From Candidatus Poribacteria bacterium (GTDB lineage Bacteria > Poribacteria > WGA-4E > WGA-3G): a stretch of DNA of 64,000 nucleotides. Numbering within the stretch: position 1 is the first letter of the stretch; every line of letters begins with the position of its first letter. The stretch is taken from positions 1,630 to 65,629 of the forward strand of contig JAGWBU010000003.1 in the NCBI GenBank assembly GCA_021295735.1, in the 5' to 3' direction. The notes under the pieces were generated by a model that was not told where the DNA came from, did not search any database, and saw only the letters and a list, made by a program, of their open reading frames with translations. The position numbers were made by a program, and so were the translations under genes. Positions 1 through 64,000 of the stretch are shown piece by piece.

Positions 1-172
1 GTCGTTTTCATAATGTCCGGTCAATAACAGAAGGCGTGCATGCGTCCGTTGAATGTGCGGATACAAAGTTCTTAAAATCAGCGTCATCCGATAAATCTGC
101 GATAATCCGCGATTCTGACAACACAACGCAGATTAAATCATTAGAATGTCTACTGAATATAAAAGAAACTAC
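1..172. other. Intergenic, no gene seen
   Basis: No open reading frame with a plausible start and ribosome-binding site is visible on either strand. The stretch has low-complexity phrases around 85-115 built on ATCCG and TGCGATAATCCGCG, which look like debris of an intergenic repeat. The window edge may cut an element here. Confidence 0.4.
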
Positions 173-201
173 TTGAATTATTGACAAAAATCTTGTATAA
201 T
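173..201 (+). promoter_or_regulatory. Candidate sigma-70-type promoter of the zinc peptidase gene
   Basis: TTGAAT at 173-178 and a perfect TATAAT at 196-201 are separated by 17 bases, the ideal vegetative spacing. The start codon of the next gene lies about 70 bases downstream. A TTGACA at 181-186 is only 9 bases from the same -10 box and cannot serve as its -35. Confidence 0.5.
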
Positions 202-270
202 TTCATAAATCTAATACACACTAATTTGCTCATAAATTGATATAAACACAGAAACTTGGAGGTGTCTATC

Positions 271-969
271 ATGATGCTTGGTTGGTTTGACCCAATGTAT
301 CTCGTATTTCTTGCGCCTGGACTTGCGCTATCTCTTTATGCGACATGGAAGACAAAAGCAACATTTTCAAAATATTCGAAAATCGGTTCACAAAAGCGGA
401 TGACAGGTGCACAGGCAGCAGCACTCATGTTAGAAAGAAACGGCATTCGTGATGTCAAAATTGAACACACAGGTGGTTGGTTAAGTGATCATTATGACCC
501 ACGCCAAAAAGTGCTACGATTGTCCAGTGATGTATATTCAAGTCATTCTCTATCTGCAATTGGGGTTGCATGCCATGAAGCAGGACATGCGATGCAGGAC
601 GCACAAGGTTACGCAATGCTAAGTTTGCGCAGTGCACTTGTCCCAGCAACTAACTTCGGCTCAATTTTTTCGTATATATTTATGATAGCCGGATTTTTCC
701 TTCAGATGATGGGTTTGATATTGTTAGGTGTCGTTCTATTTTCGGTGGGTGTGGTGTTTTCACTGGTGACGCTCCCAGTTGAATGGGATGCGAGTCGGCG
801 CGCCAAAATCGCTATAGACGAAGCAGGGATGCTTTCACCTGAAGAAAATCGGCACGCAAGCAAAGTACTCAACGCTGCATTTTTAACGTATCTCGCAGCG
901 GCAGTTACAAGCCTGCTAACGCTTCTCTACTATCTGTTCCGCTTAGGAATATTGGGTAGTGATGAATAA
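271..969 (+). CDS. Membrane zinc metallopeptidase, YugP/DUF2268-like neutral zinc peptidase family
   Basis: Predicted integral-membrane zinc peptidase of 232 residues. The zinc-binding helix HEAGH is at residues 102-106, and a Glu in the segment PVEWDASRRA (about residue 171) is the likely third ligand. Hydrophobic segments are at about 8-24, 131-168 and 208-228, so the catalytic helix sits between the first and second membrane regions. This is the usual layout and length of the YugP family, whose substrates are not established. ATG 271 was chosen because GGAGG at 258-262 lies 8 bases upstream; an in-frame TTG at 256 overlaps the ribosome-binding site and is less likely. It stands alone, with its own candidate promoter at 173-201. 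Confidence 0.88.
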   Translation: MMLGWFDPMYLVFLAPGLALSLYATWKTKATFSKYSKIGSQKRMTGAQAAALMLERNGIRDVKIEHTGGWLSDHYDPRQKVLRLSSDVYSSHSLSAIGVACHEAGHAMQDAQGYAMLSLRSALVPATNFGSIFSYIFMIAGFFLQMMGLILLGVVLFSVGVVFSLVTLPVEWDASRRAKIAIDEAGMLSPEENRHASKVLNAAFLTYLAAAVTSLLTLLYYLFRLGILGSDE

Positions 970-1020
970 TCTCTGGTATTCGGCGCGGCGTAGAACCGCG
1001 CCTATTGTGAGGTTAACTAT

Positions 1021-1449
1021 CTAAGCTTTGCTTTCAATATCAACGCCGGGCCACTGATCGTTTCGTTCGGTAATATCAACCACAATGCCGTCTGGGTCTT
1101 CAACTTTAAAAGCTTCAGATGGCAACTCATTGGAATTTGGATCATAAGGTTTAGTGCCATCTAAACCTTCCCAAGTAATTTCAAAACCGAGGTCCTCACA
1201 TCGTTGCGCTGCTGCTCGCAGGTCAGGAACGCGGACACCGATATGAAGATAGTCTAACATCCCACCGACATGTTTGGGACGGTCAGGACCATTGTGTTGA
1301 AACACGCGAAAATTGTGATAACCGTCGGTCAGATCGTAACATCCGTTTTTAGTTGAAGAAATCCGTAATCCGAGCGCATCGCGCCAGAAACGGATACTTT
1401 TTTCAAGGTTTGTTGTGCGGACTCCAATATGTACAAGTGTTGTTGACAT
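1021..1449 (-). CDS. VOC (glyoxalase/bleomycin resistance/dioxygenase) family protein
   Basis: A 142-residue protein with the two-half vicinal-oxygen-chelate layout. The first half opens with a strand and helix carrying HIGVRTTNLEKSIRFW, and the second with HIGVRVPDLRAAAQRC. His 7, His 70 and the Glu in FKVEDPDGIVVDI are the expected metal positions. This arrangement resembles lactoylglutathione lyase and its relatives, but the substrate cannot be read from sequence. AAGGAG lies just upstream of the ATG. It is convergent with the zinc peptidase gene and precedes, on the same strand, nothing obviously related, so it may be monocistronic. Confidence 0.85.
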   Translation of the reverse strand: MSTTLVHIGVRTTNLEKSIRFWRDALGLRISSTKNGCYDLTDGYHNFRVFQHNGPDRPKHVGGMLDYLHIGVRVPDLRAAAQRCEDLGFEITWEGLDGTKPYDPNSNELPSEAFKVEDPDGIVVDITERNDQWPGVDIESKA

Positions 1450-1636
1450 GAAAAATTCTCCTTTTTATGGTGAACCTTGAAATTAAAGAGGCACATTTTC
1501 TGTAGGAGCGATCTCCGAATCGCGATGAAATTCACTGATAGTCGCGCATTTGGCGTTGATTCACAACTCAAAATGTCCTGTTAATTCTAAAGCTCACTAT
1601 ATATAATTTGAAGGAATACGAAATTTGTTTATGACA

Positions 1637-2428
1637 TCAGACCCATAGAGCGGGTTCACGGTCTTCGGCACGGTGTTCATAGAGCAGTTTGACATCATCA
1701 GGAAACTTATCGAACGTTTCACCGGGAATCTTAGCAGTATTGACACCGAAGAGTTCTAAATTCAACCACCAAGGTGCGTATCTGACAACCACAGCAGTGC
1801 GGCGACCATCACTTGGATTTTCAGCATTTGAATGCCAAATCCGGCTATCCATGATAAGTACACTTCCCGCACTACCGACAGCTTGCATTTCACCCTCAAG
1901 AGGATTGCGATCTCCGATGCCATCCTCTTTGCCTCGCGGATTTCTGAGGTCAATATGTGATTTCGGAACAATCCAAGTGCCACCGTTTTCTGTCGTAAAA
2001 TCGGTGAGCATCCAGAGCGTGGTAATACCGATAACAGCAGTCGGAAAAGGTTGCGTGATATGCCATTTTTGGTTCAAGTCATACGGAAAATCGGAGTGAT
2101 AGGCACGCACCAATTGATAATGTGGAGGTCGGATTTTATACTCTGTTTGAGATATACGCACCTGTGGGCCTAATAATTCACGGATAACTGCAAGGAGTTG
2201 CTCATTCGCCAGATGTTCTGCAAAGCGCGGCATAAAACTAATTACATTGCGCTCCCATCTGCCATTGTCTTTGCTGAATTGACTATAGTCTGCTTCTGAA
2301 GTTTCCACCTCTTCGCGAACTGAATCAACAACATCGGCGGGGATAACATTTTCTAATACACACCAACCTTCTTCACGCATCTGTGTAACATAAGGGTTGA
2401 TAGTTTCTGATAAATTATCTGTAGCCAT
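1637..2428 (-). CDS. Phytanoyl-CoA dioxygenase family protein
   Basis: Predicted Fe(II)/2-oxoglutarate-dependent oxygenase of 263 residues. The facial triad is visible as HSD at 111-113 and a distal His at about 199 in RIWHSNAENPSDGRR; Arg 210 is the probable 2-oxoglutarate anchor. The double-stranded beta-helix core lies between these residues. PhyH-family proteins hydroxylate diverse small molecules, so the substrate is open. It is one of three divergent PhyH genes in the window (also 24927-25778 and 56343-57233), which do not look like recent duplicates. It is transcribed from the same strand as the following SCP2-like gene, about 65 bases away. Confidence 0.9.
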   Translation of the reverse strand: MATDNLSETINPYVTQMREEGWCVLENVIPADVVDSVREEVETSEADYSQFSKDNGRWERNVISFMPRFAEHLANEQLLAVIRELLGPQVRISQTEYKIRPPHYQLVRAYHSDFPYDLNQKWHITQPFPTAVIGITTLWMLTDFTTENGGTWIVPKSHIDLRNPRGKEDGIGDRNPLEGEMQAVGSAGSVLIMDSRIWHSNAENPSDGRRTAVVVRYAPWWLNLELFGVNTAKIPGETFDKFPDDVKLLYEHRAEDREPALWV

Positions 2429-2493
2429 TCTACTACTCCTTTTGAATTCTGGAATTGGAAGGATAATAGAGTCTAATAAAAATTATACGACAA

Positions 2494-2877
2494 TCAGTTA
2501 CGTTCCTTGTTATGACGAATTGCTGCCTTAATGAGTGGGGTGAGACGCATAATTTTGCCTAATGAACCAGCAATACCGATCTCGCGTGTCGTGATCGCTC
2601 CCATGACGTTGAGTTCACCTGTCCAAAATCTGTGTGCCACATCTCCCGTCATCGTCAGTTCTACATCGGGGGTAGTGTCACCACAAGCGTCTCGGGAAAC
2701 GGTGTATTTACCATTCGCTGCGGTTAACGTCATCACACAATCGGGCGTCCTGTAATTAAACTGGACGCTTAAGTTTAGCGATTTTAGCACCTCTTGCGCT
2801 TCTGCTAACGTGGCAATTTCCTCAAACAGTTCGCTAATATAAATATAAAGTTGTTCTGATGTTTCAAATATAGCCAT
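2494..2877 (-). CDS. SCP2 sterol-binding domain protein
   Basis: About 127 residues resembling the SCP-2 sterol/lipid-carrier fold: an N-terminal helix, a beta sheet containing FNYRTPDCVMTLTAANGKYTV, a segment VELTMTGDVAHRFWTGELN, then GITGSLGK-like IAGSLGKIMRLTPL at the C-terminus. Such domains bind hydrophobic ligands and are usually soluble. ATG 2877 gives the natural N-terminus MAIFETSEQ; an in-frame TTG at 2919 would add 14 residues without a convincing ribosome-binding site. It is divergent from the alkyltransferase gene at 2927, with about 50 bases between the two starts. The binding partner is unknown. Confidence 0.75.
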   Translation of the reverse strand: MAIFETSEQLYIYISELFEEIATLAEAQEVLKSLNLSVQFNYRTPDCVMTLTAANGKYTVSRDACGDTTPDVELTMTGDVAHRFWTGELNVMGAITTREIGIAGSLGKIMRLTPLIKAAIRHNKERN

Positions 2878-2926
2878 AGTTTGCGGTATAGCATAACTTA
2901 TAATACATAGGAAGGTCAAATTAAAA

Positions 2927-3520
2927 ATGGATAAGAAACTGTTACGCTATTTTATTCCTGACTTTGAAGAAAATCTGGAACCCTACGATATAGAACTAAT
3001 TTCTAAAGCATTCCAAGATTTTTATGGTACGAATAATCTCCGATATAAATTACCTATTGGCCATATAGACATAGTTCAAACACGTTCCCATATTTCACAT
3101 ATATTTTTTAATGATGATTCCAGGTTCTATGAACCCCCATTCACCCCTCAGACGGAGTTGTTGGGTCGTACTAAAGACTTATTGGATAGATATTTTGATG
3201 GTGAGTCCGTGGATTTCCGAGAGGTACCAGTAAAAATAGAAATGGGAACAGACTTTCAGAATTCGGTTTGGAACACTATTCACCAGATTCCGCACGGTGA
3301 GGTGCGCAGCTACAAATGGATAGCAGAACAGATTGGTAGACCGAAGGCTGTTCGCGCTGTCGGAAATGCCACTGGGAGCAATCCGATTACAATCATAATT
3401 CCGTGTCATCGTGTAATTGGCAGCAACGGTAATTTAGGCGGTTATGGGGGTGGTCTTGAACGAAAACGGCAATTGCTAACGCTTGAAGGCTATCCGGTTG
3501 AGGTGTTAAGTGAAAAATAA
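2927..3520 (+). CDS. ogt: Methylated-DNA--[protein]-cysteine S-methyltransferase
   Basis: A suicide DNA-repair protein that moves the alkyl group from O6-alkylguanine to its own cysteine. The active-site motif PCHRVIG starts at Pro 159, with Cys 160 as acceptor, and is followed by the usual NLGGYGGGLERKRQLL tail. The helix-turn-helix region VRSYKWIAEQIGRPKAVRAV precedes it. At 197 residues it has the normal Ogt/Ada-C plus N-terminal domain length. AGGAAGG at 2909-2915 supports the ATG. Its 3' end overlaps the start of the next gene by 11 bases, so the two are probably translated together, although their functions are unrelated. Confidence 0.92.
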   Translation: MDKKLLRYFIPDFEENLEPYDIELISKAFQDFYGTNNLRYKLPIGHIDIVQTRSHISHIFFNDDSRFYEPPFTPQTELLGRTKDLLDRYFDGESVDFREVPVKIEMGTDFQNSVWNTIHQIPHGEVRSYKWIAEQIGRPKAVRAVGNATGSNPITIIIPCHRVIGSNGNLGGYGGGLERKRQLLTLEGYPVEVLSEK

Positions 3521-4739
3521 GAAGTATAAGGGCAAATCAACTGAGGCTATTCATGCAGGAGAAACGCTGCCGATACTCCCAACAGGCGCACAGGACCATC
3601 ATTCAGAAAAAACCGGAATTCCGTTGCTGCCACCAATTTACCAAAACAGCACTTTTCGTTTTCAAACAGCGGAGGAATGTGCATCAGCATTCATTGATGA
3701 AGATAGCGGTTATATCTACACTCGATGGGGCAATCCTACGCAGAAGGTATTAGAACAGAAACTCTCAACACTTGAGGCAGGTGAAGCCGCATTAGCAACT
3801 GCTTCGGGGATGGGGGCAATTAGTACAGCATTGCTCACCGCCTTAGCGGATGGGGGGCACGTTGTAGCGATGGAAAACCTTTATTCCGCTTCGTACAATC
3901 TGCTGAATGAAGAACTTCCGCGGATGGGGGTTGAAACAACGTTCGTGGATGCTACAGATCCGAACAAAGTCGAAAACGCAATTCGTCCTGACACAAAAGT
4001 TCTCTATCTTGAAAGTCCAACCAACCCTTTACTCAAACTTGTTGACCTCGGAGCTTGTGCCGAGATTGCAAAGGCACACAAGATAACTTCAATCATGGAT
4101 AACACGTTTGCAACGCCTTGCAGCCAACAACCAATTGTGTTTGGCATTGACGTAGTGCTTCACAGTATGACAAAATACCTAAGTGGCAACGGGGCAGTAA
4201 TCGCGGGTGCGATAGTCGGTGAAAAGGATTTCATTGTGCGCGCACAAAAAGGGGCGTTACGAAACTTCGGCTCGGTGATCAGTCCATTTAACGCGTGGCT
4301 AACATTGCTTGGTATACCCACCTTACCACTTCGATTTGCGCGGCATTGTGTGAATGCAGCACATATCGCAGCATTTCTTGAGACGCATCCAGCAGTTACG
4401 TGGGTTCGCTACCCAGGTTTGCCCAGTCATCCACAGCATGACCTCGCCAAACGTCAGATGAATGGATTTGGCGGTATGATAACGATGGAACTCAAAGGTG
4501 GACGTACTGCAGGTGAAAAACTTGTTAACCAACTTCAAATCTGTGCGCTGGCTGTTAGTTTAGGTGATGTACGCACCTTAGTTTGTCATCCTGCGTCAAC
4601 AACACATTTACACGTTCCGATTGAAGTGCGGCAGCGAACCGGTATCACGGATGGTTTGGTTAGGTTCTCAATAGGATTAGAGGATACTGAGGATATTATT
4701 GCTGACCTTGAACAGGCGTTAGAGGGACTTCCTTCTTAA
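3510..4739 (+). CDS. Cys/Met metabolism PLP-dependent enzyme (trans-sulfuration family)
   Basis: A 409-residue fold-type I PLP enzyme of the cystathionine gamma-synthase / methionine gamma-lyase / O-acylhomoserine sulfhydrylase family. The PLP lysine is Lys 222 in HSMTKYLSGNG; YTRWGNPT (about 70-77) and the substrate-binding C-terminal region TLVCHPASTTH are also present. The family cannot be split by eye, so synthase, lyase or sulfhydrylase activity is possible. The GTG start at 3510 overlaps the ogt stop by 11 bases and has GAGGT just upstream. Its end is followed by a repeat-rich intergenic region. Confidence 0.9.
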   Translation: MKNKKYKGKSTEAIHAGETLPILPTGAQDHHSEKTGIPLLPPIYQNSTFRFQTAEECASAFIDEDSGYIYTRWGNPTQKVLEQKLSTLEAGEAALATASGMGAISTALLTALADGGHVVAMENLYSASYNLLNEELPRMGVETTFVDATDPNKVENAIRPDTKVLYLESPTNPLLKLVDLGACAEIAKAHKITSIMDNTFATPCSQQPIVFGIDVVLHSMTKYLSGNGAVIAGAIVGEKDFIVRAQKGALRNFGSVISPFNAWLTLLGIPTLPLRFARHCVNAAHIAAFLETHPAVTWVRYPGLPSHPQHDLAKRQMNGFGGMITMELKGGRTAGEKLVNQLQICALAVSLGDVRTLVCHPASTTHLHVPIEVRQRTGITDGLVRFSIGLEDTEDIIADLEQALEGLPS

Positions 4740-4773
4740 AAAGGCGCGAGTCATCTCAAGTTCTTCGTAGGTT

Positions 4774-4997
4774 GGGTAGAGCGCAGCGAAACCCATAAGT
4801 GTCAATTTAGCAGACAAATTCCGTCACACGCTGTCCGGCGGGGTCTCTGTGCCCGCAGATATTTGGAACATGCCAAGTAAAGGGCGGGCACAGAGACCCG
4901 CCCCTACAATAAAGATGGATTGTTCGTTTGGCAAAATTGCGGAAAACTTGAAATTAATCCTTAAATTGACATCTATGGGTAGAGCGCAGCGAAACCC
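4774..4997 (+). repeat. Dispersed MITE-like repeat element with palindromic core
   Basis: The phrase GGGTAGAGCGCAGCGAAACC occurs at 4774-4793 and again, in the same orientation, at 4977-4996. Just inside lie inverted ends: CCATAAGTGTCAATTTA at 4793-4809 and TAAATTGACATCTATGG at 4962-4978. The core, about 4835-4907, is a foldback whose arms read GGGGTCTCTGTGCCCGC and GCGGGCACAGAGACCCGCC. No coding capacity. Related copies are at 8102-8148, 19859-19996, 21272-21729, 35512-35780 and a half core at 59935-59960. Confidence 0.7.
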
Positions 4998-5060
4998 AAC
5001 AATTAACCTTACCATACATAAATCATTGATCCGCCCCGCATATCATATCTGCATATTTGC

Positions 5061-6308
5061 CTATTTATCCTCGTCCAAAAGCTCCGCCTTTAGCATCCGT
5101 ACATAATTTTCAGTGATATTTCGTGAATCATGTGCAGTATTTTGATGCGGTTCGGAAAAATCAGCGAGCAGTTTTTCGTACGCATCTATCGCTTGTTCCA
5201 TATCCCCAATTTCTTTATAGATTTCCGCTACTTGGTATTGTGCGTTAAGCCGAGAGTCGTAATTATGTGTAGGATCATCTGCGAATTGCTGATACACTTC
5301 AATGGCACGTGCGGTATCCTTGTTGGCGTAAGCTATTTGTGCAATGTAAATTTTCCAGTCAGGAACATTTCTGTTGTTTGGGTACGCAGCAATTGCTTTT
5401 TCAAGTAACTCAATAGCTTCATCATATTTTTCAAGTTTTGCATACGGTTGAGCGATGTAAAAGTTTGCTTCCTGACCAGCATGTGTGTCTGAATAGAGGT
5501 CTATCGACTTTTGATATGCCGCAATCGCCTCATCATATTTTCCTTCTTTATAGTAGGTCTGTGCAATTCCAAAACTGGCGAGAGGTGCTAAGTCTGGGTC
5601 ACCAGAGTCTACTACATTCGTGAATTCAATCCGCGCGTTTTCATAGTCCTGCTTTTCAAAGTATATGTCTCCAGTAGCATATAAAATCTTATAAAGTATT
5701 GGACTACGGCTAAGTTCAAACTTAAGATTATCAAGTTGGGTTAGAGCAAGATTTAAATCGCCTCTGCCTTTGTAACATAATGCTGCAGTAAACTGTGCCT
5801 CTTCTTGAAGCACACTACCGGGGTACGTTGCGATTAACTGATTGAATAGAGCAAGCGCCCTGTCATAATAGGCCGTAAGAGATTCGAGTGTCCTTGTTTT
5901 TTCTAATTCTTCTGCAATCCGATAGGTTGTAATGGCTATAGCGTACATTGAATCATCTGCCCATTCACTGTCTGGATAATCGCGTATTAATCGACGATAC
6001 AGCGCGAATCCCTCCTCATCTGTACGAGGAAGTAAGGCGAGTTGATAGAGCGCATCATCCGCCCATCGACTGTCGGCGTAATTTTCAAAAACTGCCCGGT
6101 ACGCTGCGCGCACTTTTCGCAAGCGGTTTTTATCCGGTTCATCATACGTTACCGGGGGATTATTCATTTCTCGGACTTTAGACCACGCTTTATCGGCATT
6201 TTCGTAGTACTTGGCATAATCATTAAAAGGACTTGTGAAACGTCCGACCCAAAATCCCGCAGCGATCGCAATAACAACGCAGATTTCCACGATTATGAAC
6301 TTTTTCAT
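5061..6308 (-). CDS. Membrane-anchored tetratricopeptide-repeat protein
   Basis: A 415-residue protein with an N-terminal hydrophobic segment (about residues 4-24, FIIVEICVVIAIAAGFWVG) that is either an uncleaved signal anchor or a signal peptide. The rest is a run of TPR units of the YbgF/BamD-like kind, with repeated phrases such as YPDSEWADDSMYAIA, YDEAIAAYQKSIDLY, YDEAIELLEKAIAAYP and MEQAIDAYEKLLADF. TPR arrays scaffold protein complexes; the location is probably the periplasmic or outer face of the cytoplasmic membrane. A good AGGAG lies upstream of the ATG. No partner is evident next to it. Confidence 0.85.
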   Translation of the reverse strand: MKKFIIVEICVVIAIAAGFWVGRFTSPFNDYAKYYENADKAWSKVREMNNPPVTYDEPDKNRLRKVRAAYRAVFENYADSRWADDALYQLALLPRTDEEGFALYRRLIRDYPDSEWADDSMYAIAITTYRIAEELEKTRTLESLTAYYDRALALFNQLIATYPGSVLQEEAQFTAALCYKGRGDLNLALTQLDNLKFELSRSPILYKILYATGDIYFEKQDYENARIEFTNVVDSGDPDLAPLASFGIAQTYYKEGKYDEAIAAYQKSIDLYSDTHAGQEANFYIAQPYAKLEKYDEAIELLEKAIAAYPNNRNVPDWKIYIAQIAYANKDTARAIEVYQQFADDPTHNYDSRLNAQYQVAEIYKEIGDMEQAIDAYEKLLADFSEPHQNTAHDSRNITENYVRMLKAELLDEDK

Positions 6309-6756
6309 TCATTTCTCCTTTCGGATTACAAAATACGGTATATAAAGTTGAATTTTAGCAATGCATTTAAAAGATGTCAAGTTGTTTAATTGAGACACAC
6401 ATAATTGTTTGATGTATCACAGTTTGAAGTTACAGGACTCATCTTTGACAAGTGGCAGTTAGTTATAATCTGTTTGCTAAAGAATGAGCAATTTATATGC
6501 CAACTTTGGAACTATTTATATACCTATATTTACATCCTCAGTATCCATCTGCTGCACAAAAATGTGCATTTTCTGTTTGAAGTTGCACAATATGGGGCAT
6601 CCCAAACCTGAAGCACTACGTCTTGCAGAATCCTAACTACCATGCAAATTTTAAATGACAATTAAACCGATTAGTGTTATACTTTTTACTGCTATTGAAA
6701 ACTGCAAAACGTTGCAAAATGAGACTTTTTAAAACGACAGGATTAAATATAACACT
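6309..6756. other. AT-rich intergenic region
   Basis: About 450 bases between divergent genes with no credible reading frame. It must hold promoters for both the TPR gene (minus strand) and the zinc peptidase gene (plus strand). A candidate plus-strand promoter has ATGACA at 6655-6660 and TATACT at 6678-6683 with 17 bases between them. Confidence 0.4.
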
Positions 6757-7956
6757 ATGAATTTCACATCAATTTTGTTCAACACTGCCGCTGCATTTAC
6801 ATCGCTTGCAGCAGCGAGTCTATCTACATTTGCCGACACTATTGAAAAACCAACTGAACCCCCACCATCTATCCGAGAAAACTTTGAGTTACCATCTTTT
6901 TACCGACAATGGATTGATGTGGGTGGATTTCCCGTCGTTGCATCAGAGAAAGTGAATCCGCTCGCTGTGCAGGAGGCTGCATGGCTCATCCAACAGGTCA
7001 TTGGACACCGTCCAGATTTACTACAAGCACTTGCCAAAAACAGTGTCCGTTTTTCTGTCATGGCTTACGATGAGATGACAACAGAGATTCCTGAACATAG
7101 CGACCTACGCCCCGATTTTTATTGGGACCGCCGTGCTCGTGGTTTGGGTGCCACATCCGCGCGTCCATCAGTAAGTTGTGGTGAGGAAAACCTGCTTAAT
7201 TACCCGGGGGATCCTTACGGAACAGAGAATATACTGATTCACGAGTTCGCTCATGCAATACATCAAATGGGACTCAGTGCCGTTGATCCGGATTTTGACA
7301 AACGGCTTAAGGTTTTGTATGAAAAAGCAATGGAAAAAGGATTGTGGAAAGGCACTTACGCCTCCACAAACAAAGAAGAATATTGGGCTGAAGGCACGCA
7401 ATCATGGTTCAATACGAACCGTGAAAACGATGCACAACACAATCACGTCAGCAAACGGAAAATATTAAAAGATTATGACCCAGAGTTGGCAACGCTGCTC
7501 ACTGAAATCTATGGCGATACCGATTGGCGGTATACCAACGCTTTAACGCGCACCGAACTACCGCATTTACAAGGATTCAATCCTGATAATTCACCAAAAT
7601 TTGAATGGCCCGCTGAATTATCTACATGTTATGAACAATTGTTTGATCCGAACTGCAAGGGTGGTGACAAATGGACAGATTTGAACCGCTATGAACCGAG
7701 TCAGCTTCCAACGCTAAAATCAAACGACGGTGAGCATACCGCAGTCCTTTTTGTGAACAAAACAGATGCAGATATTACCTACTATTGGATAGATGCTGAT
7801 GGTAATGAGAGTTATTGTGGGCGTGCTGCTGCCGAGGCATTCAGTATTCATCATACGCATGCAGGTCATATCTGGTTAGTTAAAGACGAAAATAAGAAAA
7901 ACATAGCCGTGTTTCAAGCTAAAGAAAAAACTGGTCGTGCATTTATTGCGGAATAA
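6757..7956 (+). CDS. Secreted zinc peptidase-like protein with C-terminal VHL beta domain
   Basis: A 399-residue protein with a signal peptide (about residues 1-26, cleavage near TFA-DT). The middle part has a zincin motif, HEFAH at residues 162-166, and a downstream Glu-rich segment NKEEYWAEGTQSWF that is a plausible third metal ligand. The last 72 residues (about 328-399) strongly resemble the von Hippel-Lindau beta domain: VLFVNKT, then YYWIDADG, then HAGHIWLVKD, matching the human pattern VIFCN, WLNFDG and GHLWLFRD. In animals this domain recognises hydroxylated peptides; what it binds here is unknown. The ATG has only a weak ribosome-binding site. A candidate promoter lies at 6655-6683. 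Confidence 0.8.
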   Translation: MNFTSILFNTAAAFTSLAAASLSTFADTIEKPTEPPPSIRENFELPSFYRQWIDVGGFPVVASEKVNPLAVQEAAWLIQQVIGHRPDLLQALAKNSVRFSVMAYDEMTTEIPEHSDLRPDFYWDRRARGLGATSARPSVSCGEENLLNYPGDPYGTENILIHEFAHAIHQMGLSAVDPDFDKRLKVLYEKAMEKGLWKGTYASTNKEEYWAEGTQSWFNTNRENDAQHNHVSKRKILKDYDPELATLLTEIYGDTDWRYTNALTRTELPHLQGFNPDNSPKFEWPAELSTCYEQLFDPNCKGGDKWTDLNRYEPSQLPTLKSNDGEHTAVLFVNKTDADITYYWIDADGNESYCGRAAAEAFSIHHTHAGHIWLVKDENKKNIAVFQAKEKTGRAFIAE

Positions 7957-8071
7957 TATATAATACAGAAATGCCATATCATTTGTCGGTTTTCGCTCCG
8001 TTTTACCCAAATGCCTCAATGGCATTTGTAGCGTTGATTTCTTGATTTGGCGCATGCTGCGTTGATTTGGC

Positions 8072-8148
8072 TATGAATCGCGCGACTACAAACGCGTTTT
8101 CTTAAACTGACGCCTATAGGTTTCGTTTTGCTCTACCCAACCTACAAT
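8072..8148 (-). repeat. Dispersed repeat, reverse orientation
   Basis: TTAAACTGACGCCTATAGG at 8103-8121 followed by TTTCGTTTTGCTCTACCCAA is the reverse complement of the repeat found at 4774-4809 and 19859-19896. Immediately before it, TGAATCGCGCGACTACAAAC is a second dispersed phrase that recurs in variant form near 24811-24830. It lies just upstream of aapJ and may affect its leader; it has no coding capacity. Confidence 0.55.
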
Positions 8149-8168
8149 ACTGTTTGAGGAGAAATCTT

Positions 8169-9185
8169 ATGAAAAAAATCGGTTTTCGTATCTTCGTATT
8201 AGTTATAGCGATTCTATTGGTAACACCACTACTTGCTGAAAATGGCGAGAGTATTCTGGATAAAGTGAAAAACCGAGGGCGATTGATATGTGGGGTGAAC
8301 AAAGAATTACCTGGTTTCGGTTATCTCGGTCAGGATGGGAAATATAAAGGCTTTGACGTAGATTTCGGTCGCGCGATTGCAGCCGCTGTCTTTGGTGACC
8401 CAGATAAAGTTGAGTTCCGCTCATTAAAAGGCGCAGACCGTTTTCCCGCGCTTCAGACAGGTGAAATAGATGTTTTAATCCGAAATACGACTTGGACGTT
8501 GATCCGCGACACAGCAAACGGCGCAGACTTCGCACCCCCTACCTTTTACGATGGACAAGGGTTCATGGTTCGCAAAGACCTCGGTGTAACGGAATTGAAG
8601 GAATTGGATGGCGCAACTATCGGTGTCACATCTGGTAGCACGACCGAGTTGAATCTTGCCGATACAATGCGTGCTTTGGGAATCGAAGTTGAAGCTATCG
8701 TTTTTGAAGAAACCGAAACACTTTACCAAAGTTACGATCATGGACGTTGTGATGCCGTTACAAGCGATAAATCCCAATTGATTTCCAGAAAACAAGCATT
8801 GAAAAATCCCGATGAGCATATTATTCTTGACATTACCATTTCTAAAGAACCCCTTGGACCCGTTACCGTCCATGGCGACAATCAATGGAATGATATTGTG
8901 AGTTGGGTCGTTTATGCTACATTCTTTGCAGAAGAACATGGTATTACCAGTGCTAACGTCAAAGATTTTAAAACAGGGAAAATTGAAATAAAACGTTTCC
9001 TCGGAGAAACTGGAAATATGGGTGAGAAGCTTGGATTACCAAATGACTGGGCACGACAAGTGATTGCTGCTGTCGGTAACTATGGTGAAATCTTTGAACG
9101 CCACCTCACACCTCTCGGTCTCCCACGCGGGGTTAACAAACCTTGGACACAAGGAGGACTGCTCTACGCAATGCCGTTCCGTTAG
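8169..9185 (+). CDS. aapJ: Amino-acid ABC transporter substrate-binding protein (AapJ-like)
   Basis: Periplasmic solute-binding protein of 338 residues for polar amino acids. It has a signal peptide (MKKIGFRIFVLVIAILLVTPLLA), then the family-3 binding-protein core starting ILDKVKNRGRLICGVNKELPGFG, with GFDVDFGRAIAAAVFGD and DVLIRNTTWTLIRDT typical of general L-amino-acid binders. ATG 8169 was chosen because AGGAGA ends 6 bases upstream; an in-frame TTG at 8154 overlaps that site. The matching permeases and ATPase are at 18662-22521, separated from it by the restriction-modification island, although aap genes normally sit together. Confidence 0.88.
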   Translation: MKKIGFRIFVLVIAILLVTPLLAENGESILDKVKNRGRLICGVNKELPGFGYLGQDGKYKGFDVDFGRAIAAAVFGDPDKVEFRSLKGADRFPALQTGEIDVLIRNTTWTLIRDTANGADFAPPTFYDGQGFMVRKDLGVTELKELDGATIGVTSGSTTELNLADTMRALGIEVEAIVFEETETLYQSYDHGRCDAVTSDKSQLISRKQALKNPDEHIILDITISKEPLGPVTVHGDNQWNDIVSWVVYATFFAEEHGITSANVKDFKTGKIEIKRFLGETGNMGEKLGLPNDWARQVIAAVGNYGEIFERHLTPLGLPRGVNKPWTQGGLLYAMPFR

Positions 9186-9241
9186 TTCTGATTTGATTTT
9201 TTTGTTGAAACCCATTATTATTTTAACCCGAAAAGAAACAT

Positions 9242-10969
9242 ATGGCGAATTATCAAGAACTTGCACAACTCGTTTGGAATGTGGCAGATGATGTACTGCG
9301 AAACTTGTTTAAACAGCACGAATACGGTGACATCACCCTCCCATTTCTGGTACTGCGTCGGTTGGATTGCTTATTAGATGAGGATGGACGAAAAGAGGAA
9401 GCCATCAAAACTTACAATCTGTTTAAAGATCAAGTACCCGAAGAGTCCTTACCACCGATTATCACAGATAAGATAAAGACCAATTTCTACAATATCTCTA
9501 AATACGATCTTTCTCGATTGAAAGACGACCCAAACAATATTCGCATCAACTTTGATAACTACATCGGTGGATTTAGTCAGAACGTGCGAGACATCATTGA
9601 AAACTTCAACCTTGCTCGGTTTATTGAGCGGTTGCACAAGAACAACCGACTGTTCATCTTCTGTGATAAGTTCACCGAAGTTGATTTGCACCCCGATAAG
9701 GTAGACAACCGCACAATGGGGTTGGTCTTTGAGGAACTACTCCGTAAATTCTCGGAGATGTCCAACGAAACCAGCGGGGAACACTACACACCGCGCGATG
9801 TCGTGCAATTATTGGTTTCCTTGCTGTTTGCAGAACACAGTCAAGAACTGCGCGGCGAGGGAATTGTCCGTAGTATCTTCGACCCGTGTTGCGGAACAGG
9901 TGGCATGTTGACAATTGGGAAGAAATATTTCCACGAGCAGATCAATCCAAACGCTGACATTCGGCTGTTAGGACAGGAACTGAACGCGCAGACCTACGCA
10001 ATCTGCAAGTCGGATATGCTCATAATCGGAGAGGATCCCGATAATATCCAACACGGTTCCAGTCTCTCTAATGACCAATTTCAAGGGGAGCGATTCGATT
10101 ATATGATAACAAATCCACCCTTTGGTGTCAGTTGGAAATCTGATGCAGACGCGGTTGAAGCAGATGCAGATACCGCTAACGGTAGATTCTCAGTGGGTAC
10201 TCCTCGCTCCTCTGATGGTGCGTTGCTGTTCCTGCAACACATGCTGTCCAAGATGGAGGACAACGGAAGTCGCGTTGGCATCGTCTTTAACGGGTCACCA
10301 CTCTTCACAGGAGATGCGGGCAGCGGTGAGAGCGATATCCGAAAATGGATTATTGAAAACGATTGGCTGGAGTGTATTATCGCGCTGCCTGAAAAGTTGT
10401 TCTTCAATACCAGTATCGCCACCTACATTTGGATTTTAACAAATAAAAAATCGGAAGTGCGCCAAGGTAATATCCAACTGATCAATGCCGTTGACTTCCA
10501 CAACGATATGAAAAGGAATCTTGGACAAAAGAATGCTCTTATTTCCGATACCCATATCCACCAAATAGCAGAACTCTACACCAACTTTGAAGAGACTGAA
10601 CATTGCAAAATCTATCCAAACGAGTTTTTCGGTTATACAAAAGTAACAGTTGAGAAACCCCTCATTGACGAGGAGACAGGGGATGTCGTCACAGACAAAC
10701 AAGGCAATCCGAAACCAGATACCAAGCTGCGAGACTCTGAACGCGTGCCACTCACAGAGGACATTGAGGATTACTACCAACGAGAAGTAAAACCGCATGT
10801 GCCTGATAGTTGGATGGACAGGAAGAAGGATAAGGTAGGCTACGAAATCAACTTCAATCGATATTTCTACCAGTACACGCCGCTACGCTCACTGAAAGAA
10901 ATTGCTGATGAAATACTGACTCTTGAACGCAAAAGTGAAGGCTTGCTGAATGAGGTGTTAGAGTTATAA
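9242..10969 (+). CDS. hsdM: Type I restriction-modification system methyltransferase subunit HsdM
   Basis: N6-adenine DNA methyltransferase subunit of 575 residues. An N-terminal helical HsdM_N domain (QLVWNVADDVLRNLFKQHEYG) is followed by the methylase core with SAM motif DPCCGTGG at about 214-221 and the catalytic motif NPPFG at 291-295. It acts with HsdS for methylation and with HsdS plus HsdR for cleavage. Its last codons, KSEGLLNEVLEL, recur three more times downstream at cassette boundaries. The ribosome-binding site is weak. hsdS follows only after about 3.4 kb of inserted accessory genes. Confidence 0.93.
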   Translation: MANYQELAQLVWNVADDVLRNLFKQHEYGDITLPFLVLRRLDCLLDEDGRKEEAIKTYNLFKDQVPEESLPPIITDKIKTNFYNISKYDLSRLKDDPNNIRINFDNYIGGFSQNVRDIIENFNLARFIERLHKNNRLFIFCDKFTEVDLHPDKVDNRTMGLVFEELLRKFSEMSNETSGEHYTPRDVVQLLVSLLFAEHSQELRGEGIVRSIFDPCCGTGGMLTIGKKYFHEQINPNADIRLLGQELNAQTYAICKSDMLIIGEDPDNIQHGSSLSNDQFQGERFDYMITNPPFGVSWKSDADAVEADADTANGRFSVGTPRSSDGALLFLQHMLSKMEDNGSRVGIVFNGSPLFTGDAGSGESDIRKWIIENDWLECIIALPEKLFFNTSIATYIWILTNKKSEVRQGNIQLINAVDFHNDMKRNLGQKNALISDTHIHQIAELYTNFEETEHCKIYPNEFFGYTKVTVEKPLIDEETGDVVTDKQGNPKPDTKLRDSERVPLTEDIEDYYQREVKPHVPDSWMDRKKDKVGYEINFNRYFYQYTPLRSLKEIADEILTLERKSEGLLNEVLEL

Positions 10970-10992
10970 GAGGGAAAAGTTATGATTACCGA
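10922..10992 (+). repeat. hsdM-tail repeat, copy A
   Basis: Seventy-one bases covering the hsdM 3' end, the short intergenic gap and the first 11 bases of the next gene. Copy B at 12710-12780 has exactly the same length and aligns without gaps. The hsdM part is also present in copies C (13526-13566) and D (14291-14330). Confidence 0.85.
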
Positions 10993-12208
10993 ACTCAGAG
11001 CGCGAAATTTCAAATCATGGCAAGATACAGGTCCGCTACAGTTCGCCCCATTAACTGGACTTTTTGGTGCGAATAGCTCCGGCAAAACCAGTATCTTACA
11101 GGTACTGTTAATGCTGAAGCAGACTGTAAAAGATAATGATTCCAAGTTACCACTAAACTTTGGTAAGAGCAATTTTGATAATGTTATTCACCTTCACGAT
11201 AAGAATCTTAGTTTAGGTTTTTCGGTGTCGTGGAAACTACCTAAGCAAATAAAAATTCAAGGGGACTTAATCAATTCCCTTTCTTTTTCAACCGCCATTC
11301 TTGAAAAATATGGAAGTGTGATGGTGGAACGTTTTTGTTATTCAACAAATCGTAACGACTTTGAAATAGGTTGGACAGAACGAGGATATAGGTACTTACC
11401 TAATGTTATAGATGAAAAAGCAGACACATACAAATGTTATGGAGTTGATAGTCCAGTAGGACCTTTAGAAAAATTTAAGCCTCTTAGCGAAGAATTTGAG
11501 GGCCTATTTTCTCGAATCATCTATCTCGGTCCACTCCGCGAGTATCCTCAACACAGTTATACTTGGGAGGGTGACCATCCACAAGACATTGGGATGTACG
11601 GTGAAAAGATGATATCTGCCCTGCTTTCGAGCCGGATTCTACGCCACCCAATTGAAGTTCAGATTTTGAAATGGTTACGGAAATTAGACCTGATCTACTC
11701 CTATGATGTTCCTCCTGTCACCGAAGAGGGTAAAAATTATGAATGTCTTGTCAAACAATATAAAGACGGACCAGAAGTCCCACTGACTGATGTTGGTTTT
11801 GGTGTTTCTCAAGTACTGCCTGTGCTTACACTTTGCTATTATGCGCCTGAAGATTCAATCCTCATCCTTGAACAACCGGAGGCACATCTACATCCGAAAG
11901 TCCAATCAGACTTAGCAGATGTTCTCATTGATGTTGTGAAAAATCGAAACGTACAGATTATCCTTGAAAGTCATAGCGAACATCTGCTACTACGTTTGAT
12001 GCGTCGGATTGCTGAAGAAGATATTTCAGTAGATCAAACAGCACTCTATTTCTGCCAGATAAACGAAGGGACCTCCGAAATTGAACGACTCAAGGTTGAC
12101 GAATATGGTAACATCAGCAATTGGCCTCAAAATTTCTTTGGCGATGAGATGGGTGACTTGGTAGAAAAAACGAAAGCCGAAATGCGCCGGCGGAAAGAAA
12201 ACAAATAA
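10982..12208 (+). CDS. AAA-family ATPase with DUF3696-type C-terminus
   Basis: A 408-residue ABC/SMC-like ATPase of the AAA15 group. Walker A is GANSSGKTS at 29-37, an ABC-signature-like DVGFGVSQVLP is at about 270-280, and Walker B is ILILEQPEAHLHP at about 293-305, followed by a conserved His-rich ESHSEHLLLR. The C-terminal ISNWPQNFFGDEMGDL resembles DUF3696. ATPases of this class work with a nuclease partner in several anti-phage systems (OLD, Septu, PARIS). Here the partner is probably the PIN-like protein whose ATG shares one base with this stop codon (TAATG). Found between hsdM and hsdS, so this is defence-island cargo. Confidence 0.85.
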   Translation: MITELRARNFKSWQDTGPLQFAPLTGLFGANSSGKTSILQVLLMLKQTVKDNDSKLPLNFGKSNFDNVIHLHDKNLSLGFSVSWKLPKQIKIQGDLINSLSFSTAILEKYGSVMVERFCYSTNRNDFEIGWTERGYRYLPNVIDEKADTYKCYGVDSPVGPLEKFKPLSEEFEGLFSRIIYLGPLREYPQHSYTWEGDHPQDIGMYGEKMISALLSSRILRHPIEVQILKWLRKLDLIYSYDVPPVTEEGKNYECLVKQYKDGPEVPLTDVGFGVSQVLPVLTLCYYAPEDSILILEQPEAHLHPKVQSDLADVLIDVVKNRNVQIILESHSEHLLLRLMRRIAEEDISVDQTALYFCQINEGTSEIERLKVDEYGNISNWPQNFFGDEMGDLVEKTKAEMRRRKENK

Positions 12209-12714
12209 TGGCAGTGATTGTAGATACAAATGTAGCTTTAGTCGCCAGTGGCCAGTCAGAACAGGCATCTGAGGATTGTGTCGCAGTTTGTGCTGAGAAG
12301 CTTGGACAAATTAACAATGGTGAAGTGAAATTAGTTTTGGATAATCAGCGGCGAATCATTGATGAATACCGGGGACATCTAAATCCAGATGGCCAACCCA
12401 GTATCGGTGATGTATTTCTCAAATGGGTAGAGATGAATTGGGCAAATCCTGAAAGGTGTGATTTAGTTTCAATTACGCCTATTGGTGGTTTAGAGAATGA
12501 GTTTGAGGAGTTTCCAGACGATCCAGCATTGGATGACTTTGATCCAGATGACCGGAAGTTTATAGCGGTTGCATGTGCCCATCCAGAAGAACCGCCTATC
12601 CTGCAAGCGGTAGATAGTCAGTGGTTGGATTTCCGCAACGCATTCCGTCGAAACGGTGTGACAGTGGAGTTTATTTGCGAAGATGATATTCAACGATTGT
12701 ATCAAAGCACTTGA
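12208..12714 (+). CDS. PIN-like domain protein, probable nuclease partner of the ATPase
   Basis: A 168-residue protein with the acidic pattern of PIN-domain RNases: MAVIVDTNVAL (Asp 6), IIDEYRGH (Asp 52 and Glu 53), DPDDRKFIAVA (Asp 115) and AVDSQW (Asp 136). PIN proteins cleave RNA or occasionally DNA as toxins or effectors. It is translationally coupled to the ATPase (TAATG junction), so the two very likely form one functional unit. The stop codon lies inside hsdM-tail copy B. The family is inferred from the spacing of acidic residues; a named family was not recognised. Confidence 0.7.
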   Translation: MAVIVDTNVALVASGQSEQASEDCVAVCAEKLGQINNGEVKLVLDNQRRIIDEYRGHLNPDGQPSIGDVFLKWVEMNWANPERCDLVSITPIGGLENEFEEFPDDPALDDFDPDDRKFIAVACAHPEEPPILQAVDSQWLDFRNAFRRNGVTVEFICEDDIQRLYQST

Positions 12715-12780
12715 ACGCAAAAGTGAAGGTTTGCTGAATGAGGTTTTGGCTTTATAAAAGGGATAAGTTATGATTACCGA
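12710..12780 (+). repeat. hsdM-tail repeat, copy B
   Basis: Same 71-base length as copy A. It still reads RKSEGLLNEVLAL and a TAA stop in the hsdM frame, and ends with an orphan start ATGATTACCGA that matches the first codons of the ATPase gene and then hits a stop (MITDHYLF). Differences from copy A are mostly synonymous, which suggests it derives from a different hsdM allele. Confidence 0.8.
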
Positions 12781-12898
12781 CCACTATCTATTCTGAGCTC
12801 ACGTTAAATTCCGCTGTCCCTTTACCATAAAACTTTGAATCCCGCAGCTTAATCATATATAATTAACATTAACATAATCCTTACTACAGAGGTCGCAG

Positions 12899-13228
12899 AT
12901 GAAAAAACCAAAACTTGTCGTTGGACACCTCATGAATGACCAATTAAGTGTCCAATCTGTTGCAACCTCAAAGTCCTTTGATTGGCTCAAATGGTTAGAG
13001 GCAGAAGAACTTGTTGAATTTTTTAATGAATTGTTTAAGCTGCTAACACGAATCTCAGAAGGCAAAAAAGACGCTCAAACACTTTCAATTTTTCTCTCCG
13101 AATGGCGTGAAACCGCATTGATTAATTCTGAGCCAGATGTCTTAGCAGATATTGTTGAAGCACAACAAGAATTAGCCGCAGGTGGCGGCAAGGAGTGGAC
13201 ACAGATCAAAAAGGAAATTGGACTGTGA
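12899..13228 (+). CDS. Putative antitoxin of a RelE-type pair
   Basis: A 109-residue protein with no recognised family. Helical, with an acidic middle (LKWLEAEELVEFFNELFKLL) and a C-terminal part SEPDVLADIVEAQQELAAGGGKEWTQIKKEIGL. The role is inferred from context: its TGA overlaps the GTG of the RelE/ParE-like gene (GTGA), the typical antitoxin-toxin coupling, and both sit between two hsdM-tail repeats as a separate cassette. GAGGT precedes the ATG. No clear DNA-binding fold can be named. Confidence 0.6.
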   Translation: MKKPKLVVGHLMNDQLSVQSVATSKSFDWLKWLEAEELVEFFNELFKLLTRISEGKKDAQTLSIFLSEWRETALINSEPDVLADIVEAQQELAAGGGKEWTQIKKEIGL

Positions 13229-13506
13229 ATTCCCTACCCTATACACTTGCACCACTTCCAAGAAAGGTGGAAAATTTTATCAGAAGGTTGGACCAGGAAA
13301 CACAAGCGCGAATTAGTACTGCTTTTGAGTACATCCTTAGTTCTCCGTTTCGACATGAAAATCCAACAACTATTACACCATTACATGGAAAGAAGAAAGG
13401 GCTTTACCGTTATCGGATAGGGAATCTCCGGTTCATTTATCAGGTTGACAGAGAAGAACGCATAATCCATATTGTACAAATTGACAACCGTGGTGATATT
13501 TATTAA
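13225..13506 (+). CDS. RelE/ParE-type toxin
   Basis: A 93-residue protein with the RelE/ParE superfamily pattern: N-terminal helices with VENFIRRLDQETQARISTAF, then the strands HGKKKGLYRYRIGNLRFIYQVDREERIIHIVQIDNRGDIY. Members cleave mRNA on the ribosome or poison gyrase; which applies here cannot be told. GTG 13225 was chosen because it gives the classic N-terminus and overlaps the upstream stop (GTGA). An in-frame ATG at 13195 would add ten residues inside the antitoxin gene. Typical length for the family. Confidence 0.82.
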   Translation: MNSLPYTLAPLPRKVENFIRRLDQETQARISTAFEYILSSPFRHENPTTITPLHGKKKGLYRYRIGNLRFIYQVDREERIIHIVQIDNRGDIY

Positions 13507-13525
13507 GAATGCGCTATTCAGACAG

Positions 13526-13566
13526 AAAAGTGAAGGTTTGCTGAATGAGGTGTTAGAATTATGAGG
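13526..13566 (+). repeat. hsdM-tail repeat, copy C
   Basis: Reads KSEGLLNEVLEL with a TGA stop that overlaps an ATG (GAATTATGAGG). The bases after it, ATGAGGCGTTGCTGA, match the hsdS start ATGAGACGTTATCCTGA and then end in a stop. This is a scar of an hsdM/hsdS junction, not of the hsdM/ATPase junction seen in copies A and B. Confidence 0.75.
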
Positions 13567-13618
13567 CGTTGCTGATTAACCAGCACTACGCAACTTATTT
13601 CGTTAGGAGAAAGTCACT

Positions 13619-13888
13619 ATGCCATATACCAATTATACCGCCAAAGAAATTGCATCACGAGGTGAAACAATTTATAAACGGGAAATACGAGACAGAGTTG
13701 AGCCAAAGCACAAAGGCAAGTTTTTGGTTATTGACATAGAAACGGGTGAATACGAAATCAACACAGACGATTTAATCGCCACGAAACGGCTCCTTGCTAA
13801 GCACCCTAATGCTGTCGTTTACGGCTTACAAATTGGGTTTTCAACTGCTTACCGAATCGGTGGACACTTTTCGGTCAAAACGGAATGA
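13619..13888 (+). CDS. Conserved small hypothetical protein, partner of clan AA protease
   Basis: An 89-residue protein of unknown function. Conserved phrases are IASRGETIYKREIRDRVE, HKGKFLVIDIETGEYEI and ALLAKHP-like RLLAKHPNAVVYGLQIG. A paralogue with the same layout is at 52951-53235. In other bacteria, as I recall, this family often precedes a retropepsin-like protease, and here its stop overlaps the protease start (ATGA). The pair has the organisation of a toxin-antitoxin-like cassette, but no activity is known. A clear AGGAG lies upstream. It is bracketed by hsdM-tail copies C and D. Confidence 0.7.
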   Translation: MPYTNYTAKEIASRGETIYKREIRDRVEPKHKGKFLVIDIETGEYEINTDDLIATKRLLAKHPNAVVYGLQIGFSTAYRIGGHFSVKTE

Positions 13889-14261
13889 TAAATGGAAAAA
13901 TTACCACTCATCGAGAAGCTATCATCGGATTAGAGGTTATTGGTTCGAATCAGAAAAGAGAGAAGGTTGAGGCGGTCATTGACACAGGTTTCAATGGCTA
14001 TCTAACACTACCGAATAATTTAATCAATTCCCTCAATCTTCAGCAAGCTGGCAGTCGGCGCGTTACGCTTGGTGATGGAAACATAGTCGTGTTAGAGATG
14101 TATTTTGCAAAAGTCTTATGGCATGGGCAGGAACGGAGATACTTGCTCTACAAGCAGACGGTGGAACATTGATTGGTATGTCACTGCTGTATGGAAGTCG
14201 TTTGGTGTTAGAGGTTATAGACAACGGTAATGTGACTATTGACTCTCTGATGCCCGTATGA
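13885..14261 (+). pseudogene. Clan AA (retropepsin-like) aspartic protease, frameshifted
   Basis: The first frame (13885-14172) encodes the protease N-terminus with the catalytic triplet DTG at residues 33-35 in AVIDTGFNGYLTLP, then runs into an unnatural tail after LWHGQERR. From about 14145 the adjacent frame continues the family consensus, ending with LQADGGTLIGMSLLYGSRL and a stop at 14259-14261. One missing base between about 14128 and 14150 explains this. The intact product would be about 125 residues, the usual length. It starts within the stop of the preceding gene (ATGA). Either a pseudogene or a sequencing error. Confidence 0.75.
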
Positions 14262-14290
14262 TCTTTTGGGTACCGACCTATTGTTGAGGA

Positions 14291-14330
14291 AAAAGTGAAG
14301 AATTGCTGAATGAGGTATTGGAATTATGAG
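14291..14330 (+). repeat. hsdM-tail repeat, copy D, at the hsdS start
   Basis: Reads KSEELLNEVLEL followed by a TGA that overlaps the ATG of hsdS (GAATTATGAG). This looks like the original hsdM/hsdS junction, left next to hsdS after cassettes were inserted upstream. Confidence 0.78.
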
Positions 14331-15633
14331 ACGTTATCCTGAATATAAAGACAGCAGCGTGGAATGGATTGGGGAAATACCAGCGCATTGGGAAATCAAA
14401 AGACTTAAGCACGGTGCGAAGATACTACCAAGTAATGTTGACAAACACATCTATCCAGATGAGATCCAAGTCAGATTATGCAATTATACAGATGTTTATT
14501 ACAACGACTATATTACAGTTGATACCGTTTTGGAAAAGGGTAGTTGTAAAGAACGTGAATTTACGAAATTTGCCTTGAGGAAAGATGATGTTATAATTAC
14601 CAAAGATTCTGAGACCCCAGATGACATTGGTGTTCCAACATTCGTCAAAAACAATTTAGACAATGTTGTCTGTGGTTATCATTTAACAATGATTAGAACC
14701 TACGCTTGTTGTGGCGAGTTTGTTTTTAGATTTATTCAATCCGATAGAACAAGAAGATATTTTGAGTTGGAGTCAAATGGAATTACCAGATACGGCTTAG
14801 GAAAACCATCAATTGAAAATCTACTTTTACCGATACCTACTGATTCTGAACAAACCCAAATCGCCAACTTCCTTGGCCGCAAAACCGAACAGATTGACGA
14901 ACTCATCCGCATCAAAGAAAGACGGATAGAACTGCTACAGGAACAACGCACCGCACTGATAAATCAGGCAGTGACAAAGGGACTTGACCCAAATGTGGAG
15001 ATGAAACCGTCGGGCGTGGTCTTAAGAACGAAGCATGTTGGTTCAAGCAACCCATCCAAAAACAATATCAAGACGGCTTGTCTTAAGGATGAACTTGTAG
15101 TCTTCCTTCCAATGGAACGTGTTCATACTGATGGGACAATCGACCAAGAATTAAGGCTACCATATTCTCAACTGAAAAATGGCTACACTTACTTTGAGGA
15201 AGGTGATATTCTAATAGCAAAAGTAACTCCTTGTTTTGAAAATGGAAAGATTGTCCACATAAAGAATTTGACAACCTCAGTTGGATTTGGCTCAACCGAG
15301 TTTATTGTCATTCGCCCTGATTTGCAAAAGGTCTTTCCACCTTTTTTGCATTATATTCTCTACAATGCTCCACTTCGTAGCATTGGTAAACATTTTATGA
15401 CGAGTGCAATAGGTCTTAAACGAGTGCCAACTGAATTTGTTGAGGATTTTCGGATTCCTATACCAACTTATCAAGAACAACAGCAAATCGCAAACTTTCT
15501 CAGCCACAAAACCAAGCAGATTGACGAACTGATAGCAGCAGAGCAGCGAAAAATTGAACTCCTCAAAGAATACCGCCAATCCCTTATTTCCGAAGCAGTG
15601 ACCGGCAAAATAGATGTCCGAAACGAGATTTAG
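14326..15633 (+). CDS. hsdS: Type I restriction-modification specificity subunit HsdS
   Basis: The DNA-recognition subunit, 435 residues, with two target-recognition domains separated by helical spacers. The first half opens with KDSSVEWIGEIPAHWEIKRLK and ends in the conserved helix EQTQIANFLGRKTEQIDELI (about 183-202). The second half ends with EQQQIANFLSHKTKQIDELI and a repeat of the IELLKEYR motif. Each half contacts half of a bipartite DNA target that cannot be predicted here. The ATG overlaps an hsdM-like TGA of repeat copy D. hsdR begins 3 bases after its stop. Confidence 0.93.
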   Translation: MRRYPEYKDSSVEWIGEIPAHWEIKRLKHGAKILPSNVDKHIYPDEIQVRLCNYTDVYYNDYITVDTVLEKGSCKEREFTKFALRKDDVIITKDSETPDDIGVPTFVKNNLDNVVCGYHLTMIRTYACCGEFVFRFIQSDRTRRYFELESNGITRYGLGKPSIENLLLPIPTDSEQTQIANFLGRKTEQIDELIRIKERRIELLQEQRTALINQAVTKGLDPNVEMKPSGVVLRTKHVGSSNPSKNNIKTACLKDELVVFLPMERVHTDGTIDQELRLPYSQLKNGYTYFEEGDILIAKVTPCFENGKIVHIKNLTTSVGFGSTEFIVIRPDLQKVFPPFLHYILYNAPLRSIGKHFMTSAIGLKRVPTEFVEDFRIPIPTYQEQQQIANFLSHKTKQIDELIAAEQRKIELLKEYRQSLISEAVTGKIDVRNEI

Positions 15634-15636
15634 ACT

Positions 15637-18630
15637 ATGCAGACATATACTGAAGAAAACTTTGAAGATCACATTGAAGCACACTTAAATCGGTCGGGCT
15701 ATCAGTCGTTACAATCTACTGACTATGATAAATCCCTCTGCCTGGTCCCCGATGAGACGTTAAAGTTTATTCAGATGACACAACTGCAGGAATATCAGAA
15801 ACTGGAACGACAACACGGAGGGAATACATCCGTTAAACTCCTTGAACGTACGAGCAGAGAGATTGAACGTCGTGGCGTGCTGGACGTGTTACGGAATGGC
15901 GTTAAGGATCGGGGTTGTCACTTTAAACTGGCATACCCACCACCATCAAGTGACATGAACCCCGAACATAAAGAATTCTACGATAAAAACCGATTCTCTC
16001 TGATTCGGCAGCTTCGGTATTCACAGCAGAACGAGAAATCGCTTGATATGGTGTTGTTTCTCAACGGTCTACCGTTAGTAACAATGGAACTAAAAAATAG
16101 CCTCACAGGACAGACGGTGGCAGATGCAGAGAAACAGTATCGGACAGATCGGGATCCGAGAGAGCCGTTGTTCAAATTCAAACGGTGTCTGGTTCATTTT
16201 GCGGTAGGTAACGAAAAGGTTTCCATGACAACCCAATTGCAGCGGGACAGGACAAAGTTCTTTCCGTATAACAAGGATATTGAAAACCCAGTGAACCGTA
16301 AAGGTCACAAGACTGCTTATCTGTGGGAGGACATTCTACAGCCTGATAACCTTATGGAGTTGATCAACAACTTTATCCATGAGCAAAAGGTCACAGAAAA
16401 GGTCTACGATCCCAACATTAAAATGGTAAAAGATGTGAAACACGACGTGCTTATCTTCCCGCGATACCATCAACTTGATGTGATTCGTAATTTGGAAAAG
16501 GCTATCAAGAAAGAGGAGGAAGGGCATAATTACCTCATCCAACATACCACAGGGAGCGGCAAATCAAACTCCATCGCGTGGTTAGCACATCTGCTAACAC
16601 ATCTTTACAGTGATAAGACACAGACAAAACGTATTTTTGACTCTGTCATTGTTGTAACTGATCGACGCGTGCTTGATAGGCAGCTGCAGGAGACGATCAA
16701 GCAGTCGGAGCAGGTTGAAGGAGTCGTTCATTCTGTTGATAAGAACTCGGCACAACTTAGGGAATACCTTGAATCTGGTAAGAACATCATTATCTCAACG
16801 ATTCAGAAGTTCAATGTAATAGCAGAGACGATCGGCGCGCTCAAAAGCAAGACCTTTGCAGTGATTATTGACGAAGTGCACTCCTCACAGACAGGTGAGT
16901 CCGCACGCAACCTCAGAGCCTCACTCTCAAGAGGAATTGAGCAAGAGGAAGAGATAGAAGATAATGACCCCGACGAGGTAGAATCAGATATTGATGCTAA
17001 AATTATTGCGGAGATGGAACAGCGTAGGATGCAGGATCATATCTCCTATTTCGGTTTCAGCGGCACACCGAAAAACAAGACTTTAGAACTGTTTGGACGA
17101 AAAAAGAAAGATGGCACATTTTTTCCATTCCACGTTTATCCGATGCACCAGAGCATCAGCGAAGGTTTTACACTGGACGTATTACAGAACTACACGACCT
17201 TTAAGCGGTATTTTCAACTCGTCAAAAGTGTTTCGGAGGATAAGGAGTACGAAAAGGCGCGTACACTTCGCACACTCACCAACCACGTTGACCTGCAACG
17301 CCACAGTATTGAGATGAAAACCAAGATAATGTTGGAACACTTCATCGAACACACAGCAAAAACGATACAAGGTAAGGGACGTGCAATGTTAATCACACCG
17401 TCCCGATTGCACTGTGTCAGATACAAGCAGGAGTTTGATAAACAGATGCGGAAAATGGCACTTCCTTACGGTTGTCTGGTGGCTTTCAGTGACACTGTGA
17501 CCGATAAAGATAACGAACAAGATCACACTGAAAACGGGATGAATGCGTTGCCTCCAGGGGTTAAGACAGAGGATGCATTCAAGGATCCACAGTATCGGAT
17601 TTTGATTGTCGCAAACAAATTTCAGACAGGGTATGATGAACCACTATTACAAACGATGTATGTTGATAAGAAATTAGAGGGGCTACAATGTGTCCAGACT
17701 CTGAGTCGACTAAACCGCGTCATGTCCGGTAAAACAGATGTGTTGGTGCTTGACTTTGTGAATGACCCAGAACAGGTACAAGAAGCGTTTCAACAATACT
17801 ATGGGACCACGACACTCGCGGAGGAGACGGATCCGAACAAGTTGTATGACCTACAGAGCCTTTTAGAAGGTTTTGACCTTTACGACGAGGAGACCATTGA
17901 GAAATTCTGCGGTATTTTTTATAGCAAGAATAAACCTGACGAATTGCTGCAGGGCATCCTTGATGGTGTTGTTGAGAAATGGTCCGAACGTGAAACAGAT
18001 GAAAGAGAGGAGTTTCGTTCTGCCCTACAAAGTTATATCCGACTCTACGGATACATCTCACAGTTGATTACCTTTAACGATGTGGCATGGGAAAAGTTGT
18101 ATATCTTTGGTCGCCACCTGAACAAAAAACTACCGAAGCGGGAACACTCGGACTTACAAGGTCTCCTTGAGTCTGTGGACTTGGATTCGTTTCGAGTGCA
18201 AAAGACCTATGAAAACCTAAACCTCTCCCTTGACCCACGGGATAGTGAGTTAGAAGGAATAAGCAGCGGTGTGGGTGCAATCAGGGAACCAGAACAGGAT
18301 TTCCTCTCCAATATCATTAACACCCTGAACGATGCCCATCAGACAAATTTTACAACAGAGGATAAGGTTGATATTGCAACTATTAACCAAAAGGTACAGG
18401 ATAACGAAGAACTACGACAGGTGATTGAGGGAGAAAATTCGGATAGCAATAAAGAGTATAAGTTCAATGAGGTGATTGATAAAATCTTATTGGAATTTGT
18501 AAATAGCAAGTTGGAACTCTATAGGAAATTATCTAAACAGTCAAATCCCGATGTCAACGCAGACCTTAAACGTCAACTCTATCAAGCCTATCGTGAGCAA
18601 TCGTCCGCCGCTGCGCAAAGGAACGATTAG
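15637..18630 (+). CDS. hsdR: Type I restriction endonuclease subunit HsdR
   Basis: Motor and nuclease subunit, 997 residues. The PD-(D/E)xK nuclease is N-terminal: Asp 137 in LDMVLFLNG and Glu 152-Leu-Lys 154 in VTMELKN. The SF2 helicase has Walker A TTGSGKS at 304-310, DEVH at about 412-415, FSGTPKNK (motif III region) and QTLSRLNR (motif VI region). A helical C-terminus probably docks to HsdM/HsdS. It is complete and in frame, so the system could be active. It starts 3 bases after hsdS. About 30 bases separate its end from aapQ, marking the right edge of the island. Confidence 0.94.
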   Translation: MQTYTEENFEDHIEAHLNRSGYQSLQSTDYDKSLCLVPDETLKFIQMTQLQEYQKLERQHGGNTSVKLLERTSREIERRGVLDVLRNGVKDRGCHFKLAYPPPSSDMNPEHKEFYDKNRFSLIRQLRYSQQNEKSLDMVLFLNGLPLVTMELKNSLTGQTVADAEKQYRTDRDPREPLFKFKRCLVHFAVGNEKVSMTTQLQRDRTKFFPYNKDIENPVNRKGHKTAYLWEDILQPDNLMELINNFIHEQKVTEKVYDPNIKMVKDVKHDVLIFPRYHQLDVIRNLEKAIKKEEEGHNYLIQHTTGSGKSNSIAWLAHLLTHLYSDKTQTKRIFDSVIVVTDRRVLDRQLQETIKQSEQVEGVVHSVDKNSAQLREYLESGKNIIISTIQKFNVIAETIGALKSKTFAVIIDEVHSSQTGESARNLRASLSRGIEQEEEIEDNDPDEVESDIDAKIIAEMEQRRMQDHISYFGFSGTPKNKTLELFGRKKKDGTFFPFHVYPMHQSISEGFTLDVLQNYTTFKRYFQLVKSVSEDKEYEKARTLRTLTNHVDLQRHSIEMKTKIMLEHFIEHTAKTIQGKGRAMLITPSRLHCVRYKQEFDKQMRKMALPYGCLVAFSDTVTDKDNEQDHTENGMNALPPGVKTEDAFKDPQYRILIVANKFQTGYDEPLLQTMYVDKKLEGLQCVQTLSRLNRVMSGKTDVLVLDFVNDPEQVQEAFQQYYGTTTLAEETDPNKLYDLQSLLEGFDLYDEETIEKFCGIFYSKNKPDELLQGILDGVVEKWSERETDEREEFRSALQSYIRLYGYISQLITFNDVAWEKLYIFGRHLNKKLPKREHSDLQGLLESVDLDSFRVQKTYENLNLSLDPRDSELEGISSGVGAIREPEQDFLSNIINTLNDAHQTNFTTEDKVDIATINQKVQDNEELRQVIEGENSDSNKEYKFNEVIDKILLEFVNSKLELYRKLSKQSNPDVNADLKRQLYQAYREQSSAAAQRND

Positions 18631-18661
18631 GGAATCTCAGTAAATGGAATCATCATAAACT

Positions 18662-19834
18662 ATGGCACAGATACCATCTCACACCCCCTTCTGGCGAGAT
18701 ATTCGCTTTATACGTGTACTATTACAAATACTTTTTCTGCTTGGTGTTTTGCTGTTAGCCGGGATTCTCTACACAAATATGCAAAGGGGTTTGAGAAATC
18801 TAAACTTAGAACTCAACCTCGATTTTCTCAGTAACGAAGCAGGATTCTACATCTCCGAAGGTATTGGATACGATCCATCAAACGCATACCAGAAAGCATT
18901 TTGGGTTGGCATACTGAACACAATAAAGGTAAGCTTGATAGGAATCGTATGTGCGACAGTATTAGGACTCTTTTTCGGTATCGCACGGTTATCAAGCAAC
19001 TGGTTAATTCGCAACATCGCAACTGCTTATGTTGAAGTTTTCCGTAATATTCCACTCCTACTCCAGATTCTGTTTTGGTATACTGCAGTCATAATCGGTC
19101 AGCTTCCTCAAGTCCACGATAGCATATCACTTCCGGGGTCAATATACATTAACAATCGCGGTATATATTTACCTGCACTTGAACCAACACCAGGTCTGAA
19201 AATTTGGCTCATTTTTATCTGTATTGGCATTCTCATAGGAGGGGTTCTATTTGTGTTGCAGTGGCGGAAACTACAACGGTTGGACCGGCCCGGTTTTCCA
19301 GCAAAATGGGCACTCCCTGTTTTTATTATAGTCGCAATCTGTGGATGGTTTCTCACACCGGAGAATCCTTTTAAATTAAACTTACCAGAATTGGGACGTT
19401 TTAACTATCAAGGTGGATTCCGTTTTTCTTCAGAGTTTTCTGCACTTCTCATCGGACTCTCAGTGTATACAGGCGCATATATTGCAGAAATCGTCCGAAG
19501 TGGGCTACAAGCAGTCGCGAAGGGACAGCGGGAAGCCGCGGGAGCAGTCGGCTTAAATCAACGGCAGACACTTAGACTCATCGTTCTTCCACAAGCAATC
19601 CCCATCATTGTGCCACCACTTACGAGCCAGTACCTAAACCTCGCGAAAAACTCGAGTTTAGCTGTGGCAATCGGTTTTCCAGACGTGTTTAGCATCGGAA
19701 ATACGATGATGTCTCATACAGGACAATCAATCCCAGTTTTCGCTATGATTATGGTGAGTTATCTGATCATGAGTCTGACAACTTCCGCTGCGATGAATTG
19801 GTATAACAAATGGATTAACAGGATGAAGAAATAG
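18662..19834 (+). CDS. aapQ: Amino-acid ABC transporter permease (AapQ-like)
   Basis: Inner-membrane permease of 390 residues. An N-terminal membrane segment (about 13-40) is followed by NLNLELNLDFLSNEAGF, typical of AapQ, then the HisM-type core with several membrane helices. The ATPase-coupling EAA loop is REAAGAVGLNQRQTLRLIVLPQA. The long insertion between the first helices, with a hydrophobic stretch near IWLIFICIGILIGGVLFVL, is normal for this subfamily. It works with AapM, AapP and the binding protein AapJ. The binding-protein gene is 9.5 kb upstream, beyond the restriction-modification island. Confidence 0.88.
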   Translation: MAQIPSHTPFWRDIRFIRVLLQILFLLGVLLLAGILYTNMQRGLRNLNLELNLDFLSNEAGFYISEGIGYDPSNAYQKAFWVGILNTIKVSLIGIVCATVLGLFFGIARLSSNWLIRNIATAYVEVFRNIPLLLQILFWYTAVIIGQLPQVHDSISLPGSIYINNRGIYLPALEPTPGLKIWLIFICIGILIGGVLFVLQWRKLQRLDRPGFPAKWALPVFIIVAICGWFLTPENPFKLNLPELGRFNYQGGFRFSSEFSALLIGLSVYTGAYIAEIVRSGLQAVAKGQREAAGAVGLNQRQTLRLIVLPQAIPIIVPPLTSQYLNLAKNSSLAVAIGFPDVFSIGNTMMSHTGQSIPVFAMIMVSYLIMSLTTSAAMNWYNKWINRMKK

Positions 19835-19858
19835 TACTATGTCCATCAATATTGTAGT

Positions 19859-19996
19859 TTGGGTAGAGCGCAGCGAAACCCATAGGCGTCAATTTAGTGG
19901 GTGCATGCCCGTCACACATTGTAGGGCGGGGTCTCTGTGCCCCGCCGATATTTGGCACATCCCAAGCAACGGGCGGGCACAGAGACCCGCCCCTAC
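19859..19996 (+). repeat. Dispersed repeat with long foldback
   Basis: Starts with GGGTAGAGCGCAGCGAAACC and CCATAGGCGTCAATTTA, like the element at 4774. The core at 19921-19996 is a foldback: GGGCGGGGTCTCTGTGCCCC on the left and GGGCGGGCACAGAGACCCGC on the right around a loop of about 24 bases. In RNA this would make a very stable hairpin within the aapQ-aapM gap. No right-hand inverted end was seen. Confidence 0.65.
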
Positions 19997-20124
19997 AATA
20001 GGAGTGAGGGGTGGATAAGATAGAACGAAATCTAACAAAATCAGATTTATGAGATACGTTCTAGTTTGCTATCAAACTATGTATAAAAATTTCAACAACA
20101 TCACATCGTGGAAAATTAAAAACT

Positions 20125-21288
20125 ATGGAACAAATTAAACCGCCAACCCTCACAAAAGGCCCAGTAGGATGGCTTAAAGAAAACTTATTCAACACATGGT
20201 ATAACGTCCTGCTAACTGGCATTGCACTTGTGTTGCTATTTTTAGGTTTTAAGGGTTTTCTAACGTGGGCATTCACAGAAGCGAAGTGGAACGTAATCCC
20301 GGCAAACCTACAACTTTTTGCTGTAGGGTCTTATCCAAGGGATCAGATATGGCGCGTCTGGTCGGTGATTTATGTTTTAGCCGTGCTGATAGGGTTAAGT
20401 GCTGGAATCTGGGGCAGTTTAGTCCGTCGTTTTGCCTTTATACTTGGTGGCGTTTTTTTCTTATGTGCCGTTATCCCATTTGAACTGTCAACGCGCGGAT
20501 TGTTTTTGGGTGCCGTTGCAGTAATAGGAGGCGCTCTCTTTCTGGGACGAGGCAGGAAAAACTTGCGTCGATGGATCTTGGCAGGATGGCTTCTCTCCTT
20601 CCCTGTAATAATGATGCTACTACGTGGGTTCGGTGAAAACGCTGTGCTGACAAGCAATTGGGGTGGACTCCTCCTTACACTCATTCTTGCAGTTGTAGGA
20701 ATTGTCGTCTCCTTCCCACTGGGCGTGTTTTTAGCACTCTGCAGACAAAGTAAACTGCCTGCTATCCGATGGATTTCAACAACTTATATTGAGACAGTTC
20801 GCGGTGTGCCGTTGATAACTATCTTATTCATGGGAAGTATATTAATTCCCATCTTTATTCCGGATTTTAATATAAACCAAGTTTTACGGATGATGATAGG
20901 AATCACCTTGTTCTCCGCAGCATACATGGCTGAAAACGTCCGTGGCGGACTTCAGGCAATCCCCACCGGTCAATATGAGGCTGCGCAAGCTGTCGGACTC
21001 AATTATGTCCAGACCATGCTGTTTATCGTCTTACCACAAGCACTCCGATCCGTCATTCCAGCAATTGTTGGACAATTTATCGCGCTTTTTAAGGATACTT
21101 CCTTAGTCGCTATCATCGGACTTGTGGATCTGTTAGGTGTCGCGAAAAGTGTCATCGCAGACCCCAATTGGCTCGGGCTTCAAGCAGAAGTATATCTGTT
21201 CGCAGCAATTATCTATTTTGTCTTCAGTTATACAATGTCCTATTTCAGCCAAGAAGTTGAAACTACGCTTGGGGTTGGACAAAATTAA
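20125..21288 (+). CDS. aapM: Amino-acid ABC transporter permease (AapM-like)
   Basis: Second permease subunit, 387 residues. N-terminal WLKENLFNTWYNVLLTGIAL is characteristic of AapM. Hydrophobic segments follow at about 30-48, 78-95, 103-118 and 150-170, then the HisM core with the coupling loop YEAAQAVGLNYVQTMLFIVLPQA. It forms a heterodimer with AapQ. It is separated from aapQ by about 290 bases of repeat and from aapP by a repeat element that duplicates its last 18 bases (GVGQN plus stop). Its own expression may therefore depend on a local promoter. Confidence 0.88.
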   Translation: MEQIKPPTLTKGPVGWLKENLFNTWYNVLLTGIALVLLFLGFKGFLTWAFTEAKWNVIPANLQLFAVGSYPRDQIWRVWSVIYVLAVLIGLSAGIWGSLVRRFAFILGGVFFLCAVIPFELSTRGLFLGAVAVIGGALFLGRGRKNLRRWILAGWLLSFPVIMMLLRGFGENAVLTSNWGGLLLTLILAVVGIVVSFPLGVFLALCRQSKLPAIRWISTTYIETVRGVPLITILFMGSILIPIFIPDFNINQVLRMMIGITLFSAAYMAENVRGGLQAIPTGQYEAAQAVGLNYVQTMLFIVLPQALRSVIPAIVGQFIALFKDTSLVAIIGLVDLLGVAKSVIADPNWLGLQAEVYLFAAIIYFVFSYTMSYFSQEVETTLGVGQN

Positions 21289-21729
21289 CCTATAAGCGTC
21301 AATTTAATGCCTGATTTTCTTGTGGGAGGGCTTTCTAAGCCCGATTTATTACCCAAAGGTAGGCGCGTTTTGTCCACGCGCTGAGAACTCTGAATTCTGC
21401 TGAAAATTACATCATTTGAGTCATAATTATTGGAAAAACCGTGAAAATTGCGTAGCGCAATTTATTGCGCCTCTTTCTCTTTTCAGAACCAAGGATTACA
21501 CGGATTAGAGGATTGTGATTGATTAGGTTTCTTTGTAGCGGCCAATTTTAGTTTGCGCATACACAATCCAGCACAAACTAAAAGTTTATGCTACAGAGGA
21601 AACATCTGATGAAAAATAATCCTGGAAATCCCGTAATCCTGATAATCCTGGTTCAGAACAATCCGAGATTCAGACAAGAAAACGGATGCATCTTCTTAAA
21701 TTGACACTTATGGGTTGGACAAAATTAAC
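21272..21729 (+). repeat. Insertion-like repeat flanked by 18-base direct repeats
   Basis: GGGTTGGACAAAATTAAC occurs at 21272-21289, as the end of aapM, and again at 21712-21729. Just inside are the inverted ends CTATAAGCGTCAATTTAA at 21290-21307 and TTAAATTGACACTTATGG at 21696-21713. The 422-base interior has no gene. The structure resembles a non-autonomous element with an unusually long target duplication, splitting aapM from aapP. Confidence 0.65.
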
Positions 21730-21759
21730 ACTTTCAAATAAAGTTAAGGAACGGACACA

Positions 21760-22521
21760 ATGAACAATCTTGAAAATGGCACGAATGAACCCATCATTAT
21801 TTGTGAAGACATACATAAATGGTATGACGATTTCCATGTGCTCAAAGGAATTACAACCTCTTTCCAAAAAGGTGAAAAAGCGGTAATATGTGGGCCCTCC
21901 GGATCCGGAAAATCCACTTTTATTAGGACAATCAATCGTCTTGAAGAACATCAACAGGGAAAAATCATCGTTGAAGGTATTGAACTTACCAATGACCTAC
22001 GAAACATCAATCGTATCCGTCAGGAAGTCGGTATGGTCTTTCAACAATTCAATCTGTTTCCACACCTGACGAACCTACAGAATATAACTTTAGGTCCTAT
22101 TAGAGTAAGAAAAATGACAAAAAGCGAGGCAAAGTCTGAGGCTTTAGCGCTATTGGAACGGATGGATATTGCTGATCAAGCCGAAAAATATCCTTCGGAG
22201 ATTTCGGGTGGACAGCAGCAGCGTGTCGCAATCGCAAGAGCATTGGCAATGGAACCAAAAATCATGCTGTTTGATGAACCGACCAGTGCGCTTGACCCAG
22301 AAATGATTACAGAAGTTTTAGACGTAATGCGTGAACTTGCACATTCAGGCATGACAATGCTTGTTGTTACGCATGAGATGGGATTTGCGCGCGAAGTCGC
22401 TGACCGAATTCTTTTTTTTGACGAAGGGATGATTGTGGAGGATGCAGCACCTGCAGATTTCTTTGATAATCCACAGCATGAACGTACAAAACTTTTTATC
22501 TCGCAAACACTGCAACATTAG
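21760..22521 (+). CDS. aapP: Amino-acid ABC transporter ATP-binding protein (AapP-like)
   Basis: ATPase subunit of 253 residues that powers uptake through AapQ/AapM. Walker [10 protein letters not shown] is at about 46-54, the Q-loop at [11 protein letters not shown], the signature [16 protein letters not shown], Walker [15 protein letters not shown] and the switch His in VVTHEMGFA. All are intact and the length is normal for GlnQ/HisP-type proteins. The ATG has GGAAC-like weak pairing upstream. It comes after the 458-base repeat that separates it from aapM. Confidence 0.92.
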
Positions 22522-22537
22522 GATATTGGTATGGAAT

Positions 22538-22744
22538 TTGATCAATGAAAAAGAATATGATTTTTCAAAAGGTGAACGTGGTAAATTCTACAATGAAGAA
22601 GCCGTTTTTCAAACGCCTATCTATCTTGAGAAAAATGTTGATGACTTTATGCAGTATCTCGCTGATGTCAAGGGGAAAGACGTTGGCGAACTTGTAAATG
22701 AATTACTACGTCACAACATTCAATTGATTCAAAGAATCCAATAA
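22538..22744 (+). CDS. Small antitoxin-like hypothetical protein
   Basis: About 68 residues with the phrases EYDFSKGERGKFYNEEAVFQTPIYLEKNV and a C-terminal helix GELVNELLRHNIQLI. This layout recurs in small presumed antitoxins next to toxin genes; the N-terminal KG-RGKF motif is their hallmark as I remember it, and a ribbon-helix-helix-like end is possible. The start is uncertain: TTG 22538 and TTG 22526 are in frame and no ATG is available outside the aapP gene. No toxin gene follows directly, so it may be an orphan. Confidence 0.5.
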   Translation: MINEKEYDFSKGERGKFYNEEAVFQTPIYLEKNVDDFMQYLADVKGKDVGELVNELLRHNIQLIQRIQ

Positions 22745-22804
22745 AAACAGATTTATTGTCTCATCAGACACAAACAAATTTGTTTACATCTTGAGACATA
22801 TCAG

Positions 22805-23161
22805 TTAGTAAGCAGTTTGCAGAAGCATAATCGGAATCGTTTCTGAAATTGATGGTGTATAAGATGATAGCAGAAGCACGTTGCTGACTGGGGGACGCTT
22901 GAGAACATCTATAACAATGTCTTGCAGATCGTCAGTCAATTCGGATAAACCTGTGAGTGGAAAACTCCGAGGCCCTATGTCAGTCTTCTGAGCAAGTAAG
23001 GAATATTCCAAAAAAGTCATCCCAACAGCTCTACGTTCCTGCTTGTTAAGTCGGAGCAATATGTGGGGTGTCAACTCAATACCTGTTGCTTGTTCACCGG
23101 GGGCAAAGGAGATATAGAGTGTATCGCTTACTTCATCGTAGTTATAAATTGGTTGGTTCAT
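22805..23161 (-). CDS. DUF2283 domain protein
   Basis: A 118-residue protein whose N-terminal half shows the DUF2283 pattern, YDEVSDTLYISFAPGEQATGIELTPHILLRLN, followed by AVGMTFLEYSLL. The function is unknown, but DUF2283 genes are commonly found beside small toxin-like genes. Here a frameshifted gene of that type ends 10 bases upstream on the same strand (23171-23475), consistent with a toxin-antitoxin-like pair. The C-terminal extension beyond the domain (LTDDLQDIVIDVLKRPP and on) is of unknown role. Confidence 0.7.
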   Translation of the reverse strand: MNQPIYNYDEVSDTLYISFAPGEQATGIELTPHILLRLNKQERRAVGMTFLEYSLLAQKTDIGPRSFPLTGLSELTDDLQDIVIDVLKRPPVSNVLLLSSYTPSISETIPIMLLQTAY

Positions 23162-23170
23162 TGCTGTTTT

Positions 23171-23475
23171 TCACCTTATCTGTTTTTGGTAAGCTGTGAC
23201 AATGTAGTTATTTGAAATAGGTTTGCCATCCGAATTTTCATGATACCTGAACAGGACGATTGCAATTATGTGAGTATTATCTACTGGTAAGTCATTAAAG
23301 GTGTTACATAACGATATTTTTGTGGGTTCAACGAATCTTGTGATCTTGTTCCGTGGCGAATTGTCACCTTTAGATGCTCCTCATAATTAGTCATCTCTGG
23401 GTGGTTAATTGAAGCAATAATATGCTGCCAGCGTTCATGTGTTAGATAAATTTCATTTCTATAAACTGGACACAT
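23171..23475 (-). pseudogene. Small toxin-like protein gene, frameshifted
   Basis: The first frame encodes MCPVYRNEIYLTHERWQHII, then HPEMTNYEEHLKVTIRHG and NPQKYRYVTPL before a premature stop at about 23281. The neighbouring frame continues with PVDNTHIIAIVLFRYHENSD and ends NNYIVTAYQKQIR at 23171, a C-terminus typical of this small family as I recall it. A one-base loss near 23285 would restore a protein of about 100 residues. It sits directly upstream of the DUF2283 gene, its likely partner. ATG 23475 is the probable start; an in-frame TTG at 23514 adds a hydrophobic stretch unlikely to be translated. Confidence 0.55.
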
Positions 23476-23556
23476 AGAAGAAAAGAAAAAAGTCACTGAA
23501 CCAATACAACGCAATTTCCCTGGTTCAAGAACAGACTTTTTGTAGAATAATCTATT

Positions 23557-23703
23557 TCATTGAAAAAGCAGAAATAAAAAGAGAATAACAAGAATCAGAC
23601 AGATAGCACCAAAAACGCCACAACAGCCGCGCTCTGTATAGCCTATTACTACTAAAGCCACAAAGAACATTACTACTAAAATAAACGCTAATAATTCAAC
23701 CAC
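23557..23703 (-). CDS. Small double-spanning membrane protein
   Basis: Forty-eight residues, almost all hydrophobic: two membrane segments (about 2-19 and 28-47) separated by GYTERGCCGVFGAI with a vicinal cysteine pair. The GTG at 23703 was chosen because AAAGGAGGT ends 9 bases upstream, a near-perfect ribosome-binding site. Function unknown; small proteins of this kind can be stress-response membrane peptides. It lies alone between the toxin-like pseudogene and the divergent SDR gene. Confidence 0.6.
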   Translation of the reverse strand: MVELLAFILVVMFFVALVVIGYTERGCCGVFGAICLILVILFLFLLFQ

Positions 23704-23991
23704 AAGATTTGACCTCCTTTTTATATTGACCTCAACATCGCCCACAATATATCGGCATAGCACTTGTCGCACATAAAACAGGTAAGGCAGTGAAGACAGA
23801 GTTGAGAAAAAAGAGAAGAAGAATGCAAACCACCAGGGCGAAGTGTCCCTTTAACCCACCTGCATCCATCATGCGTTGTCCAGCGGATGCCAGGTGATGT
23901 CATGAGACTCTCTTTAGATGTTTAAAGACTCGCTTCAATTTGCTTTTTATTTTACCATACAAAGTAGGAAAAAGGATATGAAAAACACATC

Positions 23992-24750
23992 ATGCGGTTA
24001 AAAGATAAAATAGCCATTGTCACAGGAGCAGGACGCGGTATCGGTAGAGCAATAGCCATTCGATTTGCCGAAGAGGGAGCTAAAGTTGTCGTTGATGATG
24101 TGAACGATGCCATCGGAACCGCCACCGTTTCTGCTATCACCGATACAGGCGGCGAAGCACTATTCGTTAACGCTGATGTCTCTGATGCTGCAGATGCAGA
24201 AAAACTCATAACTAAGGCTGTCAATGTTTATGGAACAGTTGATATACTCGTAAACAACGCTATCTGTTCTACAGAAGATGTCCTAAACAATAACTGGGAA
24301 GCAAACTTAGCGGTTGCACTTCAAGGCACAAGCCATTGTAGTAACGCTGTTATACCAACTATGCAACAGAGAGGCGGTGGTAGTATTGTCAACATCGCAT
24401 CAGTCAACGGTCTCATTGGGCTGCAGGGAATTCACGCGTATTCTGCCGCGAAAGGTGGTGTAATTGCCTTGACCCGCTCTATGGCAGTTGCACACGGTAA
24501 GGACAATATTCGTATCAACTGCATCTGCCCGGGCACTGTGCAAACCGAAGTCTGGGAACCAATGATTGAACGAAATCCGCGTATATTAGATGAAATTACA
24601 CCGTGGTATCCGTTGGGACGTATCGGGAAACCAGTGGACATCGCAAATGCAGCGCTTTTCCTTGCATCCGATGAGGCAAGTTTTGCAACAGGGGCAGTTT
24701 TCGTTATTGATGGTGGATTGACTGCTGGCAACCATCAGTTTCCGATTTAG
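23992..24750 (+). CDS. SDR family oxidoreductase
   Basis: Classical short-chain dehydrogenase of 252 residues. The nucleotide-binding motif TGAGRGIG is at about 11-18, NNA at about 88-90, the catalytic Ser in NIASVNG and Tyr-x-x-x-Lys in YSAAKGG. The C-terminal FVIDGGLTAG is usual. Probably NAD(P)-dependent oxidation or reduction of a sugar, alcohol or ketone; the substrate is not readable. The Asp-Asp after the second strand (VVDDVND) hints at NAD preference. It precedes a PhyH gene by about 180 bases containing a repeat fragment. Confidence 0.9.
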   Translation: MRLKDKIAIVTGAGRGIGRAIAIRFAEEGAKVVVDDVNDAIGTATVSAITDTGGEALFVNADVSDAADAEKLITKAVNVYGTVDILVNNAICSTEDVLNNNWEANLAVALQGTSHCSNAVIPTMQQRGGGSIVNIASVNGLIGLQGIHAYSAAKGGVIALTRSMAVAHGKDNIRINCICPGTVQTEVWEPMIERNPRILDEITPWYPLGRIGKPVDIANAALFLASDEASFATGAVFVIDGGLTAGNHQFPI

Positions 24751-24926
24751 ATGGTGGTTTAAAGGTAGTAGACACGCTCCGCGTGCCGTAACAAATACAA
24801 AAAGGGGCAATGAATTGCGCGACTACAAACGGCGCCACTATAAAATGAAGAAACACAGGAAATTTGCTACAGTCTACAGTGTTATGCTAAGCAATTATAA
24901 ACATCAAATTCACAAGGAGAAACCCA

Positions 24927-25778
24927 ATGGTAACAAAAGAACAAGTTGACTTTTTTCAGGAAAACGGATATCTCAAATTCGGTAAAGTTTTAGATAGCGA
25001 TGGTGTCCAAACCATGCGCGCAGGATTAGACACAATTATTGAATTGGAACTCAACGAAGGTGATGATTCATCACCGGAATTCAAATACGGGCATGACCGT
25101 CAAGGACAGCGACTCCATAGAGGTAGAGATCACCCACGTGCAATCCATCAATTCGTCAATATGTGGAAACGCGAACCCAGTTACGAGGCAGCTATCCATA
25201 ATCCGCATATTGCAAAGACAGCATGTGCATTATTGGATACTCCTGAAGTTCGTCTATGGCATGATCAAGTTATTTCTAAACCGCCACAAGATAACGGACA
25301 TTTCGGTTTTCATCACGATTTCTTCTTTTGGCCCCTCAGTCCTCCGAACATTGTGAGTTGTTGGCTTGCTTTAGACGATGCCACTGTGGACAGCGGATGC
25401 ATGCACGTCATGCCGAAAAGTCACAAGGATGTACGTTTTTCGGTTGAAGCAAGAGCAGCCTTTAACGCGGAAACAGCAAAAGCACAAGAAGAAGGACGTG
25501 AACCACCACCGAATCCGTGGTCAGAAAGACGGAATTTGGACATCAGTCACGGCATTCCAGTGGAGTTAAAAGCAGGCGAGTGTATGTTTCATCACTGCCT
25601 TAACTGGCACGGCACGCCGCCAAATGTTACAGACCATCAACGTCGCGCATTTGTCATGATTTTCATGGCGAAGGATGTTTGCTATAACAACGCGCAATCT
25701 CCAGGACACGTCCTTGTGCCAACAATTGAAGTTGCTGATGGCGAACCGCTTGTCGGTGATGGATTTCCGGTTGCATAA
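24927..25778 (+). CDS. Phytanoyl-CoA dioxygenase family protein
   Basis: Fe(II)/2-oxoglutarate oxygenase of 283 residues. The proximal metal ligands are His 129 and Asp 131 in FHHDFFFW, the distal ligand His 228 in LNWHGTPPN, and Arg 240 in HQRRAF probably binds 2-oxoglutarate. SGCMHVMPKSHKD between them is the usual cupin-core turn. AAGGAGAA precedes the ATG. It is followed after 17 bases by the ATPase gene, yet the two functions are probably unrelated. It differs clearly in sequence from the other two PhyH proteins in the window. Confidence 0.9.
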   Translation: MVTKEQVDFFQENGYLKFGKVLDSDGVQTMRAGLDTIIELELNEGDDSSPEFKYGHDRQGQRLHRGRDHPRAIHQFVNMWKREPSYEAAIHNPHIAKTACALLDTPEVRLWHDQVISKPPQDNGHFGFHHDFFFWPLSPPNIVSCWLALDDATVDSGCMHVMPKSHKDVRFSVEARAAFNAETAKAQEEGREPPPNPWSERRNLDISHGIPVELKAGECMFHHCLNWHGTPPNVTDHQRRAFVMIFMAKDVCYNNAQSPGHVLVPTIEVADGEPLVGDGFPVA

Positions 25779-25795
25779 CGAGGTTGGATACTGAG

Positions 25796-27070
25796 ATGCA
25801 AGATTCAACATTTATTACAAGAGTTTTCCTTAATAACTATAAAAGTATTGCTGCATGTGATGTGCAGTTGCAGCCTTTGACGTTTCTCGTAGGGCGCAAT
25901 GGTGCGGGCAAAAGTAATTTTCTTGATGCGCTGCGATTCGTCGCGGACGCGTTGAATACATCTTTAGAGCACGCAATACGCGATCGTGGAGGAATTAATA
26001 ATGTCCGTCGCCGTTCTCGTGGACACCCGAACCATTTCAGTGTAGGCTTTGAATTCGTTCTTCCTGAGGGTTTTATCGGATACTATGCCTTCCGTATCGG
26101 TGCTCGTAAACGAGATGACCGCACACGCGATAAATACGTTGAATATAGGGTTCAGACTGAGAGGTGTAAACTAATTAAAGATAAACTTCTCACACCTGAG
26201 ATATATTTCCGTGTAGATGAAGGTACTGTAACCGACACAAATATAAAGGTTGCACCTGCGGCTTCTCCGGATCGCCTCTATCTGTTAAACGCTTCAGGTT
26301 TACCTGAAATTCGTCCTATCTATGATGCGTTCTCTCAGATGGGGTTCTATAATCTCAATCCAGACAAAATCCGAGATCTACAAGCACCAGATCCTCGCAA
26401 TGTACTTGCACGTGACGGAGGTAACCTCACAAGTATCTTTTCACAACTTTCACCGCCTGTGAAGGAAAACATTGAGGAATATCTTGCAGCAGTTGTTCCT
26501 GGTGTACATAAGGTAAATGTCAAGGAATTTGGACCGAAAGAAACATTGGAATTCAGGCAAGATGTTGCAGGTGACGAACACAAATGGAGATTTCTTGCAA
26601 ATAACATGTCTGATGGTACGCTCCGTGTGTTAGGAATTTTGGTAGCACTGTTTCAAGGGAATCTAGACGCACACGAACGCGTACCACTCGTCGGAATTGA
26701 AGAACCAGAAACGGCACTTCACCCCGCAGCAGCCGGGGTGTTGCTGGATGGACTTCAAGATGCTGCTGAGAAGACTCAAGTTATCGTCACCAGCCATAGT
26801 GCAGATCTACTTGATGATAAGAACTTGGATGTGGACTCAATTCTTGCTGTTGAAGCAGATAATGGAAATACAATGATCGCCCCAGTAGATGAAGCAAGCA
26901 GATCGGCGTTGCATGATAAACTATATACAACCGGAGAACTTTTACGTCGTGATCAATTACAACCTGATCCGGCATTTATAATTTCCGATGAAAAGGTGAA
27001 ACAATTGGATTTGTTTGATATCAAGATCGGGAAACCCAGTCAAAGGAAGGACAAGGTAGAATCCAAATGA
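25796..27070 (+). CDS. AAA-family ATPase (AAA_21/OLD-like) of a two-gene unit
   Basis: A 424-residue ABC-type ATPase with no transporter role. Walker A is GRNGAGKS at 33-40 after the typical FLNNYKSIAACDVQLQPL opening, the signature-like NMSDGTLRVLG is at 270-280, and Walker B IEEPETALHP at about 301-310 is followed by VIVTSHSADLLD. Related ATPases act as sensors in OLD-family and PARIS-type phage defence. Its TGA overlaps the ATG of the DUF4276 gene (ATGA), so the pair is co-translated. An in-frame TTG at 25784 is a less likely start. Confidence 0.85.
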   Translation: MQDSTFITRVFLNNYKSIAACDVQLQPLTFLVGRNGAGKSNFLDALRFVADALNTSLEHAIRDRGGINNVRRRSRGHPNHFSVGFEFVLPEGFIGYYAFRIGARKRDDRTRDKYVEYRVQTERCKLIKDKLLTPEIYFRVDEGTVTDTNIKVAPAASPDRLYLLNASGLPEIRPIYDAFSQMGFYNLNPDKIRDLQAPDPRNVLARDGGNLTSIFSQLSPPVKENIEEYLAAVVPGVHKVNVKEFGPKETLEFRQDVAGDEHKWRFLANNMSDGTLRVLGILVALFQGNLDAHERVPLVGIEEPETALHPAAAGVLLDGLQDAAEKTQVIVTSHSADLLDDKNLDVDSILAVEADNGNTMIAPVDEASRSALHDKLYTTGELLRRDQLQPDPAFIISDEKVKQLDLFDIKIGKPSQRKDKVESK

Positions 27071-27684
27071 CAATTAAATTCGATTGCATTGTTGAGGGGC
27101 ATGGTGAAGTACAATCTGTTCCAGTGCTGATTCGACGTATCGCAGCGGAACTTTATCCAGAATTGACAATTGACATACCGCGTCCTATTCGCGTTCATAG
27201 GGATAAGGTTGTTAAAGACGATGAACTTGAGCGAGAAGTAGAATTCGCAGCTCGGAAGATTCAGGGGCAAGGGGCCATACTTATTATTCTTGACAGTGGA
27301 AATGATTGCCCCGCTGAACTGGGACCTACACTACTTCACAGAGCATCGCAAGCTCATAGCAATCTACCGATTGCCGTTGTCCTTGCTAAACAAGAATTTG
27401 AGGCGTGGTTCCTTGCAGCAGCTGAGTCACTTCGTGGGAAAAGAGGATTAAAAAATGATATTAATCCTCCGAATAATCCAGAAGCAATCCGTGGTGCAAA
27501 AGAGTGGTTACGCCAACGAATGCAAAGCGGTAACACGTATCGTTCTAAACGCGACCAACCTGCGCTCGCAGCACTTTTTGACATCACACAAGCACGTCAC
27601 GCAGATTCGTTTGATAAGTGTTACGGAGACATCGGCCGCTTTCTTGAAGAATTGCAAAAAGCAAATGATTCAACAAGTGAATAA
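27067..27684 (+). CDS. DUF4276 family protein, TOPRIM-like
   Basis: A 205-residue protein with TOPRIM-like acidic motifs: VEGHGEVQ (Glu 10 and Glu 14) after the first strand, then ILIILDSGND (Asp 76 and Asp 80), and the helix QEFEAWFLAAAE (about 109-120). These match the DUF4276 family. TOPRIM-fold proteins cut or nick nucleic acids. It is fused by ATGA overlap to the upstream ATPase; the same gene order (ATPase then TOPRIM) is found in PARIS-type defence (AriA/AriB), so it may be the effector. Whether this pair is a defence system is inference. Confidence 0.8.
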   Translation: MTIKFDCIVEGHGEVQSVPVLIRRIAAELYPELTIDIPRPIRVHRDKVVKDDELEREVEFAARKIQGQGAILIILDSGNDCPAELGPTLLHRASQAHSNLPIAVVLAKQEFEAWFLAAAESLRGKRGLKNDINPPNNPEAIRGAKEWLRQRMQSGNTYRSKRDQPALAALFDITQARHADSFDKCYGDIGRFLEELQKANDSTSE

Positions 27685-27741
27685 CCATGAAGGAATATAG
27701 TCTATCGCATCAAATTTACCAACTAAAATGGAGGATTCAAA

Positions 27742-28818
27742 ATGGAAAACAAACCAAATGTCATTTTTGTTCTAACAGACGACCAGGGACCTTGGGCAGC
27801 AGGTTGCTGCGGTAACGACGAGGTTCGAACCCCTTTTATTGACCAACTTGCTGCAGAAGGCACACGCTTTCCTAACTTCTTCTGTACGAGTCCTGTGTGT
27901 TCGCCGGCACGTGCAAGCCTGATGACCGGACGCATCCCATCGGCACACGGCGTACACGACTGGATTCGTGATGGAAATATGCCACCTGACTCCTCACGTT
28001 ATCTTGAAGGATTGACCTGCTATACCGACGTACTTGCAGAAAATAATTATACGGTGGGTTTAAGCGGTAAATGGCACCTTGGAGATAGTGTAACACCTCA
28101 GCACGGTTTTAGTCACTGGTTTGCTCTGCCCACAGGTGGTAGTAAATATAACGATGCGAATATGATTCGAGATGGACAGGTAGAGCAGCAAACTGGCTAC
28201 CTCACCGATGTTATAACCGATGATGCCTTGGATTTTATCTCTGCAAATAGCGAAGGTCCGTTCTATCTCAGCGTCAACTATAACGCACCGCACACCCCAT
28301 TTACAGGGCACCCACAAGACATCGTGGATTCCTACGATGATTGTCCGTTTAAGACATGTCCACAAGAACCTTTGCATCCGTGGGCAGTGCAAGGTGCAGC
28401 AGCACACATGGGCAATCGCGAGTCGTTAAAAGGTTATTTCGCTGCGATAACGGCACTCGATTTAAACGTTGGACGCATTTTAGAACGACTTGCTGAGTTA
28501 GGTATTCGTGAAAACACCCTTGTCGTTTTCAGCAGTGATAACGGTTATTCATGTGGACATCACGGTTTTTGGCATAAAGGCAATGGCACATTTCCGCTAA
28601 ATATGTATGAAAATTCGGTCAAGGTGCCCTTTGTTATCAGTCAACCCGGTAGGATTCCGGAAGGACGCGTCAGTGAGGCAATGGTAAGTCAATACGATTT
28701 CATGCCGACACTTCTCGATTATCTCGGTTTGCCTGACCCGAATGACGACATGTCACCCGGCAGAAGTTTTGTCTCCGCACTCACCGGAGAAACAAACGAT
28801 GCGAAAGATGAGATATGA
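27742..28818 (+). CDS. Sulfatase, N-terminal catalytic part (copy 1)
   Basis: Alkaline-phosphatase-superfamily sulfatase. The metal site begins FVLTDDQGPWAAGCCGN, and the formylglycine-type motif CSPARASLMTGR puts the modified Cys at residue 53. KWHLGDS and HTPF, and the second metal cluster VVFSSDNGYSCGHHG, are also present. It hydrolyses sulfate esters, possibly from polysaccharides, but it has no signal peptide, unlike copy 2. The frame ends at 28818, just before the conserved MIRTQEWKYVHRY segment, which continues in another frame at 28815. Either split or a deletion-frameshift. Confidence 0.85.
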   Translation: MENKPNVIFVLTDDQGPWAAGCCGNDEVRTPFIDQLAAEGTRFPNFFCTSPVCSPARASLMTGRIPSAHGVHDWIRDGNMPPDSSRYLEGLTCYTDVLAENNYTVGLSGKWHLGDSVTPQHGFSHWFALPTGGSKYNDANMIRDGQVEQQTGYLTDVITDDALDFISANSEGPFYLSVNYNAPHTPFTGHPQDIVDSYDDCPFKTCPQEPLHPWAVQGAAAHMGNRESLKGYFAAITALDLNVGRILERLAELGIRENTLVVFSSDNGYSCGHHGFWHKGNGTFPLNMYENSVKVPFVISQPGRIPEGRVSEAMVSQYDFMPTLLDYLGLPDPNDDMSPGRSFVSALTGETNDAKDEI

Positions 28819-29114
28819 TCCGCACGCAAGAGTGGAAATATGTCCACCGTTATGCTTATGGTCCGCATGAACTGTATGACTTGGTGAAAGATCCTGGAGA
28901 ACGCAATAATCTAATAGATGAAAAGGAACATAACGCACTCGTCAGCAACATGCGACAACAGATGGGCGCGTGGTTTGAGCGATATGTGGTGCCGGAGTTA
29001 GATGGTGCAAGGTGTTCAGTCACTGGCGGTGGGCAAGCAGCAAAGATTGGAGAAGGTAATTACGGCGAAGATTCCTTCCATCCAAGATACGCTCCACCTC
29101 GACGAAATGTGTAG
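28815..29114 (+). CDS. Sulfatase C-terminal part (copy 1), in a separate frame
   Basis: Ninety-nine residues that supply the sulfatase C-terminal segment: IRTQEWKYVHRY, then GPHELYDLVKDPGERNNL. Its ATG overlaps the TGA of the catalytic part (ATGA), so translational coupling is possible. In related proteins this segment is continuous with the catalytic domain and is preceded, in my recollection, by about ten residues of the type YDEYGPVR, which are missing here. So it is more likely a deletion that also shifted the frame than a natural two-gene arrangement. Confidence 0.65.
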   Translation: MIRTQEWKYVHRYAYGPHELYDLVKDPGERNNLIDEKEHNALVSNMRQQMGAWFERYVVPELDGARCSVTGGGQAAKIGEGNYGEDSFHPRYAPPRRNV

Positions 29115-29163
29115 ACACCATATCTTTATTTCTATCAGGCGCGCGGTATCAAAAGGAGAAGGC

Positions 29164-30429
29164 ATGTCAGATCAGGAGAGAAACCAGACTGCGAACATTT
29201 CACGCCGGCGTTTTTTGAAAAACATTGGTACTGGGACTGTTGCTGCGACGGTTGCGCCAACGATCTTGATTGGTGCAGAGAAAACAGGAGGAAATCAAAT
29301 GCAAAACCAACCAAATGTCATTTTTATTTTAACCGATGACCAAGGACCTTGGGCAGCAGGTTGTTGCGGCAACGATGAAGTCCGTACACCTTTTATCGAC
29401 CAACTCGCTTCAGAAGGAACACGTTTTCCCAATTTTTTCTGCACAACTCCCGTTTGCTCTCCAGCACGCGCGAGTCTAATGACCGGACGCATCCCGTCAG
29501 CACACGGTGTGCATGATTTTTGCCGTGAGGGCAGCATGCCGCCTAATGCTGAACGTTATCTTGAAGGTTTAACCTGCTATACCGATGTTCTCGCAGAGAA
29601 TAATTACACCGTCGGTTTGAGTGGTAAGTGGCATCTTGGTGATAGCTTAACACCACAACATGGCTTTAGTCACTGGTTTGCTATGCCCTTAGGCGGAAGC
29701 AGATACAACAACGCCAACATGATTCGAGATGGAAAAGTTCAGAGACAACCCGGCTACTTGACTGACGTAATTACCGATGACGCGTTGGATTTCATATCTG
29801 CAAATAGCGAAGGACCATTTTACCTCAGTGTTAACTACAACGCGCCACATACCCCGTTTAACGGACATCCAAAAGATATCGTAGATTCTTATGATGATTG
29901 TCCGTTCAAAACATGTCCACAGGAAGCATTACATCCGTGGGCAGGACGCGGCACAGACCAACACATGGGCAATCGCGAATCGTTGAAAGGTTATTTCGCA
30001 GCGATAACGGCACTTGATCTAAACGTCGGAAGCATTTTAGAACGACTTTCTGAATTAGATATCCGCGAAAACACCCTTGTCGTTTTTAGCAGCGATAATG
30101 GATACTCATGTGGGCATCACGGATTTTGGCATAAAGGCAACGGCACATTCCCATTGAATATGTATGAGAACTCGGTTAAGGTGCCCTTCATCATGAGTCA
30201 ACCCGGTAGAATCCCAGAGGGACGCGTCAGCGAAGCGATGGTGAGCCAATACGATTTCATGCCCACACTTCTCGATTATCTCGGTTTACCTAACCCGAAT
30301 GACGACATGTCACCCGGCAGAAGTTTTGTCTCCGCACTCACCGGAGAAACAAACGATGCGAAAGATGAGATGTATGATACGCACGCAAGAGTGGAAATAT
30401 GTCCACCGTTATCCTTACGGTCCGCATGA
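29164..30429 (+). CDS. Sulfatase with Tat signal, N-terminal catalytic part (copy 2)
   Basis: Paralogue of the preceding sulfatase, with an added twin-arginine export signal: ISRRRFLKNIGTGTVAATVA at the N-terminus. The catalytic Cys is residue 98 in VCSPARASLMTGR. ATG 29164 has a strong AAAGGAG. At the end, the sulfatase frame goes wrong right after TGETNDAKDEM, exactly where copy 1 breaks, and runs on as unrelated sequence to 30429. Large parts are nearly identical to copy 1 in DNA (about 75 identical bases before the break), which indicates a recent duplication or gene conversion. Confidence 0.82.
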   Translation: MSDQERNQTANISRRRFLKNIGTGTVAATVAPTILIGAEKTGGNQMQNQPNVIFILTDDQGPWAAGCCGNDEVRTPFIDQLASEGTRFPNFFCTTPVCSPARASLMTGRIPSAHGVHDFCREGSMPPNAERYLEGLTCYTDVLAENNYTVGLSGKWHLGDSLTPQHGFSHWFAMPLGGSRYNNANMIRDGKVQRQPGYLTDVITDDALDFISANSEGPFYLSVNYNAPHTPFNGHPKDIVDSYDDCPFKTCPQEALHPWAGRGTDQHMGNRESLKGYFAAITALDLNVGSILERLSELDIRENTLVVFSSDNGYSCGHHGFWHKGNGTFPLNMYENSVKVPFIMSQPGRIPEGRVSEAMVSQYDFMPTLLDYLGLPNPNDDMSPGRSFVSALTGETNDAKDEMYDTHARVEICPPLSLRSA

Positions 30430-30673
30430 ATTGTATGACTTGGTGAAAGACCCTGGAGAGCGGAAAAATCTAATAGACAACAAGTCGCAAAAAGCATTGA
30501 TAAGCGATATGCGGCGACAGATGGGCGCATGGTTTGAGCGGTACGTAGACCCACGCTTGGACGGCACAAGATGTGCAGTCACCGGCAGAGGACAAAAGGC
30601 AAAAATTGGAGATGGGGTGTATGGTGAAGATGCCTTCAATCCAAGGGATACAAGCCCTCGACGAAACAGATAG
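30374..30673 (+). CDS. Sulfatase C-terminal part (copy 2), in a separate frame
   Basis: Ninety-nine residues beginning MIRTQEWKYVHRYPYGPHEL, homologous to the C-terminal part of copy 1. It overlaps the read-through tail of the catalytic part in a different frame. Relative to copy 1 the junction has two extra bases, so the frame relation differs: +2 in copy 1, +1 here. No ribosome-binding site is obvious. It could be untranslated debris, a frameshift product, or a real separate subunit. Confidence 0.6.
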   Translation: MIRTQEWKYVHRYPYGPHELYDLVKDPGERKNLIDNKSQKALISDMRRQMGAWFERYVDPRLDGTRCAVTGRGQKAKIGDGVYGEDAFNPRDTSPRRNR

Positions 30674-30719
30674 AGTTTTTCTAATTTAAGGCTATTCATC
30701 TTGAAAAGAAAGGAGTGAT

Positions 30720-31565
30720 ATGGCGAGTGCGTTTGCCCCTGGCAACATTTCGTGTGTTTTTAAAATAATTCCGCACACCGATCCAGCACGGATGCATTCT
30801 CTCGGCATGGGTTTCACCGTCACAGAGGGTGTCCAAGCCACCGCTTCGGAGTATCATGAAACAAAGGTACTATTCAACGGGGAGGACATCAATTTTCCGA
30901 CAGTCCGCGCTGCAGTCGATCGACTCATCCAAAATACAGACACAACAGGTATAAAAGTCCATCTTACGTCCCCGCTTCCACTGGGTTGCGGTTTTGGACT
31001 AAGCGGAGCCGCTGCACTTGCTACAGCCTACGCGCTGAACGAACTAATAGGGACACAAAAAGAAAATGAAGAACTCGCAATGATAGCGCATGTGGCTGAA
31101 GTTGAAAACCGAACAGGGTTAGGTGATGTCTGTTCACAATATCACGGAGGTTGTCTGGTTAAGTTGAAGGAAGGTTTGCCTCTGGTAGCCGACGAATTAT
31201 CAATTCCTGAACAACCTATCTATTATCGGTATTTTGGGTCAATTCAGACGAGTGAAGTACTCAGAAACAGTGAACAGACGAAATGTATCAACAGTGCTGC
31301 GGATACAGCGTTAGATGCTTTGCAAAGACTTACAAATATTCAGCCGAATCCTGAACTATTTACCGCTTGTTTTGTAGTAGCCAAACAATTTTCTGTAGAA
31401 AGTAGGTTGCTAAGCGATGCACGAGTAATAGACACAATAGCACAGATTGAGGCTGCAGGTGGTGTTGCTTCAATGATTATGCTGGGAAATGGAGTTTTCA
31501 GCACGCACGCGTTTGATGGCGCAACAGAGACGCGACTTTCTAAAAATCCTGCACGACTCATCTAA
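30720..31565 (+). CDS. GHMP kinase, pantoate kinase-like
   Basis: A 281-residue small-molecule kinase of the GHMP superfamily. The N-terminal AFAPGNISCVFKIIPHTDPA and the glycine-rich phosphate loop PLPLGCGFGLSGAAALATAY (about 83-102) are followed late by ASMIMLGNGVFSTHA. These three segments resemble archaeal pantoate kinase, which makes 4-phosphopantoate for coenzyme A. In bacteria this step is normally done by other enzymes, so the assignment rests on resemblance only. AAAGGAG precedes the ATG. It follows the broken sulfatase by about 50 bases. Confidence 0.7.
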   Translation: MASAFAPGNISCVFKIIPHTDPARMHSLGMGFTVTEGVQATASEYHETKVLFNGEDINFPTVRAAVDRLIQNTDTTGIKVHLTSPLPLGCGFGLSGAAALATAYALNELIGTQKENEELAMIAHVAEVENRTGLGDVCSQYHGGCLVKLKEGLPLVADELSIPEQPIYYRYFGSIQTSEVLRNSEQTKCINSAADTALDALQRLTNIQPNPELFTACFVVAKQFSVESRLLSDARVIDTIAQIEAAGGVASMIMLGNGVFSTHAFDGATETRLSKNPARLI

Positions 31566-31616
31566 AACGGAAATTTTACGTCTTATACTTAATTATCTCG
31601 TGATGCTGGAGTTGTG

Positions 31617-33566
31617 ATGAGAGCGAAAGTTACAGTTTTCTTAGCGTTTTTTGTAGCATCTTCAGCCTTTTGTGCGATGGATATTGAAGATGTGACGTTT
31701 GGGTTTAACGATGGCTATAAGTCGGGGAAATGGGCACCCCTGAGTGTTACCGTGAGGAGTCAGAATGCCCCCAACCCATTTATTGGAGAACTCGCGGTTG
31801 AAGTACGTAATTTCTATTCGGATGAGACTATTTACCGTTATGCGACTCCGCTACAGCTGAGTAAAACCGATCTGAAATATAAAAAACTTTACATCTATTG
31901 TCCTAAGACCGCAATAAGACTTTTCATTCAACTGGTTCAAACAAGGCGGAACGATAAGGAAATTGAGTTCATCAATTCAGAACCAAGCGCTACACAAGAA
32001 ATCTCACCACCGACACCAATAAAAAACAAAGACTATTTCGTGTTGGTATTAGCACCGAGTGGAGACAAACTACAGAAATTTGTTGGTAAAAAACAATTAG
32101 ATGAAGATAGCACACAAGGACACATCAGATACCTGCCGAATTCTAATGCAATGCCGGGACAGTGGATAGGTTATAGTGCTGTTGATCTAATGGTTATTCG
32201 TGAGGTTTCACTCACTGAGAGACGTATTTCTAAACAACGGCAAAAAGCACTATTAGAATGGATACAGCGTGGCGGGACACTTGTCGTTTCAGGCGGCAGC
32301 AATTTTCGCTATCTGAAAGGTAGTTTTGTTGAACAATTTCTTCCGGTAAATTTGATACATGAAGAGACAATTGATAAGGTGTCGCCTGCCTTACAACAAT
32401 TCGGACTTAATACAGAAGATGCAATATCTACGTTTAAAAGTATTCATTTTGAATCAAAACCCGGATGTCATACTTTGCTCGGAACAGATGAGCAGATTTA
32501 CATTGCAAAACGAAACTTTGGAAGCGGACAGATTATATGTTTGGCTTTTGATTACAATGCACCACCATTTTCAGACTTGAAAGTAGGAGAAACCTTTTGG
32601 CGTTGGCTGCTCACAACTCATGGAAAATCACCAAGATTGTTTGCTGAACAGTATGAACCGTTTCGGCAACATGAGGAAAAGATACATAAACAGTTTCTAT
32701 CGAAAATGCCGACACAGATTCCACTGATTAAACTTTTGGCTATTGTCTTACCGATATATCTGCTTAGTTTTGGTGGTTTTACCCTCTATTTTGGGAAGCG
32801 TGGACAATCTCTACAAAAGAGAAATATAAGTTATTGGATCGGAGGGTTAATTTTCGTGTTTATATCTGTTAGTGCTATTGGCGTTGCGCGGGCAGTTCTG
32901 CCTAAGAAGATAGAAACAGATCGTATTTCAATATTGTCAATCTATCCTGAACAGAAAAACGCACACTTGCAAACATATATGTCTCTTAGGACTACTGCAC
33001 GCAACAAAATATCAATTGCGCTGGCACAAAACACTTTTATTCGTCCTTTAAGAACAGAGAGTATTGCGAAGCCATCACAATTCTTTCAAGGCACACCGTT
33101 TCAACTGCAAGCGGTCTCTTTAGAACCGTGGAGTCCCAGCACTTATGTCCAAAAGACGTTTTTTCCGCTGAATACGCAACAATATCGGATAACACTTGAG
33201 AATGCTTGGAGAATTATAGGTGAAGAAGCAACTCACTTGGGAACAATCACACTTGACAGTAGTGTTTTATGGTCATTAGAACCATCAAGTAAAACAATAA
33301 ACAAAATACCTCCCGACGACGATCTTGATGGAACTCGAAAAGCGTTGGCAAAAATATTACAACAGGAAGGTTTACTACAGTATCTGTTGAAATCGGAAAA
33401 TGCCCTTACTGTTGACAAAGCACAGAAGCGCAAGGTATTAATTGGGTGGACTTCACAGTTGAAACAAGTTTCAACGATTCCGCTCATGCCAACAAATGAG
33501 AATGTTACCGCAAATGATGAAACGTTAGTTATAATGTATCTTGATGAAAAAGACAAAGGGATGTAA
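31617..33566 (+). CDS. Membrane protein with GATase1/VWA-like extracytoplasmic domain
   Basis: A 649-residue protein with a signal peptide (MRAKVTVFLAFFVASSAFC), a large extracytoplasmic N-terminal region, and two membrane segments near residues 370-395 (KLLAIVLPIYLLSFGGFTLYF) and 405-430. The core LLEWIQRGGTLVVSGGSNF with YLPNSNAMPGQW matches the glutamine-amidotransferase-like proteins found beside BatA-type genes. A C-terminal soluble part follows. Function unknown; perhaps aerotolerance or cell-envelope complexes. GGAG is placed 5 bases before ATG 31617, better than the GTG at 31614. The VWA protein at 48011 is not adjacent. Confidence 0.6.
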   Translation: MRAKVTVFLAFFVASSAFCAMDIEDVTFGFNDGYKSGKWAPLSVTVRSQNAPNPFIGELAVEVRNFYSDETIYRYATPLQLSKTDLKYKKLYIYCPKTAIRLFIQLVQTRRNDKEIEFINSEPSATQEISPPTPIKNKDYFVLVLAPSGDKLQKFVGKKQLDEDSTQGHIRYLPNSNAMPGQWIGYSAVDLMVIREVSLTERRISKQRQKALLEWIQRGGTLVVSGGSNFRYLKGSFVEQFLPVNLIHEETIDKVSPALQQFGLNTEDAISTFKSIHFESKPGCHTLLGTDEQIYIAKRNFGSGQIICLAFDYNAPPFSDLKVGETFWRWLLTTHGKSPRLFAEQYEPFRQHEEKIHKQFLSKMPTQIPLIKLLAIVLPIYLLSFGGFTLYFGKRGQSLQKRNISYWIGGLIFVFISVSAIGVARAVLPKKIETDRISILSIYPEQKNAHLQTYMSLRTTARNKISIALAQNTFIRPLRTESIAKPSQFFQGTPFQLQAVSLEPWSPSTYVQKTFFPLNTQQYRITLENAWRIIGEEATHLGTITLDSSVLWSLEPSSKTINKIPPDDDLDGTRKALAKILQQEGLLQYLLKSENALTVDKAQKRKVLIGWTSQLKQVSTIPLMPTNENVTANDETLVIMYLDEKDKGM

Positions 33567-33607
33567 GTCACCTCACGCTACACTTGTAGGCGATGAGAGG
33601 TAAACAA

Positions 33608-34543
33608 ATGGATGTTCTATCGCTCGGAATTTTTGTGGTTGATGTGCTTGGAAGACCTATCGACCGTTTTCCAGAAAAAGGAAAACTGGAACTATTCGAT
33701 CAATTGGAAATCCACGCTGGTGGTTGTGCTAACAATACTGCGATTGTGCTCTCACGGCTTGGTGTTTCTGTTGGTGCTATGGGAAAAATTGGCACCGACC
33801 ATTTTGGAGATTTAATTCTGCAAACCCTTACGGATAACCGCGTTGACACCGCAGGCGTCCAGCGAGATGCAAACGTGAACACCTCTTTTACATTCGTAGC
33901 AATTGCTTCCGACGGCGAACGAAGTTTTTGCCACTATATCGGGGCGAACGGTGAACTGAGTGAAGATGATCTCAATTGGGATGTTATTAAAACTGCTAAA
34001 ATTCTCCATATCGCAGGAGCGCTCGTCATGCCAAAATTTGATGGGCAACCCATGGCGAATGTCCTCAAAAAAGCGAAAACATTTGGGATAACGACTTCAC
34101 TTGACACGGCATGGGACGCAACGGGAAAATGGCTGGAAACGTTGGAACCGTGTTTGCCTTTTGTTGACATCTTTCTGCCGAGCTTGATTGAAGCAGAACA
34201 TCTCACAGGCACATCCGAACTGCAAGAAATATCCAAATTTTTGAGGAACTACGGTATCAATACTATTGGAATTAAAATGGGGGAACGCGGTAGTTACGTT
34301 TCAACTCCTGATGATGAACTGTTTGCCCCCGCATATTCTGTGAATGTTATTGATGCGACTGGTGCTGGCGATGCTTATGTAGCAGGTTTTCTCGCCGGAA
34401 CGGTAAAAGGATGGGATCTCAAAACAACAACCGAACTGGCATCAGCAACTGGAGCTGCTTGCGTAACTGCTATCGGAACGACCGCAGGTATCCAAAACCT
34501 TGAAGAAACCATGAAAATCTGTAAAGGTGACACAGTATCGTGA
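33608..34543 (+). CDS. PfkB-family carbohydrate kinase
   Basis: A 311-residue ribokinase-type kinase. N-terminal glycine pair HAGGCANNTAIVLSRLG is the family's first signature, and DATGAGDAYVAG (catalytic Asp at about 255) its second. Typical length. It phosphorylates a sugar or nucleoside that cannot be named. ATG 33608 with GAGAGG upstream is preferred to the in-frame ATG at 33593, which overlaps the ribosome-binding site. The ABC ATPase follows after 22 bases, possibly the same operon. Confidence 0.9.
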   Translation: MDVLSLGIFVVDVLGRPIDRFPEKGKLELFDQLEIHAGGCANNTAIVLSRLGVSVGAMGKIGTDHFGDLILQTLTDNRVDTAGVQRDANVNTSFTFVAIASDGERSFCHYIGANGELSEDDLNWDVIKTAKILHIAGALVMPKFDGQPMANVLKKAKTFGITTSLDTAWDATGKWLETLEPCLPFVDIFLPSLIEAEHLTGTSELQEISKFLRNYGINTIGIKMGERGSYVSTPDDELFAPAYSVNVIDATGAGDAYVAGFLAGTVKGWDLKTTTELASATGAACVTAIGTTAGIQNLEETMKICKGDTVS

Positions 34544-34565
34544 AACGAAAATAGGAAGATATATC

Positions 34566-35495
34566 ATGAATAATTCTGCAATCGTCCAAACAGAAAACCT
34601 GTCCAAATGGTACGGCGAAGTCATGGGTGTGAATGACGTCACATTGAAGATTCACTCTGGAATAACCGGTTTGCTTGGTCCCAACGGTGCAGGTAAAACA
34701 AGTTTACTCAAATTAATGACAGGTCAACTCAAACCGAACAAGGGAGACATCACTGTTCTAAATCAACCTGTTTGGAACAACTATATTCTAACGCAGCGTG
34801 TCGGTTACTGCCCGGATATTGAATTAGCCTACCAATTTATGACCGGTTTTGAGTTTATCTCCTTTTTCGCAACGTTGAGCGGATATGAGAAGGCAGATGT
34901 GGAACCACGGAGTCTAAAAGTGCTTGAAACGGTAGACATGCTTTCTGCAAAGGATAAGCCGATTGGGTCCTACAGCAAAGGAATGCGACAGCGTATAAAA
35001 CTGGCACAAGCACTTGTGCATGATCCGGAACTCCTTTTCTTGGACGAGCCGCTCACCGGACTTGATCCAATTGGCAGGCGACATATCATGAATCTGCTTT
35101 CAGAACTTTCAGAACAAGGAATCAGCATGGTTGTCTCAAGCCATATCCTCTATGAGATAGAAGCGATTACAGAAACAATCCTACTTATCCATCAAGGACG
35201 AATCCTCGCGGAAGGCACTATCTCCGACATCCGCGAACTGATTGATGAACACCCACATAAAGTCTTCATGAATGCTGACGAACCGCGCCGTTTAGCACAA
35301 ACCTGCCTTCCGTTTGAGGATATCCTCAGCGTCACCTTCGGTGATAAGGCAGGGGATGTTATCATTGAAACAGCAAAACCGGATGCATTTTACGCTCGCC
35401 TCCCGCAAATCCTCATTGAAAACGAATTGAACGTTTCTCAACTCTACTCACCTGATGACAACCTCTCTGCTGTATTTAAGTATTTAGTTGGTTGA
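34566..35495 (+). CDS. ABC transporter ATP-binding protein, CcmA/NodI-like, no permease adjacent
   Basis: A 309-residue ATPase of the ABC-2 exporter type. Walker A GPNGAGKT is at 38-45, the signature is YSKGMRQRIKLAQALV, Walker B LLFLDEPLTGLDP, then SSHILYE. The C-terminal extension after residue 220 is typical of CcmA-like ATPases. ABC-2 permeases usually lie next door, but none follows here; the next 450 bases are repeats. So the partner must be elsewhere. AGGAAG precedes ATG 34566 by 7 bases. Confidence 0.87.
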   Translation: MNNSAIVQTENLSKWYGEVMGVNDVTLKIHSGITGLLGPNGAGKTSLLKLMTGQLKPNKGDITVLNQPVWNNYILTQRVGYCPDIELAYQFMTGFEFISFFATLSGYEKADVEPRSLKVLETVDMLSAKDKPIGSYSKGMRQRIKLAQALVHDPELLFLDEPLTGLDPIGRRHIMNLLSELSEQGISMVVSSHILYEIEAITETILLIHQGRILAEGTISDIRELIDEHPHKVFMNADEPRRLAQTCLPFEDILSVTFGDKAGDVIIETAKPDAFYARLPQILIENELNVSQLYSPDDNLSAVFKYLVG

Positions 35496-35863
35496 TCGCT
35501 TTTCTTGCACAGGCGTTAATTTAACGTAGGCAACACGTGCGTTTAGCATTGATTTGGTTTTAGTCGGCCCCAGCGGGGCGGAATGTTTATAGAAACGCGG
35601 CACCCTCGTATATAAGCCCCAGCGGGACGATATGTGATGTGAATAGGTAGGTTGAAATTATACACATACCGCTCCTACGGAACTCAAGAGATTGATGCCT
35701 TGTTTTTCTATAAACATAGCGTCCCTATGGGACTAAAGAGACTATCTTATTCTCAAAAATGCTTAAATTGACGGCTATGGTGTGGTTTCCTAATCGCACC
35801 TATCAGGGACGTTAACATTTTCAAATTCTACTAAACCCTCCTTGAATCTATTTTTCCTCAAAA
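35496..35863. repeat. Repeat-rich intergenic region with MITE-like ends
   Basis: Left end AGGCGTTAATTTAA at 35512-35524 and right end TTAAATTGACGGCTATGG at 35763-35780 are degenerate inverted copies of the ends seen at 4793, 4962, 21290 and 21696. Inside, GCCCCAGCGGGGCGGAATGT with TTTATAGAAA (about 35567-35596) and TTTCTATAAACATAGCGTCC (about 35704-35723) form a second inverted pair, a dispersed-repeat phrase of the type CCCAGCGGGACG. No gene. Confidence 0.55.
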
Positions 35864-35902
35864 TTATGTAACCATTTCACACCATACCCGCGTCACTATA
35901 TA
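35864..35902 (+). promoter_or_regulatory. ECF-type promoter of the sigma/WD40 gene (copy 1 of a shared motif)
   Basis: TTATGTAACC at 35864-35873, 15 bases, then CGCGTCACTATATA from 35889. The same two boxes with the same 15-base spacing lie before both other sigma genes (58551-58589 and 60029-60067). CGTC in the -10 box is typical of ECF-sigma promoters, so this is a candidate autoregulatory promoter. The ATG is 51 bases downstream. Confidence 0.65.
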
Positions 35903-35945
35903 TTGATAAAACATTAATCAATCTACCACTGTCTTGAGGTGTCTG

Positions 35946-38807
35946 ATGAAAAACGAAGATGTTGAACTGATACACCGCATCCTCGCAGGTGATGAAACTG
36001 CCTTTGTAGATTTGGTCAAGAAATATCAAAAGCAGGTGCATGCACTCGCTTGGCGGAAAATAGGTGATTTTCACATTGCCGAGGAAATTACGCAGGACAC
36101 CTTCCTCAAAGTCTATCAGAAACTTTCTACACTGAAAGATCCAAATCAGTTTTCTGGATGGCTTTATGTAATCGCAACCCGGCAATGTCTCTCATGGCTT
36201 CGTAAAAAACGTATTGAAACTGAATCACTGGAAGATATAGACACCGAGTGGATAGATGAGACAGCATATTCCCGATATGTTGCAGAGGAACATGCAAAAA
36301 CTACGACAGAGGCACAACGCGAGGTTGTGAAAAAGCTGCTTGCGAAACTGAAAGAGAGTGAACGCACGGTAATGACACTCCACTATTTTGGTGAAATGAC
36401 AGTTGAAGAGATCAGTCGTTTCTTAGGTGTATCTACAAGTGCGATCAAGATCCGTCTTCACCGTGCGCGGCAACGTCTAAAAAAGGAGGAACCAATGATT
36501 AGAGAGGCACTTAGCAACTTCCAACTATCCCCAAACCTTACCGACAATATCATGCAAAAGGTCGAACATATCAAACCCGCTGCGCCATCAGGAAGCAAAC
36601 CGTTAGTGCCGTGGGTGATAGGTGCATCAACTGCGCTTTTGATTGTGCTGATGCTCGGTATAGGTAGCCAATACTTAGCGCGTTTCCAACAACCCTATAG
36701 TTTAGATACACAGTCTGATATGGCAGTGGAATTGGTTGATACACCTGTTGTCCAGAACATTGAGGAAAAACCGGATATTCGAAATCAGTTAGGAAAAAAT
36801 ACAGAAAATCAAGGTAATAGTGATGGTGATGGTCAGGAATCGAATCAGATGGTGTCTGACAAAGGAGACTATACGAAATGGAATTTACCTAAAGGAGCCA
36901 AAGCGCGTCTCAGCAAAGGTAGCATAAATGATATAAGCTTTTCACCAGACGGAACTCAAATTGCTGTAGGAAGTGCTACAGGCGTTTGGGTTTATGATAT
37001 TCAGACTGGTAATGTACTTTCACTACTTACTAATCATAAATCTCTTACGGGTAAGGTAGCGTTCTCTCCAGATGGTAAAACATTAGCAACTGGAAGGTAT
37101 GACAGAATCTCACTGTGGGATATAGGCACTGGAAAGCTTATAAAATCCTATAAAAGAGAGGAGTCGGTGATACATACGCTGAAAATCACTGGCGATGGTA
37201 AAACCCTCCTCTGTAAAGGTTACGACGGTTCAGTTCGATTATGGGATATTGCTACTGGAGAAAAAAAGGATTTCCTGTCGAAATCCGCCCAAGGATTTAA
37301 CGCACTACTGAGGCACGTTTTAGGAAGTAATGTTACAGAAGCAGACTTATACCTAAATAAGAATAACGACGATAGTATTTTCGCAGTCGGTTTTGAGAAT
37401 GGTGAAATTCGATTGGAAGATGCCATAACAGGAGAACACCTGAAAACGCTTCAAGATCGTAAAGGTCGCAAAAATTATGTCCACCAGTTAGCATTCTCCC
37501 CAGATGGAACTCTACTTGTATCTAATACTTCCGAAACACCACTACATTTATGGAATGTTAACTCCGGAAAATTATTAAACACACTGACTGAAAATCCAAG
37601 AATACGCGGAATCCTAACATTCTCTAAAGATGGTAAAACTTTAGCCTGTCAGTCGTCCAAAATGGTTGAGTTATGGGATGTTGCTACCCAAACACTTCGT
37701 GCTACTCTTACTGAAATTGATGTATTGACATTTTCACCAGATTCTAAAACTGTTGCAGGAGCGAATTGGAAGGGTGAAATCAAAGTTTGGGATTCAAATA
37801 CCGGGGACAAATTGCTTTCCTTTACAACAAGACATATAAATGGAATTCAATCATTGGTATATTCACCTGACAGCAAAACCATAGCAAGTGAACATGGTGG
37901 AACAATTCAGTTGTGGGATGCCATAAACTTTACTCAGATGTCTAAACGTATACATATTAAAACTTGGGGTCCTGCTATAGTATTTTCTAATGATGGTAAA
38001 ATAATAAAAATCGGAGAAAAATTCATATATAAGAAACATTCCCGAGGGTCACATGTCAAGGAGAGTCTTATCGGCACGGTGAGTTTATGGAATACAAGTA
38101 CAGGGAACAAGTTGTACGATTTTAGTGTCGAATCACACTCAGGAGAATTGCCTAAACTACCGGCACGTTCAAGGTACTCCTCGGGAATATACGGTAACGC
38201 TGTCTTTTCTCAAGATGGTAATATGTTTGCCGTTGCACTAAATTCAACTCATGCTACTAAAGATAACAAATTCAGTATTTACTTATGGGGAGTTTCGGAA
38301 AATCCGTTCAAGCAGTCACATACCATTCTCAAAGGTCATTCAAAAAATATCAATGTGCTTGCCTTCTCTCCAAGCAGCTCTAAACTTGCCAGCGGAAGTG
38401 AGGATGGAACAATTCGAATCTGGAATACAAGGACTGGCACAGAGATTTCAAGTTTGTCATCGGACAAGACCCGTGCTTTAGCTTTCTCTGTTGATGGTAA
38501 AATCCTGGCAAGTGGAAGCACAGATGGGACAATTCGCCTATGGGATGTTGCTATGAAGACACAACTGAAGACTCTTGAAGTGGAAAATGATACTGAGAAC
38601 GTATTGGCAATTTCTCCTGACAACGAAATTCTTGCGAGTGGAACTCATGAAGGGGTAATTCATCTATGGGACATTGCTACAGGCAACAAGTTGTCTACTC
38701 TTGAAGGACATTCTGATTGGGTTAGCTCGTTAACATTCTCTCCGGACGGAAAAACGCTTGCGAGTGGTAGCAGTGATGGCGCCTTATTTCTCTGGAATCT
38801 CCCCTAA
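35946..38807 (+). CDS. ECF sigma factor fused to a membrane segment and WD40 beta-propeller
   Basis: A 953-residue fusion. Residues 1-180 are an ECF sigma factor: region 2 with FHIAEEITQDTFLKVYQKL and region 4 with MTLHYFGEMTVEEISRFLG then SAIKIRLHRARQRL. A membrane segment follows at about 220-242 (LVPWVIGASTALLIVLMLGI), then a low-complexity stretch, then WD40 repeats to the end (repeated SPDGKTLASGS...IRLWD units, probably enough for two propellers). The topology puts sigma inside and propeller outside. An internal AAGGAGGA and in-frame ATG at 36495 (residue 184) could start the membrane-propeller half alone. ATG 35946 has GAGGTG upstream. Fused WD40 sigma factors are known from Planctomycetes. 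Confidence 0.9.
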   Translation: MKNEDVELIHRILAGDETAFVDLVKKYQKQVHALAWRKIGDFHIAEEITQDTFLKVYQKLSTLKDPNQFSGWLYVIATRQCLSWLRKKRIETESLEDIDTEWIDETAYSRYVAEEHAKTTTEAQREVVKKLLAKLKESERTVMTLHYFGEMTVEEISRFLGVSTSAIKIRLHRARQRLKKEEPMIREALSNFQLSPNLTDNIMQKVEHIKPAAPSGSKPLVPWVIGASTALLIVLMLGIGSQYLARFQQPYSLDTQSDMAVELVDTPVVQNIEEKPDIRNQLGKNTENQGNSDGDGQESNQMVSDKGDYTKWNLPKGAKARLSKGSINDISFSPDGTQIAVGSATGVWVYDIQTGNVLSLLTNHKSLTGKVAFSPDGKTLATGRYDRISLWDIGTGKLIKSYKREESVIHTLKITGDGKTLLCKGYDGSVRLWDIATGEKKDFLSKSAQGFNALLRHVLGSNVTEADLYLNKNNDDSIFAVGFENGEIRLEDAITGEHLKTLQDRKGRKNYVHQLAFSPDGTLLVSNTSETPLHLWNVNSGKLLNTLTENPRIRGILTFSKDGKTLACQSSKMVELWDVATQTLRATLTEIDVLTFSPDSKTVAGANWKGEIKVWDSNTGDKLLSFTTRHINGIQSLVYSPDSKTIASEHGGTIQLWDAINFTQMSKRIHIKTWGPAIVFSNDGKIIKIGEKFIYKKHSRGSHVKESLIGTVSLWNTSTGNKLYDFSVESHSGELPKLPARSRYSSGIYGNAVFSQDGNMFAVALNSTHATKDNKFSIYLWGVSENPFKQSHTILKGHSKNINVLAFSPSSSKLASGSEDGTIRIWNTRTGTEISSLSSDKTRALAFSVDGKILASGSTDGTIRLWDVAMKTQLKTLEVENDTENVLAISPDNEILASGTHEGVIHLWDIATGNKLSTLEGHSDWVSSLTFSPDGKTLASGSSDGALFLWNLP

Positions 38808-38827
38808 ATTGAACGATTCTTGTTTAA

Positions 38828-40724
<1,897 letters not shown>

Positions 40725-41135
40725 ATGGAATGTATCTTTTGTGCGATTGTTGAGGGCAAAATTCCTGCTGCAAAAGTGTATGAAAACGAACACGTTTTCG
40801 CTTTTATGGACATTTCCCCAGCGAATCCCGGACATCTTGTTGTTATACCAAAACAACACTATCGGAATATCTTTGATATACCCGCAGAAGTAGCCAGTAA
40901 AATTATGGAAGCCGTGGTACCACTCGCTACAGCGATCCGTGAGGCGTTAAATCCAGATGGTCTCAACATGATCCAAAATAATGAAGCAGCTGGATTTCAG
41001 ACTGTTTTTCATTTTCATCTACACCTCATTCCACGGTGGGAAGCAGATTCATTGCAGCCACTTTGGCAACCGAGGAATGAAGGAAATATTGAAGAAATTA
41101 GTAACATTGCTACGAAAATTCGAGAAGCTTTGTAA
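40725..41135 (+). CDS. HIT-family nucleotide hydrolase
   Basis: A 136-residue protein with the histidine triad HFHLHLIP (His 96, His 98, His 100) and the N-terminal zinc-type pair Cys 3, Cys 6 (CIFC). Such proteins hydrolyse adenylated or other nucleotide substrates; in bacteria they are often called HinT-like. ATG 40725 follows GAGGA by 9 bases; an in-frame upstream start would cover that site. It leads a string of plus-strand genes that includes two epimerases. Confidence 0.9.
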   Translation: MECIFCAIVEGKIPAAKVYENEHVFAFMDISPANPGHLVVIPKQHYRNIFDIPAEVASKIMEAVVPLATAIREALNPDGLNMIQNNEAAGFQTVFHFHLHLIPRWEADSLQPLWQPRNEGNIEEISNIATKIREAL

Positions 41136-41165
41136 ATTAACAACCCAATTTTAAGAGAAAAACCT

Positions 41166-41873
41166 ATGAACGTTTTGATTACTTCAGCAAGTTCCGAGTT
41201 GGCACGCAGATTAGCAGAAGCTGCATCTGAATCACATACGGTCCGCCTAACGGAACTTCAACCTGTTAATACCATTTTTGATTTTGTGCAGAGTGCGTTA
41301 GGGCACGACGAGTCGACAAATGAATTGGTGAAAGGCATGGACACCATTGTCCATATCGCAGAAACGCCACCCGAACTTAAGGCAAAATCTGACGAACCTG
41401 AGAACTTTGAGATTGATTATCAGACCCGTTGCACCTATAACTTGTTGATGGCTGCATCGGCAGAAGGTGTCCAACATTTCATCTATGCCAGCACACTCCG
41501 TCTGTTTGAGCAGCATGGTAAAGATTGGACTGTTAAAGAGAATTGGAGACCGCGTCCCAGCATTGATGGTTTGGTACTTGCAAAACATCTCGGTGAATTC
41601 ACATGCAGAGAATTCGCACGGGAAAGGAAAATCAGTGTAACATGTCTCCGACTCGGTGCTATTATTACTGCTGAAGAAGCCGCCAAAGCGGAGTCCAATT
41701 CTATGTGGCTTGGAATAAACGATGCAGTCGCAGCATTTCAAGGCGCAATTGATGCACCATCAAGATGGGGCATTTTTCACATCCAGTCGGAGTTCCCCGG
41801 TTCTCGCTTTGCTATCAACAAAGCGAAGGGACACCTAAAATTCGATCCACAATTTGTGCTACCAATAAAATAG
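41166..41873 (+). CDS. NAD-dependent epimerase/dehydratase-like protein, degenerate
   Basis: A 235-residue extended-SDR-like protein. The N-terminal LITSASSELARRLAEAA replaces the usual TGxxGxxG, so nucleotide binding may be weakened. The catalytic Tyr-x-x-x-Lys also seems altered: GLVLAKHLGEF has Lys but no Tyr four residues before. The IYASTLRLF region matches the family. It may be a non-catalytic or specialised member. Followed by a second, intact epimerase 40 bases away, so they may act together on a nucleotide sugar. Confidence 0.75.
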   Translation: MNVLITSASSELARRLAEAASESHTVRLTELQPVNTIFDFVQSALGHDESTNELVKGMDTIVHIAETPPELKAKSDEPENFEIDYQTRCTYNLLMAASAEGVQHFIYASTLRLFEQHGKDWTVKENWRPRPSIDGLVLAKHLGEFTCREFARERKISVTCLRLGAIITAEEAAKAESNSMWLGINDAVAAFQGAIDAPSRWGIFHIQSEFPGSRFAINKAKGHLKFDPQFVLPIK

Positions 41874-41913
41874 CAACATATACTGTCCAACACAAACAGG
41901 AGAAGATATAGCA

Positions 41914-42645
41914 ATGAAGGTTCTTATTTTAGGTGGAAACGGATACCTCGGGCCTCATGTTGTTAAGGCATTAGAACCCTACTACACCTTGCGCGTAACA
42001 GACATAAACGAACTTGATACAAAACATGAATCTATGCATATTGATGTCGGGTCATTAGATCAGGTCTTGCGAGCAGCGGAGGGGATGGATAGCATTATCA
42101 ACTGCTCAGTGCTTCGCCATGACCGACAATTGGCGTTTGACGTTAGCACACGCGGATGCTATAACATGATGCGCGCTGCTGTTGAACACGGTATCCGTCG
42201 TGTTATCAATACCGGTCCACATTTCACCATACAAGGTGATGATTATACAAGTTGGGATTACGAGATTAACCCAGATGTTCCACCGAAGACAAGCACAGGA
42301 CTCTACCCGTTAACTAAAGGACTTGGACAGGAAATCTGCAAAGTTTTTACCGAGAATTACGACCTCTATGTTCTCTGTTATTTGTTCCTTAGTTTTCAGG
42401 ACCTAAATTATGAAGCAGAAGGCACTGATCTCAACCCATTTTCTGTCAGTTGGCGAGATGCAGGCAAGGCGTTTCGATTAGGATTAGAAATTGATCTTGA
42501 AAAACTACCATCAAAATGTGAGATTTTCAATATCTTCGCGGATTTGCCACATCAGCAATTCTCAAATGCGAAAACGAAACGGATTTTAGGGTTTCAACCA
42601 CAGGATAATTTTGAGTGGATGTGGCATAAGAAGAAGGGAGTGTAA
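41914..42645 (+). CDS. NAD-dependent epimerase/dehydratase
   Basis: A 243-residue extended SDR. The nucleotide site ILGGNGYLGPHV is intact, and the catalytic pair is Tyr-Pro-Leu-Thr-Lys in GLYPLTKGLGQE. The Ser is not obvious at the usual ST position (NTGPHFTIQ). It acts on a nucleotide-activated sugar or similar polyol. ATG has GGAGAAG upstream. Together with the preceding degenerate homologue it suggests a duplicated pair that has diverged. Confidence 0.85.
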   Translation: MKVLILGGNGYLGPHVVKALEPYYTLRVTDINELDTKHESMHIDVGSLDQVLRAAEGMDSIINCSVLRHDRQLAFDVSTRGCYNMMRAAVEHGIRRVINTGPHFTIQGDDYTSWDYEINPDVPPKTSTGLYPLTKGLGQEICKVFTENYDLYVLCYLFLSFQDLNYEAEGTDLNPFSVSWRDAGKAFRLGLEIDLEKLPSKCEIFNIFADLPHQQFSNAKTKRILGFQPQDNFEWMWHKKKGV

Positions 42646-42770
42646 GATACCCGTACTCCAGCACAGAATGGTTTGCAACCCCAAGAAATCTGTGTTAAAT
42701 TTGTGGTATATAAACCCGCAAATAAAGCGATTTGTAATCACTATATCATTACATCCTCGGAGGAACGATA

Positions 42771-43098
42771 ATGTCTATCGTTGATGTCCCCACCGAACTA
42801 AGAGTTGAACATTTGCTGAATAGTGTTAACGTGGGCATGTCCGCGTTGTAACAACCACAAGTATGCAAAAACACACGCACAGGACCCGCAGACAGTTCAA
42901 CGCGTACCGCTTTTCAACCCTCGTCAAAAACAGTGGCATAGACATTTTATGTGGAGTGAAGATTTCCTCGTTATTATAGGACGGACACGAACGGGTAGGG
43001 CAACAGTTGAAGCGTTGAACATGAATCTTCCACAGCGGATAAATCTGCGTAGAGCATTATTAAGTCTGGGAGAACATCCGGCACAAATTAGTTTATGA
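42771..43098 (+). pseudogene. HNH endonuclease, internally deleted and frameshifted
   Basis: ATG 42771, with GGAGG 7 bases upstream, starts MSIVDVPTELR, then the frame stops at 42851. The downstream frame picks up at about 42823 with WACPRCNNHKYAKT and continues to IGRTRTGRATVEAL and SLGEHPA, the C-terminal half of an HNH endonuclease. The part that should lie between (the first zinc-binding CxxC and the VEHIIPRS-like HNH segment) is mostly gone; only VEHLLNSV remains. So this is a broken gene. Its last stop overlaps the next start (ATGA). Confidence 0.7.
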
Positions 43099-43874
43099 AC
43101 ATCCAACTCCTTGCACATCGGGGTGGCATGGGACGCGCACCTGAAAACACGCTTGCATCCTTTAAACAAGCACTCTCAGACGGTGCTGATGGATTTGAAT
43201 GTGACGTCTGTCTCACACAAGATAAGCAGCCTGTGCTGATTCACGTTGACTTTAACCGAGATGATATTCGCGAAGCCACCGGATGCACAACGCCTCTCAG
43301 TCAATTAAACTGGAAAGAAGTACGGCAGTTAAAGTCGCAAAACTCAAATGAACCTGTGGCACACCTTGATGATGCACTCAGATTTGCGCGGGAAAACCAA
43401 ATGCCATGCTTTGTTGAACCGAAATCGGACACACCTGAACTCCTTCCTATCATCATAGAACGTATTCATCATTTTGATGTTGTTCACCTCGTCAGCATTC
43501 TCACCTTTTACTTTAAGAAGCAGAAGCAATTGCTTGTTGAGGCTAAGCGATTAGAACCACAACTTCAGACAAGCGCAATTTTAATAAATCCGATGGTAAA
43601 CTATCTCAAAGCTGCCACCGAGATTGATGCGAACCGTATCATTTTTGGTTGGAACAAAATTAATCATTTTGGAATCTACAATGTCTTTACACGTTCCATC
43701 CCGCGGCAAGTGGACGAACTTCGCGCAAATGGAATTATTGTTGAAGCAGGGTTTATCCTAACGTCTCAAGATGTTGCTTGGGCAATGCGAAACGGTATCC
43801 AAGGGCTATGGGTAGACGATGTGCCTTACATCCGAAACTGTGTTAAACAAATTACCAATGAAACTGGAGCATAG
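43095..43874 (+). CDS. Glycerophosphodiester phosphodiesterase
   Basis: A 259-residue TIM-barrel GDPD protein. N-terminal AHRGGMGRAPENTLASFKQAL contains the catalytic His-Arg and the Glu of the ENT motif; GFECDVCLTQDKQPVLIHV provides the metal ligands Glu and Asp and the second His. C-terminal GIQGLWVDDVPYIRNCV is the usual end strand. It hydrolyses glycerophosphodiesters to glycerol-3-phosphate and an alcohol. The ATG overlaps the broken HNH gene's stop (ATGA), probably a chance remnant of operon organisation. Confidence 0.9.
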   Translation: MNIQLLAHRGGMGRAPENTLASFKQALSDGADGFECDVCLTQDKQPVLIHVDFNRDDIREATGCTTPLSQLNWKEVRQLKSQNSNEPVAHLDDALRFARENQMPCFVEPKSDTPELLPIIIERIHHFDVVHLVSILTFYFKKQKQLLVEAKRLEPQLQTSAILINPMVNYLKAATEIDANRIIFGWNKINHFGIYNVFTRSIPRQVDELRANGIIVEAGFILTSQDVAWAMRNGIQGLWVDDVPYIRNCVKQITNETGA

Positions 43875-43886
43875 GATTAGCAAAGA

Positions 43887-45152
43887 ATGAACGTTACTAT
43901 CTGCAATCCGATCCTCAGAACTCCATTGTCCCTTATCGTAGATGATTCGTGTCCGGTAATTAATCTTACATATTATTGGATACAACAAAGGCATGCGTGG
44001 AAAGCACGCCATCAGCCAAATGTTCCTCCTGGTCGGTGGGAAGGCGATGCGACTCAACATAAGAAAATGCCGCCAACAATTCCCGCCGATTTTGCATGGG
44101 AGTGGGCAGAATGGTGCTGGGAAAACGGTGTGAAAGGCAAATTTAGTCTTATACCTTATCCCGCAGGAGTCGGACGCGTTGACGAAGGATTCCCTAATTT
44201 TCCAACACACGAATATCAGTCGTGGTTGCGGATTTACAGAGAAATTATCTGGCCAAACTTCGATTTAACACCAGAAATGCTCACGCATACCGCTGTTGTT
44301 GATTTAGATACGTTCGCGCTGACTGAAGAGTGGGAGCAAGTTGAGTGGGTGGACCCACCTGTTGACAATAGACTGACAGATTATATTATCACAGCGATGG
44401 AAATGCTTAATAATGTTGGCATTCCTTGTGAAGGTGTAACGAGTCCTGGTGCATTTGGAAAACGACAAGAGGCTGCGTATGCGAAGGCTGTGCTAACTGC
44501 ATCACAAGAGGTAAATAACAATCCATGTCCCTTTTACTTTCTTTGGCTTAAACATGATGAACTCCCAGATGTCCCTATCTGGCACGTTGAAAAGGAGAAG
44601 GGGATCGCTATTGCAAGCATTGTTGCGTGTGCTGGCGATTGGTTTGGCGGGTGGACAGGCTACGATTTGGGAGATGTTGACCGATTCATCACAGAAGATG
44701 GACAAGGTGGACGTTTGCCACCAATTCTTGAGAAGGAACTGCCATGTGTTCTCGTTGGGCATTGGCCTGGTTTTTATTTTAACGGAGAAAAATGTGGGTT
44801 TGATGTGTTGAAAACCGTCAAGTCAAGGTTGGATAATTATGATCCCGATGGAACGAAAACGCTCTGGATGAAAACCTCGGAAATTGGACACTACTGGATG
44901 GCACGGGAATTCACTGAAATTACAGTCCTTGAAAAACAACAGCAGATTAACCTTTCCACCCAATTCCCGACAGCAGACTTTACGTTGGTTATTGATGTGC
45001 CGATACGACGTATCCAAGTTGACGGATGGGATTTGCGCGAGGTTCATTCTCGGCGAGATTTTCAGAGAGATACGTTTCTCTGTGAGGGCAAGCAGACTTA
45101 TGTTGCTTTCGATCTGGAAATTGGAGAGACAGAACTGGTAGTTACGGTATGA
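43887..45152 (+). CDS. Polysaccharide-deacetylase-like hypothetical protein
   Basis: A 421-residue protein whose N-terminus, PLSLIVDDSCPVINLTYYW, recalls the Asp-Asp motif of NodB-type deacetylases, followed by GVKGKFSLIPYPAGVGRVD, the segment where a metal His is replaced by Lys and Pro here. GIPCEGVTSPGAFG and ILEKELPCVLVGHWPGFYFNG follow. The family is recognised loosely; catalysis is uncertain and no signal peptide is present. Its 3' end overlaps by 11 bases the convergent SDR gene. Confidence 0.6.
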   Translation: MNVTICNPILRTPLSLIVDDSCPVINLTYYWIQQRHAWKARHQPNVPPGRWEGDATQHKKMPPTIPADFAWEWAEWCWENGVKGKFSLIPYPAGVGRVDEGFPNFPTHEYQSWLRIYREIIWPNFDLTPEMLTHTAVVDLDTFALTEEWEQVEWVDPPVDNRLTDYIITAMEMLNNVGIPCEGVTSPGAFGKRQEAAYAKAVLTASQEVNNNPCPFYFLWLKHDELPDVPIWHVEKEKGIAIASIVACAGDWFGGWTGYDLGDVDRFITEDGQGGRLPPILEKELPCVLVGHWPGFYFNGEKCGFDVLKTVKSRLDNYDPDGTKTLWMKTSEIGHYWMAREFTEITVLEKQQQINLSTQFPTADFTLVIDVPIRRIQVDGWDLREVHSRRDFQRDTFLCEGKQTYVAFDLEIGETELVVTV

Positions 45153-45894
45153 GAATTCGTCCCCCACTTGCAATTACAGTTGCACCTGTCATATAACTGG
45201 ATTCCTCGCTCAAAAGGAATGCTATCACATCCGCCATCTCTTCCGGTTCGCCGAGCCTGCCAAGCGGTGTCGTAGAACGGAGTTGCTCTACCATTTCTGA
45301 CGAAACTTCACTCAGCATATCTGTCGCGATAGCACCCGGCGCAACCGAATTGATGCGGATATTATGCTGTGCAAGCGGCCCACAACACGATTTCGTCAGG
45401 GAAATAACACCGGCTTTCGCCGCCGCGTAAGGTAGTTGATTTGGACGCACTGCCAACGCTGCAATTGACGATACATTCACAATACGTCCAAACTGTTGTT
45501 CAATCATTCCAGGTTTGACTGCCCATAACACGTTGAAGGGCCCGGTCAAGTTAATCGCTACAATGCGATCCCAATGTTCAGGCGTAAGCTCGTCAAACGT
45601 CATATCGCCAACATCACCAGCGTTATTCACTAATAGATCAATTGTGCCGAGTTCTTTTGTCACCGCTGCAACCATTTTGTTTACTGCTTCTCTGTCGGAG
45701 ACGTCGGCTTGAAAAGGCAATGCTTTCTGTTGATATTCACCGTAGATTTCAGCACAGACACCTTCCGCTTTAGCACCTGATCGGGAATAGTGTACGGCAA
45801 CAGTTGCACCTTCACTGGCAAGTTTGAGAGCGGTTGCCTTTCCTATACCACGGCTACCTCCGGTTACCAGAGCAACCCTTCCCTGAAATTTCAT
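45142..45894 (-). CDS. SDR family oxidoreductase, FabG-like
   Basis: A 250-residue classical SDR. TGGSRGIGKATALKLASEGA is the cofactor loop, NNAGDVGDMTF the NNAG motif, Ser in NVSSIAAL and Tyr-x-x-x-Lys in LPYAAAKAGVIS. GATVIASGGR ends the protein. The resemblance to 3-oxoacyl-ACP reductase is general for this group; with its neighbours, sugar or polyol oxidation is more likely. ATG 45894 with AGGAGA upstream is preferred to an in-frame ATG at 45933. It belongs to a minus-strand cluster with the aldo-keto reductase, the cupin and the sugar isomerase. Confidence 0.88.
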   Translation of the reverse strand: MKFQGRVALVTGGSRGIGKATALKLASEGATVAVHYSRSGAKAEGVCAEIYGEYQQKALPFQADVSDREAVNKMVAAVTKELGTIDLLVNNAGDVGDMTFDELTPEHWDRIVAINLTGPFNVLWAVKPGMIEQQFGRIVNVSSIAALAVRPNQLPYAAAKAGVISLTKSCCGPLAQHNIRINSVAPGAIATDMLSEVSSEMVEQLRSTTPLGRLGEPEEMADVIAFLLSEESSYMTGATVIASGGRILIP

Positions 45895-45905
45895 TAAATC
45901 TTCTC

Positions 45906-46793
45906 CTACAAGAGCGTTTGTAGTTGTTCCCACACATCATCAGAAACAGGTGTTGTAGCAGCGGCGAAATTCTGTTCTACCTCTATCGCATTCTTAGAAC
46001 CTGTCAAGGTAGTTGCTATTAACGGTTGTCGTAGGCAAAATTGGATGGCAAGATTCAGTAGGTTCAAATTGTTGTCAGCTGCCCATTGCCAGAGTTGGTG
46101 TGCTTTCTTAGCATCAGGCGATTCTGTTTTGATATCCGGTTCAAGTCGAGTCAGTAACGCTCTTGCCAAAGGACTGCCGTTGATGACACCAATGTCGTTG
46201 TCATAAGCAAAGGATAGTAACCACTCATTTGCAGTTTGGCTAAGTAAAGTATAATCCAAATGGGTTAGGATAACATCAACTATACCAGTCTCTATAGCAA
46301 TCTTGTGGAATTCGTGTTCTCGGACACCAAGTCCAATAAATTTAACCAATCCTTCCTCACGCATCCGCTGTAGTTCATCCAACGCACCGCCTTTAGCAAC
46401 AACTGGATCCATGATTTTGGGATCATGCACTAAACAGACATCAAGGTAATCTGTGCCTAACAGACAGAGGCTATTTTCAACACTTCGCCGCGTGCCTACA
46501 GCACTATAATCACCACGCCATTGAGGGTGTGTCCCTGTTTTTGTAGCAAGAAAAATCTTCTCACGCCATCCATCAGCAAGGGCAAACCCGACCCGTCTTT
46601 CACTCTCACCGTATAGCGGTGACGTGTCAAGATAATTTATTCCTAACGTAATGGCACGGCGTACTGCTTCAATCGCCTCATCATCGGTTACATCACCTCT
46701 GCCGATACCTGCACCACCCATACTAAGGCAAGTAACTTGCAATTCGGTTCGCCCTAATCTGCGTTTTGGCAACAGATTTGTTTGTGTTGACAT
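45906..46793 (-). CDS. Aldo/keto reductase
   Basis: A 295-residue NADPH-dependent oxidoreductase with (beta/alpha)8 fold. RRLGRTELQVTCLSMGGAGIG opens it; the catalytic tetrad is Asp in DTSPLYGESE, Tyr in SPLYG, Lys in ATKTG and His in CLVHDP. The TLTGSKNAIEVEQN near the end is the cofactor site. ATG 46793 follows GAGGA by 5 bases and is preferred to an in-frame ATG 29 codons upstream at 46880, which lies within the cupin gene. Member of the same minus-strand cluster; sugar or keto-acid reduction is plausible. Confidence 0.88.
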   Translation of the reverse strand: MSTQTNLLPKRRLGRTELQVTCLSMGGAGIGRGDVTDDEAIEAVRRAITLGINYLDTSPLYGESERRVGFALADGWREKIFLATKTGTHPQWRGDYSAVGTRRSVENSLCLLGTDYLDVCLVHDPKIMDPVVAKGGALDELQRMREEGLVKFIGLGVREHEFHKIAIETGIVDVILTHLDYTLLSQTANEWLLSFAYDNDIGVINGSPLARALLTRLEPDIKTESPDAKKAHQLWQWAADNNLNLLNLAIQFCLRQPLIATTLTGSKNAIEVEQNFAAATTPVSDDVWEQLQTLL

Positions 46794-46851
46794 AGTTTCC
46801 TCAACAATGGTAGGTGAGGTTTCTACCTCGCCGATTCCTTGCATAGTCCGC

Positions 46852-47211
46852 TTATCGGTGTAGATGTCCAGGACGGGCATTGGGATGAATCACACTCACC
46901 CACTGCACACCTTTGACAACATCGTCTGGAATATGCCCATGCTCAACACCTTGGGGGGTGACGACTAAATCCCCTGGTCCTATGCGATAGGATTTGGATT
47001 GGCCGTCAGCGGTGCACAGTGTCACCGTTGTCGTGCCTTCCGTAAAATACCAGTACTCATCAAAATCGTGGTAATGGAGTTCAGTTGGGTGTTCCTTGGA
47101 TACTGCAAAAGGTCCGATCGTTGTTATATCCGGCGTATCAAGAATTTTTCCGAGTGTATCGCAGACCCGTTCTCCATCACCGAGTCGAATGACACAGAGA
47201 TTCGTATCCAT
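46852..47211 (-). CDS. Cupin-domain protein
   Basis: A 119-residue single-cupin protein. Motif 1 is ELHYHDFDEYWYFTEG (two His and a Glu as metal ligands), motif 2 is GDLVVTPQGVEHGH. It could be a small epimerase, isomerase or dioxygenase, or a binding protein. The start codon shares its first base with the stop of the sugar isomerase (TGATG), so the two are coupled. Sits between isomerase and aldo-keto reductase, which supports a role in sugar metabolism. Confidence 0.87.
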   Translation of the reverse strand: MDTNLCVIRLGDGERVCDTLGKILDTPDITTIGPFAVSKEHPTELHYHDFDEYWYFTEGTTTVTLCTADGQSKSYRIGPGDLVVTPQGVEHGHIPDDVVKGVQWVSVIHPNARPGHLHR

Positions 47212-47972
47212 CAGATTACTCCAATGTCTTTCAGGTGCTGCAGCGAATCAGCCACGCGAGCCTTAACACCTGCTTCATCAAGATTTTCTCCTTCAATCCC
47301 TTCTAATTCCATTGTGAAGGGCCCATAGAAACCGGCATCGTTTAATGTCTGAAATACGGCTTTGTAATCAACTACACCTTCTCCAAGAGTTGGAAAATGC
47401 CATGTCCGATAACCTCCATTTGTATCCTTGAGATGAACAGCACCGACGTACTCAACAATTTTCTGCACTTCTGTGACAGCTGTCACGTTATGGTTGTAAT
47501 AATAGACGTTACCGGTATCAAAGTTGATGCAGATATTCGGATGATTAACACCTTTCATTGTCTCAAGCGCGATGTCTCCGTTGTGTGCCATATCTGGATG
47601 CGTTTCTAAACACACTTTAACACCTAACGGTGCAGCATTTTCTCCTATGGAGCGGAGACGGTCGTATACCGCGTCTCGGTCTGCTTCACCAGCATGAACA
47701 CTGACAAAAATGACCTTCACACCCATCTCGTTTGCAGTGTCTAAAGTCGCCTGAAAATCCTCAACAACCGTGTCAGATTGAACATTGCAACTGCCAAGTA
47801 AACTTGTAGCAGTGAGTCCATCCGCTTTCAAACCTTCTTGTACAGTGTCAATAGAATCAGCTGAAGGCACCCTGATTTCAACATTAGTCAACCCTATTTC
47901 TGCTAAGTGCGAATAAGCATTCGCACCAAACTGTCGATAACTACCTAAATTACATGCAATGATATTTTGCAT
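47211..47972 (-). CDS. Sugar phosphate isomerase/epimerase
   Basis: A 253-residue xylose-isomerase-like TIM-barrel protein. Metal-ligand positions are visible as Glu in VCLETHPDMAHN, Asp in CINFDTGNVYY, His in AVHLKDTNGGYRT and Glu in FTMELEGIEGEN. The usual family length. It isomerises or epimerises a sugar or polyol whose identity is not clear. It is the first gene of the minus-strand cluster; a modest AGGAG-like site (TAGGAG) precedes its ATG. Confidence 0.88.
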   Translation of the reverse strand: MQNIIACNLGSYRQFGANAYSHLAEIGLTNVEIRVPSADSIDTVQEGLKADGLTATSLLGSCNVQSDTVVEDFQATLDTANEMGVKVIFVSVHAGEADRDAVYDRLRSIGENAAPLGVKVCLETHPDMAHNGDIALETMKGVNHPNICINFDTGNVYYYNHNVTAVTEVQKIVEYVGAVHLKDTNGGYRTWHFPTLGEGVVDYKAVFQTLNDAGFYGPFTMELEGIEGENLDEAGVKARVADSLQHLKDIGVI

Positions 47973-48010
47973 TATAGTCTCCTATAGAATGATTGGAAAT
48001 ACTAAGGGTT

Positions 48011-49012
48011 CTATGGAATTTTCCTTAGAATTGTGTTGCTCAATAAAATTTCAAGTCCTAACAGAAGTGCCGCCGGTATGAGGAAATATGCTGCCAACTC
48101 CTGTCGTTCAGTATAGCTAACAACCTTAAATTTTGTCTTTTCGAGTTGGTCAATCTCTGCATAAACCTGCTTTAACGATTGCACGTCCGTAGCGCGAAAA
48201 TAACGGGCGCCAGTAGTGTTGGCGATCTGTTTGAGTGTGTCTTCATCAAGATAGGTTAATTCCTCTCGATATCGCTTTCCAAATGTAGTATCCTCATAAG
48301 GAATACGCGCGCCTTCTTCTTTACCCATGCCGATGGTATAAACCCGAATACCAAAGGATTGTGCTAACGATGCTGCTGTCCCAGGGTCAATTGTTCCCGC
48401 ATTGTTTTCACCATCTGTTAGAAGAATAACAATTTTGGTTTTTGCCTCTGAATCTCGTAACCGATGTGTAGTAGTTGCAATTGCATCGCCGATAGCTGTG
48501 CCGTCCTGCAGCTGACCGCCCATAGCAACTTCTACGTTATCAAGTAGTTCGACCAATACTGAATAGTCCAACGTGAGTGGACAAAGTGTGAAACTTTCCC
48601 CAGAAAAAACGACTAATCCGATCCGATCACTTTCACGGTTCCTTAGAAAATCTTGAATAACCGATTTCGCTGTTTGAAGCCGATTAGCATCCTTAAAATC
48701 CTCTGCGCGCATGCTTTCAGAGACATCAAGTGCCAAGAAAATATTAATGCCTTCAGCGAAACGCCGTTCTTGACTTTGAGAAAGTTGTGGTCGGGCAAGG
48801 GTAAAAATCAGAAGTGCTATTACAATGAACCTTATTACCTTGAGCAATGGTAGTAGTTTGACAGCGGGCGTTTTCGGAATTTGTCGGATACCTTCAAGTT
48901 CACCGAAGCGAATAGCAGGCAAGTTTGCTCGTTTTTGCTGTCGTCGAAGATACATTGCCAGCATCGGCAATATGAGGAACAGACTGAGAAAGATGGGAAA
49001 TTCAAGATGCAT
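48011..49012 (-). CDS. VWA-domain protein, BatA/BatB-like
   Basis: A 333-residue membrane protein. Two N-terminal membrane segments (about 5-22 and 60-76) flank LPAIRFGELEGIRQIPK, then a von Willebrand A domain with the MIDAS motif DVSES (residues 96-100), VVFSGESFTLCPLT and LTDGENNAGTID. A C-terminal membrane segment (about 308-326) ends it. This is the layout of Bat aerotolerance proteins. It overlaps nothing, but lies 2 bases from the next minus-strand gene, so they form one transcript. Confidence 0.88.
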   Translation of the reverse strand: MHLEFPIFLSLFLILPMLAMYLRRQQKRANLPAIRFGELEGIRQIPKTPAVKLLPLLKVIRFIVIALLIFTLARPQLSQSQERRFAEGINIFLALDVSESMRAEDFKDANRLQTAKSVIQDFLRNRESDRIGLVVFSGESFTLCPLTLDYSVLVELLDNVEVAMGGQLQDGTAIGDAIATTTHRLRDSEAKTKIVILLTDGENNAGTIDPGTAASLAQSFGIRVYTIGMGKEEGARIPYEDTTFGKRYREELTYLDEDTLKQIANTTGARYFRATDVQSLKQVYAEIDQLEKTKFKVVSYTERQELAAYFLIPAALLLGLEILLSNTILRKIP

Positions 49013-49014
49013 TA

Positions 49015-50178
49015 TTAGCGCACCCTTTCAGACCAATGCGTGTTTTTACCCTGGTTCTGTGATGACATCGCGCTTAAGGCTGCCAGTATACAGAGACTGA
49101 TCCCCATGCCGTTAAAAATAAGAAAAACTATCCAGTTCAAATGTGGAATTTCAGTTGCCATGAAGTACGGAATAAAACCAAAAATTACAGCGAGCGGCTT
49201 TAAACGTCCGGCAAGAAGCGTGCTCCCAAGTGTATAAAAGATAGCGGTTTTACCGTATAACGCCAGCGGCACCAAAAGGCAAATACTCAATAACAGTAAT
49301 GGATATCCGACAATAGAAAGTATTAACACCACGAAAACTATTGGAATAACAATAAACATCAGGATACCAAATAGGATGCTCTCAATAGGTCTACGCGTCA
49401 ACAGCGAACTTATCGCAGTTATCGGTCTTGGAAATACCAATGCAATTAGTAGGTACGCCAAAAGCAGAAGCGCAAACTTCATGGTAGTCAATCGGAAATT
49501 TCGATGTTTTCTTAGATCCCATAAGGTGTGAGGGCGCATCAGAAGATCCGCTGTAGCAGGAAGTATTCTCCAATGGTTACTTACACTGACATTCGCTACC
49601 GATTCAAGGTTGCCGGTTATCTGCCCACCAATTACTTGTAACATTCCTTTCACTCGAGCACCAGGAGCGATCATAACATCCCCACCGATCACTAATACAT
49701 TTCCTGTTACTGTTCCATGTATAGTAGCATCACCGGCAATCAAGACAAGCGTTGTCACAGCTTCATCTGCTTTTAACTGATAATCGTTAACAATCTTGAA
49801 AAGTCGCCGTCTACCCTCCCACTTCGGCAGTGCTGGATTCGGGGCATCAAGCGGTTCTTCGGTTTCAGCCTTCTCTATAATGGGGATTACATCCTGTTTG
49901 TCGCTATCTATGGAGATTTCTTCAGGTGTAGCAGAAGGTGAAGCATTTTCAGTGTCTTGTTTCTCACTTTCCACATCCTCTTCTTCCCGTATTGTAGAAG
50001 GTTTTTCTGGTGTGGAAGGTGAAACGAGTTCCGTATTCTGTTCGTCGTTCTCCACAGATCCTTCTTGCGTAGATGGAGGAGAAGGCTCAGTTTGCGGATC
50101 TGTCAACTGCCCAAACAGCGGTTGGACACCAAGGAAAATAATTGTAAAAAGAATAAATCCTATTCGCTTCATGTTCAT
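49015..50178 (-). CDS. Membrane protein with bactofilin-like beta-helix segment
   Basis: A 387-residue protein with a signal peptide (MKRIGFILFTIIFLGVQPLF), an acidic low-complexity region rich in Glu, Pro and Ser, then a repetitive segment TIHGTVTGNVLVIGGDVMIAPGARVKG that looks like a short right-handed beta helix as in bactofilins, and several membrane segments at the C-terminus. Function unknown; the next gene in the transcript is BatA-like, which suggests an envelope complex. ATG 50178 gives a good signal peptide; a longer in-frame start has no support. Confidence 0.6.
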   Translation of the reverse strand: MNMKRIGFILFTIIFLGVQPLFGQLTDPQTEPSPPSTQEGSVENDEQNTELVSPSTPEKPSTIREEEDVESEKQDTENASPSATPEEISIDSDKQDVIPIIEKAETEEPLDAPNPALPKWEGRRRLFKIVNDYQLKADEAVTTLVLIAGDATIHGTVTGNVLVIGGDVMIAPGARVKGMLQVIGGQITGNLESVANVSVSNHWRILPATADLLMRPHTLWDLRKHRNFRLTTMKFALLLLAYLLIALVFPRPITAISSLLTRRPIESILFGILMFIVIPIVFVVLILSIVGYPLLLLSICLLVPLALYGKTAIFYTLGSTLLAGRLKPLAVIFGFIPYFMATEIPHLNWIVFLIFNGMGISLCILAALSAMSSQNQGKNTHWSERVR

Positions 50179-50286
50179 AAGTATGAAAAGAAAAGTATCC
50201 CTATAGTTTTGAATAATATCCGTATCTATTATAGACAGAAAAACTGTTGGTGTCAATTCTTTTTCAAATGTACTTTTGGGTTTTTC

Positions 50287-50340
50287 TTGACATATCCGCT
50301 TAAATTTGATATGATATGATATAGATATGATATAGATATG
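50287..50340 (+). promoter_or_regulatory. Strong sigma-70-type promoter embedded in a short tandem repeat
   Basis: TTGACA at 50287-50292 and TATGAT at 50310-50315 are 17 bases apart. The -10 box is the first of several units of a GATATGATATA-type tandem repeat reaching to 50340. Changes in unit number could move or multiply the -10 box. The acidic TPR gene starts 148 bases after this repeat. The divergent minus-strand gene starts on the other side. Confidence 0.5.
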
Positions 50341-50487
50341 TAGGTTCCATTTTGATGACTTACCCATTACGTTATCATTTATTCCATATAGAATGACCAC
50401 TTTTGCTTGGCTTACATCGAAAAATTCCTTGAAATAGTTTCAACAATAAACTGTATGTTAGGAAACATCACAACTGAGGAGAAGAAA

Positions 50488-51048
50488 ATGGATTTCAAAC
50501 TTGACGAAGAAGAAATAGACCCTTTTGCTCAAGATAGCAACAACGATAATACTGATGAGGATGAGTTTGATCCTTTAGGTTTTAATGACGAAACCGAAAA
50601 GGAAGATTCTGATCAGGTGGCTTATGAATCACCAGAACCAGAAGAATCGGAGGACGTATACGATGATGAAGAAGATGAACTGGAAGAAGCCTCATTAGTT
50701 TTAGAACAGCAACGTGTAGAAATAGCACCTTTTAATTCTCAGGAAGAAGATAACTTCGCTTATGCAGAAGCTGTTCGAGCTTACTATGAAGAAAAAAATT
50801 ATGAACAAGCAATAGAAAAATTTAGCGAGGCTATCAAAAACGAAAAAAAGCAAACGAAAGGTAAACAGTCCGCGGCAAACGAAATCGTAGCCAAATCAAT
50901 GTATTGGCAGGCAGAGGCTTACGTCAAAACCCAAGACATTCCAAAAGCGATTAAGACTTTTGAGTCCCTCGTAAAAACCTGTAAAGAGCATTATCTTACT
51001 ATATCGGCGCAACGGCGCTCGGAAATTTTGAAAGCGAAACACTCTTAA
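50488..51048 (+). CDS. Acidic N-terminus plus TPR domain protein
   Basis: A 186-residue protein. The first 70 residues are very acidic (many Asp and Glu, with few basic residues), perhaps a charge shield or intrinsically disordered tail. From about 90 on, there are two TPR-like units, AVRAYYEEKNYEQAIEKFSEA and YWQAEAYVKTQDIPKAIKTF. Function unknown; it probably binds protein partners. GAGGAGAA precedes ATG 50488. The transketolase gene follows after 23 bases. Confidence 0.7.
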   Translation: MDFKLDEEEIDPFAQDSNNDNTDEDEFDPLGFNDETEKEDSDQVAYESPEPEESEDVYDDEEDELEEASLVLEQQRVEIAPFNSQEEDNFAYAEAVRAYYEEKNYEQAIEKFSEAIKNEKKQTKGKQSAANEIVAKSMYWQAEAYVKTQDIPKAIKTFESLVKTCKEHYLTISAQRRSEILKAKHS

Positions 51049-51071
51049 AAAGGAAAGGATAAACGAAATTT

Positions 51072-52913
51072 GTGGATACCTTGAAAAATCTTCTTGAACA
51101 GGAAGCAACGAACTTACGAATTCATTCTATTATTTCAACATCGGAGGCAGGCTCCGGACACCCAACAACGTGTCTTTCAGCAGCAGATATTGTCTCTGCT
51201 CTCTTTTTCCATACAATGCGCTATGACTGCACAAATGCGCAAAACCCAAACAATGATCGGTTTATCTTATCCAAGGGACACGCCGCGCCACTGCTTTATG
51301 CCGCTTATGCTGAAGCAGGTATTATTCCTATAGATGATCTGACTACACTACGGCAAATTGATAGCATTCTTGAAGGGCATCCCACGCCCCGTTTTGAATG
51401 GACAGAGGTCGCAACAGGCTCTCTTGGGCAAGGTTTATCGCTTGGACTGGGTATGGCACTCAATGGTAAGTACTTAGACAAATCGGATTATCGTGTCTAT
51501 GTGCTGCTCGGTGATGGTGAAACTGCCGAGGGAGGTGTTTGGGAAGCAGCGGCTTTAGCATCACATTATCAATTGAATAATCTTATCGGAATTGTAGATG
51601 TAAACGCCCTTGGGCAGAGTCAACGCACTATGTATGCGTTTGATATTGATACCTACTGCAATCGTTTTGAGGCGTTTGGATGGCAGACGATTGGTATTGA
51701 CGGACATGATTTTGACGAAATCTTGCCTGCGTTGGAAAAAGCCAAAGCTTCAACCGATAAACCAACCATGATAGTTGCCAAGACGTCTAAGGGAAAAGGG
51801 GTTTCGTTCCTTGAAAATGAAGATAACTGGCACGGGAAAGCCGTCCCTAAAGGGGAAGAACTTGATAAGGCTTTAGCCGAACTCGGCCCGCTGCAGACAG
51901 ATATTCCGCTACAAATAGAAACGCCAAATCCTGTAGAAAAGCACGTTTCTACCCCTACGGATTGTGAACCTCCAGAGTATGCACCCGATGAAGAAGTAGG
52001 GACACGCGGCGGTTACGGCACTGGACTTGCAAAACTCGGCACGGCAAATCCCAACGTTGTCGCTTTGGATGGCGACACCAAAAACTCTACTTACGCAGAA
52101 CAATTCATGGAACTCCATCCAGATCGGTTTTTTGAGATGTTCATTGCGGAACAGAATTTGGTAGGCGCAGGCATCGGTCTGGCAAAACGAGGAAAAATTC
52201 CGTTTGTTTCTACATTCGCAGCGTTCTTATCGCGTGCTTATGACCAAATTCGGATGTCCGCTATTTCACAAGCAAATATCAAATATGCTGGTTCACACTG
52301 CGGTGTTTCAATCGGTGAAGATGGCCCTTCGCAGATGGGTTTAGAAGACATCGCTATGTTCCGCGCAATTCCTGAAGCAGTTGTGTTATATCCGAGCGAT
52401 GCGGTTGCAGCCGAGCGTCTTGTCGCTGAAGCTGCTGCACACAAAGGTATTGTGTATATCCGTACTTCTCGCCCAAAAACCTCTATTCTGTATGACGCCG
52501 ACGAAAGTTTCCCTGTCGGTGGATGTAAGGTCGTTAAACAGAGTTCTGAAGACAAAGTAACGGTTGTCACAGCAGGCGTAACGCTACACGAGGCTTTGAA
52601 AGCGCATGGAATACTCTCCGCAGAAGGTATCTCAATCCGCATCATCGATCTGTATTGTATCAAACCGATTGACACGGAAACGCTGCTCGCCGCTGCCGTC
52701 GACACAAACAACACCTTAATCACCGTTGAAGACCACTATCCTGAAGGCGGTTTAGGCGATGCAGTGTTAGATGCTGTTGCAACTAACGGTGTCCATGTTC
52801 ACAAACTTGCTGTTACAGGAATACCCCGATCTGGCAAACCTGATGAGTTATTAGAACGTCACGGCATTAGCGCAAAAGCTATTGTACAAAAGGTGAAAAC
52901 CATCGTCAGTTAA
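51072..52913 (+). CDS. tkt: Transketolase
   Basis: A 613-residue thiamine-diphosphate enzyme of the pentose phosphate pathway. The TPP site is GDGETAEGGVWEAA then NNLIGIVDVN, with SKGHAAPLLYAAYA and TGSLGQGLSLGLGMALNG before it. The Pyr domain VGAGIGLAKRGKIPFVSTFAAF and a C-terminal domain ending in TGIPRSG follow. Slightly shorter than the E. coli enzyme, like many bacterial and mammalian forms. Translation begins at GTG 51072 behind AAGGAAAGGA. It follows the TPR gene closely. Confidence 0.92.
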   Translation: MDTLKNLLEQEATNLRIHSIISTSEAGSGHPTTCLSAADIVSALFFHTMRYDCTNAQNPNNDRFILSKGHAAPLLYAAYAEAGIIPIDDLTTLRQIDSILEGHPTPRFEWTEVATGSLGQGLSLGLGMALNGKYLDKSDYRVYVLLGDGETAEGGVWEAAALASHYQLNNLIGIVDVNALGQSQRTMYAFDIDTYCNRFEAFGWQTIGIDGHDFDEILPALEKAKASTDKPTMIVAKTSKGKGVSFLENEDNWHGKAVPKGEELDKALAELGPLQTDIPLQIETPNPVEKHVSTPTDCEPPEYAPDEEVGTRGGYGTGLAKLGTANPNVVALDGDTKNSTYAEQFMELHPDRFFEMFIAEQNLVGAGIGLAKRGKIPFVSTFAAFLSRAYDQIRMSAISQANIKYAGSHCGVSIGEDGPSQMGLEDIAMFRAIPEAVVLYPSDAVAAERLVAEAAAHKGIVYIRTSRPKTSILYDADESFPVGGCKVVKQSSEDKVTVVTAGVTLHEALKAHGILSAEGISIRIIDLYCIKPIDTETLLAAAVDTNNTLITVEDHYPEGGLGDAVLDAVATNGVHVHKLAVTGIPRSGKPDELLERHGISAKAIVQKVKTIVS

Positions 52914-52950
52914 AGAGTTCAATCCAAACACTACAATAAAGGAAATCATT

Positions 52951-53235
52951 ATGCCGCGCACCGATTATATCTCCGAAGTTGTTGCTACCCGCGGCAAAGA
53001 GATTTATCAACAGCAGATTCAGGCTAAGGTTGAGTCGGAACACAAGGGAAAGTTCTTATCTGTGGACATTGAAACCGGGGACTATGAAATTGATATTGAC
53101 GATTTATCTCCAACGATGCGTCTACTTGCTAAACGACCTGATGCTGTCATTTTCAGTTTACGGATAGGGTTCCAAGCTGCCCATCGTATTGGCTTTAAAA
53201 TTCCAGACCAACAGAATGATTTTTGGGTTCACTAA
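52951..53235 (+). CDS. Conserved small hypothetical protein (paralogue of 13619-13888)
   Basis: A 94-residue protein clearly related to that at 13619: both contain ATRGKEIYQQQI-like or ASRGETIYKREI-like N-termini, HKGKFLSVDIETGDYEI and LAKRPDAVIFSLRIGFQAAHRIG. The C-terminus differs. Here there is no protease gene next to it; a cytochrome c gene follows after 3 bases. So the partner in the other locus may not be required, or it has been lost. A good AAGGAAAT site lies before the ATG. Confidence 0.7.
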   Translation: MPRTDYISEVVATRGKEIYQQQIQAKVESEHKGKFLSVDIETGDYEIDIDDLSPTMRLLAKRPDAVIFSLRIGFQAAHRIGFKIPDQQNDFWVH

Positions 53236-53238
53236 GAG

Positions 53239-53607
53239 ATGCAGCAAACTATTGTTTGGATTGTAGTATTAGGTGTTATCCTTCTGGTAGGTATTGGAAT
53301 GATTTTCGCCTTACGTGCACCGCGCACTGCCGCTAAAACATACCCCGCAGATAAGGGACCTAACTATATTGATGTTTCCGAATATCCACAGAAGATGCAA
53401 ACGCTTTATGAGTTGTTTACTCGGAAATGTAGTCGATGCCATACCGTTGCCCGTCCGATTAATTCCACCTTTACACCGGAAGAATGGCGAAAATATGTGC
53501 GTAAGATGATGCGAAAGCCAGGCTCCGGACTTACCCCTAAAACTTCTGAACAGATAATAGAATTTTTAATTTACGATGCACAACATCGGGAGAAAAGTCC
53601 GCCATGA
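53239..53607 (+). CDS. Membrane-anchored c-type cytochrome
   Basis: A 122-residue protein with one N-terminal membrane segment (about 5-25) and a single haem-attachment site CSRCH at residues 64-68. A Met that could be the sixth haem ligand lies in YVRKMMRKPGSG. This resembles small electron-transfer cytochromes facing the periplasm. Its stop overlaps the ATG of the thioredoxin-like gene (ATGA), so electron transfer and thiol chemistry may be linked. Confidence 0.82.
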   Translation: MQQTIVWIVVLGVILLVGIGMIFALRAPRTAAKTYPADKGPNYIDVSEYPQKMQTLYELFTRKCSRCHTVARPINSTFTPEEWRKYVRKMMRKPGSGLTPKTSEQIIEFLIYDAQHREKSPP

Positions 53608-54677
53608 TGAAACTAATACTTACGACCTGTGTCCTGCTGCCTTTTGCGACAGGATTGCATGCAGCACCTGTCAAAAAACTTCAAATTTCAATTGATAATC
53701 AACCCGTCACATTTGCCTCATCACCTATATTCAAAAATGGTTCATGGTTAGTGCCATTAGAGTCTTTCTGCAAACAGTTAGGATTAAAGGTTGAATTCCC
53801 AGATGGTGGAGAGATGGCGGTTATTTGCGGCGTTGGAGAATCGGATCTGTGTGTTCCGCTGCAATTTGGTGAGAGCGCATTCAACATTGATGGTGTTACT
53901 TACGCTAAAATTAAAAGTATCACTGAGCAGTTCGGATTTGAAATCTACAAAGTCTCGGAAACTGAATTAGAGGTCGTACGGCCGGAACAACTTGCCCCTA
54001 AATTTACGTTACCCGACCTCGACGGGACGCCAAGACGTTTGCAGGATTTTCGCGGTAAGAAGACACTTCTCTATATTTGGGGTTCATGGTGAGCATGCCG
54101 TGGACAACTGCCAGGATGGCAGAAATTTTACGCGAAACACCGTGATAAGTTAAACCTTGTCTCCATTGCAATTGATGCACAGGGTGCGTCTGTAGTGCAA
54201 CCATGGCACGATAAGGCTAATGCTGAATTCGTCACGCTCGTCGATTCACAGAATATATTGGGCAATCGGTATAATCTCAAAGCGATTCCCTACGGCGTTA
54301 TGATTGACGCAGCAGGACGGATGGTCAAATCTCCTTTCAACATAAACGTTTCTAACAAAGATACTATTTTGATGTTGGAAAATTGGTTATCGGATCCTAC
54401 CTATAATGCAACCCTTCTTCGTAATTTAAAACCGCTGAACAAATCGCAAAATCCACAGGTCATTGAGGCGAATGCGCGGTTTCAACTTGGACTTACACTG
54501 TTAGAAATAGGAAAAAAGACAGAGGCAATGGCAGAATGGCGAAAAGCACTGGCATTGGATCCTAAAAATTGGATTATTCACAAGCAGATTTGGGCAGTAG
54601 AACATCCCGACAAATTTTATGATGGCAATGTCGATTTTGGGTGGCAAAAAGCGCAGTTAGAAACAGAAAAAAGATAG
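53604..54677 (+). CDS. Candidate selenoprotein: secreted thioredoxin-like (TlpA/redoxin) protein
   Basis: Read straight through an in-frame TGA at 54090-54092, this is a 357-residue protein. Order: signal peptide (MMKLILTTCVLLPFATGLHA), a copper-amine-oxidase-N-like domain (about 27-110, IDNQPVTFASSPIFKNGSW and LVPLESFCKQLGLKVEF), then a redoxin domain. The TGA is codon 163, in GSW-TGA-ACRGQLPGW: exactly where the redox-active Cys of SWCGCR-type redoxins sits, with Cys 165 following. A 6-base-pair hairpin at 54108-54122 fits the bacterial SECIS. The downstream half keeps family features (NRYNLKAIPYGVMIDAAGR) and a TPR-like tail, arguing against a dead gene. Confidence 0.75.
54090..54122 (+). 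promoter_or_regulatory. Putative bacterial SECIS element after the recoded TGA
   Basis: TGA 54090-54092 is followed by the stem CTGCCA (54108-54113), loop GGA (54114-54116) and TGGCAG (54117-54122). The loop starts with G and lies 21 bases after the TGA. As I recall the bSECIS rules, a 3-14-base loop with a G among its first two bases, 16-37 bases from the TGA, is required; this meets them. Confidence 0.65.
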
Positions 54678-54697
54678 TTTCCAAAGGAATTAATCCT

Positions 54698-54838
54698 ATG
54701 GCAATCAAGGAAATATTTTGTAAATCGCTATGGATTCAGTTACTACTTTTGTCTGTTATAGGCTTGATTGTCTATAACGCTTTCGTCTATACAGAAGATG
54801 CTAAGGAATGGTATCAAAGATTTTTGGAAGAATTTTGA
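54698..54838 (+). CDS. Single-span membrane microprotein
   Basis: Forty-six residues with one hydrophobic segment (about 12-27, LWIQLLLLSVIGLIVYNAF) and a charged C-terminus (DAKEWYQRFLEEF). AAAGGA precedes its ATG by 9 bases. It follows the redoxin gene by 20 bases and precedes the dockerin protein by 16, so it is probably translated. It may be a small subunit of the cytochrome/redoxin unit. No family recognised. Confidence 0.55.
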   Translation: MAIKEIFCKSLWIQLLLLSVIGLIVYNAFVYTEDAKEWYQRFLEEF

Positions 54839-54854
54839 CTAAGGAGGATACAGC

Positions 54855-56321
54855 ATGAAACGAAATTATCTCTTGATTCTGTTACTGTCTCTTTTCACTA
54901 TTCTCGGATATGCTGAAGAAGTCTGTGAGATTAATAGACCCAGCATCGTAGAACGGATTGAAAACAGGACATATCCCTCTGTTTTTGGAGCATGGAGTCA
55001 TGAACTCTTAAACTATCCAAGACCCGATGATATATATGAATGGTCATACTATAAAGAGATGTTAGCACACCGCGACCTATATTGGGGCGGGGCGAACCTC
55101 GGCATCCAGTGGCGATTTCTTACGCTTGAAGGGGTGAAATTAGTTGCAGCGGGGGCATTGTGGTTACCTATAGAAAGGAAAAATCAGATACTCTCTGAAA
55201 ACCCGAACTATCTTCACCTTATTGCGGTGTACTATTATGGTGCTCACCCATTAGCTTATCCAGAAGATTGGCCGTATTGGCTCAGGGATAAATCGGGAAG
55301 TAGAGTTCAAGACGAAGGTTGGAGTGAACTTCTTATAGACTGGACACATCCCGGTGCGCAAGATCATTTCGTCCAACAAGCCGTTGCAGCTGCGAAATGT
55401 GGTATCTTTGATGGTATTTTCTTGGATTGGTGGAGTGAAGAACCACAGTGGGATCAAGAGATGGCAGACCTCTATCACGGGAGCAAGGTGGATGGTCTCG
55501 TCTCACTGGTGAAACGCATCCGTGAAGCGGTTGGAGACGATTTTTTGATTATCGTTAACACAAACACCCGCAAGATTCCGCGCTCCGCACCTTATGTAAA
55601 CGGAAGTTTTATGGAAACGATAGGAAGTATAAAAGGGTACTCTCGCGAACGTTTAATTGAAATCGAGGATGCTTTGTCGTGGTATGAAGAAAACTTCAGA
55701 TCCCCCCAAGTTAACTGTTTGGAAGGTTCGGGTATTCCCAGTGAGCCGCTGGACTCTCCAACGAATAAGCAATCAGCACGCGTCTTTACCACCCTAAGTC
55801 TCACGCATTCTAACGGCTACGTTTCGTTTAACACGGGGATTAGGGGAGGCAACAATCACGAACATGCTTACGAGATTTGGGAAGGACATTCACAGGAACA
55901 CACAAGGGGAGGAGAGCATGCTCATGCCGAGCAGTACTGGTATCCGTTTTGGGATGTCAACCTTGGTCAACCTATTGGTGAAAAGGCACAACTCTATGAA
56001 GATCGAGACGGACTCTTTATCCGGGAGTTCACTAACGGCTGGGCGGTATATAACCGAAGTGGCACCGAACAGAACGTCCAATTGCCGATGCAAGCCATCG
56101 GTGTTGCAAGTGGTATCACCGCCACACAACACACGATCCCCGATTTAGATGGCGAGATGTATTTGAAAACTGAGGTAAATGCGGATGTGAATGGCGATGG
56201 CGTTGTGAATATTCTGGATTTAGTTGCTGTTGCGAATGCTTTTGGCGAAGCGGAACCCGACCTAAATGACGATGGTATCGTGAACATTCAGGACTTGGTT
56301 ATTGTTGCGAATGCGTTTTGA
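54855..56321 (+). CDS. Secreted glycoside-hydrolase-like protein with C-terminal dockerin
   Basis: A 488-residue protein. Signal peptide (MKRNYLLILLLSLFTILGYA); then a TIM-barrel-like region of the putative glycosidase type, with FDGIFLDWWSEEPQWDQ (Asp and Glu candidates) and LLIDWTHPGAQDHFVQQAV. The last 47 residues are a type I dockerin: two calcium loops DVNGDGVVNILDLVAVANAF and DLNDDGIVNIQDLVIVANAF. Dockerins bind cohesins in cellulosome-like complexes. AAGGAGGA precedes the ATG. The enzyme's substrate is unknown. Confidence 0.8.
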   Translation: MKRNYLLILLLSLFTILGYAEEVCEINRPSIVERIENRTYPSVFGAWSHELLNYPRPDDIYEWSYYKEMLAHRDLYWGGANLGIQWRFLTLEGVKLVAAGALWLPIERKNQILSENPNYLHLIAVYYYGAHPLAYPEDWPYWLRDKSGSRVQDEGWSELLIDWTHPGAQDHFVQQAVAAAKCGIFDGIFLDWWSEEPQWDQEMADLYHGSKVDGLVSLVKRIREAVGDDFLIIVNTNTRKIPRSAPYVNGSFMETIGSIKGYSRERLIEIEDALSWYEENFRSPQVNCLEGSGIPSEPLDSPTNKQSARVFTTLSLTHSNGYVSFNTGIRGGNNHEHAYEIWEGHSQEHTRGGEHAHAEQYWYPFWDVNLGQPIGEKAQLYEDRDGLFIREFTNGWAVYNRSGTEQNVQLPMQAIGVASGITATQHTIPDLDGEMYLKTEVNADVNGDGVVNILDLVAVANAFGEAEPDLNDDGIVNIQDLVIVANAF

Positions 56322-56342
56322 TAAGCGAAGTCATTCAATAAC

Positions 56343-57233
56343 CTATTCCACCGCAAGTCGTTTTTTCTGTTCTTCCAACATTTTCTTTTGACGTTTGACA
56401 CGTTCTGGCACTAATCGTTCCCGCGGTGCCGTCGGTTTGAAATCTAAGCGGTCTTTGCCCAATCCACGTAAGACTGCCAACTCTACTGGTGAGAAATCGT
56501 CTGAATTCTTGCGATTAAAATTCATCGGTTCTTTGAGTGCAACTGGCGGATTTGTGATGAAACGGGCGCGTCCTGACGGATTTTGTGATGCGGAATGCAA
56601 GATGAACGGATGTAAGAGAACAACGTCTCCCGCATTTCCAGTAATTTCCACAAAGTCCTTACACTTTTGATACAACTGACCAAAACCTTGTCCCGGTAGC
56701 AAACCCTCTGGATGTGCGGACAAATGCTGAGCCACATGTTGCACCGAATCGCAAGCAACATAAGTGCCACCACTTTTTGGATAAATATCTGACCAGACAA
56801 CGATGGTAAGCAATCCCTGCTCAGGACTATCCAAGAAGTGTCTGAAGAAATCGCCATCCTTATGCCAACCGGAGAAGTGAGACTCAGGGGGTTGCCATTC
56901 TGTATCTGCACCTAATTTAAAGTTGATAATAAATCCATCGCCCCAAGAAGGTTCTGTATTGGCAATCCTATTTTCACCACCGAGCAGGTCACAGATAGCA
57001 TCCCATGCCCTCGGCGCGATTTCTCGGATCGGCATACGATTCATTGAAGGCAGATGGATGCGCGGCTCTTTCCAAGTTGCGGGTTCATCAGGATCATAAC
57101 CGAGACGTTTGAAAGCAAATGCTTGCCACTCTGCTGCTAATTCGCGCGAAAAGCAGTTTTTCAGGACTACATGTCCCTTTTCAACAAAATGGTCTACATC
57201 CGATTCTGTAAGTGTTTGGTAAGTTTTTGGCAT
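56343..57233 (-). CDS. Phytanoyl-CoA dioxygenase family protein
   Basis: Third PhyH-type Fe(II)/2-oxoglutarate oxygenase, 296 residues. His 124 and Asp 126 in SGWHKDGDFF are the proximal ligands; His 213 in ILHSASQNPSGRARF is the likely distal ligand and the Arg in GRARF the 2-oxoglutarate anchor. A basic C-terminal tail (KRQKKMLEEQKKRL) is unusual and may be a coiled coil. It is on the same strand as the Tm-1-like gene just upstream (10 bases between), probably one operon. Confidence 0.9.
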   Translation of the reverse strand: MPKTYQTLTESDVDHFVEKGHVVLKNCFSRELAAEWQAFAFKRLGYDPDEPATWKEPRIHLPSMNRMPIREIAPRAWDAICDLLGGENRIANTEPSWGDGFIINFKLGADTEWQPPESHFSGWHKDGDFFRHFLDSPEQGLLTIVVWSDIYPKSGGTYVACDSVQHVAQHLSAHPEGLLPGQGFGQLYQKCKDFVEITGNAGDVVLLHPFILHSASQNPSGRARFITNPPVALKEPMNFNRKNSDDFSPVELAVLRGLGKDRLDFKPTAPRERLVPERVKRQKKMLEEQKKRLAVE

Positions 57234-57243
57234 CTATATCCTC

Positions 57244-58452
57244 TTATTTCAGGCTATCCAACAACGTTTCTGCAAGTTTTGTCGCGAATTCGTCATCGTT
57301 GATGTGAACGTCCATTTCAATGACTGTAACATTGTCCGCGATGTATGCCTTTAGATTTTCTCGCCACGCATCTCGCGCTTCGGGTGAATCGAAAGGTTGA
57401 CCTGTTTTATCAATAGCAGAGACACCTTGTGTCGGAACAAGGACGGTTGTAGGTCCATTCGCTTCACTGAGTTTGTGTGCCATGATTTTTCCTAACTCAG
57501 CAGTTTCTTCAGGGGTTGTCCGCATGAGTGTGACCGTCGGATTGTGCTGATAGAAATGTCGTTTGCTAAACTTCTCTGGCACAGTATCAGGAGGACCGAA
57601 GTTTACCATATCCAAGGCACCGGGTGCAATAACTTGAGGCAAACCCGCTTGTCCTGCAGCTTCCAACCGTTCGGGACCAGCACTGAGAATTCCACCCACC
57701 AATTCGTCTGCAAGTTCTGTCGTTGTTACGTCTAACACACCGGCAAGGAATCCACCTTTGACAAGGTCTTCCATTGCACGTCCACCTGTGCCTGTTGCGT
57801 GAAAAACGAGGACTTCGTAGCCAGCAGCTTCAAGGATTTCACGCGCTTTTGTGACGCACGGGGTTGTTACACCGAACATTGTCGCAGCGATTAGGGGTTT
57901 ATCATCTGTTGCCTCCGGTGCTGCTGCGGTTACCATTCCAACGACTGCCCTCGCAGCGTTAGTGAGTATCTGTCGTGACAGGCGATTGATACCTGAAATA
58001 TCAACGACAGAATACATCATACATATATCTTTGGACTGCACATACGGACTTGTATCACCTGATGCGAGCGTTGATACCATCAGTTTCGGGACTCCCACAG
58101 GTAACGCCTGCATCGCTGTTGTTCCGATGGTCGTCCCCGCAGAACCTCCGAGTGAGATGATGCCATCAATTTCTCCTGCAGCATGTTTCCCTGCGATAAG
58201 CGTTGCTGCACCTTGTGCCATTACAGCGACACTATTGCCCCGGTCCCCTTCATCTCGCAATGCTTTTAGCGACGAACCAGCAGCTTGTGCAACTTCATCA
58301 GCAGAAACATCAGGTATGAACAACGGTTCTCCCAAGATTCCTGTATCAACAACACACGTTGACACTTCACTATATTCTATGTGATCTGTGATAAAGGCAA
58401 ATTCTTCACCTTTGGTATCCATTGTTCCGACAACGCAAACTGTTTTCGCCAT
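57244..58452 (-). CDS. Tm-1-like ATP-binding domain protein (UPF0261)
   Basis: A 402-residue protein of the Tm-1/UPF0261 family: N-terminal VCVVGTMDTKGEEFAFITDHI, the glycine-rich nucleotide segments SLGGSAGTTIGTTAMQALP and VFHATGTGGRAMEDLVKGG. In plants Tm-1 inhibits tobamovirus replication; bacterial roles are unclear, and these genes accompany metabolic genes. It precedes the PhyH gene on the same strand. AGGAG lies before the ATG. Confidence 0.88.
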   Translation of the reverse strand: MAKTVCVVGTMDTKGEEFAFITDHIEYSEVSTCVVDTGILGEPLFIPDVSADEVAQAAGSSLKALRDEGDRGNSVAVMAQGAATLIAGKHAAGEIDGIISLGGSAGTTIGTTAMQALPVGVPKLMVSTLASGDTSPYVQSKDICMMYSVVDISGINRLSRQILTNAARAVVGMVTAAAPEATDDKPLIAATMFGVTTPCVTKAREILEAAGYEVLVFHATGTGGRAMEDLVKGGFLAGVLDVTTTELADELVGGILSAGPERLEAAGQAGLPQVIAPGALDMVNFGPPDTVPEKFSKRHFYQHNPTVTLMRTTPEETAELGKIMAHKLSEANGPTTVLVPTQGVSAIDKTGQPFDSPEARDAWRENLKAYIADNVTVIEMDVHINDDEFATKLAETLLDSLK

Positions 58453-58550
58453 CGGCAGATTCCTCCGCTATGTTTGTTGAATTGTATTGATAGATTATAT
58501 GGGAAGGAATAGAATGTGTCAAGTTAATTTCACAATACAACTTATTCCGA

Positions 58551-58589
58551 ATTATGCACCTTTTTTCTTATAACTCGCGTCATTATATA
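58551..58589 (+). promoter_or_regulatory. ECF-type promoter of the second sigma gene (copy 2 of the shared motif)
   Basis: ATTATGCACC at 58551-58560, 15 bases, then CGCGTCATTATATA from 58576. It lies 46 bases before the GTG start. Same layout as at 35864-35902 and 60029-60067. Confidence 0.65.
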
Positions 58590-58627
58590 TATATGAGTGA
58601 GTAAAGGGACGCTTCTGGAGGCTGTTA

Positions 58628-59869
58628 GTGAAAAACGAAGACGTTGCGTTGATTCAACGCATCCTTACAGGTGATGAAGATGCCTTTGCATGTTTGATTG
58701 GAAAGTACCAGAAACAAGTTCATGCGCATGCATGGCGAAAAACCGGAGATTTCCATATCGCCGAAGATGTTACGCAAGAAACCTTCCTACAAGTGTATCA
58801 GAAACTGGAGACGTTAGAAGACCCGACGCAGTTTTCAAGATGGCTTCATGCGATTGTGAATAACCTTTGTAACGCATGGTTTCGAAAAAATCGGATAAAA
58901 ACGGAATCGCTGGAAGAAACCGACATATCAGAAATAGAGATAGAAGCGTATTCCCGATATGTCGCTGCAGAACACGCTCAAATTAATGCTGATGCGCAAC
59001 GCGACCTCGTCAAGAAATTGCTTGCGAAGTTGAAAGAAAGCGATCGGGAAGTTATTACACTCCACTACTTTGAGGAGATGACATCTTCAGAGATAGGTAC
59101 GTATTTAGGCGTATCAGAAAATACCGCCAAAAGTCGGATCCGTCGTGCGCGGCAACGATTAAAAAAGTATGAACCCCTGATACAAGAAGTGTTAGACATT
59201 ACAATCGAAGGGGAACAACATTCCCAACACCAGTTGAAAGGAGAAATTAGCATGGCAAAAGAAGTGAAAAATGAAACCAAAGTTGAGGTGAATCCCGCAG
59301 AAATGCAGAGAAGTCTTACTGAGATGCGAGTTGAGATTGGTGAGCTCCGTGAACAGATGCAGTCTATCGTTGAGGAACTAAACACTCGCCGTTCTGAAGA
59401 TGATTTGTTGCGTCCGCCCCGCTCACAACGAAGTGATGCACTTAAGACATTAAGCACACTCCCCGCAGATGCTGAAAATCAGGTAGCATGGGGTTATGTT
59501 GGTGCATATAAGACCGCGTCCAATGCTGGCAAGTCACGCATCGCATATTGGGCGGACAACATTGATATTTTCTTAAACAAAGCACCGGATGCTGACATCG
59601 TAAATTTCGCAAATCTCTTCACCAATCCAACCGTAGTCGCTGTTTTAAGACAGTTGGTGGAAGGTGGTAAATCCATTGCGGATTTGGCAAAAGAGAGTGG
59701 CATCTCAGAAGATGAGATAGAGAAAGCTGTGCAGACGGTAGTAGACGCTACATTAGCGAAACGCACGGAAGATAATCTCATTACACCAAAAAACGATGTG
59801 ATTTCCTTTTTCCTAAACTTTGTGAGTATGACAATCGTACATCTCGGACATATCAAACCAGAAAATTAA
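58628..59869 (+). CDS. ECF sigma factor with C-terminal winged-helix-like domain (copy 1)
   Basis: A 413-residue sigma-70-family protein. Residues 1-185 give region 2 (FHIAEDVTQETFLQVYQKL) and region 4 (TLHYFEEMTSSEIGTYLG, then RIRRARQRL). The rest is a coiled-coil stretch (about 225-260) and a C-terminal domain with NPTVVAVLRQLVEGGKSIADLA and SGISEDEIEKAVQT, resembling a winged-helix repressor domain. An in-frame AAAGGAG plus ATG at 59252 (residue 209) could start the C-terminal part separately. It may be a built-in regulator. GTG start, with GGAGG 7 bases upstream. Confidence 0.85.
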   Translation: MKNEDVALIQRILTGDEDAFACLIGKYQKQVHAHAWRKTGDFHIAEDVTQETFLQVYQKLETLEDPTQFSRWLHAIVNNLCNAWFRKNRIKTESLEETDISEIEIEAYSRYVAAEHAQINADAQRDLVKKLLAKLKESDREVITLHYFEEMTSSEIGTYLGVSENTAKSRIRRARQRLKKYEPLIQEVLDITIEGEQHSQHQLKGEISMAKEVKNETKVEVNPAEMQRSLTEMRVEIGELREQMQSIVEELNTRRSEDDLLRPPRSQRSDALKTLSTLPADAENQVAWGYVGAYKTASNAGKSRIAYWADNIDIFLNKAPDADIVNFANLFTNPTVVAVLRQLVEGGKSIADLAKESGISEDEIEKAVQTVVDATLAKRTEDNLITPKNDVISFFLNFVSMTIVHLGHIKPEN

Positions 59870-59934
59870 ACTCGGTTCGGTAATCCGTAAAGCATTTAGA
59901 CGAGTTATTAGAGCGTATCTCAAAAATCATTTGT

Positions 59935-59960
59935 AGGGCGGGGTCTCTGTGCCCCGCCAT
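59935..59960 (+). repeat. Half copy of the dispersed foldback repeat
   Basis: AGGGCGGGGTCTCTGTGCCC and onward matches the left arm of the foldbacks at 4835 and 19921; the right arm is missing. It lies between the two ECF sigma paralogues. Confidence 0.6.
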
Positions 59961-60028
59961 CTACTATCCTTCCATTATAACAAACCCTACGACAAACCAT
60001 ACCCTCTTAAATCCACCCTCAATTTAAA

Positions 60029-60067
60029 TATATGCAACTATTTCCGCCTAATTCGCGTCACTATATA
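60029..60067 (+). promoter_or_regulatory. ECF-type promoter of the third sigma gene (copy 3 of the shared motif)
   Basis: TATATGCAAC at 60029-60038, 15 bases, then CGCGTCACTATATA from 60054. It lies about 117 bases before the ATG, farther than in the other copies. Confidence 0.65.
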
Positions 60068-60176
60068 GCGAATGTATTGATTAGCGTTTCTTAACACACT
60101 TTATAAGTGTCCTATCCGAGAAACGCGCAAACCCTATAATTCCCCTTGATGAAAATATCTATTTTGGAGATGTCAG

Positions 60177-61373
60177 ATGAAAAGCGACGATGTTGCGTTG
60201 ATTCAACGTGTCCTTGCAGGTGACGAGGCTGCTTTTGCTGATTTAGTTAGCAAATACGAGAAACAGGTTCACGCGTATGTGGTGCGGAAAATAGGTGATT
60301 TCCATATCGCTGAAGACATTACCCAAGAGACCTTTCTGGAAGTCCATCAGAAATTAGAAACCCTGAAAGACCCAGCGAAGTTTTCAACGTGGCTATATGC
60401 GATAGTGAAAAACCTTTGTATCGCTTGGTACCGAAAAAATCGGCTTCTACCTGAATCGCTGGAAGAGATGCATATCTCAAAAATAGAGACAGATACCTAT
60501 TCTCGGCACGTCGCTTCCGAACATGCAAAAGCTACTGCGTATGCACAACGCGACCTTGTCAAAAAACTGCTTACGAAGTTGAAGGAGAGTGACCGAGAAA
60601 TAATCACACTCCACTATTTTGAAGAGATGACAACTGCTGAGATAGGGACGTACTTAGGAATACCAGAAAATACGATTAAGAGTCGGCTATATCGCGCACG
60701 CCAGCGATTAAAGAAGTACGGATTTATGATGCAAGAGGAATTAGATATTACAATTGAAATGGAACATCGTTCCGAACAACAGTTGAAAGGAGAAATTAGC
60801 ATGGCAGACGAAGTGAGAAATGAATCCGAGCTTGACGCGAAGTTAGCAGATATGCTACATCAAATTGTCGATTTGCAAGAGCAAATTAATGTTCTTGCAT
60901 CCAAATCTGAGGCATCTATGGACTCAAAGAAAAATGACAGGCTTGCAGGATTAACTCAACTCCCTGATGGCGAAGATGTAATCAGATGGGGGTACGGTGG
61001 TGCATACCGCACAGCTTCTGGTAAGTCATCAACGCGAGGTTCAATCTGGACGGATAGTGTTGATAATTTCCTATCCAGAGCACCAGATGCTGAAATCGTG
61101 AATCTTGCGAAATACTTCACAAACCCTATCGTAGTAGCTGTTTTAAGGCAGTTAGTCGGAGGCAGGAAATCTGTTGCTGTCTTGGCAAACGGATGTGGCA
61201 TTCCCGAAAATGAGATGGAGAAAACTGTGGAGATATTGATTGATGCTGCATTAGCGAAGCGTACGGAAGACAATTTCATTGAACCCAAAAACGATGCCGT
61301 TTTCTATTTACTAAACTTCGTAGGTATGGTTATTGTTTATTTGAAACCAGAAGATCATCATTCTCAAGATTAA
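60177..61373 (+). CDS. ECF sigma factor with C-terminal winged-helix-like domain (copy 2)
   Basis: A 398-residue paralogue of the preceding sigma factor, collinear along its whole length: FHIAEDITQETFLEVHQKL (region 2), TLHYFEEMTTAEIGTYLG (region 4) and the C-terminal NPIVVAVLRQLVGGRKSVA. The same internal AAAGGAG and ATG occur at 60801, again at codon 209. GGAG lies 7 bases before ATG 60177. The two tandem genes probably arose by duplication; whether they see the same promoter is unknown. Confidence 0.85.
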   Translation: MKSDDVALIQRVLAGDEAAFADLVSKYEKQVHAYVVRKIGDFHIAEDITQETFLEVHQKLETLKDPAKFSTWLYAIVKNLCIAWYRKNRLLPESLEEMHISKIETDTYSRHVASEHAKATAYAQRDLVKKLLTKLKESDREIITLHYFEEMTTAEIGTYLGIPENTIKSRLYRARQRLKKYGFMMQEELDITIEMEHRSEQQLKGEISMADEVRNESELDAKLADMLHQIVDLQEQINVLASKSEASMDSKKNDRLAGLTQLPDGEDVIRWGYGGAYRTASGKSSTRGSIWTDSVDNFLSRAPDAEIVNLAKYFTNPIVVAVLRQLVGGRKSVAVLANGCGIPENEMEKTVEILIDAALAKRTEDNFIEPKNDAVFYLLNFVGMVIVYLKPEDHHSQD

Positions 61374-61390
61374 CTGTTAGGGCAATATTG

Positions 61391-61440
61391 CGCGTTGTAT
61401 AGGAGAAGTCGCCACTCAGAGATTGATCCTATACAACGCG
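61391..61440 (+). repeat. 14-base-pair inverted repeat
   Basis: CGCGTTGTATAGGA at 61391-61404 and its exact reverse complement TCCTATACAACGCG at 61427-61440, with a 22-base loop. There is no T-run after it, so it is not a standard terminator; it might still halt transcripts between the sigma gene and the next gene, or be a protein-binding site. Confidence 0.55.
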
Positions 61441-61613
61441 TTACGGTTACAGATAAAACACACCTTATTCTGATTTGATTCTCTTTACTAAATGTGCTAT
61501 CATTTATTGTAGCGATGCATGTTTCAGTGACTTGTAGTTTTTAGTTTTCCAATCCCAATTCTATCATTAATAATCACACATTAGTAATCACAGCAAGTTT
61601 ACTCAGAGAACAG

Positions 61614-64000
61614 ATGCGAAACCTTTTTTCTGTCCGATATAGTCTCTTAATCTTCTTATGCCTCTCCGTCGCTGTTGCACACGCCCAAGATAATGTCCCC
61701 ACTCATCCGGTTGATGGCACCTTTATCAAAGAATGGCTGGTGTTGGGTCCCTTCTTCCCAGAAGATTTGCAGACCGATTTCCTCGCGTCAGCTAACGGTG
61801 AGACTCTTGCTAATCCCAAGCCCGGCGATACAGTGACCACTGCTGAAGGCGAAACGTTGACCTGGACGGTATACCGTACCGAAGGAAACATCGTTGACCT
61901 GCAGCGTGCAATTGGGAAACATGAAGTAGCAGTCTGCTATGCGTTCTGTCTATTGGAAAGCGATCAGGACGGTGATGGTGAAATCCGCATCGGCAGTGAT
62001 GATGGGGTTGCGGTTTTTCTTAACGGTCAAAGTGCACACATACAGCGAGTTTCGAGACCAATCGTTGTAGATGAAGACAAGGTCCCCGTTTCATTGCGTC
62101 CGGGTAAAAATCGCTGTCTGGTGAAAGTTTCAAACGGACTCGGGAAGTGGGAGCTTGCAGCGCGTGTTCTTCCACCTACACGTGCGGTGGTAGCAGGTGT
62201 TATAACCGATGAGGTGGGAAACACCTTATCTAATGTCCCTGGGCACCTATGGCAGGGCAGCACCATGATTGCCAAAACAGAAACCGACACCAAAGGTTTT
62301 TACCAGTTTTCAGTCTACCCAGCAAGTGGACACTACGATATTCAAGCCACCCACGGGGAAAAGGGTAATTGGGAAACGGGAGTTCAACTTTCTGCAGGTG
62401 ATCGTGCGAAAATTAACTTAACGTTACAGAAGGCTGTTAGCATCTCTGGGGCCCTGTTGAAGCTTGATAGGACGCCACATGTCGGTGTTGTTGTCGAAGC
62501 ATTATTACTCGAAAAAAACGGTTCCAGTCAAAGACAGGCAACGACCCTATCAGATAATAGAGGTAAATATAAATTCATCAATCTTAGAACTGGACAGTAT
62601 CAATTACGTTGTCACACCTTGAAGGCACATAGCGAAAATCCAAACAAGATTGTTTCTGTTGACAGACAAAATACACTTAAGAATGTTGACTTCCGTTTTC
62701 CACCTTTCAAACATGGGACATGGAAGCACCATACTTATTTAGAAGGGTTGGGAAGTAACAACGTTCGGTCGATTTATCAAGACAGAGACGGATTCCTATG
62801 GTTTGGCACCCGCAACGGTGGGGTTTCTCGATACGATGGCGAAGCGTTCGTCAACTTTACAACTGATGATGGACTCGCACACAACACTGTATTGTCAATC
62901 TATCAAGACCGAGACGGATTCCTCTGGTTCGGGACAGACAACGGAATTAGTCAATATGATGGGAAGAAGTTTATTAACTTTACAACCGATGATGGACTCG
63001 CTGCTAACGACGTATGGGCAATCCACCAAGATCGAGATGGGCACCTCTGGTTCGGAACTCTGAAAAATGGAGTTTCTCGATATAATGGCGAAGCGTTCGT
63101 CAACTTCACAACCGATGATGGACTCATTACTGACTCTATATTGTCAATCTATCAAGACCGAGATGGATTCCTCTGGTTCGGGACACTCGAGGGACTCTCT
63201 CGCTACGACGGTGATCAGTTTGTTAACTTTACGACCAATGAGGGACTCGCCCACAATTTTGTGCAGTCGATCCATCAAGATCAAGATGGACTTCTATGGT
63301 TCGGGACAGACGGCGGCGTTTCTCAATACGATGGTAATCAGTTTGTTAACCTCACAACCAGGGACGGGCTTGTTAGTGATCTTGTTGAGACAATTCATCA
63401 AGACCGAGACGGATTTCTTTGGTTCGGGACTCGGGATAATGGGGTCTCTCGATATGATGGCGAAAAGATCGTTAACTTCACAACCAACGATGGACTCGCA
63501 ACGAACTCCGTATTGTCCATTCTTCAAGACAGAGAAGGGTTCTTTTGGATTTCAAGTCTCAGTGAGGGACTCAGCCAATACGATAACAGCGGATTGATTA
63601 ACTTCACAACTGCTGATGGACTCGCCGGCAACACTGTTTCCACCATTTTTCAAGACCGGGACGGACTCTTATGGTTCGGGACAGACAACGGAATTAGTCA
63701 ATATGATGGGAAGAAGTTTATCAACTTTACAACCGATGATGGACTCGTACATAATTCCGTGCGTTCGATTTTTCAAGACCTTGAGGGTTCCCTCTGGTTT
63801 GGGACAGATGGCGGTGGCTCTCAATACAATGGCGATCAGTTTGTTAACTTCGACGATAGGTTTTTTAACTCCATGACCAATGGTGGATTCTCGTTTGGCA
63901 CCGTGTTGACATTCTATCAAGACCGAGATGGATTTTTATGGTTTGGAACCTATAATAATGGAGTCTATCGATACGACGGTAATCAGTTCGTCAACTTTAC
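61614..64000 (+). CDS. Large Reg_prop beta-propeller protein, partial (continues past the window)
   Basis: One uninterrupted frame from ATG 61614 to the window end, 795 codons so far. Signal peptide about 1-23 (YSLLIFLCLSVAVAHA); then an N-terminal domain with WLVLGPFFPEDLQTDF; then two carboxypeptidase-regulatory-like beta domains (about 180-360). From about residue 375 the two-component-propeller repeat begins: units of about 42 residues, each with SIYQDRDGFLWFGT, SRYDG and FVNFTTDDGL. At least ten units are seen. Such proteins often end in a membrane segment plus histidine kinase or adenylate cyclase, but that part lies outside. Confidence 0.82.
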   Translation, partial: MRNLFSVRYSLLIFLCLSVAVAHAQDNVPTHPVDGTFIKEWLVLGPFFPEDLQTDFLASANGETLANPKPGDTVTTAEGETLTWTVYRTEGNIVDLQRAIGKHEVAVCYAFCLLESDQDGDGEIRIGSDDGVAVFLNGQSAHIQRVSRPIVVDEDKVPVSLRPGKNRCLVKVSNGLGKWELAARVLPPTRAVVAGVITDEVGNTLSNVPGHLWQGSTMIAKTETDTKGFYQFSVYPASGHYDIQATHGEKGNWETGVQLSAGDRAKINLTLQKAVSISGALLKLDRTPHVGVVVEALLLEKNGSSQRQATTLSDNRGKYKFINLRTGQYQLRCHTLKAHSENPNKIVSVDRQNTLKNVDFRFPPFKHGTWKHHTYLEGLGSNNVRSIYQDRDGFLWFGTRNGGVSRYDGEAFVNFTTDDGLAHNTVLSIYQDRDGFLWFGTDNGISQYDGKKFINFTTDDGLAANDVWAIHQDRDGHLWFGTLKNGVSRYNGEAFVNFTTDDGLITDSILSIYQDRDGFLWFGTLEGLSRYDGDQFVNFTTNEGLAHNFVQSIHQDQDGLLWFGTDGGVSQYDGNQFVNLTTRDGLVSDLVETIHQDRDGFLWFGTRDNGVSRYDGEKIVNFTTNDGLATNSVLSILQDREGFFWISSLSEGLSQYDNSGLINFTTADGLAGNTVSTIFQDRDGLLWFGTDNGISQYDGKKFINFTTDDGLVHNSVRSIFQDLEGSLWFGTDGGGSQYNGDQFVNFDDRFFNSMTNGGFSFGTVLTFYQDRDGFLWFGTYNNGVYRYDGNQFVNF

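Follow-up and report, generated by a model that had tools for sequence, protein, structure and literature searches.

A likely secreted M34-like zinc peptidase of Candidatus Poribacteria carries a C-terminal VHL beta domain

The gene at positions 6757 to 7956 of the window, by which we mean the whole 64,000-nucleotide stretch of Candidatus Poribacteria DNA analyzed here, encodes a protein in which an M34-like metallopeptidase domain is followed by a C-terminal VHL beta domain, the domain of the human tumour suppressor pVHL, which in animals recognizes hydroxyproline in HIF. Our best explanation, to which we assign a probability of about one half, is that this protein is a secreted M34-like zinc endopeptidase whose VHL domain docks on hydroxyproline- or proline-rich proteins and which feeds an Aap-type transporter. 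The features of the gene are the following.

6757..7956, + strand: peptidase-VHL gene, 399-residue ORF with an ATG start
6757..6834, + strand: probable signal peptide, residues 1-26 (SLSTFA/DT), by inspection
6847..6867, + strand: proline-rich segment, residues 31-37 (KPTEPPP; Poribacteria consensus EPxPPP), by conservation
6874..7626, + strand: predicted M34-like metallopeptidase domain, residues 40-290 (AlphaFold2, Foldseek, sub-threshold Pfam M90 and ATLF matches)
7240..7254, + strand: HEXXH zinc motif, H162 E163 F A H166, conserved in 57/57 homologues
7357..7380, + strand: catalytic Tyr201 and third zinc ligand Glu208 (Y-x6-E), conserved in 56/57 and 57/57
7723..7947, + strand: VHL beta domain, residues 323-397 approximately (Pfam PF01847; Foldseek to pVHL)
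7786..7875, + strand: hydroxyproline-type pocket, W344, Y353/C354, T367, H371, W373, by alignment and conservation statistics

The C-terminal tail is a VHL beta domain, as proposed in a preliminary description of this DNA. Membership rests on relatives and fold, since the window protein itself scores below the curated Pfam cut-off (21 bits for PF01847) while orthologues exceed it and nearly all members of an aligned set of homologues match. The anticipated profile match does exist, at 14.5 bits (E 0.036) for the whole protein and 18.2 bits (E 0.0025) for its last 95 residues, but both values lie below that cut-off, which is exceeded by orthologues in 19 of 60 relatives (up to 41.6 bits, best E 5.3e-10). 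In a set of 25 members, most of them distant homologues that had been collected with peptidase rather than VHL motifs, 24 match VHL at E ≤ 0.01 (best 8.7e-10), the window protein being the exception, and a VHL profile search of 14 control genomes gave no match. The top PDB sequence matches are human pVHL chains, and identity to human pVHL residues 63-122 reaches 36% among relatives. Structure prediction bore out the assignment: with a whole-chain AlphaFold2 model (34-sequence alignment, mean pLDDT 81), all 50 listed Foldseek matches in the PDB are human pVHL chains (probability 1.00, E 2.5e-6 to 1.1e-5), with rmsd values mostly of 2-4 Å and about 90 columns covered. The chain stops at residue 399, just past the beta domain, and shows no sign of an elongin-C-binding alpha domain.

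In pVHL, the hydroxyproline site comprises Trp88, Tyr98, His110, Ser111, His115, and Trp117, where Ser111 and His115 form hydrogen bonds with the hydroxyl group of hydroxyproline and Tyr98 bonds the carbonyl (PMC9528729). Alignment places W344, T367, H371, and W373 of the window protein at positions 88, 111, 115, and 117, respectively, and a hydroxyproline-type pocket appears to be largely retained. The pocket foreseen in the preliminary description is therefore recovered in part: Trp88, His115, and Trp117 are kept, but position 111 is a threonine and the tyrosine is displaced by one, with Cys354 at position 98 and Tyr353 one residue earlier. Throughout the window's genus, a tyrosine lies one position ahead of 98, with Arg or Cys at 98 itself, so the equivalent of Tyr98, one of the five pocket residues, is uncertain in this genus. 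Verrucomicrobial homologues such as L103 and L104 have the canonical Tyr98.

Analysis of 47 bacterial VHL domains revealed Trp88 in 47/47, His115 in 46/47, Trp117 in 45/47, and a tyrosine at position 98 in 30/47, position 111 being Thr or Ser in all 47. Among the 76 columns of this alignment, W88, H115, W117, and S111 rank 2nd, 3rd, 4th, and 8th in conservation, and of 200,000 five-column sets drawn at random, 12 matched the conservation of the pocket; with draws restricted to polar or aromatic columns, 82 of 200,000 did so. Asn67, Arg69, and Arg107, which make HIF-specific contacts, show no conservation, as one would expect for a different peptide partner. On these alignments, hydroxyproline is a plausible ligand of the VHL domain.

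A contrast is provided by long poribacterial paralogues that have gained WD40, LRR, dockerin, or other domains and can still be aligned through the VHL region; the Pfam scan no longer recognized VHL in those scanned. Nine of them keep Asn78 (9/9) and mostly Trp117 (7/9), and have lost His115 (9/9), Tyr98 (9/9), and mostly Trp88 (7/9). As these proteins have all lost His115 and mostly Trp88, the retention of both residues in the compact ones would reflect use rather than folding alone, and the fold by itself does not seem to demand the pocket. In several of these loci (L066, L067, L073, L074, L063-L065, L068), the peptidase-VHL unit is joined to WD40 propellers, LRRs, dockerin, or FlgD-like tails, and one of them (L066) has lost the catalytic glutamate of the HEXXH motif (HRLAH) and may be a non-catalytic binding version.

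The fusion to an HExxH peptidase, also part of the preliminary description, holds, with H162-E163-F-A-H166 in the 399-residue ORF. Homologues show conservation of the whole putative catalytic set (H162/E163/H166, Tyr201, and Glu208) in at least 56 of 57 sequences, and PPEP-3 has the same Y-x6-E spacing in Tyr190/Glu197 (PMC12828418). The peptidase domain was modelled alone with AlphaFold2 (residues 26-300, 57-sequence alignment, pLDDT 94.9), and the Foldseek search returned PPEP-3 as the best match (E 5.7e-6, TM 0.64 by target length), PPEP-2, and then ATLF, no other match having E ≤ 0.001. When PDB sequences were searched with a profile, the same PPEP and ATLF groups came up at marginal E values of 0.007-0.2. 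With the Pfam ATLF-PPEP profile (PF07737), the window protein reaches 16.6 bits (E 0.0067), below the curated cut-off of 27.4 bits, and E ≤ 0.01 is reached by 30 of 34 orthologues and paralogues, with no listed score above the cut-off. The Peptidase M90 profile (PF06167) gave 19 bits (E 0.0011), also under its curated cut-off of 26.2 bits, and assignment to M90 was rejected since, in addition, the fold search favors PPEP/ATLF. According to the model, the peptidase is thus of the M34-like fold, in the Pro-Pro endopeptidase/ATLF fold class. This fold suggests cleavage between prolines but leaves Pro-Pro specificity unproven, since ATLF is also a near match and a PPEP homologue devoid of Pro-Pro activity is known (PMC12828418).

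Secretion of the protein, as previously put forward, is likely. By inspection, an N-terminal hydrophobic stretch followed by STFA/DT reads like a signal peptide; this region shows a mean identity of 42% between same-genus orthologues, versus 85% in the peptidase domain, and residues 1-25 have pLDDT values below 50 in the AlphaFold2 model. A paralogue clade has a lipobox-like FFxxC instead. The proline-rich segment that follows is conserved (P32 in 34/34, P35 in 31/34, P36 in 32/34), and residues 31-40 around it are predicted to be ordered (pLDDT 95). The EPxPPP segment resembles Ac-EPLPPPP, the peptide co-crystallized with PPEP-3, and could be a built-in pseudo-substrate; the motif is weaker outside Poribacteria.

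Downstream of the peptidase gene, the window encodes the components of an amino-acid ABC transporter, split by a restriction-modification island.

8169..9185, + strand: aapJ-like amino-acid ABC solute-binding protein, 3' of the peptidase gene (SBP_bac_3, E 4e-18)
9242-18630: type I restriction-modification island of 9.4 kb, between aapJ and the first permease
18662..22521, + strand: remainder of the transporter, two permeases and an ATPase (Pfam BPD_transp_1 twice, ABC_tran)
18662-19834, + strand: permease 1 (BPD_transp_1)
20125-21288, + strand: permease 2 (BPD_transp_1)
21760-22521, + strand: transporter ATPase (ABC_tran)

The island contains hsdM, an AAA/DUF3696 ATPase, a toxin-antitoxin-like pair, hsdS, and hsdR. 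The peptidase is followed by aapJ in 7/7 same-genus loci, and in a relative with a closed genome (L084) the order peptidase-aapJ-permease-permease-ATPase is uninterrupted, that is, a complete aapJQMP set lies behind the peptidase. Another locus (L086) has an hsdM insertion at the same place as the window. The other compact loci (L087-L100) have no such neighbours. Within the window's genus, the gene order supports peptide scavenging as the role of the protein.

The closest relatives are metagenome-assembled genomes of Candidatus Poribacteria, a phylum that dominates in marine sponges (PMC3909097). Orthologues occur in 36 of 60 relatives, mostly with 71-85% identity within the genus, and VHL domains at E ≤ 1e-4 were detected in 4 of 22 genera only among 85 Poribacteria genomes. 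A scan of genome contigs with the peptidase motifs SCGEENLL and IL[VI]HEF[AS]H retrieved more than 500 peptidase homologues; many of the best 80 come from Verrucomicrobia and Planctomycetes, and isolated ones are labelled as Myxococcales, Proteobacteria, and Armatimonadetes. A VHL-like tail is present in 26 of the 59 non-poribacterial loci examined, and all 24 VHL-tailed ones aligned with the window protein reach PF01847 at E ≤ 0.01. The other non-poribacterial homologues end near residue 290-300 or bear Sel1, cyclophilin, or other hydrolase domains; in three planctomycete or verrucomicrobial loci (L134, L139, L156), the VHL domain is replaced by a cyclophilin-type prolyl isomerase domain, another proline-linked partner. 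Given these substitutions in many distant homologues and three relatives (L032-L034) with the peptidase but no VHL domain, the VHL domain is dispensable. Because free-living Verrucomicrobia and Planctomycetes from groundwater, lakes, and the sea have the fusion as well, it is no novelty of sponge symbionts, and a sponge- or host-specific adaptation was rejected as the whole story.

Analysis of 44 PVC-type genomes revealed VHL domains on further proteins: at least 10 DPPIV/S9 peptidases (most of them with an intact pocket), CAP proteins, sulfatases and LRR proteins (His115 being lost in these two groups), and one DNA-binding/transmembrane protein. The latter, a predicted protein (L217, 2305-4071), has a DNA-binding domain of the bacterial histone-like type and a likely transmembrane segment, and its VHL domain is C-terminal. 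In PVC bacteria and Poribacteria, the DPPIV/S9 peptidases that contain VHL (L069-L071, L185, L191, L193, L199, L207, L210, L222) carry it near the N-terminus; in a further one (L223), it is C-terminal and His115 is lost. The presence of VHL on two unrelated peptidase families fits a docking role, but the sulfatase and LRR cases show that the module extends beyond this, and with the CAP partners they weaken the idea that bacterial VHL domains are linked to proline only.

We then considered where hydroxyproline might come from. The many Fe(II)/2-oxoglutarate oxygenases to which the preliminary description had pointed are indeed present, with 116 PhyH (phytanoyl-CoA dioxygenase-type) matches in the 5.1-Mb genome, but their link to hydroxyproline is weak, as the Pfam search of the same genome found no P4H/EGLN-type 2OG-FeII_Oxy_3 domain; relatives mostly have one borderline match each. 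A large number of PhyH oxygenases is a poribacterial feature already on record (PMC3909097). Two PhyH matches lie close to the peptidase locus (1637-2428 and 24927-25778). Since the oxygenases are of the PhyH type, hydroxyproline made by the bacterium itself is unlikely and this origin was not supported. An own collagen-like substrate was dropped, the genome containing one sub-threshold collagen-repeat match and none above the cut-off, as was hydroxyproline catabolism through the proline racemase/hydroxyproline epimerase family, found in 1 of 60 relatives; no hydroxyproline epimerase was found in the genome itself. If hydroxyproline is the ligand, its source is external to the bacterium.

Several explanations of the VHL tail compete. 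That it resembles VHL by chance has in its favor the sub-threshold score of the window protein itself; this was rejected as extremely improbable in view of the orthologue scores (5e-10), the 50 listed fold matches, all to pVHL, and the 24/25 homologues with E ≤ 0.01. A more serious alternative, possible yet clearly behind docking on hydroxyproline, is that VHL is a generic secreted beta-sandwich accessory, which would bind a glycan, a cell-wall polymer, or a plain proline-rich strand, or serve as a structural or surface-attachment tail. Its occurrence on sulfatases, LRR, CAP, and DNA-binding/transmembrane proteins besides peptidases, its loss or replacement in homologues, and the loss of His115 in the sulfatase and LRR settings agree with such a role, but in the peptidase setting the four residues at the core of the pocket hardly vary, and among them Ser/Thr111 and His115 are retained, the two that hydrogen-bond the hydroxyproline hydroxyl in pVHL (PMC9528729). 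The protein might also be an autoregulatory or processing protease, in which EPxPPP acts as a pseudo-substrate within the chain while VHL packs on the enzyme, but we regard this as improbable. In its favor, the proline-rich segment is conserved with predicted ordered surroundings, the PPEP-3 co-crystal peptide is similar, and endogenous substrates of PPEP-1/-2 are encoded beside the PPEP gene (PMC12828418), but here the conserved neighbour is a transporter component and not a proline-rich adhesin, and the proline motif fades outside Poribacteria.

Docking of the protease onto proline-rich or hydroxyproline-rich proteins is probably the function served, since the pairing recurs in many free-living bacteria. 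Against it stand the shift of Tyr98, the lost HIF contacts, the dispensability of VHL, the sulfatase and LRR partners without His115, and a genome lacking a detected P4H-type oxygenase, a collagen repeat over the cut-off, and a hydroxyproline epimerase. In the mechanism that we propose, the peptidase-VHL protein would be exported, and its VHL domain would grip hydroxyproline, or a similarly shaped proline-like residue, through W344, T367, H371, and W373 on extended, proline-rich extracellular proteins; the tethered peptidase would cut nearby, and the adjoining Aap-type ABC transporter would take up the released amino acids. The PPEP-like fold of the model would fit a proline-rich or hydroxyproline-rich target, in line with the substrates first suggested, but collagen is not specifically favored, because the same fusion is found in Verrucomicrobia and Planctomycetes that live in groundwater, lakes, and the sea.

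It is a tentative idea, rather unlikely on present evidence, that a widespread family of secreted bacterial M34-like and DPPIV/S9 peptidases reads extracellular hydroxyproline through VHL domains, an ancient bacterial trick which free-living PVC bacteria possess and which animals may have taken over later to sense oxygen. If true, hydroxyproline reading would predate or parallel oxygen sensing, and natural proteases aimed at hydroxyproline-rich proteins (collagens, algal or plant extensins) would exist, with a ready assay, since human VHL ligands and hydroxyproline peptides are available.

Bacterial VHL domains are already on record and do not form a new class: in the open-access literature, we found a single description, without peptidase fusion, of EMK97_00595 from Litorilituus sediminis, a bacterial protein that likewise bears a VHL beta domain, annotated in silico at residues 131-212 (PMC9002001). 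In the accessible text of that paper, the word peptidase is absent, a tumour-suppressor role is proposed on weak grounds, and no analysis of the pocket or family is given. The word Hippel is absent from the Poribacteria single-cell genome paper. Among peptidases, PPEP-1/-2/-3 share with the window protein the best solved-fold match, the HEXXH motif, the Tyr and Glu residues with Y-x6-E spacing, and probably secretion, but identity is about 17% by structural alignment and the window family adds the YWDRRARGLG and SCGEENLL blocks; to our knowledge, PPEPs carry no VHL domain. Peptidase M90/MtfA (PF06167) has in common a sub-threshold profile match around the HEXXH-to-Glu stretch, but this falls below the curated cut-off, the family is absent from the best listed Foldseek matches, and MtfA is cytosolic whereas the window protein is likely secreted. 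The VHL-containing DPPIV/S9 peptidases also present a VHL module with an intact pocket on a proline-linked peptidase, but they are unrelated serine peptidases with VHL near the N-terminus (C-terminal in L223). Finally, human pVHL (PF01847) shares the fold, the FxN and GHxW motifs, and Trp88, Ser/Thr111, His115, and Trp117; the window protein differs from it in having the beta domain only, in its probable secretion and fusion to a peptidase, and in the pocket itself, where Ser111 is replaced by Thr, Tyr98 is shifted in the genus, and Asn67, Arg69, and Arg107 are not kept.

Follow-up and report, generated by a model that had tools for sequence, protein, structure and literature searches.

Between hsdM and hsdS of a type I restriction-modification operon in Poribacteria, accessory modules are bordered by copies of the 3′ end of hsdM. 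We consider that these arrays were probably founded by insertions with long target duplications of variable length at the overlap of hsdM and the next gene, and that modules were then exchanged via the duplicated tails. The operon was analysed in the window, i.e., the whole stretch of 64,000 nucleotides presented above, and in related loci (numbered with the prefix L) from other genomes.

According to the Pfam and PADLOC searches, homologues of hsdM, hsdS and hsdR lie in one operon of the window, and three two-gene modules stand between hsdM and hsdS (Table 1). The initial annotation described these modules as an ATPase/PIN-like pair, an antitoxin/RelE pair, and a small protein with a retropepsin-like protease. 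The ATPase is retained, and PADLOC identifies the pair as HEC-03B and HEC-03A; both components of the candidate defence system HEC-03 are thus present, located here in a type I restriction-modification operon and not in an Hma locus. In the second pair the toxin is supported by Pfam, and the ORF that it adjoins has no match to any family. The protease belongs to clan AA of the aspartic proteases, with a score below the cut-off, and is shorter than its homologue in L022.

Table 1. Genes of the hsd operon in the window, the modules between hsdM and hsdS, and the copies of the hsdM tail.
Feature	Position	Strand	Evidence
hsdM, type I DNA methyltransferase subunit, 575 aa	9242..10969	+	Pfam N6_Mtase 2.6e-64, HsdM_N 2.5e-20; PADLOC MTase_I
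Tail A, genuine end of hsdM, running into the start of the ATPase gene	10922..10992	+	Reference copy of the repeat family
HEC-03B-like ATPase, 408 aa	10982..12208	+	PADLOC HEC-03B 2.6e-110; Pfam AAA_15, AAA_21, DUF3696
HEC-03A-like protein, 168 aa, whose gene joins the hsdM tail at its 3′ end through the shared GCACTTGA	12208..12714	+	PADLOC HEC-03A 1.6e-32; junction compared in 15 loci
Tail B with 11-nt relic of the ATPase start, ATGATTACCGA (12770-12780)	12707..12780	+	Repeat family; comparison with L148
Putative antitoxin, 109 aa	12899..13228	+	ORF; also in L018 and L148; no match in family search
RelE/ParE-superfamily toxin, 93 aa	13225..13506	+	Pfam ParE_toxin 1.6e-07
Tail C with 10-nt relic of the hsdS start, ATGAGGCGTT (13561-13570); left flank of the clan AA insertion	13526..13570	+	
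Small protein, 89 aa, function unassigned	13619..13888	+	ORF; found again in L022, L025 and L026
Clan AA (retropepsin-like) aspartic protease	13885..14172	+	NCBIfam TIGR03698 4.4e-13, below cut-off
Tail D, sharing bases with the start of hsdS and bounding the clan AA insertion on the right	14289..14335	+	94% identical to L009 across 105 bp
hsdS, specificity subunit, 435 aa	14326..15633	+	Pfam Methylase_S; PADLOC Specificity_I
hsdR, restriction subunit, 997 aa	15637..18630	+	Pfam HSDR_N, SWI2_SNF2, ResIII

A repeat search of the window returned a single repeat family, with copies starting at 10922, 12710, 13517 and 14282, and copies A and B are 90% identical over 71 nt without gaps. When the 71-nt tail was used as a query against the 5.07-Mb host genome, these four matches were obtained (E = 5e-31, 1e-21, 3e-10 and 1e-6) and no further copy was found at E < 0.5; therefore, chance similarity is excluded. 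All four copies keep the reading frame KSE-[GE]-LLNEVL-x-L-stop. The initial annotation was thus correct about the four copies between hsdM and hsdS and about their frame. It had also assigned the start of the ATPase gene to both A and B, and an overlapping hsdS-like ATG to both C and D. This is true of A and D, whereas B holds only the 11-nt relic, with no ATPase behind it, and C only the 10-nt relic, directly followed by unrelated sequence. In what follows, positions are counted from T, the first base of AAAAGTGAAGG, which lies at 10931, 12719, 13526 and 14291 in the window. Tails C and D are alike over about 47 nt (T-2 to T+45, 5 mismatches) and are therefore the two flanks of one insertion, that of the clan AA module.

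The recurrence of this arrangement was examined in 85 Poribacteria genomes with a 31-nt tail pattern allowing 3 mismatches. The tail was present in 36 genomes, 14 genomes carried at least two copies on one contig, and the reversed control pattern had no match. The host is itself a Candidatus Poribacteria MAG, and the closest HsdM relatives, 75-90% identical, all come from Poribacteria MAGs; the setting is that of sponge-associated Poribacteria. About 45 hsd loci were gathered and oriented on hsdM, and their genes and tails were mapped. The gap between hsdM and hsdS ranges from 0 to 8.6 kb, while the chromosomal flanks are common within genera, which indicates a stable locus with varying gap content. 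Twenty-nine internal tails were mapped in 24 gaps. By blastn, a second tail was detectable in 16 of the 25 focal gaps with insertions and was not detectable in the other 9. Nearly all of these data derive from MAGs; the single-contig assemblies G035:C1, G083:C1 and G082:C1 give the same pattern.

Insertions with precise borders can be read by comparison with alleles that lack them. L016 and L017 have hsdM genes that are 96% identical, and in L016 two tail copies enclose an extra ~970 bp that contains a CAAX-protease gene, homology to L017 resuming inside the second tail. The same cassette occurs in L162 and ends there at the identical point of the tail. Moreover, the internal tail and head (the sequence downstream of a tail) of L162 match the tail of hsdM and its head in L012 at 95% identity. 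Empty sites are found in L009, L161 and L032, where hsdM overlaps hsdS; in empty loci the overlap of hsdM and the next gene is ATGA. L009 belongs to the same genus as the window and has the same flanks, and tail D of the window together with the hsdS start is 94% identical to it over 105 bp. The duplications are long and vary in length (~45-110 nt in the focal family): about 47 nt for the clan AA module, about 65 nt (about T-3 to T+62) for the putative toxin-antitoxin module, whose left copy is tail B or its L148 counterpart and whose right copy is in L019, and 110 nt in L024. Tail remnants begin at T+0, -3/-4, -10/-12, -40, about -53 and -76, and these differences between junctions argue against a fixed site-specific crossover. 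In the gaps between hsdS and hsdR, candidate duplications of the hsdS tail measured merely 9-12 nt and did not exceed shuffled controls.

Modules have been shuffled between loci, with the tails at their borders. When internal tails were sorted by their upstream (U) and downstream (D) sequences, the junction U1, in which the 3′ end of HEC-03A runs into a tail, occurred 15 times in front of ten different downstream modules. In L013, L015, L151, L154, L160 and L168, HEC-03 is reduced to a short U1 scar. Microhomology was examined at this one junction: the natural end of HEC-03A and hsdM have GCACTTGA in common, and HEC-03A meets the tail there, while in L025, L027 and L030 HEC-03A is not fused to a tail. 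Furthermore, 22 of the 30 heads of internal tails were found directly behind a genuine hsdM in another genome, and 47 homology breakpoints between loci lie near internal tails against 13.2±3.9 expected, a number reached in none of 2000 random placements. The unit at 12707-13506 of the window is adjacent to hsdM in L148, so the HEC-03 module appears to be a later entry at the hsdM end. The initial annotation had proposed repeated recombination at the hsdM tail, with the tail as a docking site and cassettes sitting between its remnants. The 24 loci with tails at cassette borders, the enrichment of breakpoints and the joining of one junction to many modules bear out repeated recombination with modules between remnants. 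The docking site itself is largely upheld, but not as a fixed, sequence-specific site, given the differing breakpoints and the like behaviour of unrelated HsdM families.

A crossover zone can be located within the tail. Up to T+15, hsdM shows no variation linked to the head; from T+15 to T+31 such variation is present (p = 0.001, fine windows), which suggests that crossovers fall within the first half of the tail or immediately upstream of it. The segment T+0 to T+15 is highly conserved, and the crossover point is poorly resolved. Compared with other hsdM tails, those of hsdM genes that have the same head elsewhere are closer to the internal tails (p = 0.005); the average distance of internal tails from their own hsdM, however, is just as small (5.3 vs. 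5.9 differences in 31 nt). The earlier suggestion that the copies are tails of different hsdM alleles is therefore weakly supported by the first comparison and not by the second; because the module-linked difference begins only at T+15, many tails look like crossover chimeras and not like whole foreign alleles. A double crossover with a linear donor, in which the 3′ body of hsdM travels with the module, was also considered and rejected, because hsdM 3′ ends are no more alike in loci sharing a head (p 0.4-0.8).

Besides HEC-03 and putative toxin-antitoxin pairs, the cassettes carry defence genes, including two Argonaute systems (a long AlbA-Piwi protein, 1722 bits, and Aga_REase with its partner), bSEFIR, PD-Lambda-4, PDC-S31 and PDC-S11, and also PIN, PDDEXK_3 and Gp49 proteins; non-defence genes are represented by the CAAX protease, F5/8 type C and IS genes. 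Cassettes have been exchanged between genera, and identity between some of them reaches 92% in loci whose hsdM genes are only 74% identical, which shows horizontal exchange.

The pattern recurs in unrelated HsdM families. Among the other families in Poribacteria, copies of the hsdM end precede hsdS in 5 of 39 loci: L175 (two copies, 167 and 126 nt), L194 (187 nt), L199 (75 nt), L204 (98 nt) and L198 (40 nt). Their tails form two groups, L175/L199/L204 and L194/L198, both unlike the focal family, and with three differing groups no single att sequence explains all three. In L199, a type II methylase and an endonuclease lie between hsdM and the remnant. Outside Poribacteria, no convincing tail repeats were found in about 50 loci of the same HsdM family, and 30 loci of other families, few of which had an insertion detectable with the hsdS panel, gave three weak or unrelated matches.

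According to the model that we favour, the hsdM-hsdS junction is a hotspot of insertion whose arrays build up in two stages. Foreign DNA would first enter and be flanked on either side by a copy of the hsdM end joined to the beginning of the following gene, so that hsdM is completed by one copy, the following gene begins in the other, and both genes stay intact. Because the two genes overlap, only duplicating insertions would leave both working, and these are the insertions that would survive. The leftover tails would then serve as short direct repeats, and crossovers inside them would bring in, swap or remove modules, presumably by ordinary recombination that needs no dedicated recombinase. 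However, since the body of hsdM does not travel with the module, both crossovers would need to lie within a tail so short that ordinary homologous recombination works inefficiently there. The exchange would occur mostly next to hsdM, and older modules would be pushed toward hsdS together with a displaced hsdM end; this polarity is suggested by a few pairs of loci. The modules may be expressed from the hsd operon.

Several observations would also be expected of an integron-like, site-specific system in which the tail is an att site, cassettes move as circles and a recombinase acts in trans: the borders between tails and modules are fixed, modules are shuffled, the crossover zone spans about 15 nt, 92 of the 98 cassette ORFs of at least 100 aa have the orientation of hsdM, and the hsdM body is not co-inherited with the module. 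Nevertheless, no tyrosine or serine recombinase (integrase or resolvase) was detected near hsd in ten genomes, PF00589 being without a match, and no integrase gene intI on the contig of the window; the IMG/VR viral contigs contain no hsdM tail; from one cassette to another, the 5′ ends of the duplications shift by as much as 76 nt; and HsdM families with other tail sequences behave alike. We therefore regard such a system as quite improbable. The broader proposal that the hsdM 3′ end is the dedicated site of an integron analogue across Poribacteria, integrase-free or served by a trans-acting recombinase and with entry next to hsdM, we consider rather unlikely. Homologous recombination of whole loci, with crossovers confined to the body of hsdM and to hsdS/hsdR and with the tails as passive hitchhikers, would agree with the constant chromosomal place within genera and with the exchange of cassettes between genera; the enrichment of breakpoints at internal tails already disfavoured it, and the linkage to modules is lost within the tail and absent from the hsdM body, which makes it unlikely.

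The tails could instead have been kept as translation signals for the next gene, their origin being incidental, since the tail supplies a GAGGT Shine-Dalgarno sequence inside hsdM and an overlapping start in empty loci and before hsdS (tail D of the window, L019, L027 and L030). We hold this to be very unlikely: most internal tails precede non-coding heads and not a start codon, and internal tails decay, 10 of 29 departing from KSEGLLNEVL by more than 2 aa compared with 1 of 39 genuine tails. As short direct repeats, the tails might also suggest local tandem duplication by slippage or an assembly artefact. This explanation is scarcely credible, because the tails are separated by non-repeat modules of 0.7-4 kb, counterparts of the copies occur among the tails and heads of loci in other genomes, and single-contig genomes agree; the comparisons L016/L017/L162 and L012/L162 already refute it. 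Insertion with target duplication, followed by exchange in the tails, is the reading that we retain.

The embedding of defence systems is common and its route is mostly unexplained; here, its footprints have been preserved in many related genomes and across at least three HsdM families. These traces point to a simple rule for tight operons, in which insertions that duplicate the gene overlap survive and the duplication becomes a landing strip for more modules, and defence-island growth that needs neither transposases nor integrases becomes directly testable. Tail remnants could also be used to find new defence candidates, such as the 839-aa and 1461-aa cassette proteins. Both are without assigned function, and a sequence-based structure search found no PDB relative of the 839-aa protein.

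Among known systems, integron cassettes share with these arrays the co-oriented modules, a short repeated separator and the seeming entry of new modules at one end. Here, however, an integrase is lacking, the repeated element is the 3′ end of a protein-coding gene and the breakpoints are not constant. The arrays likewise have neither the integrase of their own nor the constant att core that mark an integrative element at a gene 3′ end (attL/attR). In homology-facilitated illegitimate recombination, a homologous crossover on one side is combined with a microhomology join on the other; this could explain the founding junction of HEC-03A and the tail, although the co-transfer of hsdM that it predicts was not seen. 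A second defence system inside a restriction-modification operon is also known from DarTG2, which lies between hsdS and hsdR of a type I operon where a recombination hotspot has been suggested (PMC12255303), from TgvAB, embedded in a type I operon (PMC11411939), and from the HEC genes in Hma loci. The available portions of the DarTG2 and TgvAB reports describe no embedding footprint, module shuffling or duplicated gene end (PMC12255303; PMC11411939), and, compared with DarTG2, insertion here is mainly between hsdM and hsdS.

The closest published mechanism is the insertion with long target duplication of Nobusato et al. (2000), in which the inserted DNA in Helicobacter consists of restriction-modification genes (PMC1643837; PMC3031569). 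Long, variable, direct target duplications, often linked to restriction-modification systems, are shared, and both insertion-free alleles (L009, L161 and L032) and long, variable flanking copies are found here. However, the modules of the window (HEC-03, putative toxin-antitoxin and clan AA protease) are not restriction-modification genes, and only L199 holds a type II methyltransferase with a restriction endonuclease; the process therefore works like the mechanism of Nobusato but is not a classical case. Here, the restriction-modification operon is itself the target, struck repeatedly at the hsdM/hsdS overlap, and arrays arise as the duplications serve again as points of exchange.

One of the cassette proteins lying between hsdM and hsdS, a protein of 839 aa encoded at L029:14889-17408 (L-numbers denote type I hsd loci collected from other genomes, mostly Poribacteria, and are followed by the position in the locus), is found in five loci, L029, L018, L031, L159 and L168. 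No sequence match to this protein was obtained in Pfam, PADLOC, NCBIfam or the PDB, and we regard it as a candidate new defence protein. A protein of 1461 aa (L175:1778-6160), for which PADLOC likewise returned no match, adjoins a second hsdM family, and copies of the hsdM end follow downstream.

In the window, a gene for a family 3 solute-binding protein lies on one side of the hsd locus (8154-9185), and the genes for two ABC permeases and an ABC ATPase lie on the other (18662-22521). The hsd locus looks as if it had been placed within an amino-acid transporter operon, with the transporter genes split to either side. Both flanks are also present at L009, the empty site from the same genus, where hsdM overlaps hsdS.

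The clan AA protease gene of the window (13885-14172) shows an apparent frame-shift relative to its homologue of 128 aa in L022 and may therefore be decaying or mis-assembled. In L027 (13598-13635), a remnant of the hsdS start directly follows HEC-03A and a decayed hsdM end precedes the real hsdS, so that the junction is duplicated on both of its sides around PD-Lambda-4. An hsdM pseudogene of 193 aa (L167:3058-3639), approximately 12 kb from an intact hsdM on the same contig, has an internal deletion and retains both ends, including the tail.

A palindromic repeat occurs at several cassette ends, and in some loci a PDDEXK_3 (GxxExxY-like) gene is found near it. L223, from Bacterium UASB270, has an hsdM end that overlaps a family of dispersed repeats; this family has more than 10 copies nearby and is unrelated to the cassettes.

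Positions of the palindromic repeat GTCTGAATCGCGGATT ... AATCCGCGATTCAGAC; heads lie directly downstream of hsdM tails
Locus and position	Placement
L013:15096	head
L151:4810	head
L154:396	head
L018:15284	upstream
L019:13070	upstream
L148:4676	upstream

Inserted genes in the hsdS-hsdR gaps of L016, L017, L018, L019, L020, L022, L160 and L162 are closed by a short ACGAGRTKTAG directly before hsdR, a sequence similar to the hsdS end; the likeness in these gaps spans 9-12 nt and does not exceed that of shuffled controls. The HsdS halves of L012, L019, L162 and L154 are approximately 80% identical to the opposite halves of the HsdS of the window, and their order is swapped in L012 and L162. Domain movement in HsdS has been described for Helicobacter, and the opposite-half matches resemble the movement as it is outlined there (PMC3077401).
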